A DNA stretch of 43,334 bases from an uncultured beta proteobacterium (GTDB lineage: Bacteria; Pseudomonadota; Gammaproteobacteria; Burkholderiales; Burkholderiaceae_C): the NCBI GenBank assembly GCA_903924955.1, contig CAIYDK010000075.1, positions 1-43,334 of the forward strand, written 5' to 3'. The notes under the pieces were generated by a model, which made no database searches, had not been told where the DNA came from, and worked only from the letters and a program-made list of their open reading frames with translations. Below are positions 1 through 43,334 of this stretch, one piece after another (position 1 is the first letter of the stretch; the number at the start of each line of letters is the position of its first letter). The position numbers and the translations under genes were made by a program.

Positions 1-1
1 C

Positions 2-178
2 CTGGACTTGGGCGTGGAGAACCTGTTTGACAAGTTCTACTACCTGCCCACAGGCGGAGCTTACACCGGCCAGGGCACCACCATGAGCAACCCTGCGTTG
101 CCCAACTACCCGCAGTGGGGCACTGCAGTGCCGGGCATGGGGCGCTCGGTGTACGTGGGTTTGAACTTCAAGTTCTGA
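2..178 (+). CDS. TonB-dependent receptor, C-terminal fragment (5' truncated by window)
   Basis: Reads LDLGVENLFDKFYYLPTGGAYTGQGTTMSNPALPNYPQWGTAVPGMGRSVYVGLNFKF*; VENLFDK and terminal aromatic F are typical of TonB receptor last strands. Confidence 0.8.
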   Translation: MDLGVENLFDKFYYLPTGGAYTGQGTTMSNPALPNYPQWGTAVPGMGRSVYVGLNFKF

Positions 179-325
179 TTACATGCTGAAGTACGCCGCC
201 ATCGCCGTGAACCATCGCGCCATCAGTCTGCGCCGCCTCTGGGTCGCGACTTGGGTCGGTGGGGCAGAAATCCGTCGAATCGCTCTTGCGTTGGCCGTTG
301 TGTCCGTCTGAAGCAGAGCGTTCAC

Positions 326-727
326 ATGCAACCCAGTCAAACAAACAAGGAGATGGTCATGGAAATGATTCAGACGGTTTGCCCTAGCGGAGCACATCCA
401 CAATGGACAGGCTATGGCGCTGCCAAGCGCGACCACCACTATTTCAAGCTCATGCTGGACCAGGCGGCAGGCCTGTTTTTGGGTGGTGAGCCCGAAGCCG
501 CCCGTTTGATCTTGCGTGATGTGGTGATCGGGACGGTTGGATTCGAGGCGCTGGCGGTGTCAATCCACTCGTCAGTCAAGAGCCTGCGCGGCGGGTTGAC
601 CGCCAATGGGCGTTTGGGCATGGACAGTATGTCCGCCATTTTCAGGGTCGTGCGGGACTGGCTCCAGGCGACACTGGACGTGCATTCGGACGCGACAGAT
701 CAACACTTTCGCATCGCATTGGAGTAA
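326..727 (+). CDS. Hypothetical protein (~133 aa); internal start MQPSQTNKEMVMEMIQ preferred over the ORF start at 251
   Basis: Open frame with codon usage consistent with neighbours; no family recognised. Confidence 0.5.
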   Translation: MQPSQTNKEMVMEMIQTVCPSGAHPQWTGYGAAKRDHHYFKLMLDQAAGLFLGGEPEAARLILRDVVIGTVGFEALAVSIHSSVKSLRGGLTANGRLGMDSMSAIFRVVRDWLQATLDVHSDATDQHFRIALE

Positions 728-769
728 GCTGCTAACTGTTCAAAGTTGACAACCTCCCATGGAGTGCAT

Positions 770-1456
770 ATGAGTGACACAGACACCACCGGTTTTGGCA
801 AATTCGTACCAGGTTTTGACTTTTTGCAAGGTCTGGCCAAAGGTGCTACCAACAACATTCCGCAAATGCCCAATCTGGGCACTTGGGTCGCCCCCACGCT
901 GAATGTGGACGAGCTGGAAAAGCGCATTGAAGAACTCAAGGCGGTGCACTTCTGGCTGGAGCAGAACTCCCGCGCGCTGGGTGCCACCATACAGGCACTC
1001 GAAGTGCAAAAAATGACCCTGTCCACCCTCAAGGGTATGAACTTCAACATCGGCGACGTTGCCAATGCCTTGAAGCTGCGGGCAGCCGAATCGGTGCAGA
1101 GCGGGGTACAGCGGGTCACCGAGCGTGCGGCGTCCACTGCCAAGACCATTTCGGATGTGGCAACCGGCAACTCGGGTGCGGGTGTCAAGGTCAGCAAGGC
1201 GGCCGCTGGAATGGGTGCCATGGTGGATCCATTGCAACTATGGGGTTCCCTCACGCAGCAATTCCAGCAAATTGCGGCCGGCGCATTCAAGGAGGCCACG
1301 ACTAAAACGGCCATGGATGTCACCAAAAACATGGCGACCGGTATGGCCAAAGAGGCCATGAAGTCAGCTACCACGGCAGGTAAAAAGGCGGCCAGCGGTG
1401 CGGTCAAACGCGTCACCAAGCCGGCGGCCCGTAAAACGGCCCCACGCAGCCGCTAG
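770..1456 (+). CDS. phaM: PhaM-like polyhydroxyalkanoate granule regulatory protein
   Basis: MSDTDTTGFGKFVPGFDFLQGLAKG...LNVDELEKRIEELKAVHFWLEQN plus Lys/Ala/Arg-rich C-terminus, characteristic of the PhaM family. Confidence 0.75.
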   Translation: MSDTDTTGFGKFVPGFDFLQGLAKGATNNIPQMPNLGTWVAPTLNVDELEKRIEELKAVHFWLEQNSRALGATIQALEVQKMTLSTLKGMNFNIGDVANALKLRAAESVQSGVQRVTERAASTAKTISDVATGNSGAGVKVSKAAAGMGAMVDPLQLWGSLTQQFQQIAAGAFKEATTKTAMDVTKNMATGMAKEAMKSATTAGKKAASGAVKRVTKPAARKTAPRSR

Positions 1457-1490
1457 TGCGGTTGGGGAGTCGTCCGCGTCTGGGGCGGAT

Positions 1491-3950
<2,460 letters not shown>

Positions 3951-5213
3951 CTACATCCCAAAATGCACCCGCACGCGCTCTTCCATGAGTCCGCGGGCTT
4001 CTTCTTCGCTGGCTTGAGCCAGGCGGTCAAAGGTCTTTCGGGCAATGTTGCGAAAGGCGGCCATCACCTCTGGGTCGAAATGGCTGCCAGTGTCTTTTTC
4101 CAGAATGCCCATGGCGACGTCAAAGCCCATGGGTTCCTTGTAAGGGCGTTTGGAGCACAGGGCGTCAAACACATCGGCCACGGCAAAGATGCGCGCAGCC
4201 AGCGGGATGGTTTGCGCCGACAACTTGCGCGGATAGCCCGAACCATCCCATTTTTCGTGGTGTGCGGCCACTACGGCGTTGGCGCCGGCCAGCCAGTTAA
4301 TACCGTCGACAATGCTTTCACCCTGCGCCACATGGGTACGCATGGTCGTCATTTCGGTGTCATCCAGTCGCCCCGGTTTGAGCAGAATGGCGTCAGGTAT
4401 GCCGATCTTGCCCACGTCGTGCAAGAAGCTGCCCACAATAAGGGTCTGCATGGCTTCGCTCTTGAGGTTTAGCTGTTCACCAATGCGTGAGGCAATCCAG
4501 GCCACACGGTAGTTGTGCGCCCCCGTGTCGGAGTCGCGCTTGGCGATCGCCCGGCCCATGGCCTCCATCATCGCAATGTGCGACTCCAGCACCTCGCGCG
4601 CCTTGCGTGTGTTGTCTGCCGAGAGGTGCACCACAACCGGGTAAAGCGCTGCGCCGCACAACAGCGATGCCAAGCCCACCATCAAAGCCATGGTCAATGA
4701 ATTATTGAAAATCTGGTCCTGCTGCCACTTCGGGATTACGCGAACACCTTCAAAGTACCCGGTGATGGGCGCATGGGGGTTGGTGGCCGATGTGCGCAAA
4801 GGCACAAACACACGCAGCAGCCACATGTCCGGCGTTGGCTTGATGCTTTCGTACGACGCCGCCGTGTACCGGGGCGCTTCATGGGTAGGCAATTTGGCTT
4901 CTACTGCCTCCCCTTCTGCGGTCATGGATTCGGCCAGCTTGAGACCCTGCATGTCATAAATTTCCGCAATATCGAACAGCCCGCCGGCAATGGCGTAGGC
5001 AGCCGCCTTGGCGTGGTTCGCTGCATCGGGTCCGCTCAGTTCTATGGCATCAAAGCGGTGCAGCAACCGGCCAGATTCCTCGTTTGCCAGCGCCACCACG
5101 CTTTCTTCCGCGCTTTCGCGCGCCACCATCCAGGCGACGGGGCTGGCCAGCGAAGCCAGAAGCACGCTGACCATCGTGATACGAAGGGCGGTCCGTTTTT
5201 GAAAGGCGTCCAT
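3951..5213 (-). CDS. HD-GYP domain protein (putative c-di-GMP phosphodiesterase) with N-terminal sensor region and two predicted TM segments
   Basis: HDVGKIGIPD, HHEKWDGSGYP, RIFAVADVFDAL motifs. Confidence 0.9.
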   Translation of the reverse strand: MDAFQKRTALRITMVSVLLASLASPVAWMVARESAEESVVALANEESGRLLHRFDAIELSGPDAANHAKAAAYAIAGGLFDIAEIYDMQGLKLAESMTAEGEAVEAKLPTHEAPRYTAASYESIKPTPDMWLLRVFVPLRTSATNPHAPITGYFEGVRVIPKWQQDQIFNNSLTMALMVGLASLLCGAALYPVVVHLSADNTRKAREVLESHIAMMEAMGRAIAKRDSDTGAHNYRVAWIASRIGEQLNLKSEAMQTLIVGSFLHDVGKIGIPDAILLKPGRLDDTEMTTMRTHVAQGESIVDGINWLAGANAVVAAHHEKWDGSGYPRKLSAQTIPLAARIFAVADVFDALCSKRPYKEPMGFDVAMGILEKDTGSHFDPEVMAAFRNIARKTFDRLAQASEEEARGLMEERVRVHFGM

Positions 5214-5224
5214 GGGCTTACTCC

Positions 5225-6373
5225 TCAGGCTATGGTAGCGCGAGAGAGCAGCATGGCGTCTCCATAGCTGAAAAAACGGTATTCACGCTCAATGGCCGTG
5301 CGGTACAGCGCCATGATGGCGTCATACCCGGCAAACGCGCTGACCAGCATCATCAGGCTGGACTTGGGCAGGTGAAAGTTGGTGACCAGCAGGTCAATCA
5401 GTTTGAAATTAAACCCGGGTGTGATGAAGATGCGGGTGTCGTTGGAAAATGGGGTCAGAGCACACGGCTGCTTTGCATCCGGTGATCCGACCCCGTTTTC
5501 CAAGGCCCATGACTCCAGCGCGCGCACGGTGGTGGTGCCCACGGCCACGATTCGCCCGCCACGGGCCTTGCACTCGGCAATGGCTTGCTGGGTCGCAGCC
5601 GGCACCTCGTACCACTCGCTGTGCATTTGGTGTTCGGACAGGTTTTCAGTCTTGACGGGCTGGAAGGTACCTGCCCCCACGTGCAACGTCACATGCGCCC
5701 GCTGTACGCCCATGGCGTCAATCTGGTCCAGCAGGGGCTGGTCAAAGTGCAGCGCAGCGGTAGGCGCAGCGACCGCACCGGGGTTCCTGGCGAACACGGT
5801 CTGGTAGCGCAGGGCGTCTTCTGCCGAGTCGGTGTGGGTGATGTAGGGGGGCAGGGGTACATGGCCGTGACGCTCCATCAGCGCGTAGGGGTCGTCTCCG
5901 CGGTCGTTGGATAGCACAAATCGAAACAACGGACCATCGGCATCGGGCCATCGGCCCAGCAGGGTGGCGCTCAGACCGTCGGTATGGCCACTGGCGCACA
6001 CCAGTTTCAGCGTGGCGCCCACTTCTGGTTTCTTGCTGACCCGCATGTGGGCCGCCACCTGGTTGCCGCCCAAGACGCGCTCGACTAGAAGTTCCACCTT
6101 GCCGCCGGTGGCTTTTTCACCGAACAGGCGGGCGTTGACCACCTTGGTGTCGTTGAAGACCAACAGGTCGCCGGCCTTCAGACGCGTTGGCAGCTCGCGG
6201 AAGATGCGGTCCATCGGCGGTGTGCAGGTGCCGTCCAGCAGGCGAGAGCCACTGCGCTCGGCTGCGGGGTGCTGTGCAATCAGCGCTTCGGGCAGTGCGA
6301 AGTCAAAGTCGCTCAGGCAGTAGCGCGTGGTGACGGTGTTTGTCACCGCGGCAGGAACAGAAGATGAGGTCAT
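5225..6373 (-). CDS. queA: S-adenosylmethionine:tRNA ribosyltransferase-isomerase
   Basis: DFDFALPEALIAQHPAAERSGSRLL, FNDTKVVNARLFGEK, TLHVGAGTFQPVK, VTNFHLPKSSLMMLVSAFAGYD; start MTSSSVPAAV chosen. Confidence 0.96.
   Translation of the reverse strand: MTSSSVPAAVTNTVTTRYCLSDFDFALPEALIAQHPAAERSGSRLLDGTCTPPMDRIFRELPTRLKAGDLLVFNDTKVVNARLFGEKATGGKVELLVERVLGGNQVAAHMRVSKKPEVGATLKLVCASGHTDGLSATLLGRWPDADGPLFRFVLSNDRGDDPYALMERHGHVPLPPYITHTDSAEDALRYQTVFARNPGAVAAPTAALHFDQPLLDQIDAMGVQRAHVTLHVGAGTFQPVKTENLSEHQMHSEWYEVPAATQQAIAECKARGGRIVAVGTTTVRALESWALENGVGSPDAKQPCALTPFSNDTRIFITPGFNFKLIDLLVTNFHLPKSSLMMLVSAFAGYDAIMALYRTAIEREYRFFSYGDAMLLSRATIA
5444..5501. repeat. Palindromic TCTGACCCC-type repeat embedded in queA (family B, diverged copy)
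   Basis: Arms ggaaaatggggtc (5444-5456) and gaccccgttttcc (5489-5501) complementary except one position; contains tggggtcagagcac, reverse complement of gtgctctgacccca at 13659-13705 and 41082-41128. Confidence 0.75.
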
Positions 6374-6432
6374 GTGTGCTTGAGGGTTGAACAAACCCGT
6401 ACCAAGGTTGAAAGAACGGGCAGAATTGTCCC

Positions 6433-8589
6433 ATGCCGCACAGCACCACCCCAAGCACCACCAAAGCCAGCACTGCGACGCCGAAAAGCGCGACGCAGAA
6501 GGCGCTGGAAAAAATGGGTTTGAGGCGCGACATTGACCTGGCCTTGCATCTGCCCCTGCGCTACGAGGACGAAACCCGCATCACCAGGTTGCGCGATGTG
6601 CGTGAGGGTGACACCGCGCAGATCGAAGCCCGCGTGACGGACTGCGAGGTGAGCTTTCGGCCTCGGCGCCAGTTGGTGGTGACGGTGGACGATGGAACCG
6701 ATACCTGCACGCTGCGCTTTTTCAGCTTCTACCCGTCGCAGCAAAAGGCGCTGGCCGTGGGAAACCGTATCCGCGCGCGTGGCGAGGTAAAGGGTGGCTT
6801 TCTGGGCCGGACCATGCTGCACCCCAGCTTTCGCAGTGCGGGGGGCGACTTGCCAACGGCGCTGACGCCCGTGTATCCCACGGTTGCAGGACTGTCCCAG
6901 CCGGTGTTGCGCAAGGAGGTGCTGGCCGGGCTGGCGCGGGCCGAGTTGTCCGACACGTTTGCGCCGGGAGACTTAAGCCAAATCAACCACCAGGCCCTGT
7001 GGACATTGCGTCAGGCGCTATCATTTTTGCATCATCCGACGCCCGATGTGTCGCTGCATACGCTGCAAGACCACAGTCATCCGGCCTGGCAGCGGCTCAA
7101 GGCAGAGGAACTTCTGGCGCAGCAACTGTCGCAACTGCAATCACGCCGGGAGCGCGCCATGTTGCGTGCCCCGGTGCTGGCGATGGTGGAGCCGGAGGTG
7201 TTTTCCCCGGCAAACGAACCGGAGCAGCCCGTGCTGTTGCCGCTTTACAGCGAGTTGGTGGCCACGCTGCCATTCAAGCTCACGGCAGCGCAGCAGCGCG
7301 TATGCGCCGAGATTGCCCGTGATCTGGCGCGCCCGGTTCCCATGCATCGCCTGTTGCAGGGCGACGTGGGCTCCGGGAAAACCGTGGTGGCCGCGCTGGC
7401 AGCCGCAATCTGTATCGACGCTGGTTGGCAGTGCGCCCTGATGGCGCCCACTGAAATACTGGCCGAGCAGCACTTTCGCAAGATGCTGGGGTGGCTGGAG
7501 CCTTTGGGTATCACCACCGCGTGGCTTACGGGCAACCAGAAGGCCAAAGAGCGGCGCGCCATGCTGGAACTGATTGAGAGTGGCGAGGCGGCACTGGTGG
7601 TGGGCACGCATGCGGTGATCCAGGAAAAAGTGCAATTCAAGAATCTGGCGCTGGCGGTGATTGACGAGCAACACCGCTTTGGCGTGGCCCAGCGCCTGGC
7701 ACTGCGCAACAAATTGACCCACGATGGCATGGAGCCCCACATGCTGATGATGACCGCTACACCCATTCCGCGCACCCTGGCCATGAGCTATTACGCCGAC
7801 CTGGATGTGTCGACCATCAACGAGCTGCCACCGGGTCGCACGCCCATCATCACAAAGGTGGTGAACGAGTTCCGCCGTGGCGAGGTGGTGGAGCGCATTC
7901 ACGCCCAAATTGGGCAAGGCCGCCAGGTGTACTGGGTGTGCCCTTTGATTGAGGAAAGCGAGGCGCTGGACTTGAGCAATGCCACGCAAACGCATGCCGA
8001 ACTACAGGCCGCTTTGCAGGGTGTCGTCCTGGCCAATGGTGAGGCGGTGCAGGTGGGGCTCCTGCATTCGCGCATGGCCGCCGACGACAAGAAAGCGGTC
8101 ATGGCGGCCTTCAAGGAAGGTCACATGGCCGTGCTGGTCAGCACTACGGTGATTGAAGTGGGGGTGGATGTGCCCAATGCCTCGCTGATGGTGATTGAGC
8201 ACGCCGAGCGCTTTGGGCTGAGCCAGTTGCACCAGTTGCGCGGACGGGTGGGGCGGGGTGCGGCCGCCTCGGCCTGTGTGCTCCTGTATTCCACGGGCGA
8301 TGCACCACGCCTGAGCGAAGCGGCGCGTGCACGCCTGCGGGCCATGGCCGAGACTAACGACGGATTTGAGATTGCGCGCCGTGACCTCGATATCCGGGGC
8401 CCGGGCGAATTTTTAGGTGCGCGCCAGTCGGGTGATGCGATGCTGCGTTTTGCCGATATCGACCGTGACATTGAACTTCTGGACTGGGCGCGCAAGGAAG
8501 CGCCTATGCTGCTGGATCAGCACCCGGCGCTGGCGGCCAGGCATGTGGCACGGTGGTTGGGTGGAAAATCAGAGTTTTTAAAGGCTTGA
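6433..8589 (+). CDS. recG: ATP-dependent DNA helicase RecG
   Basis: LQGDVGSGKTVVAALAA, MAPTEILAEQH, DEQHRFGVAQR, MMTATPIPRTLAM, QLRGRVGRG. Confidence 0.97.
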   Translation: MPHSTTPSTTKASTATPKSATQKALEKMGLRRDIDLALHLPLRYEDETRITRLRDVREGDTAQIEARVTDCEVSFRPRRQLVVTVDDGTDTCTLRFFSFYPSQQKALAVGNRIRARGEVKGGFLGRTMLHPSFRSAGGDLPTALTPVYPTVAGLSQPVLRKEVLAGLARAELSDTFAPGDLSQINHQALWTLRQALSFLHHPTPDVSLHTLQDHSHPAWQRLKAEELLAQQLSQLQSRRERAMLRAPVLAMVEPEVFSPANEPEQPVLLPLYSELVATLPFKLTAAQQRVCAEIARDLARPVPMHRLLQGDVGSGKTVVAALAAAICIDAGWQCALMAPTEILAEQHFRKMLGWLEPLGITTAWLTGNQKAKERRAMLELIESGEAALVVGTHAVIQEKVQFKNLALAVIDEQHRFGVAQRLALRNKLTHDGMEPHMLMMTATPIPRTLAMSYYADLDVSTINELPPGRTPIITKVVNEFRRGEVVERIHAQIGQGRQVYWVCPLIEESEALDLSNATQTHAELQAALQGVVLANGEAVQVGLLHSRMAADDKKAVMAAFKEGHMAVLVSTTVIEVGVDVPNASLMVIEHAERFGLSQLHQLRGRVGRGAAASACVLLYSTGDAPRLSEAARARLRAMAETNDGFEIARRDLDIRGPGEFLGARQSGDAMLRFADIDRDIELLDWARKEAPMLLDQHPALAARHVARWLGGKSEFLKA

Positions 8590-8608
8590 ATACGATGGAC
8601 ATGACACT

Positions 8609-9616
8609 ATGACCGGATTTTTCCCGCTGCTGTGGTGGGCACTGGTCGGTGCGAGTGTGTTGGGTGCGGTGGTGTACCTGTTCATGGAATACCAAGCCTA
8701 CCTGCTACGCACCAGTGTGACCAGCGTGCCGGGTGGCTTGCGGTTCACCGCCCAGGGTTTCTCCGTTGAGTCGCGTCATTCGTCTAAAGAGATCAAGGTC
8801 ATTGCCAAGAACGGCGCTTATGCGCGTCAGGCTTTGCCCAATGGGGAGGAAGAGTTGCAAGCGGGCGCTGTGACGGTGACTCTGTCGGCTATAGGCCTGC
8901 AGATTGAGGTGTCGCGCATCTCGGTCAAGGAGGGTGATGCCGGAGATCCCGTGCCTACCGGGTTTAGCCGCATCGTGTTCTCGGCAATCGACGAGAAACT
9001 GCGAAAGACGCAGGGTAAGCCAGCCAGTGAGCGCTCCCAACTGAAGCTGGACCGGGTGCCGGATTCCATTGCGACCGACTTCCAGCAGTTTGCCAATGGT
9101 TTGCGGGCATGGATCGACAAGGTTGAGCAGCAGTTGGAGGCGCAACTCGCCGCTCAACGGCAGCGTGAGCAGGAGACTGCAGCCGCCGCGCTGGTTTCGC
9201 AGATTGATCCGAAGGAAGATACGTCCATCCCTTTGAACGAGGCCGAACGGGAAGAGCGGGCGGGTGGCCAGATTGACAAATGGCGGGCCGCGGCGGGATT
9301 CAAGGGCACGTCCACCGAGGTCAGTTTTGATGCGCGCGGCCAAATTGTCTGGCTGATCGATCTTCACCCGAGCGGTAAGGTCATTCTGCATGCCAACAAT
9401 CGCACATTTCACGGTAGCCTGAAGGGTGCAACCGTCTCAGGCATTGGCACCGAGATGGAGATCGCTGTTCGAGACGACTATTGGTCTGAAGAAGACCCCC
9501 GGCTGGTGACGTTTAGGGTGCTGGGTGGAACCGCGCCGGAGAATCGCAGGGCGTGGAAAGAGCGACTGGAGCTATTGATTCAAAGTCTGAACCCCGTGGT
9601 CCACCAGCCGCGTTAG
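8609..9616 (+). CDS. Hypothetical protein with one N-terminal TM helix
   Basis: 335-aa frame, hydrophobic N-terminus FFPLLWWALVGASVLGAVVYLF; no family recognised. Confidence 0.65.
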   Translation: MTGFFPLLWWALVGASVLGAVVYLFMEYQAYLLRTSVTSVPGGLRFTAQGFSVESRHSSKEIKVIAKNGAYARQALPNGEEELQAGAVTVTLSAIGLQIEVSRISVKEGDAGDPVPTGFSRIVFSAIDEKLRKTQGKPASERSQLKLDRVPDSIATDFQQFANGLRAWIDKVEQQLEAQLAAQRQREQETAAAALVSQIDPKEDTSIPLNEAEREERAGGQIDKWRAAAGFKGTSTEVSFDARGQIVWLIDLHPSGKVILHANNRTFHGSLKGATVSGIGTEMEIAVRDDYWSEEDPRLVTFRVLGGTAPENRRAWKERLELLIQSLNPVVHQPR

Positions 9617-9642
9617 ACCTATGGATTTCATTAAGGGTTGAC

Positions 9643-10602
9643 ATGACACTGACCGAATTGAAGTACATCGTGGCCGTTGCGCGGGAGCGGCATTTTGGCA
9701 AAGCGGCCGAGGCCTGCTATGTGTCGCAGCCGACCCTGTCGGTGGCGGTGAAGAAGCTCGAAGAAGAACTCGATGTCAAACTGTTTGAGCGCAGCGCAAG
9801 CGAGGTAACCGTGACGCCGCTGGGCGAAGAAATTGTGCGCCAGGCGCAAAGTGTGCTGGAGCAGGCCGCCAACATCAAGGACATTGCGAAACGCGGCAAG
9901 GACCCGTTGGCGGGGTCACTCAAACTGGGTGTGATCTACACCATTGCCCCGTATCTGTTGCCCGATCTGGTGCGCCAGGTCATCAAGCGCACGCCCCAGA
10001 TGCCGCTGATGTTGCAGGAAAACTTCACCGTCAAGCTGCTGGAAATGCTGCGCACGGGTGAGATCGATTGCGCCATTCTTGCCGAGCCGTTTCCCGATAC
10101 CGGATTGGCCTCTGCCCCCTTGTATGACGAGCCTTTTCTGGCCGCCGTTCCCATGGCGCATGCGCTCGCGTCGCAAGACAGTGTGACGACCGAGCAGCTC
10201 AAAAAGGAAACCATGTTGCTGCTGGGCAATGGCCATTGTTTCCGGGACCATGTGCTCGAAGTCTGTCCCGAGTTCGCCCGTTTTTCCAGCGACACCGAGG
10301 GCATTCGCAAGAGTTTTGAAGGCTCGTCCCTGGAGACCATCAAGCACATGGTGGCCGCCGGCATGGGTATCACCCTGGTGCCGCGCCTGAGCGTGCCTGC
10401 CGGAGCGCTGGTGGCCAAGACGCGCCGCCATGCCGATTCGTTGGTGAAGTACCTGCCGGTGCAGGATGGCCCCGGTTCAGAGCCGCCCTCGCGGCGGGTG
10501 GTTCTGGTCTGGCGGCGCAGTTTTACCCGCTACGAGGCGATAGCGGCGTTGCGCAACGCCATCTACGCCTGCGAGCTGCCTGGCGTGGTCCGTTTGTCTT
10601 AG
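9643..10602 (+). CDS. oxyR: LysR-type regulator, OxyR-like
   Basis: MTLTELKYIVAVARERHFGKAAEACYVSQPTLSVAVKKLEEEL; GNGHCFRDHVLEVCPE carries the two OxyR cysteines; position after recG. Confidence 0.88.
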   Translation: MTLTELKYIVAVARERHFGKAAEACYVSQPTLSVAVKKLEEELDVKLFERSASEVTVTPLGEEIVRQAQSVLEQAANIKDIAKRGKDPLAGSLKLGVIYTIAPYLLPDLVRQVIKRTPQMPLMLQENFTVKLLEMLRTGEIDCAILAEPFPDTGLASAPLYDEPFLAAVPMAHALASQDSVTTEQLKKETMLLLGNGHCFRDHVLEVCPEFARFSSDTEGIRKSFEGSSLETIKHMVAAGMGITLVPRLSVPAGALVAKTRRHADSLVKYLPVQDGPGSEPPSRRVVLVWRRSFTRYEAIAALRNAIYACELPGVVRLS

Positions 10603-10617
10603 GCAGTGCAAATTTAG

Positions 10618-11469
10618 ATGCGACGAAAAATTGATTTGTATTTGCAACTGATCCGCTGGGATCGGCCCGCTGGCTGGTTGCTGCTCCTGTGGCCTACGCT
10701 GAGTGCGTTATGGCTGGCGGCTGGGGGGTTTCCAGGCTGGCATTTGGTATTGGTTTTTACGCTGGGAACCATTCTGATGCGCAGCGCGGGGTGCTGCATC
10801 AATGACGTGGCGGATCGTGAGTTTGATCGGCATGTCAAGCGCACCGCGCAGCGGCCGGTGACCCGTGGCGCAGTGTCTTCGCGGGAGGCACTGGCCGTGG
10901 GGGCGGTTCTGGCCCTGGCCGCATTCCTGCTGGTTTTGACCACCAATACAGTGACTGTGGGCTGGTCGTTTGCTGCGTTGGCGGTGACCTTGGCCTATCC
11001 CTATGCCAAGCGTTTTGTTTCGATGCCGCAAGCAGTTTTGGGAGTTGCATTCAGCTTCGGAATTCCCATGGCGTACGCGGCCGTCCATGCAGAAATTCCT
11101 GCGGTGGCCTGGGTTCTGCTGGCAGGCAATTTATTTTGGGTTCTGGCCTATGACACCGAATACGCCATGGTTGACCGCGACGACGATTTGCGCATCGGCA
11201 TGAAGACATCGGCCATTACCCTGGGGCGCTGGGATGTGCCTGCCGTCATGGCGTTTTATCTGGTGTATTTACTGATATGGAGTGGTGTGGTTGCCCCAGT
11301 GCTGTCGTCTGGATGGTGGTGGGCGGGTGTGTCGGTTGCGAGTGCCCAGATAGTGTGGCACTTTCAGCTGATTCGGCACCGTTCGCGTGATGGGTGCTTC
11401 AAGGCGTTTCGCCTGAACCACTGGGTCGGTTTTGCGGTTTTCGCCGGACTCTTTGCGAGTCGGTTGTAA
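10618..11469 (+). CDS. ubiA: 4-hydroxybenzoate octaprenyltransferase
   Basis: [73 protein letters not shown]. Confidence 0.96.
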
Positions 11470-11483
11470 GCGTTGACGCAATA

Positions 11484-11514
11484 AAAAAGCCCGACCAGCA
11501 AGACTGGCGGGCTT
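11484..11514 (-). terminator. Rho-independent terminator downstream of the psiF-like gene
   Basis: On - strand aagcccgccagtcttgctggtcgggctttttt: GC stem followed by a T-run. Confidence 0.8.
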
Positions 11515-11545
11515 ATGCCATGCTCGCAGCAGGCGAGCCTGGGGG

Positions 11546-11830
11546 TTATTTTTTCAGGCAATCGCTCATGAACTTTTTGCGCTCGTCGCCCTTCATGCCC
11601 TTGGCGTCCACATTGCAGGTTTTCATCTTGCTTTGCTGCGTAGCGGGGGCGGCTGGTTTTGCGCTCAGGCACTCCTTCATGAAAGCTTTGCGTTCATCCC
11701 CCTTTTTGTCAGCGGCATCTTTGTTGCAGGCGCCCATCTTCGATTGCTGCGCTGTTGGCGCGTCGGCAGCGTGGGCTGCACCGAATGACAGGGAGAGGCC
11801 CAGGGCCAGCAGCGAAAACAGTTTTTTCAT
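11546..11830 (-). CDS. PsiF-repeat secreted small protein (signal peptide plus two PsiF repeats)
   Basis: MKKLFSLLALGLSLSFGAAHA then QQSKMGACNKDAADKKGDERKAFMKECL and QQSKMKTCNVDAKGMKGDERKKFMSDCL. Confidence 0.85.
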   Translation of the reverse strand: MKKLFSLLALGLSLSFGAAHAADAPTAQQSKMGACNKDAADKKGDERKAFMKECLSAKPAAPATQQSKMKTCNVDAKGMKGDERKKFMSDCLKK

Positions 11831-11960
11831 AGGTTGTCCTAAAGAGTGGGTAAGTGACAGCGACTGCCGTCGGTGCAAAAAATTCCCCGACGGGACTCAA
11901 GCATACAACGCAGAAGTGGCCAACCGGATGACCGATGGCGCTGGCCCGTAAAATCCAGAA

Positions 11961-13658
11961 ATGCTGTCTGTAAAAAATGAACTTCTGGAGGCGCTGGCCG
12001 CTTCCCTCGAAAAACTGTTGCCGGGCGCGGGTGCCAAGGCCGCGTTTGAATCGCCCAAAGTGGCTGCCCATGGTGATTTGGCCACGACGGCGGCTATGCA
12101 ACTGGCCAAGCCGCTCAAGGTCAATCCGCGCCAATTGGCAGATACGCTGCGCACGGCGTTGTTAAGCCAAGAATCATTTGCGCGCTGGGTGCAGGACATT
12201 GAGATTGCCGGTCCCGGGTTCATCAATATCCGCCTCAAACCTGAAAGCAAGCAGCAGGTGGTGCGCGAGGTGCTGGCGCAAGGCGCGCAATTTGGAGACC
12301 AGGCCAGCAACAGTCAGCGCATTTTGGTGGAGTTTGTGTCGGCCAACCCGACTGGGCCGCTGCACGTGGGTCACGGCCGCCAGGCGGCTTTGGGTGATGC
12401 CATCTGCAACCTGTTTGCGACCCAGGGCTGGCAGGTGCACAGGGAGTTTTATTACAACGACGCCGGCGTGCAAATCCAGACCCTGGCCAACAGCACGCAA
12501 CTGCGAGCCAAAGGCTTCAAGCCTGGTGACGAATGCTGGCCTGTTGACCCGGAGAACCCACTGAGCAAGGCGTTCTACAACGGGGATTACATCCAGGATA
12601 TTGCGGATGACTTTCTCGCACGCAAGACGGTCGCAGCCGATGATCGCAGCTTCACTGCCAGTGGTGACGTGGAGGATATGGAGTCCATTCGCAACTTTGC
12701 GGTGGCCTACCTGCGCCGTGAGCAGGACAAGGATTTACAGGCCTTCAACCTGAAGTTTGACGAGTACTACCTGGAGTCGAGCCTGTACACCAGCGGCCGG
12801 GTCGAACAGACGGTGAACAAGCTGGTCGCCAACGGCAAGACCTATGAAAAGGATGGCGCGCTGTGGCTCCAGTCCACCGATTACGGCGATGACAAGGACC
12901 GTGTCATGCGCAAGCAGGATGGCAGCTACACCTACTTTGTCCCCGATGTGGCCTACCACATCGCCAAGTGGGAACGTGGTTTCACCAAGGTCGTGAACAT
13001 TCAGGGCACCGACCACCATGGAACCATTGCCCGTGTGCGTGCGGGGCTGCAGGCGGCCGATGTAGGCATTCCAAAAGGCTACCCCGATTACGTGCTGCAC
13101 ACCATGGTGCGGGTGGTCAAGGGTGGTGAAGAGGTCAAAATATCCAAGCGCGCCGGCAGTTACGTGACCCTGCGCGACCTGATCGAGTGGACCAACAAGG
13201 ATGCCGTACGCTTCTTCCTGCTGAGCCGCAAGCCCGACACTGAATACACCTTTGACGTGGACTTGGCCGTGGCCAAGAACAACGACAACCCGGTCTACTA
13301 CGTGCAGTATGCCCATGCGCGTATTTGCTCGGTGCTAAGCACCTGGGGTGGCGATGTGGCCAGTCTGCAGAGCGCGGACTTGTCCGCTTTGCACAGTCCG
13401 CAAGCCCTGGCCCTGATGCTGCTGCTGGCAAAGTACCCCGAGATGCTGACCACCGCTGCCGCTGACGAAGCGCCGCACGATGTGACCTTTTACCTGCGTG
13501 AACTCGCAGCTTGCTACCACAGTTACTACGACGCCGAACGTATTCTGGTGGATGATGCCGCAGTCAGGCTGGCACGACTGGCCCTGGTCGCCGCTACCGC
13601 GCAGGTGTTGCACAATGGCCTGGCAGTGCTGGGCGTGAGCGCCCCGCAAAAAATGTAG
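11961..13658 (+). CDS. argS: Arginyl-tRNA synthetase
   Basis: [58 protein letters not shown]. Confidence 0.97.
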
Positions 13659-13705
13659 ACCTTGTGGGTCAGACCACTCGCGCAGCGATGTGCTCTGACC
13701 CCAAC
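13659..13705. repeat. Family B hairpin repeat (47 nt), immediately after the argS stop
   Basis: accttgtgggtcagaccactcgcgcagcgatgtgctctgaccccaac, identical to 41082-41128; ends are inverted (tgggtcaga / tctgacccca). Confidence 0.9.
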
Positions 13706-13723
13706 TGATTAGAGAGGCAGTAC

Positions 13724-14365
13724 ATGAAAAAACAGCGTGGCGGAACCATCTTGGGGTTCATCATAGGCGTGGTGTTCGGTTTGGCTGCGGCGCTGGTTGT
13801 GGCTGTTTACGTCACCAAAGTGCCGGTACCCTTCATGAATAAGGGGCAGAGTCGCTCCGCTGATCAGGACGAAGCCGAGGCCAAGAAGAACAAGGATTGG
13901 GATCCTAACGCGCCGTTGTATGGCAAAAACCCTGCAAAACCCGCCGCAGTGGCGTCTGCACCTGTTGCGGTTGCCAGTACTGCCAGCGCTGCAAAAGCTG
14001 CCGAGTCCACCAAGGCCGACGCCAAGGCGGGCGCCAAATCTGACGCCAAGGCGGAAGTGAAACCCGCCGTGTCTGCGGACCCGCTTGGCGATCTGGCCAA
14101 GGCGAAGTCTGCACCAACAGCCAGTGAGCCATTTATCTTCTACGTGCAGTTGGGTGCTTACCGCACCGTCGAAGACGCCGAAAGCCAGCGCGCCAAGCTG
14201 TCCTTGAGCGGAATTGAAACCAAGATTACGGAGCGTGAGCAGTCCGGGCGGGCCGTGTTCCGTGTGCGGACGGGGCCGTTTGACAGCAAGGAAGATGCTG
14301 AACGCAATAAGGAAAAGTTGGACAAGGCGGGCCTGGAAACATCGCTGGTCCGAGTGCAACGATAA
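13724..14365 (+). CDS. SPOR domain-containing membrane protein (FtsN-like)
   Basis: N-terminal TM, Ala/Lys linker, C-terminal FYVQLGAYRTVEDAESQRAKLSLSG...RVRTGPFDSKEDAERNKEKL. Confidence 0.85.
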   Translation: MKKQRGGTILGFIIGVVFGLAAALVVAVYVTKVPVPFMNKGQSRSADQDEAEAKKNKDWDPNAPLYGKNPAKPAAVASAPVAVASTASAAKAAESTKADAKAGAKSDAKAEVKPAVSADPLGDLAKAKSAPTASEPFIFYVQLGAYRTVEDAESQRAKLSLSGIETKITEREQSGRAVFRVRTGPFDSKEDAERNKEKLDKAGLETSLVRVQR

Positions 14366-14428
14366 GACCCTGTTCGGGAACTTTGCCTTGCGGTACCGAT
14401 CACAGACACACTTTTGGAGTTTTTTTGC

Positions 14429-15088
14429 ATGAATATGAAACGTCGTGAATTTTCTCAGGCAGCCGTGGGTGCTGCATTGGCCTCCTCGTCATTGCTGCCG
14501 CCGGTGGCGTTCGCGCAGGCTAAAAAACCGGTCGCGGGCAAGGATTTCCACATTCTGGACGCAGCAGCGCCGGTGGAAGCGCCCGCTGGAAAAATCGAGG
14601 TAGTGGAGTTTTTTTGGTACAGCTGCCCCCACTGCAATGTGTTTGAGCCCACGCTGGCAAACTGGGTCAAGAGCCTTCCAAAGGATCTGGCGTTCAAGCG
14701 CTCCCATGTGGCGTTCAATGACGGTTTCGTCCCCCAGCAGCGCCTGTTCCTGACTCTGGAGGCAATGGGGCTGATTGAGAAATTGCATAGCAAAGTGTTT
14801 GCGGCCATTCATGCAGAGAAACTCAATTTGGCCAAGGGTGATGCCATCACCGACTGGGTTGTCAAGCAGGGTGTGGATAAAGCCAAATTCCTGGAGCAAT
14901 ACAACTCGTTTTCCGTATCGACCAAGGCTACACGCTCGACTCAGCTGCAGAATGCATACCGGGTGGAAGGTGTGCCAGCCCTGGGCATCGCGGGGCGGTT
15001 CTATACCGATGGATCGATGGCCGGCAGCATGGAGCGCGCACTGCAAGTGGCTGAATTCCTCGTCGCCGAGGTCAGGGCAGGCCGCTAA
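14429..15088 (+). CDS. dsbA: Thiol:disulfide interchange protein DsbA
   Basis: Signal peptide, EVVEFFWYSCPHCNVFEP (CPHC active site), GVPALGIAGRFYTDGS. Confidence 0.9.
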   Translation: MNMKRREFSQAAVGAALASSSLLPPVAFAQAKKPVAGKDFHILDAAAPVEAPAGKIEVVEFFWYSCPHCNVFEPTLANWVKSLPKDLAFKRSHVAFNDGFVPQQRLFLTLEAMGLIEKLHSKVFAAIHAEKLNLAKGDAITDWVVKQGVDKAKFLEQYNSFSVSTKATRSTQLQNAYRVEGVPALGIAGRFYTDGSMAGSMERALQVAEFLVAEVRAGR

Positions 15089-15096
15089 ATGTGCTT

Positions 15097-15121
15097 GAAA
15101 CGGGTTTCATAAACCCGTTTC
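15097..15121. terminator. Dyad between convergent dsbA and polyP:AMP phosphotransferase genes
   Basis: gaaacgggttt cat aaacccgtttc, perfect 11-bp stem; T-run not obvious. Confidence 0.5.
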
Positions 15122-15127
15122 GCCAGC

Positions 15128-16747
15128 TTAGCCTTTGCGTTTGTTTTTGCCCTTGCTGGCGTGTTTTGATTTTCCGTCTGCATCGTTTTCGGCATCTGCG
15201 GTGGGCATTTCACTTTTGGCAACCTTGCGGGCCTTTTTGGACAGGGTTTGTTCGCCTTTTTGGGCGCGGCCATCCAGTTCGGCTTCGATGCGTTCGCACA
15301 GCGTGCGCAAAATTTTGACCCGGGCGTAGTTCTTGTCGTTGGCCTCGACCAGGGTCCAGGGCGCATTGCCAGTGCTGGTGCGCTCCACCATGTCACAAAT
15401 GGCCTGCTGGTAAGCGTCCCACTTCTCGCGGTTGCGCCAGTCTTCCTGGGTGATCTTGAAACGCTTGAATGCGATCTGCTCGCGCGCCTTGAAACGTTTT
15501 AATTGTTCCTGTTGGCTGATCTGCAGCCAGAACTTCACCACAATGACGCCAGAGTCGGCTAGCTCGTGTTCGAAGTCATTGATCTCAGTGTAGGCGCGCA
15601 GCCAGTCGTTCTCTGCGCAAAACCCTTCGACCCGCTCCACCAGAACCCGCCCATACCAGGTTCTGTCAAATATGGCGACTTGGCCCGTGCGCGGTATATG
15701 GCGCCAGAAGCGCCATAGATACGGCTGGGCGCGCTCCTCTTCGGTCGGGGCAGCCACCGGGATTACCTGGTATTGCCTCGCATCGAGTGCTGCCCCGATG
15801 CGCCGGATGGCGCCGCCCTTGCCGGCGGCGTCGGCCCCTTCAAACGCGCACAGCAGCGACCGCCCCTTGAACCGGGGGTCGCGCAGCAGTTCGGCAAGTC
15901 GACCCTGCCAGCGCGACAGCTCGTCCTCATAGGCTTTGTCGGCGAGACGCAGGTTGAGGTCGAGTTCGGACAGCACGGTGCGGCCATCGGTGTTGACCCG
16001 CACCATGGGCGCTACTGGCGACTCCTGTTTCTCGGTGCTGGCTAGCTTCTTTTGCAAAGCCTGCAGCAGAATCTGTCCCACCGTCAGCGACCGGTAGCGG
16101 TCGTCAGTGCCTTCCACCACCACCCAGGGCGCCCAGGGCGTGTTCGTCAAGCGCAGCAAGTGGCCCGCCACGTCTTGCAGTTTGTCGTAGGTCTTGAGCC
16201 GGTCCCAGTTCCACTGGGTGACCCGCCATGCGGTGCGCGGATCTTTTTCCAACGCCTTGAGCCGTTTCACTTGCCCCTCTTTGGTCAGGTGAAACCAGAA
16301 TTTCAGGACCAGAGCCCCTTCATTGACCAGCATGGCCTCAAAACGGTTGATCTGGTCTGCCTGGGCGTCGAGCTCCTTGAGGGAAACCTCCTCCAGAATG
16401 CGCTGGCGAATCGGGTCCGAGTACCATGATCCGGCAAATATGCCGACGCGCCCCTTGGGCGGGAGTGAGCGCCAGTAGCGCCACATGGGTGGGCGCTCCC
16501 GCTCTTCGTCACTGGCCATGGAAAATGCCAGAGTGGAAATGAAGCGCGGGTCCATCCACTCATACAGCACGTTGATGGTCTCGCCTTTGCCTGCACCATC
16601 CTGCCCGCTGATCAGCACCACCACCGGAATTTTCTTGTTTTCCTGCAGGTTGACCTGCGCTTCCAGCAGCGCGGCGCGCAGAGCGGGCACTGCCGCCTTG
16701 TAGGTCGCCTTGTCAATCTTGTGGCCAATTTCTGCGGATTCAAACAT
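15128..16747 (-). CDS. pap: Polyphosphate:AMP phosphotransferase (duplicated PPK2 domains)
   Basis: Two Walker-type cores: VVVLISGQDGAGKGETINVLYEWMDPR and LLCAFEGADAAGKGGAIRRIGAALDAR; start MFESAEIGHKIDK. Confidence 0.9.
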   Translation of the reverse strand: MFESAEIGHKIDKATYKAAVPALRAALLEAQVNLQENKKIPVVVLISGQDGAGKGETINVLYEWMDPRFISTLAFSMASDEERERPPMWRYWRSLPPKGRVGIFAGSWYSDPIRQRILEEVSLKELDAQADQINRFEAMLVNEGALVLKFWFHLTKEGQVKRLKALEKDPRTAWRVTQWNWDRLKTYDKLQDVAGHLLRLTNTPWAPWVVVEGTDDRYRSLTVGQILLQALQKKLASTEKQESPVAPMVRVNTDGRTVLSELDLNLRLADKAYEDELSRWQGRLAELLRDPRFKGRSLLCAFEGADAAGKGGAIRRIGAALDARQYQVIPVAAPTEEERAQPYLWRFWRHIPRTGQVAIFDRTWYGRVLVERVEGFCAENDWLRAYTEINDFEHELADSGVIVVKFWLQISQQEQLKRFKAREQIAFKRFKITQEDWRNREKWDAYQQAICDMVERTSTGNAPWTLVEANDKNYARVKILRTLCERIEAELDGRAQKGEQTLSKKARKVAKSEMPTADAENDADGKSKHASKGKNKRKG

Positions 16748-16785
16748 AGGGGCTCCGTTGTGTGGGGTGTCGGCAGGTGAGGTGC

Positions 16786-17034
16786 TCAGACGATCGGCGG
16801 GAATTTGCCGCTGGCGAACAGGCGCCGGGTCGTGGCTACCACAATGAACACGTCCTGCGAGGTGAGTTCGGGGAAATGTTCCTTTAGCGTTTGGTAGGCC
16901 AGGTGATCGTGGGATTGCCCCTCCCATTGGTTGGCGCCATCAAAAAAAGGCCGCAAGGCCTCACAGGCGGCCGGAAAAATGGAGCGCAGTGGCAAGTTGG
17001 TGCGGCGCTCGCCGCCGGCAGCGGGGTCAGACAT
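16786..17034 (-). CDS. Small hypothetical protein (82 aa)
   Basis: Open frame MSDPAAGGERRTNLPLRSIFPAACEALRPFFDG... upstream of pap, same strand. Confidence 0.55.
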   Translation of the reverse strand: MSDPAAGGERRTNLPLRSIFPAACEALRPFFDGANQWEGQSHDHLAYQTLKEHFPELTSQDVFIVVATTRRLFASGKFPPIV

Positions 17035-17225
17035 GGAAGCTCTCCTTGGGCCGATGAGCCAGCGCAGGTGCCGTCGGATGCAACACCTTGAACTGGAGGC
17101 CTTTGGTCCATTCTAGGGGGCCTGTCTTGCGTGACTTTGCTTTGCCGCAAACAAATGTGCGTCGTGAAGGCTTCTGCGCGCTCGGTACAATGGGCCTCGT
17201 GCTGTCTCAGCAAGTTTCGTGCCTT

Positions 17226-17855
17226 ATGAAAAAACCATCCCTAGCCCTGCTTTTGCTGTTGGTCGCGTCCGCGATGGCTCTGCCATCCCGTGCCGAAAAG
17301 GCTGACCGCAACAAACCCATGAACATCGAAGCCGATATGCTGCGCTATGACGATGTCAAGCAGGTCAGCGTCTTCAGTGGCAATGTGGTGTTGACCAAGG
17401 GCAGCATCGTGATCCGGGCCTCCCAGATTGATGTGCGCCAGGACCCTGATGGTTACCAGTTCGGCACCATCACGGGGGCCGCTGACAAACCTGCGTTCTT
17501 CCGCCAAAAGCGCGAAGGCATGGACGAGTTTATTGAAGGCGAAAGCGAATTGATTGAATACGACGGACGAGCCGACACCGTCAAATTCGTCCGAAACGCT
17601 GTGCTGCGGCGTTTGCGTGGGGCGTCACTGGCCGATGAAATTACGGGCGGTCTGATCGTCTATGAAAACCTGACCGACACGTTCAGCGTGGACGGCAACG
17701 CCATCAAAGGTGCTGCTTCCGGCCCGGGTAACCGGGTTCGCGCGATGCTGACGCCCAAGACGGAGGGAACTGCGTCCGCGCCTAAAGTGGGGGCGCCGGT
17801 ACCTCCAGGCCCGGCGCTGCGCTCCACAACGACGCTGGGGAGTGCACCCAAGTGA
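17226..17855 (+). CDS. lptA: LPS transport periplasmic protein LptA
   Basis: Signal peptide; [36 protein letters not shown]; next to lptB. Confidence 0.93.
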
Positions 17856-18628
17856 GCGAATCCGTGGAGGGGGTGCCCGATACGGCTGTCGGGCGGCTTG
17901 AAGTCAGCCATATTCAGAAGGCCTATGGCAAGCGTCAGGTGGTCAAAGACGTGTCCCTCACCGTGCGTACCGGCGAGGTGGTCGGCCTGCTTGGCCCCAA
18001 CGGGGCTGGCAAGACCACGTCTTTTTACATCATCGTCGGTCTGGTTCGTGCGAGTGCGGGCGACATCACCATCGACGGCCATTCCATTGAACACATGCCG
18101 ATTCACCGCCGGGCGCGGCTGGGGCTGGGCTATTTGCCGCAAGAGGCTTCCATCTTTCGCAAGCTCAATGTGGAAGACAACGTGCGTGCCGTTCTGGAAT
18201 TACAGCTCGACGATGCGGGCCAGCCGCTTGCCAGTGCAGAAATCGAATTGCGCTTGACGGCGCTTTTGCAAGACTTGCGGGTGGAGCATCTGCGCGAGTC
18301 GCCTGCATTGGCGCTTTCCGGCGGTGAGCGGCGTCGGGTGGAGATTGCCCGCGCGCTGGCCACCCGCCCCCGGTTCATTTTGCTGGATGAGCCGTTTGCC
18401 GGTATCGATCCGATTGCGGTGATCGAGATCCAGCGCATCATCAATTTCCTCAAGTCACGCGACATTGGCGTGCTGATCACCGACCACAACGTGCGCGAAA
18501 CGCTGGGCATTTGTGACCATGCCTACATCATCAGCGACGGCACCGTGCTGGCCGAGGGGACCCCGTCCGAGATCGTGAACAACGCCGATGTGCGCCGGGT
18601 CTACCTCGGCGAGCATTTCAAAATGTAA
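17852..18628 (+). CDS. lptB: LPS export ABC transporter ATP-binding protein LptB
   Basis: [53 protein letters not shown]; overlaps lptA by 4 nt. Confidence 0.96.
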
Positions 18629-18649
18629 ACCATGAATCGGTATCAACAA

Positions 18650-18753
18650 GCGAAGCCCGCTGGGCGGGAATGGCAATTTGCCGCCGGGCCGCCCCAAGCC
18701 AAATTAGCCCCCTGGGGGGGCAGCGACCCGCGCAGCGGTGGAGCGTGGGGGCC
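18650..18753 (+). repeat. Family C GGGCCGCCCC intergenic repeat abutting the rpoN start codon
   Basis: gcccgctgggcggg dyad, ccgccgggccgccccaagccaaattagccccctggggggg, cgcagcggtggagcgtgggggcc directly followed by ATG; related sequence at 29105-29173. Confidence 0.7.
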
Positions 18754-20361
18754 ATGAAGCAAGGTCTTTCACTGCGCGTCTCGCAGCACCTGGCGCTCAC
18801 ACCACAGTTGCAGCAGTCCATTCGCCTGTTGCAGCTCTCCACGCTGGAGCTCAGCCAGGAAGTCGAGCAGATGCTGGACGAAAACCCGTTTCTGGAACTA
18901 ACGCAAGACGAGGCGCCGCGCGAAGAATTTGGACTGCCCCAGTCCGATACCCCGGTTAGCGAAGGCGAACGGGAAATGGAGTACGCTCCTAATTCAATAG
19001 CTGACTACGCAGATTCTGCGGGGGCTAGCGGCCAAAAAGACGAAGAGGTTGTGCCGCTCACCGGATCCGACGAACCCAGCTGGGATGGCGATGGAACGAC
19101 CGAGTTGGTGCCCGACGACGGCGAGTGGGGCACGGACGCCAAGGCCCGTACCAACAACCTGGGCGATGGAGACGACACCGACGCCACCGAGTTGGCACGG
19201 GCACAGGAGTCGTTGCAATCCCATCTGCACCGCCAGGCCCTTAGTCTTCGTCTGAGCGAGACCGACGCCAGCGCACTGCGCTTCCTGATCGAATCGCTCA
19301 ACGACGACGGCTACCTGGAAGACCCGCTGGAAGACCTGGCGCGAGGGCTTGCCGGGGAGGACGAAGAGCAGATAGAGGACCTGGTGCACCACTTCACGGT
19401 TGCGCTGGGTTTGCTGCACAGCCTGGAGCCCGCGGGTGTGGGCGCACGCAACCTGGGTGAGTGCCTGCGGTTGCAACTGCGTGCCAAGCTGGACGATGGA
19501 CTGAACGCGCCCAGCCCCGAACGTGCCACGTTGCTGGCGCTGGCGCTGCGCATGTGCGCCCAGCCCATGGACCTGCTGGCCCGTCGCGACGTGAAGACGC
19601 TGGTGCAGCGATGCGGCGGCTCGGACGCCCAGACCCGCGAAGCGATTGCTCTGATCGCACGGTTGGAACCCAAACCCGGACGGCGCTTTGTGGATGTAGA
19701 GCGCAACATCGTGGTGCCCGATGTGCTGGTGCTGCCAGCGGGCAAGACCCGCGTCGGCGCAACCCCGCAGTTTCGCGTCATGCTCAACCCGGATGTCATG
19801 CCCAAACTGCGCGTCCACGACATTTATGCCAATGTGCTGCGCAACCACCGGGGCGGCGGCAAGGACAGCGCCAGCTACGCTGGTCTACAGCAGCGCCTGC
19901 AGGAGGCACGCTGGTTTATCAAGAACATCCAGCAGCGTTTCGACACTATTCTGCGCGTCAGCACCGCTATCGTGGAGCGGCAAAAAAGTTTCTTCACCCA
20001 CGGTGAACTGGCGATGCGGCCCCTCGTCTTGCGCGAGATCGCGGACGAGTTGGGTCTGCACGAGTCCACCATTAGCCGGGTCACCACCGCCAAGTACATG
20101 GCCACGCCCTTTGGCACCTTTGAGCTGAAGTATTTCTTTGGCTCCGGGTTGGGCACCGAGTCGGGCGGTAATGCGTCGAGTACGGCGGTGCGCGCGCTGA
20201 TCAAACAGTTCATCAGCGCCGAGAGCAACGCCAAGCCCCTGAGCGACAACCAGCTATCCGAAATGCTGAAAGAGCAGGGCATCGAATGCGCCCGGCGCAC
20301 CGTAGCCAAATACCGCGAGGGGCTGAAGATTGCCCCGGCGTCACTAAGAAAAGCATTGTGA
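18754..20361 (+). CDS. rpoN: RNA polymerase sigma-54 factor
   Basis: MKQGLSLRVSQHLALTPQLQQSIRLLQLSTLEL; RpoN box ARRTVAKYREGLKI; start internal to the ORF at 18670. Confidence 0.96.
   Translation: MKQGLSLRVSQHLALTPQLQQSIRLLQLSTLELSQEVEQMLDENPFLELTQDEAPREEFGLPQSDTPVSEGEREMEYAPNSIADYADSAGASGQKDEEVVPLTGSDEPSWDGDGTTELVPDDGEWGTDAKARTNNLGDGDDTDATELARAQESLQSHLHRQALSLRLSETDASALRFLIESLNDDGYLEDPLEDLARGLAGEDEEQIEDLVHHFTVALGLLHSLEPAGVGARNLGECLRLQLRAKLDDGLNAPSPERATLLALALRMCAQPMDLLARRDVKTLVQRCGGSDAQTREAIALIARLEPKPGRRFVDVERNIVVPDVLVLPAGKTRVGATPQFRVMLNPDVMPKLRVHDIYANVLRNHRGGGKDSASYAGLQQRLQEARWFIKNIQQRFDTILRVSTAIVERQKSFFTHGELAMRPLVLREIADELGLHESTISRVTTAKYMATPFGTFELKYFFGSGLGTESGGNASSTAVRALIKQFISAESNAKPLSDNQLSEMLKEQGIECARRTVAKYREGLKIAPASLRKAL
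18985..19038 (+). repeat. Family A repeat inside rpoN, forward, in frame
   Basis: GCTCCTAATTCAATAGCTGACTACGCAGATTCTGCGGGGGCTAGCGGCCAAAAA, encodes APNSIADYADSAGASGQK. Confidence 0.8.
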
Positions 20362-21578
20362 ACCAACTCCAAATCTTTCTCCCCTGCGCCGCCGGCGTGG
20401 AAGACCTGCTGGCCGCCGAGGTCCATGACCTCACCGGACTAATGGGTCAGGACCTGCTGACCCGCCGTGGCGGCGTGATGGCGCGGGCCTCCTGGCGTGA
20501 CGCCATGCGCCTGAACTTGCACAGCCGCCTGGCGCAGCGCGTGCTGGTGCAGTTGTCCTACACCGACTACCGCAATGAGCAGGACCTCTACCGCGCCGCC
20601 AGTGAGGTGGCGTGGGAGATCTGGTTTACGCCCAAGCAGAGCATCAAGGTGGAAGTGACGGCGCAGCACAGTCCGCTGACCAGCCTGAACTTTGCCGCGC
20701 TGAAGATCAAGGACGCGGTGTGTGATCGCTTCCGCGACAAGGCCCACGGTGTGCGCCCCGATGTCAACACCCAGTGGCCTGACGTTCGCATCTATGCCCA
20801 CCTGACCACCGACACCTGCTCGCTTTACATCGACACCTCGGGTGAGCCGCTGTTCAAACGCGGTTGGCGCGAGGACAAGGGCGACGCACCGTTGAAGGAA
20901 ACGCTCGCGGCGGCCATGATTGCCGCCTGTGGTTGGGCCGACGGCGACGACGACCTGCTGCCTTTGTATGACCCCTGCTGCGGCAGCGGCACCATCGCTA
21001 TCGAGGCCGCGCAGATCGCCTGCAATATCGCGCCGGGGTCGCTGCGTCACTTCGCCTTCGAGAAGTATTTGCCCTTTCAGGCCCATGTCTGGTCCGTCAT
21101 CAAGCAGGAAGCCGCAGATGCGGTGGTCAAGCCCCAAGCCGGCCAGAAGGCCCTGATTTACGGCAGCGATGTGGCCCACCGCATGGTCGATTTTGCGCAA
21201 CGCAATGCCGAGCGTGCCGGTGTGGCCGACGTCATCGAGTTTCGGGGTGGGGACGCGCTGCAGCGTATGCCCCCCACTGATGTGCCCGGCGTGATGCTGC
21301 TTAACCCGCCCTACGGCGAGCGCATCGCGGTGGCCGGTGTGGCGGGTGCCCGCGAACTGGCCCAGACCGAAGATGGCGGCGAGTTCTTCAGCCAGTTGGC
21401 CACCCACTGGAAGAAGAACTACAGCGGCTGGACCGGCTGGATCCTCACCCCCGACCTCAAATTGCCGACCAAGATGCGCCTGAAAGAGTCGCGCCGCGTG
21501 CCGATGTGGAACGGCCCCATCGAATGCCGCATGTTCCGTTTTGATATGGTCAAAGGAACGGCGCGTGACCGCAAGTAA
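20358..21578 (+). CDS. THUMP domain class I SAM-dependent RNA methyltransferase (RlmL/YcbY N-terminal type); GTG start overlapping rpoN stop
   Basis: LQIFLPCAAGVEDLLAAEV, DPCCGSGTIAIEAAQIA, MLLNPPYGERI. Confidence 0.88.
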   Translation: MNQLQIFLPCAAGVEDLLAAEVHDLTGLMGQDLLTRRGGVMARASWRDAMRLNLHSRLAQRVLVQLSYTDYRNEQDLYRAASEVAWEIWFTPKQSIKVEVTAQHSPLTSLNFAALKIKDAVCDRFRDKAHGVRPDVNTQWPDVRIYAHLTTDTCSLYIDTSGEPLFKRGWREDKGDAPLKETLAAAMIAACGWADGDDDLLPLYDPCCGSGTIAIEAAQIACNIAPGSLRHFAFEKYLPFQAHVWSVIKQEAADAVVKPQAGQKALIYGSDVAHRMVDFAQRNAERAGVADVIEFRGGDALQRMPPTDVPGVMLLNPPYGERIAVAGVAGARELAQTEDGGEFFSQLATHWKKNYSGWTGWILTPDLKLPTKMRLKESRRVPMWNGPIECRMFRFDMVKGTARDRK

Positions 21579-21978
21579 GGTCGTCATCGACACCAATATC
21601 GTGCTGGACTCCTTCGTCTTCAACGACCCCGCTACGGCGCCACTGCTGGCCGGTTTGGAGTCAGGCACGCTGCACTGGCTTGCCACACAGCCCATGCGTG
21701 ACGAATTGGAGCGGGTGCTGGCCTATCCGAAAATCGTCAAACGGCTGGCGCACCACCAGTTGGAGGCAGACTTGGTGTTGGCACAGTTCGACACGCTGGC
21801 GCAGTTGCAACCGGTTGCCGGCAAGGCGCCTGTCACCTGCAAAGACCCGGACGACCAGAAGTTCATCGACCTCGCCGTTGCCCATAAAACCCTGCTGCTG
21901 AGCAAGGATCAGGCGGTTCTTTGTATGGGAAAACGGCTTCTAGCCCTCGCTGTGACTGCGCAAGCAGCTATTAAATGA
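21565..21978 (+). CDS. PIN domain protein (putative toxin-family nuclease)
   Basis: VVIDTNIVLDSFVF, MRDELERVLAYPKIVKRL, CKDPDDQKFIDLAVAHKTLLLSKDQAVL; GTG start overlaps the methyltransferase gene. Confidence 0.8.
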   Translation: MTASKVVIDTNIVLDSFVFNDPATAPLLAGLESGTLHWLATQPMRDELERVLAYPKIVKRLAHHQLEADLVLAQFDTLAQLQPVAGKAPVTCKDPDDQKFIDLAVAHKTLLLSKDQAVLCMGKRLLALAVTAQAAIK

Positions 21979-21983
21979 GTAGC
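21935..21983 (-). repeat. Family A repeat spanning the 3' end and stop codon of the PIN gene (reverse)
   Basis: Reverse complement GCTACTCATTTAATAGCTGCTTGCGCAGTCACAGCGAGGGCTAGAAGCC. Confidence 0.8.
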
Positions 21984-22054
21984 AAGCCAGTCCAGTGGGC
22001 GCAGCAGGGCAAAATGCTGCCCACCTCCAATCACCCAAAAAATCAGGCATTGCC

Positions 22055-22936
22055 ATGAATCCACTTCCTCCCATTCCCAAATCCACGCGTTCCTCGGTAT
22101 CCGTGGCGCCAGTGACCACTGCCGATCTGCCCGAAGTGGTCACTGCGGATCAATTCGACGAGATCGACGCCATCCTGGACGAACTGCGCACCCGCTATGA
22201 CGAGACCCCGCAGTGGGAGTTTTGTGAAGGCTTTCTGGCGGCACTGGTGTGCTGCCGTCGACCGATTGCCCAGCCCGAATATCTGGACGTGCTGTTGGGC
22301 ATCGGTGATGGCATTGATTCGCCGTCGGTGGTGAGCGAAGGCGACAGCGCGGATGACGGTGGCGGCTCTTTTGCCGATGAGGCTCAGCGCGCACGCTTTT
22401 TGCAAATCTGGGACCAGCGTTACGCCGAGGTGTTGTCCTGCCTTGACATCCCCATTGAATCGCTGGAGGACGAGACGGCCTACCACCCGGAGGTGATGGA
22501 CGTGCGTGGTGCAATGGCCAGTTTGCCAGACGCTGAGCGCGCCGAGTTGTCGGACGAACCGTTACCGGCTTTTGCACAGGTGTGGGCATTGGGCTTTATG
22601 TACGCGGTAGAGGCATGGCCCGAAGAATGGGCAGAGCCCAGCGACAAGAAGGCCGCCAAGTGGCATGACGTGGCGTTGCAGGCCATTGTTGCGCTGACCG
22701 AAGACGACGACGGCGAACCGGAGTTGTCGCCGTTCAGCGAAGACGGCCCGCCTTCGATGAGCCGTGCCCGTCTGGATGCGTTTGCCGATGCCGTTTGGTC
22801 GGTCTATGATTTGCGTGAAATCTGGCGTGGCATTGGGCCGCGGGTCGAAACCTTGCGCCGCGCGGACGTGCCCGGGCGCAATGATCCTTGCCATTGCGGC
22901 AGCGGAAAAAAGTACAAGAAGTGCCACGGCGCCTGA
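22055..22936 (+). CDS. UPF0149/YecA-family protein with C-terminal SEC-C zinc motif
   Basis: GRNDPCHCGSGKKYKKCHGA; YecA-like WEFCEGFLAALVCC. Confidence 0.88.
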   Translation: MNPLPPIPKSTRSSVSVAPVTTADLPEVVTADQFDEIDAILDELRTRYDETPQWEFCEGFLAALVCCRRPIAQPEYLDVLLGIGDGIDSPSVVSEGDSADDGGGSFADEAQRARFLQIWDQRYAEVLSCLDIPIESLEDETAYHPEVMDVRGAMASLPDAERAELSDEPLPAFAQVWALGFMYAVEAWPEEWAEPSDKKAAKWHDVALQAIVALTEDDDGEPELSPFSEDGPPSMSRARLDAFADAVWSVYDLREIWRGIGPRVETLRRADVPGRNDPCHCGSGKKYKKCHGA

Positions 22937-23060
22937 AGCGGCGCAGGGTGCCTGTCACCCTTTACAGGATGGTGGAGGCGAAGTTGCAGCCATTTCATGG
23001 TCGCGTTACGATGCACCAAGGCTGAATGGCAAATCAAGAACCGGATTTTGGAGAAATGAT

Positions 23061-24860
23061 ATGAATGTGTCTTCCTGGACCGTGCGTGCACGGTTGACCG
23101 TTGGCTTTGGCATCGTTTGCGCGATGTTGTTGGCCATTATGGGGATTGGCCTGTTTTCCATGAGCCGTATCGAGTCTGGTTTGATTGAAGTGGTGGATCA
23201 ACACGTTCCCAAAATGGGTGCAGCCAACACCGTGGCATCCAAGATCGACGCGATTGCGATAGCCCTTCGTAACATGATGCTCACGCAGGACCAGACGGAC
23301 CGGAACAAACAAATTGAGATCATCAAAGAATCCCGCACGGTGGTGGGAAAAAATATCGATTTGCTGGAGACGTTGATCACGTTGCCCAAAGGTAAAGAGT
23401 TGTTGCAGGAGATCAAGACTCAACGCGCAAGGTACCTGGCCGGACAGGATGCACTGATTGCGCTGACCATGGCCGACAAGAAGGAAGAATCCATGGCGTA
23501 CCTGAGCAAGGAATTGCGCCCGGTGCTGGGGGCGTTTAAGGGCTCAGTTTCTGCGTTGATTGCGCTACAGGTGGAGTTGATGGAGTCAACCGCCACGGTG
23601 GCCCGGGAAGACTACAAGACTGCTCGGGCCCTGATGATGGGTCTGGGCTTGTTGTCTCTGGTCCTTGCGGCAACTATTGGTGCGCTGATTACGCGCGGAC
23701 TGCTCAAGGATCTGGGCGGAGAGCCTGGCGAAGCGGCTGACCTGGCGCGTGCTGTTGCGCAGGGTGACTTTACCCATACGGTGACACTCAACCCGGGCGA
23801 CACACAAAGCATGATGGCCAATCTGGGTGCCATGCAAGTGAGCCTGGCTGATATCGTCACGACCGTGCGCCACGGCTCTGAAGGTGTAGCCACGGCCAGC
23901 GCCGAAATCGCCCAGGGTAACAACGATCTGTCGGCCCGCACCGAACAGCAGGCCAGCGCACTGGAGCAAACCGCTGCGTCCATGGAAGAACTGGGCTCCA
24001 CGGTCAAACAAAACGCTGATAGTGCGCGCACCGCAAATCAGCTGGCCATGAATGCCTCATCGGTGGCGATACAGGGTGGCAAGGTCGTGGACCAGGTGGT
24101 GGACACCATGAAGGGCATCAATGAGTCGAGCCGCAAAATTTCGGACATCATCAGTGTGATCGACGGCATCGCCTTCCAGACCAACATTCTGGCGTTGAAC
24201 GCTGCGGTAGAAGCGGCGCGTGCGGGCGAACAGGGCCGTGGTTTTGCGGTGGTGGCCAGCGAAGTGCGCAGTCTGGCCGGACGCAGTGCAGAGGCAGCCA
24301 AAGAGATCAAGATGCTGATCAACGCCAGCGTGGAGCGGGTTGAGCATGGCACCGCGTTGGTCGACCAGGCTGGCTCCACCATGACCGAGGTGGTGGACAG
24401 CATCAAGCGCGTGACCGACATCATGGGCGAGATCAGCGCGGCCAGCAGTGAGCAAAGTCTGGGCGTTGCGCAAGTGGGCGAGGCCGTTACCCAGATGGAC
24501 CAGGCCACCCAGCAGAACGCAGCGCTTGTAGAGCAGATGGCCGCAGCGGCCAGCAGCCTCAAGAGCCAGGCGCAGGAGCTGGTGCAGGCGGTAGCCTTCT
24601 TCAAGGTGGCAGGTGGTGGCCACGCGGCCAGCCTGCCCAAGTCAGCCGTTCGCTCCAGTGCCTCGTCTGGTGCAGCGTTCAAGGGAGCGGAGCGCCGCTC
24701 GGTTGCTGCGACCGCCAGTGCACGCAAACCGGCTGCGGCTCCCAAGCCCAGTCCTGCGCCCGCGGCACCCAAGCCGGTGGTGCAGGCGATTGCGAGCAAG
24801 GTGAAGGTGCAGCCCAAGCCGGCACCGGCAGGGGGCGACGAGGATTGGGAAACCTTCTGA
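23061..24860 (+). CDS. Methyl-accepting chemotaxis protein with C-terminal extension ending DWETF
   Basis: Two TM segments, HAMP-like region, signalling hairpin [45 protein letters not shown]-type sequence. Confidence 0.95.
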   Translation: MNVSSWTVRARLTVGFGIVCAMLLAIMGIGLFSMSRIESGLIEVVDQHVPKMGAANTVASKIDAIAIALRNMMLTQDQTDRNKQIEIIKESRTVVGKNIDLLETLITLPKGKELLQEIKTQRARYLAGQDALIALTMADKKEESMAYLSKELRPVLGAFKGSVSALIALQVELMESTATVAREDYKTARALMMGLGLLSLVLAATIGALITRGLLKDLGGEPGEAADLARAVAQGDFTHTVTLNPGDTQSMMANLGAMQVSLADIVTTVRHGSEGVATASAEIAQGNNDLSARTEQQASALEQTAASMEELGSTVKQNADSARTANQLAMNASSVAIQGGKVVDQVVDTMKGINESSRKISDIISVIDGIAFQTNILALNAAVEAARAGEQGRGFAVVASEVRSLAGRSAEAAKEIKMLINASVERVEHGTALVDQAGSTMTEVVDSIKRVTDIMGEISAASSEQSLGVAQVGEAVTQMDQATQQNAALVEQMAAAASSLKSQAQELVQAVAFFKVAGGGHAASLPKSAVRSSASSGAAFKGAERRSVAATASARKPAAAPKPSPAPAAPKPVVQAIASKVKVQPKPAPAGGDEDWETF

Positions 24861-24870
24861 GTATTTCAGG

Positions 24871-25770
24871 TTATGAGTGGGCCACAATGCTTTGTGGCAA
24901 AACCTCTGCCAAAAAGTCATAGACCGCACGGATGCGCCGGCTGGTGCGGATTTCGCGGTGCACGGCCAGCCACATGGGCAGGTCGGGAATTTTCAGCACA
25001 TCTGGCAGCACGCGCACCACATCCGCGTCGGTGCAGGCAATATAGTCGGCGACAAACCCAATGCCCAGGCCGGCACGCACCGCCTGCCACTGCACGATGA
25101 AGTCGTCCGTGCGAAGCGAGAACGCCTCTGGCCCCACCGCATAACCCATGGCCTGAAAGCCGCGCAGGATGGACGGGTCTGTATCGCTGCCGATCAAGTC
25201 ATGGTGCAGTAAATCGGGCAGTGCGCTCAGGGGTGCGCGTCTGGCCAGGTAGTTGCGGTGGGCGTAGGCGCCCATACCGACGGAGCCAATTTTTCTGGCA
25301 ACAAGCGAGCCCTGTTCGGGGCGCACCATGCGCACGGCGATGTCGGCCTCGCGACGCAGCAAGTTGCTGACCTGGTTACTTGAAACCAGTTCCACTTGAA
25401 TATCGGGCAAGGCCTGCCGCATGCGGGCCAGCACGGGCGGCAACAGTTGCACCGCAACCGGCGTACTGGCCGTGATGCGCACCGTACCGATGGTTTGCAG
25501 TTGCGCGCCGCTGAGCGTGCGGGTCAATTGCAGGGCGCCGGCCTCCATCTCGCGGGCCGATTCTGCCAACTGCATTGCTGTGGCGGTGGGCACCAGGCCG
25601 CGCCCGGTGCGCTCGAACAACACCACACCGAGCTGACCTTCCAATTCGGCAATGTGCCGGCCCAGCGTAGGCTGACTGGTTTTGAGCAGGCGCGCCGCCG
25701 CCAGCAAACTGCCCTGATCGAGCACCGCGAGGAAGGATCGAATCAGACTCCAGTCGAAAGTGGTTCGCAT
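24871..25770 (-). CDS. LysR-family transcriptional regulator
   Basis: MRTTFDWSLIRSFLAVLDQGSLLAAARLLKTSQPTLGRHIAELEGQLGVVLFERTGRGL HTH. Confidence 0.9.
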   Translation of the reverse strand: MRTTFDWSLIRSFLAVLDQGSLLAAARLLKTSQPTLGRHIAELEGQLGVVLFERTGRGLVPTATAMQLAESAREMEAGALQLTRTLSGAQLQTIGTVRITASTPVAVQLLPPVLARMRQALPDIQVELVSSNQVSNLLRREADIAVRMVRPEQGSLVARKIGSVGMGAYAHRNYLARRAPLSALPDLLHHDLIGSDTDPSILRGFQAMGYAVGPEAFSLRTDDFIVQWQAVRAGLGIGFVADYIACTDADVVRVLPDVLKIPDLPMWLAVHREIRTSRRIRAVYDFLAEVLPQSIVAHS

Positions 25771-25779
25771 GATGGTATT

Positions 25780-25845
25780 CAAATTTGCATAACTGATGTA
25801 AATATATATGCAATTGTGCAATTCATTGAAATTTTCAACAATACC
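25780..25845. promoter_or_regulatory. AT-rich divergent promoter/operator between LysR gene and NAD-binding gene
   Basis: TTGCAT (25785-25790) ... ATGCAA (25808-25813) inverted repeat, overlapping caattg motifs in an AT-rich spacer. Confidence 0.4.
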
Positions 25846-25904
25846 GTCATCGATCCACCCGGCGGCGCAACGATTGACTGCACTGCAAAACACAAGGAGA
25901 TGTC

Positions 25905-26942
25905 ATGAATAACACCGTACTGATTCTGGGCGCCAGGGGCCGCTTTGGCCTCGCCACCGCGCGTTCGTTTGCTAACGCCGGTTGGCGTGTTTTGGGACAA
26001 ACCCGTCCCGGCGCAGCAGTGCCTGACACCACATCCATCGAATGGCTGGGTATCGACCTGAACGACACACAGGCGCTGGCGCAGGCTGCGCAGGGCGCCA
26101 CCGTGGTGGTGCATGCGCTTAACCCGGCGTATACCAATAAGGCCTGGCAAGGCCAGGTGCTGCCCATGACCGTGGCCGCCCTGACCATCACCCGTGCGCT
26201 GGGCGCTACGCTCATGGTGCCTGGCAATGTGTATAACTTTGGTGCCGCCATGCCAACTGTGTTGCGCGAGGACACGCCCCAGGTTGCGCGCACCATCAAG
26301 GGCCAGGTTCGTATCGAAATGGAGGCGCTGCTGCAGGCCTCCGGTGTGCGTTGCATCGTCATTCGCGCGGGCGACTTCTTTGGCAGTGGCAAAGGCACAT
26401 GGTTTGACACCGCCATGGTCAAGGACATTCGCAAAGGCGTTTTCACCTACCCCGGTACCCCGGACGTCTACCGGGCCTGGGCCTATTTACCTGATTTGGG
26501 CCGTGCTTTTGTGGCTGTGGCGCAGCAACGCGCTGTATTGAAGCCGTTTGAAATATTTCACTTTGCGGGACACCGGATCACCGGTCAGCGTTGGCTGGAT
26601 GTGCTGACGCCGGTGGCGCATGCCCAGGGATGGCTGGCATCGGACTCGATCCTGAAACGGGTCAGCCTGCCCTGGACCGCCATTCGGCTTGGTGCGTTGT
26701 TTGTCCCCACCTGGGCTGCACTGCTGGAAATGCGTTACCTGTGGCAAACACCGCACGCGCTGGCGAATGGCAAACTTACCGCACTGATTGGCCCGGAGCC
26801 ACATACACCGCTGGCTTTGGCTGCGGCTACCGCGCTGGCGGACCTGGGCTTGCTGAATCCGGCGAAGCTGCTGGCTACACAAACCGCCAAAGCGCAATTA
26901 CCAGCACTGCACAACCCGCCGCAACCAGGTCATCCAGCATGA
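25905..26942 (+). CDS. NAD(P)-binding Rossmann / epimerase-like protein
   Basis: VLILGARGRFGLATARSFANAGWRVLGQTR; VYNFGAAMP. Confidence 0.8.
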   Translation: MNNTVLILGARGRFGLATARSFANAGWRVLGQTRPGAAVPDTTSIEWLGIDLNDTQALAQAAQGATVVVHALNPAYTNKAWQGQVLPMTVAALTITRALGATLMVPGNVYNFGAAMPTVLREDTPQVARTIKGQVRIEMEALLQASGVRCIVIRAGDFFGSGKGTWFDTAMVKDIRKGVFTYPGTPDVYRAWAYLPDLGRAFVAVAQQRAVLKPFEIFHFAGHRITGQRWLDVLTPVAHAQGWLASDSILKRVSLPWTAIRLGALFVPTWAALLEMRYLWQTPHALANGKLTALIGPEPHTPLALAAATALADLGLLNPAKLLATQTAKAQLPALHNPPQPGHPA

Positions 26943-27468
26943 TTCCAAAACCGGCTTTGCGCCAGGCGTGCAGGTCGGTGGCGGGGTCCAGATCGTGGTA
27001 CAGCGCATCGGCCCAGCCGACCGGGCCGGGCTTGACGGCATCAAAAAAGCGGAACAGACCAAAAGCCAACACCTGACCCACCAACCCCGTTGGCATGACC
27101 AGCCACAGGACCAGCCAAAAGGCCACCACCTCGTCCCACACGATGCTGCCGGGGTCCAGTACGCCCATATTGCGCGCGGTCACGGAGCAGGCCCACCAGC
27201 CGACTGGTAGCGACACGGCAATCAGTAGCGCCCATCGGGCCTCGGTCATCCACGGGGTCAGCGCGATAAAGGCAATCCAGGCCCACAGCGTACCCGATGT
27301 GCCGGGTGCAATGCGGGACAGTCCCGAGCCAAAGCCCAGTGCCAGCCAGTGTGCCGGGTGCGACAACATAAAGCGCACAGTGGGGCGTGCAACCGGTGTG
27401 GGCTGACCGGGATCCAGCGGGAAGATGGTCTCCGGGGCGTCGTACGGGTCGACAGGGGAGGCACTCAT
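26875..27468 (-). CDS. pgpA: Phosphatidylglycerophosphatase A
   Basis: HWLALGFGSGLSRIAPGTSGTLWAW, DEVVAFWLVLW, RFFDAVKPGPVGWAD. Confidence 0.92.
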   Translation of the reverse strand: MSASPVDPYDAPETIFPLDPGQPTPVARPTVRFMLSHPAHWLALGFGSGLSRIAPGTSGTLWAWIAFIALTPWMTEARWALLIAVSLPVGWWACSVTARNMGVLDPGSIVWDEVVAFWLVLWLVMPTGLVGQVLAFGLFRFFDAVKPGPVGWADALYHDLDPATDLHAWRKAGFGIMLDDLVAAGCAVLVIALWRFV

Positions 27469-28004
27469 GGGCGTGCTAATTGCGCCAGGTAGGCGTCCAA
27501 CTGCGCAAAGCTGCCGTTGCAGCCCTGTGCCATGCTGGCGTGGCCTGCGCGAAACGCGGCGATCTCGTCCACGGTGGATTGGTAGGGCTCCCACGCGATG
27601 TGGATGTGGGTTTTATCGCCCTCGGCGGTGAAGGACGTGGTTGAGAGTGTTTGCAGCGGCCATGCGGCTGACAGCGGGTGGCGCGTCAACCCACGCTTGG
27701 CATCCGAGAAGGCCACGATCATGGACAGCGTGCGGGGTGGCTCTATGGTGATAAAGGTCCATTTGCCCCACATTTCCAGCCCGGTGGGGGTGCGCAGACA
27801 GTAGTGGAATTCACCACCGGGGCGCAGGTCGAAGCGGCTGAACGGCATGGAGAAACCGCTGGGGCCAAACCACTGCATCAGCGGCTCCTGCTCGGTGTAG
27901 GCTTTCCACACCACGTCCAGCGAAGCGTCCACCGTGCGGCCGATATGAAAGGTGGCATCGCTGTCGGTGCCGGAAGTGTGGCTGTCGCTATGTGCGTGGG
28001 TCAT
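27465..28004 (-). CDS. SRPBCC / AHSA1-type domain protein
   Basis: FHIGRTVDASLDVVWKAYTEQEPLMQWFGPSGF...FDLRPGGEFHY. Confidence 0.82.
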   Translation of the reverse strand: MTHAHSDSHTSGTDSDATFHIGRTVDASLDVVWKAYTEQEPLMQWFGPSGFSMPFSRFDLRPGGEFHYCLRTPTGLEMWGKWTFITIEPPRTLSMIVAFSDAKRGLTRHPLSAAWPLQTLSTTSFTAEGDKTHIHIAWEPYQSTVDEIAAFRAGHASMAQGCNGSFAQLDAYLAQLARP

Positions 28005-28077
28005 GGTGCTTTTCAATCATCGGCAGAGTGTGTGCCCCATTATCGGCCGCGCACCACGCGGTTTCCCAGCGGCTGGC

Positions 28078-29097
28078 TCATGGGGCGAAATGGTCGAACG
28101 ACGCATAGGTGTTGGCCACCGCCGCGCCGCGTCCATCGGCCAGGCGCAAGCCGGGGGCGGCTTCGATCTGCCCGATGCGGGTGACCGGGGTCGCGCTCGT
28201 TCGACTGGCCTCCTGCACTGCGGCGCGCTGTGCGGCGGGTGCGGTGAAAACCAGTTCATAGTCGTCGCCCCCGGCGAGCACGCATTGCAGGGCCAGTTGC
28301 GGCGACGGAATATTGCCAAATTGGCCGGAAGACCCCGTGAAATGTGCGTGTGCAGCTAGCAAATTGATAGCGATTTCCGTATTGACCGTAGCACCCCTGG
28401 CGGAGCGTTCCAGAATATGGCCCAGGTCGCCCAGCAGTCCGTCGCTGATATCGGCCGCCGCGCTGGCGATGCCACGCAGCGCCAGCCCCAGCGCTACCCG
28501 TGGCGTGGGCTGCTCCAGGCGCTGGCGGGCAACCGCCAGTGCGGCGGCGGGCAACTGAATGCGGCCCTGCATGGCCTCCAGTGCCAGTCGGGCGTCGCCC
28601 AGCGTGCCACTGACGTAAATATCGTCACCCGCCTGCGCGCCGCTTCGCAAAATGGCCTGTGTACCGGGTTGTGTGCCCCGTTGGACACCGTTTGCCGGTA
28701 CTTCTCCAAATACCGTAATGCAGATATTCAGTGGTCCCTGCGTGGTGTCGCCGCCGATCAGTTCGCAACCGTAAGCGTCGGCCAGGGACAGCAAGCCATC
28801 GGAAAAAGCCTGTAGCCACGCGGGGCTGGCGTCGGGCAGGGCCAGCGCCAGGGTAAAGGCTATCGGCCGTGCGCCGCAGGCGGCCAGATCGCTCAGGTTC
28901 ACGGCCAGCGCTTTGTGCCCCAGTGTTCTCGGGTCTACATCGGGAAAGAAATGGCGGCCCGCCACCAGCATGTCGCTGGAGATGGCAAGTTGCATACCCG
29001 CAGCCATTTGCAGCAGCGCACAATCGTCGCCCACGCCCAGCACCGCCTTGGGCGTTGGCCGGGTGAAGTAGCGTTGAATGAGTTCAAACTCGCCCAT
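28078..29097 (-). CDS. thiL: Thiamine-monophosphate kinase
   Basis: MGEFELIQRYFTRP...VLGVGDDCALL, SDMLVAGRHFFPDVDPRTLGHKALAVNLSDLAACGA, AGGDDYELVF. Confidence 0.95.
   Translation of the reverse strand: MGEFELIQRYFTRPTPKAVLGVGDDCALLQMAAGMQLAISSDMLVAGRHFFPDVDPRTLGHKALAVNLSDLAACGARPIAFTLALALPDASPAWLQAFSDGLLSLADAYGCELIGGDTTQGPLNICITVFGEVPANGVQRGTQPGTQAILRSGAQAGDDIYVSGTLGDARLALEAMQGRIQLPAAALAVARQRLEQPTPRVALGLALRGIASAAADISDGLLGDLGHILERSARGATVNTEIAINLLAAHAHFTGSSGQFGNIPSPQLALQCVLAGGDDYELVFTAPAAQRAAVQEASRTSATPVTRIGQIEAAPGLRLADGRGAAVANTYASFDHFAP
28321..28371 (-). repeat. Family A repeat inside thiL, forward relative to the gene, in frame
   Basis: - strand GCTATCAATTTGCTAGCTGCACACGCACATTTCACGGGGTCTTCCGGCCAA, encodes AINLLAAHAHFTGSSGQ. 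Confidence 0.75.
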
Positions 29098-29104
29098 ACT
29101 TTCA

Positions 29105-29173
29105 CCGCCGGGCCGTAAAGACGGTCGCCTTGGGGGCGCAGGGAGCCCCACGCAGCGGGCGAGCGTGGAGGCA
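29105..29173 (+). repeat. Family C related repeat in the apaG-thiL spacer
   Basis: ccgccgggccg...ccttgggggc...cgcagcgggcgagcgtggaggc resembles 18679-18753. Confidence 0.55.
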
Positions 29174-29180
29174 CATCGTT

Positions 29181-29582
29181 CTAGTGCAGGGTGCGCGAGC
29201 CGCCAATGCCGGTTTCTCCGCTCAGTGCATCCAGCACAAACATGGGCACATCGGCATCGAATTTTTCGCCATCTTCGGCTACGCAGAAAAAGCTTCCGTG
29301 CATGGTTCCGGTGGGCGTGCGCAACCGGGTGCCGCTGGTGTACTCAAACGCCTGGCCGGGCTTGAGCAGCGGTTGCTGGCCGACCACGCCCAGGCCTTTG
29401 ACCTTCTCCGTGTGGCCATTGGCGTCGTTGACGTTCCAGGTGCGCGAAATGACCTGGGCCGGCACTTCGCCCGTGTTGGTGATGGTGATGGTGTAGGCAA
29501 ACACGTACTGATCTTCGTCCGGGGCCGACTGCTCGGGCAGGAACTGCGGTAAAACTTCAACGGATATTTGGTACTTTGGCAT
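29181..29582 (-). CDS. apaG: ApaG (DUF525) protein
   Basis: YVFAYTITITNTGEVPAQVISRTWNVNDANG...GVVGQQPLLKPGQAFEYTSGTRLRTPTGTMHGSF. Confidence 0.95.
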   Translation of the reverse strand: MPKYQISVEVLPQFLPEQSAPDEDQYVFAYTITITNTGEVPAQVISRTWNVNDANGHTEKVKGLGVVGQQPLLKPGQAFEYTSGTRLRTPTGTMHGSFFCVAEDGEKFDADVPMFVLDALSGETGIGGSRTLH

Positions 29583-29651
29583 AGGTGCAATGCTATCCGG
29601 TCTTGTGTAATGGGCACGCTCGTGTGGCTTTCAACGGATTAAACTGTGAGG

Positions 29652-30329
29652 ATGACCTACCGAATTGCCCCCTCCATACTCTCTGCCGACTTTGCCCGAC
29701 TGGGTGAAGAGGTCAAAAACGTCATTGCCGCCGGGTCCGACTGGATCCACTTCGACGTAATGGACAACCACTATGTGCCCAACCTGACCTTCGGGCCCAT
29801 GATTTGCCAGGCCGTGAAGCCGCACGCCAAAACGCCCGCCGGCGTGGCGGTGCCCATCGACGTGCACCTGATGATTTCACCGGTGGACGCACTCGCGGCC
29901 CTGTTTGCCGAGGCCGGTGCCGACTACATCAGCTTCCACCCCGATGCATCGGGCCATGTGCACCGCAGCATCCAGGCCATCAAGTCCAAGGGAGTCAAGG
30001 CCGGGCTGGTGTTCAACCCGGCCGAGCCACTGGATGTGCTGGACTGGGTGATTGAGGACATCGACCTGATCCTGATCATGAGCGTCAACCCCGGTTTTGG
30101 TGGACAGAGCTTCATTGACTCGGCCCTGCGCAAAATTGAGGACGTGCGCAAGCGGATCACCGCCAGCGGCAAAGACATCCGGCTGGAGGTGGATGGCGGC
30201 ATCAAGGTGGACAACATTCGCCGGGTGGCCGATGCAGGTGCCGATACTTTTGTGGCAGGCAGCGCCATTTTTGGCAGGCCCGACTACCAGAGCGTGATTG
30301 ACTCCATGCGCCAGGCGTTGGCAGGCTAG
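29652..30329 (+). CDS. rpe: Ribulose-phosphate 3-epimerase
   Basis: [57 protein letters not shown]. Confidence 0.97.
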
Positions 30330-30346
30330 TGCCAAGCGGGCTTGCA

Positions 30347-32527
30347 ATGCCAAGCAAGCTTGTTATGTCCAACCCCCTCAATCCCAACCTCCAGCGACCT
30401 GAGTCGCAGGCCGAGCAGAACCAGCGTCTCAAGCGGCTGGCGTTGGTGGCCGAGCGCAGCTCCAATGCCGTGATACTGGCGGATGCGAACCGCAAGGTGG
30501 TGTGGGTCAACGATGCATTTACCGCGATTACCGGGTTCACCGCGCAAGCCTCTATTGGTGAACGTTTTGGCGTTTTGCTGTCGCGGGGGAGTGCTGACCC
30601 CGAGGCCTTCGAGCAGTTTTCCCTGGCCGTGGAGCAAGGGCGGGGCTTCAAGCGTGAAATCAATATCCGAACAACCAACGGTGAAGGACGGTTGGCCCTG
30701 GTGGACTTGCAGCCCACACATGACGATGCAGGCGTGTCCTCGGGTTGGGTGCTGGTGGCCACCGACCTCACCAACTTGCGCACCCAGCAGCAATTGCTGA
30801 CGCTGGCAGTGGATGGGGCTGGGCTGGGTACCTGGCAGTGGGAAGTGCAGGGCGGGGCCATGCAATGCAATGACAGACTGCTGGAAATCATGGGGTACCA
30901 GCGAGGCCAGTTAGGCATGAATTACCAGGCCTGGAATGCGCTGATCCACCCCGATGATTTTGCACTCTGGGCTGCGGCCGTAAAGAATCAACTGCGTGAC
31001 CCGAACGTGGCGTTGCGGATGTCGGCGCGGCTCAGGCACGCCAGCGGACGTTGGGTCTGGATCATGTTTGCGGGCGCTGTGGTGGACCGATCTGCCGACG
31101 GGAGGGCGTTGCGCATGGCAGGCGTTGCGATGGATGTGCAAGTCCAAAAGGCGATGGAGCACGAACTGCGCGTGGCGGCCCGAACCGACGGGCTGACCCA
31201 GTTACCCAATCGCAGTGTGTTGCTGCATGCCGTTGAAGCGGCTATTGTGCGTGGGCGTGCCCAGCCGGGCTACCAGTTTGCCGTGTTGTTCATGGACTTT
31301 GATCGTTTCAAGCAGGTCAACGATACCTTGGGCCACAGCGCGGGCGATGATTTGTTGCGCCAGATTGCCACGCGCCTGCAAGACAGTTTGCGACCGGGTG
31401 ACAGCTTGATCCAGTCCAGCGATTTCGCCCATGTGGCGGCGCGCATCGGGGGTGATGAGTTTGTTGTGTTGCTGGACGATATTCGGGGCGATCTGGATGC
31501 CGAAATTGTGGCCAGCCGCTTGATTGATGTGCTGTCTGTGCCTTACACGATTGGGGTACACAAGGTGGTGTCCTCCGCCAGCATCGGCATTGTGACCAGT
31601 AGCCACGCCGCCGACGATGCTGACAGCGTGCTGCGCGATGCCGATATTGCCATGTATGAAGCCAAACGCACGGGCCGGGCGCGCTACGTCATGTTTGAGC
31701 CTTCCATGCGCCAACAGGTCAGCGCCTCGGTTTCGTTGGAAAACGATTTGCGTCAGGCTCTGGAAAAGCACGAGTTGTATGTGGTTTACCAACCCCTTGT
31801 CGATTTGAGTACGGGCGACTTTGCCGGGGTCGAGGCGTTGTTGCGCTGGCGCCATCCGCAGCGGGGGCTGGTGTCTCCGGTGGAGTTCATACCCATTGCA
31901 GAGGCCTGTGGACTGATTGGTGCAATGGGGCAGTTTGTCCTGCAAACGGCCTGTGGCGCTTTTGCGGCCATGCCGTGTGCATCGGGGCCTGGTCAGCAGC
32001 CCACGCTGGCGGTCAACCTGTCGCGCGCCCAGTTACGGCAAGCCGGGCTGGTGTCGGATGTGCAGGACGCCTTGCGTGCCAATGGTTTGTCCCCAGAGCA
32101 GTTGGTCCTTGAAGTGACCGAAAGTTTGGCCGCGCAGGACGCGGCCGTGCTGTCTACCCTGCACGCGATACGGGCGCTTGGAGTGGCTTTGTCGCTGGAT
32201 GACTTTGGTACCGGCTACTCGTCCCTGTCGTGTCTGCACGAGTTGCCGGTGAATTATGTGAAGGTGGATCGCTCCTTTGTGAGTCAGGCTCAAAACAGTG
32301 CCTACCACCGTGTGCTGATCGAAGCCACCATTCGCATGGCCCAAACTTTGGGCCTGGGAACGGTGGCCGAGGGTATCGAGACGGAAGAGCAAGCCGCGCT
32401 GATGGCAACACTGGGCTGTGACAAAGGCCAGGGCTACCTGTATAGCAAGCCACTGGAAGCCGATGCCCTGGCGGCGTGGGTGCAGGTGCGTGCGGCTATG
32501 GCAAGTTCTGTAAAAAGCAAAACGTAA
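30347..32527 (+). CDS. PAS-GGDEF-EAL protein
   Basis: PAS-like VAERSSNAVILADANRKVVWVNDAFTAITGF; ARIGGDEFVVLL intact; GVEALLRWRHP and LDDFGTGYSSL intact; exact start uncertain (30329/30347/30365). Confidence 0.92.
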   Translation: MPSKLVMSNPLNPNLQRPESQAEQNQRLKRLALVAERSSNAVILADANRKVVWVNDAFTAITGFTAQASIGERFGVLLSRGSADPEAFEQFSLAVEQGRGFKREINIRTTNGEGRLALVDLQPTHDDAGVSSGWVLVATDLTNLRTQQQLLTLAVDGAGLGTWQWEVQGGAMQCNDRLLEIMGYQRGQLGMNYQAWNALIHPDDFALWAAAVKNQLRDPNVALRMSARLRHASGRWVWIMFAGAVVDRSADGRALRMAGVAMDVQVQKAMEHELRVAARTDGLTQLPNRSVLLHAVEAAIVRGRAQPGYQFAVLFMDFDRFKQVNDTLGHSAGDDLLRQIATRLQDSLRPGDSLIQSSDFAHVAARIGGDEFVVLLDDIRGDLDAEIVASRLIDVLSVPYTIGVHKVVSSASIGIVTSSHAADDADSVLRDADIAMYEAKRTGRARYVMFEPSMRQQVSASVSLENDLRQALEKHELYVVYQPLVDLSTGDFAGVEALLRWRHPQRGLVSPVEFIPIAEACGLIGAMGQFVLQTACGAFAAMPCASGPGQQPTLAVNLSRAQLRQAGLVSDVQDALRANGLSPEQLVLEVTESLAAQDAAVLSTLHAIRALGVALSLDDFGTGYSSLSCLHELPVNYVKVDRSFVSQAQNSAYHRVLIEATIRMAQTLGLGTVAEGIETEEQAALMATLGCDKGQGYLYSKPLEADALAAWVQVRAAMASSVKSKT

Positions 32528-32587
32528 AACAGCGGCCTGCCACGGGGAATGTCCGTCGCCAAGGCGGGCACGGGCTTAGAAAGTTTC

Positions 32588-34123
32588 TCAGTCGTCAACG
32601 CCCACCTTGAATGCCGACACCACTTGAACCAGTTCCTGTGCCTGGCTCTTGAGGCTGCTGGCCGCTGCGGCCATTTGCTCTACAAGCGCTGCATTCTGCT
32701 GCGTGGCCTGGTCCATCAGGGTAACTGCTTCACCCACTTGTGCCACCCCCGTGGATTGTTCGCTGCTGGCCGCGCTGATCTCGCCCATGATGTCGGTCAC
32801 GCGCTTGATGCTGTCGACCACTTCAACCATGGTGGTGCCAGCCTGGTCGACCAACGCGGTGCCCTGCTCGACCCGCTCCACGCTGGCGTTGATCAGCAAC
32901 TTGATCTCTTTGGCTGCCTCGGCGCTTCGCCCGGCGAGTGCGCGCACTTCGCTGGCCACCACCGCAAAGCCTCGGCCCTGCTCACCTGCGCGGGCAGCTT
33001 CTACCGCAGCATTGAGCGCCAGAATGTTGGTCTGGAAGGCGATGCCGTCAATGACGCTGATGATGTCCGAGATTTTGCGACTGGACTCGTTGATGCCCTT
33101 CATGGTGTCCACCACCTGGTCTACGACTTTTCCTCCTTGCACCGCCACCGACGATGCATTCTGGGCCAATTGATTCGCTGTACGCGCGCTGTCGGCGTTT
33201 TGTTTGACGGTGGAGCCCAACTCCTCCATGGAGGCAGCGGTTTCTTCCAGCGCGCTGGCCTGCTGTTCGGTGCGGGCCGACAAATCATGGTTGCCCTGTG
33301 CAATTTCGGCGCTGGCGGTGGCTACGCCCTCCGAGCCTTGGCGGATGTTGGTCACCAGCTTGGCCAGGTTGTCCTGCATTTCTTTGAGCGATTGCAGCAA
33401 CGCCCCAATTTCATCACGGCTGTTGACCACAATGGCGTTGTTCAAATTGCCGTGTGCCACTTCATCGGCTAACCCCACGGCCTGTTGTAGCGGGCGAATA
33501 ATTTGTCGGCTAAGCCATACACCGCCCGCCAGACCCACGCCTGTCACGATCACCATGACAGTCAGGGCAAGCAGGGTGTTGCGGTCGGCATCTTTTGTCG
33601 CAGCCTCCGAGGTATCGCTCTCGGCCTTGGAGAGTTTTTCCTTCAACTCGGTCATCAGTGCGCCGGATTCGCGGTCTTTCCCACGCGCGGCCTTGTCGCC
33701 AAGCGCTGAATCAAAGCCGGACGACTTGAACTCTTCAAAGGCCTTTTTGTAGGCCTCTCCCACCACGGGCATGGTCTGGTTCAACTTGTTGAGCGTGTCT
33801 TTTGCCGTGTTGTCCAGGTTCATTTTGTCCAGTTCGCGCAATCCATCCTGAACACTCTTCATTTCCTTGAGGTGGGAGGCCCAGTATTTGTCCAGATCCT
33901 TGGGGTCTTTGCCCCGCAACAGCACGTTTTTCCACTCCTGAATGGCCGCGGAAAATTTGGCATCAATCTGGGCGACTTTTTTGTGGGCGGCTACGGTTGC
34001 CAGCACCTGGTGTTCGTACACATCGAGAGAGCTGTTCAGCTTAAAAATGCCGAACATGGCACCCAGAAACAGCAAGCCCAGAGACAGGGCGAAAGAAAGT
34101 GGTAGTTTTAGACTCAGCTTCAC
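32588..34123 (-). CDS. Methyl-accepting chemotaxis protein (4HB-type sensor), paralogue of 23061-24860
   Basis: Signalling domain near-identical at protein level to the first MCP; ends FKVGVDD, no pentapeptide tail. Confidence 0.95.
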
Positions 34124-34279
34124 AAAAAATCCCTTCGGTGCATCCGCAAGACTAATTATTTCAAGTGAACTTTACCTACATTGCTGCGGATTGTCGCTTT
34201 TAGCTTTGTACCCAAAAGAAGCAAAAAAGCGTGCAACCGATGGGGCTACAGGCTTTGTGTCAGGCCCTTGTACGTCGAG

Positions 34280-34864
34280 CTATTTGATACCCAGCATGGC
34301 GTCTTTGAGTGAGTGGTCTGCGGGCACAGGTCCAAACCAGATCGACATGATGGCTTTGAAAAACTCGGGTTCCTTGAAGGGCTCACCTTGTACCTTGCCC
34401 TTGGCCGTGATGACCATGCCGGTCCCGGGAATCCAGTCCAGGGTGATGATGTCGCCAGGAACAAGCAGTTTGTTGACGGTAAAAATCTCACCCATGCGAA
34501 TCAGCCCCGGCACCAGTTTCGACATCTCGACCTTGGAGTTGTTGTCTTCCACGCCGCGGGTCAGCAACTTGCCGAATGGACCCGCTTCGATTTCCCTCAA
34601 AAATGTCATGGTCAGCCGCTTGGGGCCCGGCGTCGCAACCAATTCTTCCAGCGAACTCACTTTTTTGGTGGCGTACAGGTCACCCACATACACTTTGAAT
34701 GGGCCCTTGTAACGCGTACCCGCGCCGTTGAGTTGCAGCGCGACCCCGCCCACCGTGGCGCTGTCTTCAACCTTCACGCCATGAATGGTCGTAGTGGCGG
34801 CACCGGCGCAAACGCTGAGCAGCCCGGCGAGTGCGAATACGAAGATACTTTTTGTCAAGCGCAT
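34280..34864 (-). CDS. Chalcone isomerase-like periplasmic protein (copy 1)
   Basis: Signal peptide; GVKVEDSATVGGVALQLNGAGTRYKGPFKVYVGDLYATKK; IEAGPFGKLLTRGVEDNN. Confidence 0.8.
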   Translation of the reverse strand: MRLTKSIFVFALAGLLSVCAGAATTTIHGVKVEDSATVGGVALQLNGAGTRYKGPFKVYVGDLYATKKVSSLEELVATPGPKRLTMTFLREIEAGPFGKLLTRGVEDNNSKVEMSKLVPGLIRMGEIFTVNKLLVPGDIITLDWIPGTGMVITAKGKVQGEPFKEPEFFKAIMSIWFGPVPADHSLKDAMLGIK

Positions 34865-34885
34865 GGAGAGGGCATTCAATAAGGT

Positions 34886-34897
34886 GAACGAGCGTTC
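34886..34897. promoter_or_regulatory. Candidate operator GAACGAGCGTTC (within palindrome TGAACGAGCGTTCA)
   Basis: GAAC-N4-GTTC about 22 nt upstream of the start codon; same pattern before the paralogue. Confidence 0.45.
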
Positions 34898-35011
34898 AGG
34901 ATAAGTAGAAGTGGATTGTCTTCTGCCGCTCTACCGCTCGGCATCAGGGTTTATGCGGATAAGGTGTGGGCTTTCGATGAATACCGTCCCGACTACGGAC
35001 TGCTGCGTGAC

Positions 35012-35599
35012 CTACTGCATGTCACCCAGAAGGTTGTCCTTGAGTTTCCAGTAGGCGGGCTGAGGGCCTAGCCAGATGCCCATCAGCGCCTTGAAGAATT
35101 CGGGCTCCGTGAACGGCTCGGCTTGCACCTTGCCGCGCGCGAAAATGACCAGGCCCGTGCCAGGAATCCAATCCATGAAGATGGTGTCTCCGGGCACAAA
35201 ATTCTTGTTGGCGGTAAAGATTTCGCTCATTTTCATCAGGCCCGGAATCAGCTTGGACATTTCGGACTTGGGGTTGTTGTCTTCCATGCCGCGGGTGAGC
35301 AACTTGCCAAACGGACCGGCCTCCATATCGCGCGTCATCACGAGTGTCATCCGTTTGGGGCCCGGCGCCGCGATAAGTTCGTCAAGCGAGTGCACTTTTT
35401 TTGTGGTGTAAAGCTCGGCGACATACACCTTGAACGGGCCTTTGAACCGGATGCCGGCGCCATTGAGTTGCAATTTGGTGCCAGCCACTGTCGCGCTGTC
35501 TTCGACTTTGACGCCTGATATCTCGATGGTATTGGCCCCCGCGGGCGTGTACAGCAAAAAAGCAAGGGCAATGGAAAATACAGGCGTGAGAATGCGCAT
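35012..35599 (-). CDS. Chalcone isomerase-like periplasmic protein (copy 2)
   Basis: Signal peptide; same motifs as copy 1 throughout. Confidence 0.8.
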   Translation of the reverse strand: MRILTPVFSIALAFLLYTPAGANTIEISGVKVEDSATVAGTKLQLNGAGIRFKGPFKVYVAELYTTKKVHSLDELIAAPGPKRMTLVMTRDMEAGPFGKLLTRGMEDNNPKSEMSKLIPGLMKMSEIFTANKNFVPGDTIFMDWIPGTGLVIFARGKVQAEPFTEPEFFKALMGIWLGPQPAYWKLKDNLLGDMQ

Positions 35600-35619
35600 G
35601 GAGGGGTATCCAAAAAAGT

Positions 35620-35631
35620 GAACAGTCGTTC
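35620..35631. promoter_or_regulatory. Candidate operator GAACAGTCGTTC
   Basis: GAAC-N4-GTTC about 21 nt upstream of the start codon. Confidence 0.4.
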
Positions 35632-35736
35632 GTTTCTATGCGCCATTCTGCGCTTGTTAGCTGCCGGGGCGTCCTAGGGTTTTTGCGGGTATGGGCGTGC
35701 CGTGAGTCGCTTTGGTGTCTCGCCAGGCAGGTTTGA

Positions 35737-35742
35737 TACACT
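35737..35742 (+). promoter_or_regulatory. Candidate extended -10 (TGaTACACT) for trpE leader transcript
   Basis: tttgatacactggccccATG: extended -10 placed about 7 nt before a leader ORF start. Confidence 0.35.
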
Positions 35743-35748
35743 GGCCCC

Positions 35749-35853
35749 ATGTTCATTCACCGCATCTTCATTACGGGTTGTAGCGACCGGGGGGCCTGGC
35801 CCTGGCGTACGCTGACCGTCATGCCTGAGCCCATAGCCGCGTACGGCGCCTGA
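35749..35853 (+). promoter_or_regulatory. Candidate Trp leader ORF / attenuator region upstream of trpE
   Basis: MFIHRIFITGCSDRGAWPWRTLTVMPEPIAAYGA* with TGG-CCC-TGG followed at once by GCGTACGC, then CGCGTACG and GTACGCG segments able to pair alternatively. Confidence 0.5.
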
Positions 35854-36000
35854 ATTTTTTCGGGTCAATGTACGCGCTGCGCGCCCCCAGTCTTTCCCGT
35901 TAAACCCAGGGAAATCGGTTTGAATGAAGGCGCACCCTGCCTGTGACGGGGATGCGCTGGCGGCCTCAGTGGCGGCCGTGCAGATGAGAGGTAATACCCC

Positions 36001-37536
36001 GTGATTTCCGAACCCGAATTTCAAGCGCTGGCGTCCCAGGGCTTCAATCGCATCCCCTTGATGGCGCAGGCCTTTGCTGACCTGGAAACGCCGCTCTCGC
36101 TGTACCTGAAATTGGCCCATATGCCAGGCGAGTCCGGTGCGACCGATGCCGACACCGGCAAAAACAGCTTTCTGCTGGAGTCTGTGGTGGGGGGTGAACG
36201 CTTTGGTCGCTACAGTTTCATTGGTCTGCCGGCGCGCACTTTGTTGCGCGCCAGTGGATTCGGCGCTGATGCCCTGACCGAGGTGGTGACCGACGGTGTG
36301 GTGGTTGAGACGTCCAAAGTCAATCCACTCGACTTCATTGCCAGTTACCAGAAGCGTTTCAAAGTGGCGCTGCGCCCCGGGCTGCCCCGGTTCTGTGGCG
36401 GACTGGCCGGCTACTTTGGCTATGACGCGGTGCGCTATATCGAGAAGAAGCTCGAAGCCAGTTGCCCACCTGACGAATTGGGCTGCCCCGACATTCTGTT
36501 GCTACAGTGTGAAGAGCTGGCCGTCATTGATAACCTGTCGGGCAAGCTGTACCTGATCGTCTATGCCGACCCCGGCCAGAGCGAGGCGTATTCGCGCGGC
36601 AAGCGCCGTCTGCGGGAATTGAAAGAGCGGCTGGCCCAGGCGGTCAGCATTCCCGCAGTGAAGCCAACACGCAGCTACCCGGCGCAACGCGACTTTGCCA
36701 AGGCCGACTACATTGCCGCGGTGGAGCGCGCCAAGGAGTTGATTGCCGGTGGCGACTTCATGCAGGTGCAGGTGGGCCAGCGCATCAAGAAGCGCTACAC
36801 CGAGTCACCACTGAGCCTGTACCGGGCGCTGCGGTCGCTGAACCCCAGCCCCTACATGTATTACTACCACTTTGGGGACTTTCATGTGGTGGGGGCTTCG
36901 CCGGAGATTTTGGTGCGCCAGGAGCTGGTCACTACCGAAGAATCAGTATCCACCAAGGTCACCATCCGGCCATTGGCCGGCACCCGCCCCCGTGGCGCCA
37001 CGCCTGAACTGGACAAGGCTGCCGAGGCCGAGCTGGTGGGTGACCCCAAGGAGCGCGCCGAGCACGTGATGCTGATCGACCTGGCGCGCAACGACATCGG
37101 CCGTATTGCCAAGGTCGGCAGCGTCAAGGTATCGGATGCCTTTTGTGTAGAGCGATACAGCCATGTCATGCACATTGTGAGCAACGTCGAGGGCATATTG
37201 CTCGATGGCATGACCAGCATGGACGTGCTCAAGGCGACCTTTCCCGCGGGCACGTTGACCGGAGCGCCCAAGGTGCATGCCATGGAGTTGATCGATCAGT
37301 TGGAGCCCACCAAGCGAGGTCTATACGGCGGTGCCTGTGGCTACCTGAGCTACGCCGGCGATATGGACGTGGCCATTGCCATCCGCACCGGCATTATCAA
37401 AAATGACATTCTGTACGTGCAGGCCGCCGCCGGCGTGGTGGCCGACAGCGTGCCCGAGCTGGAATGGAAGGAAACCGAAGCCAAGGCGCGTGCCCTGTTG
37501 CGCGCGGCGGAACTGGTCGAGGAGGGACTGGAATGA
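36001..37536 (+). CDS. trpE: Anthranilate synthase component I (GTG start)
   Basis: [71 protein letters not shown] gagagg 35986-35991. Confidence 0.97.
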
Positions 37537-38108
37537 AGCTCTTGATGATCGACAACTACGACAGCTTTACCTACAACATCGTCCAGTACTTTGGCGAGTT
37601 GGGTGCAGAGGTGGAAGTGTTTCGCAACGACGAGATCACCGTGCAAGGCATTGCCCAGCGCAACCCGGACCGTCTGGTGGTGTCGCCGGGGCCGTGTTCA
37701 CCGGCCGAGGCGGGCATCTCGGTAGCGGCCATTCAGCATTTCATGGGCAAGCTGCCCATCCTGGGTGTCTGTCTGGGGCACCAGAGTATTGGTGCGGCGA
37801 TGGGTGGCAAGATCGTGCGCGCTCAGCAACTGATGCATGGCAAAACATCGGTGATCACGACCACGCAGGAAGGCGTCTTTGCAGGCTTGCCCAAGCAGTT
37901 CACCGTCAACCGCTACCACTCGCTGGCCATTGAGCGCGCCACCTGCCCCAAGGATCTGGCGATCACGGCCTGGACGGATGATGGCGAGATCATGGGCGTG
38001 CGCCACACCGCGTTGGCGGATGCCGTGCGGATGGAGGGGGTGCAGTTCCACCCGGAAAGCATCCTCACCGAGCACGGTCATGCCATGTTGAAGAACTTCC
38101 TCCAATAA
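37533..38108 (+). CDS. trpG: Anthranilate synthase component II (glutamine amidotransferase)
   Basis: [61 protein letters not shown]; 4-nt overlap with trpE. Confidence 0.97.
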
Positions 38109-38122
38109 TCAAGGGCATGATT

Positions 38123-38173
38123 GCTATTTATTTGATAGCTGTTTGCGCATATTCCACGGGGGCTTGAGGCCAA
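38123..38173 (+). repeat. Family A repeat, intergenic trpG-ltaE
   Basis: GCTATTTATTTGATAGCTGTTTGCGCATATTCCACGGGGGCTTGAGGCCAA, ends 1 nt before the ltaE ATG. Confidence 0.85.
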
Positions 38174-38174
38174 T

Positions 38175-39323
38175 ATGACTAAAATTATCGATCTACGCAG
38201 TGACACCGTCACCCAACCCACCCCTGCCATGCGTGCGGCCATGTTGGCAGCGCCCCTGGGGGATGATGTGTTTGGCGACGACCCCAGCGTCAACGCCTTG
38301 CAGGAGAAGATTGCCGCCATGCTGGGCTTTGAGGCGGCGCTCTTTATGCCCACCGGCACCCAAAGCAATCTGTGCGCGCTGCTGGCCCACTGTGGACGCG
38401 GTGACGAGTACATCGTGGGTCAACTGGCCCACACTTACCGCTATGAAGGCGGCGGTGCGGCGGTGCTGGGCAGCATTCAGCCCCAGCCACTGGCGCAGGA
38501 TGCGAGCGGCCAGATGGCGCTGGCTGACATTGCGGGAGCCATCAAGCCTGACGACAGCCACTTTGCCCGCACCCGACTGCTGTGTCTGGAAAACACCTGG
38601 AATGGTCACCGCATGCCCATGGACTACCTGGCACAGGCCACAGACTTGGCGCGCGAAAAGGGCCTGAGCTGCCACCTGGACGGGGCGCGGCTGTTCAATG
38701 CTGCTGTCGAGCAGGCACTCGTGGGCGACCAGATTTCGCAGTCAAATACAGCTTTAGCCCCCGTGGAATATGCGCAGCCAGCTATTAATTTGGAAGCAAC
38801 GGTGAGCCAGGCACGGCGCATTGTTGGTCACTTTGACAGTGTGTCGGTGTGCTTCAGCAAGGGACTGGGCGCACCCATCGGTTCGGCTTTGTGCGGTAGC
38901 CAGGCGCTGATCGCTCGTGCCCACCGCATCCGCAAAATGGCCGGTGGCGGCATGCGCCAGTCCGGTTTGCTGGCGGCAGCGGCCTCGTATGCGTTGGACC
39001 ATCACATCGCCCGGCTTGCCCAAGATCACGCAATGGCGCAGCGCCTGGCGTCTGGACTACAGGGCATTGAAGGGCTCAGTGTTCGCTCCGCCCAGACCAA
39101 CATCGTGTTCGTGGAGGTGGCCAATGGTCGGGGGCCGGATTTGCTGGCCTATCTGAAAGACCATAGCGTTCTTGCCACTGGCCTCATCGGCTTGCGCTTT
39201 GTAACGCATCTGGATGTGGATGCCGTGGGCATTGACTACACATTGGACTGCATTCGCCGGTTTTTCAGGGGCCAGGCGGCTGCACAAACGGCACCCGCCG
39301 CGCCCGGGGCTGGTGTGTATTGA
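38175..39323 (+). CDS. ltaE: Low-specificity threonine aldolase
   Basis: MTKIIDLRSDTVTQPTPAMRAAMLAAPLGDDVFGDDPSVNALQEK; HLDGARLFNAAV; SVCFSKGLGAPIGS. Confidence 0.93.
   Translation: MTKIIDLRSDTVTQPTPAMRAAMLAAPLGDDVFGDDPSVNALQEKIAAMLGFEAALFMPTGTQSNLCALLAHCGRGDEYIVGQLAHTYRYEGGGAAVLGSIQPQPLAQDASGQMALADIAGAIKPDDSHFARTRLLCLENTWNGHRMPMDYLAQATDLAREKGLSCHLDGARLFNAAVEQALVGDQISQSNTALAPVEYAQPAINLEATVSQARRIVGHFDSVSVCFSKGLGAPIGSALCGSQALIARAHRIRKMAGGGMRQSGLLAAAASYALDHHIARLAQDHAMAQRLASGLQGIEGLSVRSAQTNIVFVEVANGRGPDLLAYLKDHSVLATGLIGLRFVTHLDVDAVGIDYTLDCIRRFFRGQAAAQTAPAAPGAGVY
38751..38797 (-). repeat. Family A repeat inside ltaE, reverse relative to the gene
   Basis: Reverse complement GCTTCCAAATTAATAGCTGGCTGCGCATATTCCACGGGGGCTAAAGC; encodes ALAPVEYAQPAINLEA in ltaE. 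Confidence 0.85.
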
Positions 39324-39336
39324 GGGGACTGCGGCC

Positions 39337-39996
39337 ATGCCACTGGACCAACTTCTGCTTTTTGTTGCAGCCGGCTTGCTGCTCAACCTCACACCGGGCC
39401 CTGACGTGCTGTACATCGTCGCCAACGCCCTGCGTGGCGGCGCCCGCGCCGGGATGGTGGCCGCACTGGGCATCACGGCCGGTTGCTTTGTCCATATTTT
39501 TGCCGCTGCCGTGGGCGTCAGTGCCCTGATGGCGGCGTCCGCCACGGCGTTCACCGTGCTCAAGTGGCTGGGCGCAGCCTATCTGGTCTATGTGGGCCTG
39601 CAATTGCTTCTGTCCAAAGCCGGGTCTGCTATCAAATTGGAAGCTTCTCACGCTGATTCCACGGGGGCTACCGGCCAGAATGCGTACAAGACTATTTTCC
39701 TTCAAGGCTTCTGGACGAATGCACTGAACCCGAAGGTGGCGCTGTTCTTTCTGGCCTTTCTGCCCCAGTTCATCGCGCCCGCAGTGGAGCACAAGCCGCT
39801 GGCCTTTTTGCTGCTGGGTCTGCTGTTCAACTTCAACGGCCTGTGGGTGAACCTGGGTTGGGCCATTGCGGCCGCCTGGCTGGCTAACCGGGCCAGCCTG
39901 TTCAAGAGCAGCCTGCACTGGCTGGACCGCGTGGCTGGCGCACTGTTCATCGGATTCGGAATCAAACTGGCGCTGACACAAGCGCCCAACGCATAG
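39337..39996 (+). CDS. LysE/RhtB-family exporter
   Basis: [67 protein letters not shown]. Confidence 0.93.
39628..39680 (+). repeat. Family A repeat inside lysE-type gene, forward, in frame
   Basis: GCTATCAAATTGGAAGCTTCTCACGCTGATTCCACGGGGGCTACCGGCCAGAA, encodes [18 protein letters not shown]. Confidence 0.8.
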
Positions 39997-40007
39997 AAGG
40001 AAACCCC

Positions 40008-41054
40008 ATGCCCACACTACTTGGCCAGATCACTCCGCAGGAGGCCCTGCAGCGCACCATTGAGCACCGTGAAATCTTCCACGACGAGATGCTGCACCTG
40101 ATGCGCCAGATCATGTCCGGCGAGATGTCGCCCGTGATGATGGCCGCGCTGATCACCGGACTGCGCGTCAAAAAGGAAACGATTGGCGAAATTTCGGCCG
40201 CAGCCGAAGTGATGCGCGAGTTTTCCACCAAGGTCGAGATCGCCGACAAAACCCACCTGGTGGACATTGTGGGCACCGGGGGTGACGGCTCGCATACGTT
40301 CAATATCTCCACCTGCTCGATGTTTGTGGCCGCCGCAGCCGGGGCCAAGGTCAGCAAGCACGGCGGGCGCAGTGTCAGCAGCAAGAGCGGCAGTGCCGAT
40401 GTGCTGGAGGCTTTGGGGCTGAACATCAACCTGTCGCCCGCGGCGATTGCCCGTTGCGTGGCCGAGCAGGGCATTGGCTTCATGTTTGCGCCCAACCACC
40501 ATCCCGCCATGAAGAATGTGGCGCCGGTGCGCAGGGAAATGGGTATCAAGACCATTTTCAATCTGCTGGGCCCGTTGACCAACCCGGCCAGCGCCCCCAA
40601 TATCCTGATGGGCGTGTTCCACGCCGATCTGGTGGGTATCCAGGTGCGCGTGATGCAGCGTCTGGGCGCCGAGCATGCGGTGGTGGTGTATGGCCGCGAT
40701 GGCATGGACGAAGTGAGCCTGGGAGCCTCTACCCTGGTGGGTGAGCTCAAGGACGGCAAGGTTACCGAGTACGAAATTCACCCGGAAGACTTCGGCATGG
40801 TCATGGCCAGCAACCGTGCGCTGAAGGTGGAAACCGCCGAGGATTCCAAGGCCATGCTCATGGGTGTACTGGACAACCAGGCCGGTGCGCCCAAGGACAT
40901 TGTCGTGCTCAACGCCGGTGTGGCGCTGTACGCGGCCAACGTGGCGCCGAGCATGATGGAGGGTATACAGTTGGCGCGCACCGCCATTGAATCCGGTGCG
41001 GCCAAAGCCAAACTGCAGGCACTGATCAAACTATCGGGCGAACTCGCGCAGTGA
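40008..41054 (+). CDS. trpD: Anthranilate phosphoribosyltransferase
   Basis: [52 protein letters not shown]. Confidence 0.97.
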
Positions 41055-41072
41055 TGTGCTCTGACCCCAACT
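41042..41072. repeat. Family B half-copy overlapping the trpD stop codon
   Basis: actcgcgcagtgatgtgctctgaccccaact; differs from the full copy by one C-to-T that creates the TGA used by trpD. Confidence 0.8.
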
Positions 41073-41081
41073 AAGACTGAA

Positions 41082-41128
41082 ACCTTGTGGGTCAGACCAC
41101 TCGCGCAGCGATGTGCTCTGACCCCAAC
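41082..41128. repeat. Family B hairpin repeat (47 nt) between trpD and trpC
   Basis: Identical to 13659-13705. Confidence 0.9.
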
Positions 41129-41143
41129 AAATTAAAATATGAC

Positions 41144-41932
41144 ATGAGCGACATTCTGGACAAAATTACCGCCGTCAAGCGCGAAGAGGTGGCGCAGGCG
41201 CTCACCCGCAAATCACTGGCGGTGGTGCGCGCCGACGCCGAGTCGCGGGTGCTGACGCGTGACTTTGTGGGTGCGCTCAGGGCCAAGATTGCGGCAGGCC
41301 GCCCCGCTGTGATTGCTGAAATCAAAAAAGCCAGCCCCAGCAAAGGCGTGCTGCGCGAAGACTTCATTCCGGCTGACATCGCGCAGTCCTACGCCGAGCA
41401 CGGTGCGGCCTGCTTGTCGGTCCTCACCGACGTGCAGTTTTTTCAGGGTGAGGTGGACTTCCTCAAGCAGGCGCGAGCCAGTTGCCAGTTGCCCGTGCTG
41501 CGCAAGGACTTCATGGTCGACCCGTACCAGATCTATGAATCGCGCGCCATGGGTGCAGATTGCATTTTGCTGATTGCCGCCTGCCTGGATGACGCGCAGA
41601 TGAAAGATCTGGAAGCTATCGCCCGCAGCCTGGACATGGCGGTGCTGGTGGAGGTGCACGATGGCGCCGAGCTGGAGCGTGCGCTCAAGCTGAAGACGCC
41701 GCTGATCGGCATCAACAATCGCAACCTGAAGACCTTTGAGGTAACGCTGGACACCACACTGGCGCTCAAAGCCCTGGTTCCGGCCGACCGCCTGCTGGTG
41801 ACCGAGAGCGGCATCCTCAATCGTGACGATGTGCTGCGCATGGCGGCGGCCGGCGTCAACGCCTTTCTGGTGGGCGAAGCCTTCATGCGTGCGCCAGACC
41901 CGGGCGAGGCGCTGGCGACATTGTTTGCCTGA
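41144..41932 (+). CDS. trpC: Indole-3-glycerol phosphate synthase
   Basis: [57 protein letters not shown]. Confidence 0.97.
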
Positions 41933-41963
41933 AGGCGTTGGGCGTCTAATTTTGTAGCGTTAT

Positions 41964-42752
41964 ATGCCCACTTTAAAAGGGCTACAGGCTGATTTCTTTC
42001 AAAAGCCTGGGCAGACAGATGCAGTTGAGGCGGCGCTTGGCGGTTGGAATCCTGAGCGATGGAGCGTTGCCCCTGATTGGAGGCCGACGCTTGACCATTT
42101 TTTGAACAGCGATGCGGGGCGCGACCTGGCGCAGTTCATTGCACAAAGGGTGGCAGACGGTGCCACCATCTACCCCGCCGAGCCGTTGCGTGCGTTGGCA
42201 CTGACGCCGTTGGCCAGCGTGCGGGTGGTGATTTTGGGTCAGGACCCCTACCACGGGCCTGGGCAGGCCGAAGGGTTGGCGTTTTCGGTGGCGCCCGGGG
42301 TTGCACGGCCGCCGTCTCTGCGCAACATTTTCAAGGAATTGGCCAGAGACCATTTGCAGGCGGGGGTCGTGTCAGCCGAGCCATCAGCCCCGGCGAATGG
42401 TTCGCTGCAGCGTTGGGCCCGGCAAGGCGTATTGCTGCTGAACACCTGCCTCACGGTCGAGCAGGGTCAACCCGCCAGTCACGCCAATCGCGGTTGGGAG
42501 GTGTTGACCGATTCAATCGTTCGTGCAGTTTTGAAAAATACGAGACCCGTTGTATTCATGCTGTGGGGTGCACATGCACAAAAAATGGCGACCACGGTGC
42601 GGGCGGCGCAGGGGCGTCACGCAGTGCTTTGCGCCAATCATCCTTCGCCACTTTCGGCGTTGCGCCCTCCACAGCCCTTTATCGGGTGCGGCCACTTCAG
42701 TCAGGCCAATGACTTTCTGCAAAAATCAGGTGAGTCTGCCGTGGATTGGTGA
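41964..42752 (+). CDS. ung: Uracil-DNA glycosylase
   Basis: VRVVILGQDPYHGPGQAEGLAFSV, GVLLLNTCLTVEQGQPASHANRGWE, HPSPLSALR. Confidence 0.95.
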   Translation: MPTLKGLQADFFQKPGQTDAVEAALGGWNPERWSVAPDWRPTLDHFLNSDAGRDLAQFIAQRVADGATIYPAEPLRALALTPLASVRVVILGQDPYHGPGQAEGLAFSVAPGVARPPSLRNIFKELARDHLQAGVVSAEPSAPANGSLQRWARQGVLLLNTCLTVEQGQPASHANRGWEVLTDSIVRAVLKNTRPVVFMLWGAHAQKMATTVRAAQGRHAVLCANHPSPLSALRPPQPFIGCGHFSQANDFLQKSGESAVDW

Positions 42753-42754
42753 CG

Positions 42755-42780
42755 CGATTGCCACGAACTTTCGGCAATCG
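42755..42780. terminator. Hairpin after ung
   Basis: CGATTGCC ... GGCAATCG 8-bp perfect inverted repeat just after the ung stop; no clear T-run. Confidence 0.4.
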
Positions 42781-42793
42781 GGCAAAAAGGTGG

Positions 42794-42799
42794 CATAAT
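42794..42799 (+). promoter_or_regulatory. Candidate -10 (CATAAT) for the tRNA-tuf operon
   Basis: ggtggcataatccgggg upstream of tRNA-Tyr; -35 not clear. Confidence 0.4.
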
Positions 42800-42813
42800 C
42801 CGGGGTTCACCTT

Positions 42814-42899
42814 GGAGAGGTGGCCGAGTGGTTAATGGCAGCAGACTGTAAATCTGCCCTCTTACGAGTACGCTGGTTCGAATCCAGCCCTCTCCACCA
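42814..42899 (+). tRNA. tRNA-Tyr (GTA)
   Basis: GGAGAGG...CTGTAAATC anticodon loop, long variable arm, GGTTCGAATCC T-loop, CCTCTCC ACCA. Confidence 0.95.
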
Positions 42900-42948
42900 G
42901 TGATGTGCTGATATTGGATATGTAAGGAATCTTCCTAAGGAAGCCTGT

Positions 42949-43022
42949 GCGGGGTTCGTATAGTGGTAATACCTTAGCCTTCCAAGCTAAAGCGAGGAGT
43001 TCGATTCTCCTACCCCGCTCCA
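42949..43022 (+). tRNA. tRNA-Gly (TCC)
   Basis: GCGGGGT...CTTCCAAG anticodon loop, GTTCGATTC, ACCCCGC TCCA. Confidence 0.95.
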
Positions 43023-43057
43023 TAGTCGGTTCGTTGCGTCAGGTTGTTAAAGAATTT

Positions 43058-43132
<75 letters not shown>

Positions 43133-43211
43133 GGTTTGTGCGCGGCCAGCGCTGTGTTGGTTTAGCGACGAATGTTGTTGATTTGAATCCATTACTTTTC
43201 GGAGTCTGACA

Positions 43212-43334
43212 ATGGGAAAAGAAAAATTCACACGTACCAAGCCCCACGTGAACGTGGGCACGATTGGCCACGTTGACCACGGCAAGACCACGCTGACAGC
43301 GGCCATCACCTCGGTGCTGGCATCCAAGTTCGGC
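43212..43334 (+). CDS. tuf: Elongation factor Tu, N-terminal fragment (3' truncated by window)
   Basis: [41 protein letters not shown]. Confidence 0.97.

Follow-up and report, generated by a model that had tools for sequence, protein, structure and literature searches.

Predicted leaderless tryptophan-codon leader and long-range RNA helix upstream of trpE in Comamonadaceae and related Burkholderiales

The window, a 43,334-nucleotide stretch of DNA from an uncultured beta proteobacterium (contig CAIYDK010000075.1), includes trpE, a gene matched in 60 of 61 related genomes. Upstream lies a 34-codon ORF whose start codon (35749-35751) follows the TACACT of an extended -10 element after a 6-nt spacer, and whose stop codon is TGA (35851-35853). 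Within this ORF, the sequence TGG-CCC-TGG (35797-35805) supplies two Trp codons, at 35797-35799 and 35803-35805. An initial annotation had proposed a near-leaderless Trp attenuator at this site, and every element that it named (promoter, ATG, 34-codon ORF, TGG-CCC-TGG, pairing segments and T6 run) is indeed present where it was placed. The features of the region are as follows.

35734-35742, forward strand: extended -10 of the trpE leader promoter, TGATACACT, recognized by sequence (family consensus TTTGCTACACT)
35749-35853, forward strand: leader ORF of 34 codons, MFIHRIFITGCSDRGAWPWRTLTVMPEPIAAYGA and stop, predicted to be leaderless; the peptide begins MFIHRIFITGCSDRGAWPWR
35752-35759, forward strand: 5' arm of helix P0, UUCAUUCA, codons 2-4, right after the start codon; predicted to pair with 35921-35928
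35776-35788, forward strand: possible small hairpin P1, GGUU-N5-GACC, competing with P2 for 35787-35788
35783-35808, forward strand: likely hairpin P2, GCG-A-CCGGGG / AGCCUGG-type loop / CCCUGG-CGU, from folding and conserved pairs
35785-35808, forward strand: invariant core DRGAWPWR, whose two Trp codons are the putative stall site
35805-35876, forward strand: segments of the initial annotation, GCGTACGC (35805-35812), CGCGTACG (35838-35845) and GTACGCG (35870-35876), judged not functional
35855-35860, forward strand: T6 run, judged not functional
35921-35928, forward strand: 3' arm of P0, UGAAUGAA, about 75 nt before trpE, a perfect 8-nt complement of 35752-35759
36001-37536, forward strand: trpE, anthranilate synthase component I, GTG start (Pfam Anth_synt_I_N and Chorismate_bind)

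Farther along the window, the region between trpG and trpD (38175-39996) carries a gene of the beta-eliminating-lyase family and a LysE-type exporter gene. In another genome (G064:C1, about 2739306-2740717), trpE appears to be in two pieces with an internal TGA, which is possibly a broken gene or a sequencing error.

The leader is widely distributed. A DNA pattern for its core (AGYGACCGGGGNGCYTGGCCCTGG, with at most three mismatches) matched 228 of 301 genomes and 113 of 141 genera in the window's family, and an exact scan of contigs found the core in Comamonadaceae, Roseateles, Rubrivivax, Burkholderia, Paraburkholderia, Caballeronia, Pandoraea, Trinickia and others. Among the fetched loci, 181 of 187 matches are followed by trpE at a distance of 117-494 nt, and five of the remaining six end at a contig or locus edge. 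One match without trpE downstream, in a planctomycete MAG, looks like chance.

Because such pattern searches are biased, trpE was also located by protein, and its upstream DNA was then inspected, both in genomes of the family and in the wider order, where 23 further families were represented by one genome each. In this unbiased sample, the core x-[G/E]-A-W-x-W-R is found before trpE in 116 of the 126 genomes of the window's family: 106 have RGAWxWR, and another ten carry a variant (for example, QGAW, REAW or WGAW). Related leaders occur in Burkholderia/Paraburkholderia and in at least three further families. The leader is absent from a few genomes, and in three lineages (L270, L281 and L283) the same or nearly the same TTTGCTACACT-like promoter stands directly before trpE with no leader ORF; these are apparent natural deletions of the leader. 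A further variant occurs in family f20 (L377, L381 and L384), where the core reads ARGAWSWR or ARGAWCWR and T-rich stretches precede trpE.

In 183 of 268 loci, a gap of 6-8 nt separates the end of the -10 element (TANANT; TACACT in the window) from the leader ATG, so that transcription is predicted to begin at or beside the A of the ATG, which in the window means at or near 35749. Burkholderia-type loci lack this spacing, and their leader directly follows the upstream gene, so the leaderless prediction is not extended to them. Comparison across the family supports a Trp leader ORF of trpE, predicted to be (near-)leaderless, as in the initial annotation: the ORF, its WPW core and the promoter spacing are all conserved beyond chance.

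Both TGG codons are invariant in the 97 unbiased loci, and the bases around them are constrained at the codon level as well. Arg14 is encoded by CGG in 85 of 97 leaders, compared with 8.6% of Arg codons in trpE of the same genomes, and Gly15 by GGA in 83 of 97, compared with 1.9% of Gly codons in trpE. The Gly15 position is GGR or GAG in all 97 loci, and Pro18 is constrained similarly, whereas Arg20 is free and uses all four CGN codons. Such synonymous constraint, drawn from comparison of many loci, implies that selection also acts on nucleotides. The part of the peptide that follows WPWR is not conserved.

Most of the codon constraint is accounted for by the P2 consensus, CC(G/A)GGG-loop-CCCUGG, in which the second Trp codon is paired. 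The stem runs from pair 35787-35805 to pair 35792-35800 and is extended by 35785-35806, 35784-35807 and 35783-35808. The core pairs are kept in 92-97 of the 97 loci, some with A-U in place of G-C or with G.U. In three loci (L250, L271 and L323), codon 18 is UUG (Leu) or UCA (Ser), which breaks the stem, and the purine at the third base of Gly15 is not explained by P2. Since its variation is mainly one-sided, P2 is a likely rather than a proven hairpin. An extension of P2 by covariation between codons 12 and 20 was considered, and the signal is weak. The overlapping P1 has its GGUY/GACC sequences kept in all 38 aligned Comamonadaceae loci with variation only between C-G and U.G, which lends it weak support. 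Positions 35785-35796 also form a purine-rich, Shine-Dalgarno-like run before the first Trp codon (CGGGGAG, CAGGGGG or CGGGAGG) that is kept despite amino acid changes; it may have an internal Shine-Dalgarno-like role.

A long-range helix, P0, joins the start of the ORF to an element downstream. In Comamonadaceae, the 5' arm (UGUUCAUUCA) overlaps or adjoins the start codon, and some 45-80 nt separate the 3' arm (UGAAUGAACG) from trpE. Complements scoring at least 8 bp were found in 47% of Comamonadaceae-type leaders as against 1% of dinucleotide shuffles, in raw counts that ignore phylogeny. In relatives, the equivalent 3' element varies in step with the start of the same leader, and compensatory changes are seen in three families. 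Examples from Comamonadaceae, where such changes occur in several genera, are UGUUUAUUCG/UGAAUAAACA (L249), UCUAAACA/UGUUUAGA (L264), GUUCAAU/AUUGAAC (L271) and UGUUCAUUCC/GGAAUGAACG (L267). In Burkholderia-type loci, codons 4-8 (AAC/U AAA AAA CGG) are complementary to the terminator tail, CCG-UUUUUU-G/A, and in all 32 loci the third, synonymous position of Asn4 is complementary to the nucleotide that follows the U-tract (C-G in 14 and U-A in 18, again raw counts ignoring phylogeny). In family f8 the arms differ in sequence, as in ACAACAAACG/CGUUUGUUGU (L366), AUAACAAAC/GUUUGUUAU (L365), CAAUAAA/UUUAUUG (L363) and ACAAAAAAC/GUUUUUUGU, and the partners mostly fit best with their own leader. P0 is absent or weak in some Comamonadaceae, and in Sphaerotilaceae-type leaders it is not significant (15%, versus 7% in shuffles, at 7 bp). 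The compensatory changes support P0 as an RNA helix.

Terminators differ between lineages. Nearly every Burkholderia-type locus has a terminator hairpin followed by U6, for which the P0 3' arm serves as the U-tract, and the Burkholderia leader fold has a z-score of -4.6; this terminator is well supported by comparison. A scan for intrinsic terminators in the window's family gave only sporadic hits and T-runs, none of which is conserved. Attenuation by termination is thus indicated only indirectly in that family, through Burkholderia and f8. The overlap of P1 with P2 is conserved, as is P0. A classical set of mutually exclusive antiterminator and terminator helices (1:2 / 2:3 / 3:4) was sought and none was found. 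Pairing of the P2 strands with downstream segments in the classical style received no support; the downstream-segment signals at -2 to 9 and -20 to -8 have z-scores of about -3, for which base composition or ancestry may account. RNAalifold detected no two-sided covariation in the Comamonadaceae alignment, because the downstream hairpins are badly aligned.

Two further putative structures were noticed in Comamonadaceae. A G+C-rich hairpin directly follows the leader stop codon in many loci (for example, L150, L123, L218 and L236), and its arms covary by eye: GCACCUGGG/CCCAGCGUGC, GCACGGGG/CCCGUGC and ACACGG/CCGUGU. An additional hairpin precedes the P0 3' arm in the alignment.

The RNA very probably lets the cell sense tryptophan shortage. 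Ribosomal sensing of the Trp codons is the best explanation because two Trp codons are invariant, a hairpin lies over them and a terminator is present in Burkholderia and f8. We consider it probable that the RNA is a leaderless, Trp-codon-sensing leader of trpE in which the fate of the RNA fold or of RNA polymerase is tied to ribosome stalling. Judging from the promoter spacing, transcription would start at or next to the ATG of the 34-codon ORF. The invariant codons suggest that the ribosome slows at UGG-CCC-UGG when charged tRNA-Trp is scarce. A ribosome stalled there would open P2, so that the rest of the leader refolds and entry of RNA polymerase into trpE is altered. In Burkholderia and f8, polymerase would very probably read past an intrinsic terminator, conserved or typical of the family, that separates the leader ORF from trpE. 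For the window's family, the likeliest outcome seems to be either Rho-dependent early arrest or RNA processing, although this is a guess. The finished leader would close on itself when P0 joins the 5' end of the ORF to the downstream element. This pairing could, and probably would, shut off translation of the leader after polymerase has passed, or seal the released leader as a stable small RNA, or both.

A stronger version of this idea, put forward tentatively, is that the growing transcript pairs with and silences its own leader start, in Comamonadaceae without the help of an intrinsic terminator. Only the first ribosome or ribosomes, starting before polymerase passes the 3' arm, would then report the tryptophan supply. 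If true, the idea would add a new layout, spread across Burkholderiales, to the known amino-acid-sensing leaders.

Other explanations of these conserved features were weighed against Trp-codon sensing by the ribosome. In the model drawn from the initial annotation, GCGTACGC pairs with CGCGTACG, which would alternatively pair with GTACGCG, and T6 acts as a terminator. These segments are present and complementary, and T6 is preceded, at a distance of 9 nt, by a hairpin of -8.9 kcal/mol, yet the second segment is found in only two of 27 loci from close relatives (the Rhodoferax group), and the third segment and T6 occur at the same place only in the window (1 of 27). Inverted repeats of at least 7 nt arose in 82 of 300 dinucleotide shuffles (27%), and the 131-nt leader of the window folds no better than shuffles (z = -0.53). 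The segments are therefore specific to the window and at chance level; as a conserved mechanism this proposal is already refuted, and we give it practically no credence. The more general expectation of alternative pairing segments survives in P2 and P0, which are not the segments originally suggested. It is similarly very improbable, if slightly less so, that the P0 arms are DNA sites, that is, an inverted repeat bound by a regulator. The Comamonadaceae arms GTTCATTC...GAATGAAC do adjoin the promoter. However, the arms change together at many positions, G.U pairs are present (GUUCGUUC/GAAUGAAC and UGUUUGUUCAU/GUGAAUGAACG) and the arm in Burkholderia and f8 is a transcribed U-tract.

Two alternatives concern the product of the leader. 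The peptide motif RGAWxWR might cause nascent-chain arrest like that of TnaC, in which case stalling would be driven by the peptide, perhaps with free Trp as the ligand, and not only by lack of charged tRNA-Trp. Ala-Trp-x-Trp-Arg is constant while the termini vary, x is usually Pro, and this conservation exceeds what two Trp codons need. Nevertheless, ten loci have Gln, Glu or Trp in place of Arg or Gly while the purine-rich nucleotides are retained, Leu, Ser or Val can stand in for Pro, and the constrained synonymous sites indicate that selection on nucleotides is at least as strong, so we regard arrest by the peptide as improbable. Somewhat less doubtful, but still unlikely, is that the leader yields chiefly a small RNA or peptide that acts in trans, like Sinorhizobium rnTrpL/peTrpL, with P0 as a stabilizing closing stem. 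A leaderless trpL with such products has been reported for rhizobia (PMC7298713), P0 would close the RNA end to end and the Burkholderia 3' arm is the terminator U-tract. Against this proposal, all lineages found keep the leader in cis, ahead of trpE; moreover, a trans-acting product is compatible with Trp-codon sensing and does not exclude it.

The leader resembles E. coli-type trpL in being a short ORF, predicted to be translated, with neighbouring Trp codons before a trp biosynthetic gene and a hairpin that overlaps these codons. In Burkholderia only, it shares the intrinsic terminator before trpE, whereas the window's family showed no conserved terminator between the leader ORF and this first structural gene. 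It differs further in its predicted leaderless start (in Comamonadaceae), its RGAWxWR core, the P0 helix between the ORF start and the region after the hairpins, and the lack of a detectable classical helix set. Rhizobial trpL mRNA is reported to begin directly with the leader AUG and to yield trans-acting products (PMC7298713). The S. meliloti leader is similar in its start (predicted here), its Trp codons and its location upstream of trpE, but its peptide is different, with consecutive Trp residues instead of WxW, and the rhizobial attenuator has a terminator, unlike Comamonadaceae. TnaC, also a short leader, likewise has conserved residues surrounding its Trp and Pro; here, by contrast, the ORF precedes biosynthetic trpE and not tnaA, the conservation is partly at the nucleotide level and any arrest is putative.

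Published comparative work on proteobacterial attenuators has dealt mainly with gamma- and alpha-proteobacteria. No family in Rfam, Pfam or NCBIfam matches the leader, and the open-access papers searched, including some on attenuation and on Burkholderia sRNAs, describe no trpE leader of this group. From the sequence comparisons, the best reading is that the leader represents a new form of trp attenuation, which might have been described earlier outside the open-access literature. It predicts regulation of tryptophan synthesis in a large and ecologically important group comprising Comamonadaceae, Sphaerotilaceae, Burkholderia and relatives, a group whose control of this pathway is not described in the sources searched, and its core provides a recognizable signature for annotation. 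It also poses the testable questions of how a Trp leader acts without an intrinsic terminator and why an RNA would pair its beginning with an element far downstream.

Unrelated short, Trp-rich ORFs are located just before trpE in other Burkholderiales families (WRWR type, in L325, L329, L331, L332, L334, L338, L339 and L341) and, as a WW type, in one genome of the window's own family (L343). The WRWR leaders (for example, MTLRGNQFGWRWPRWR in L341) are similar to the window's leader as Trp-rich mini-ORFs immediately preceding trpE, but lack the RGAW core and are closer to the gene. These WRWR and WW ORFs are probably separate or diverged trp leaders. Also, in many families of the order the gene preceding trpE contains, near its end, a TATAGT -10-like element (L327, L331, L333, L336, L337 and L361), which is likely a trp promoter within the coding region.
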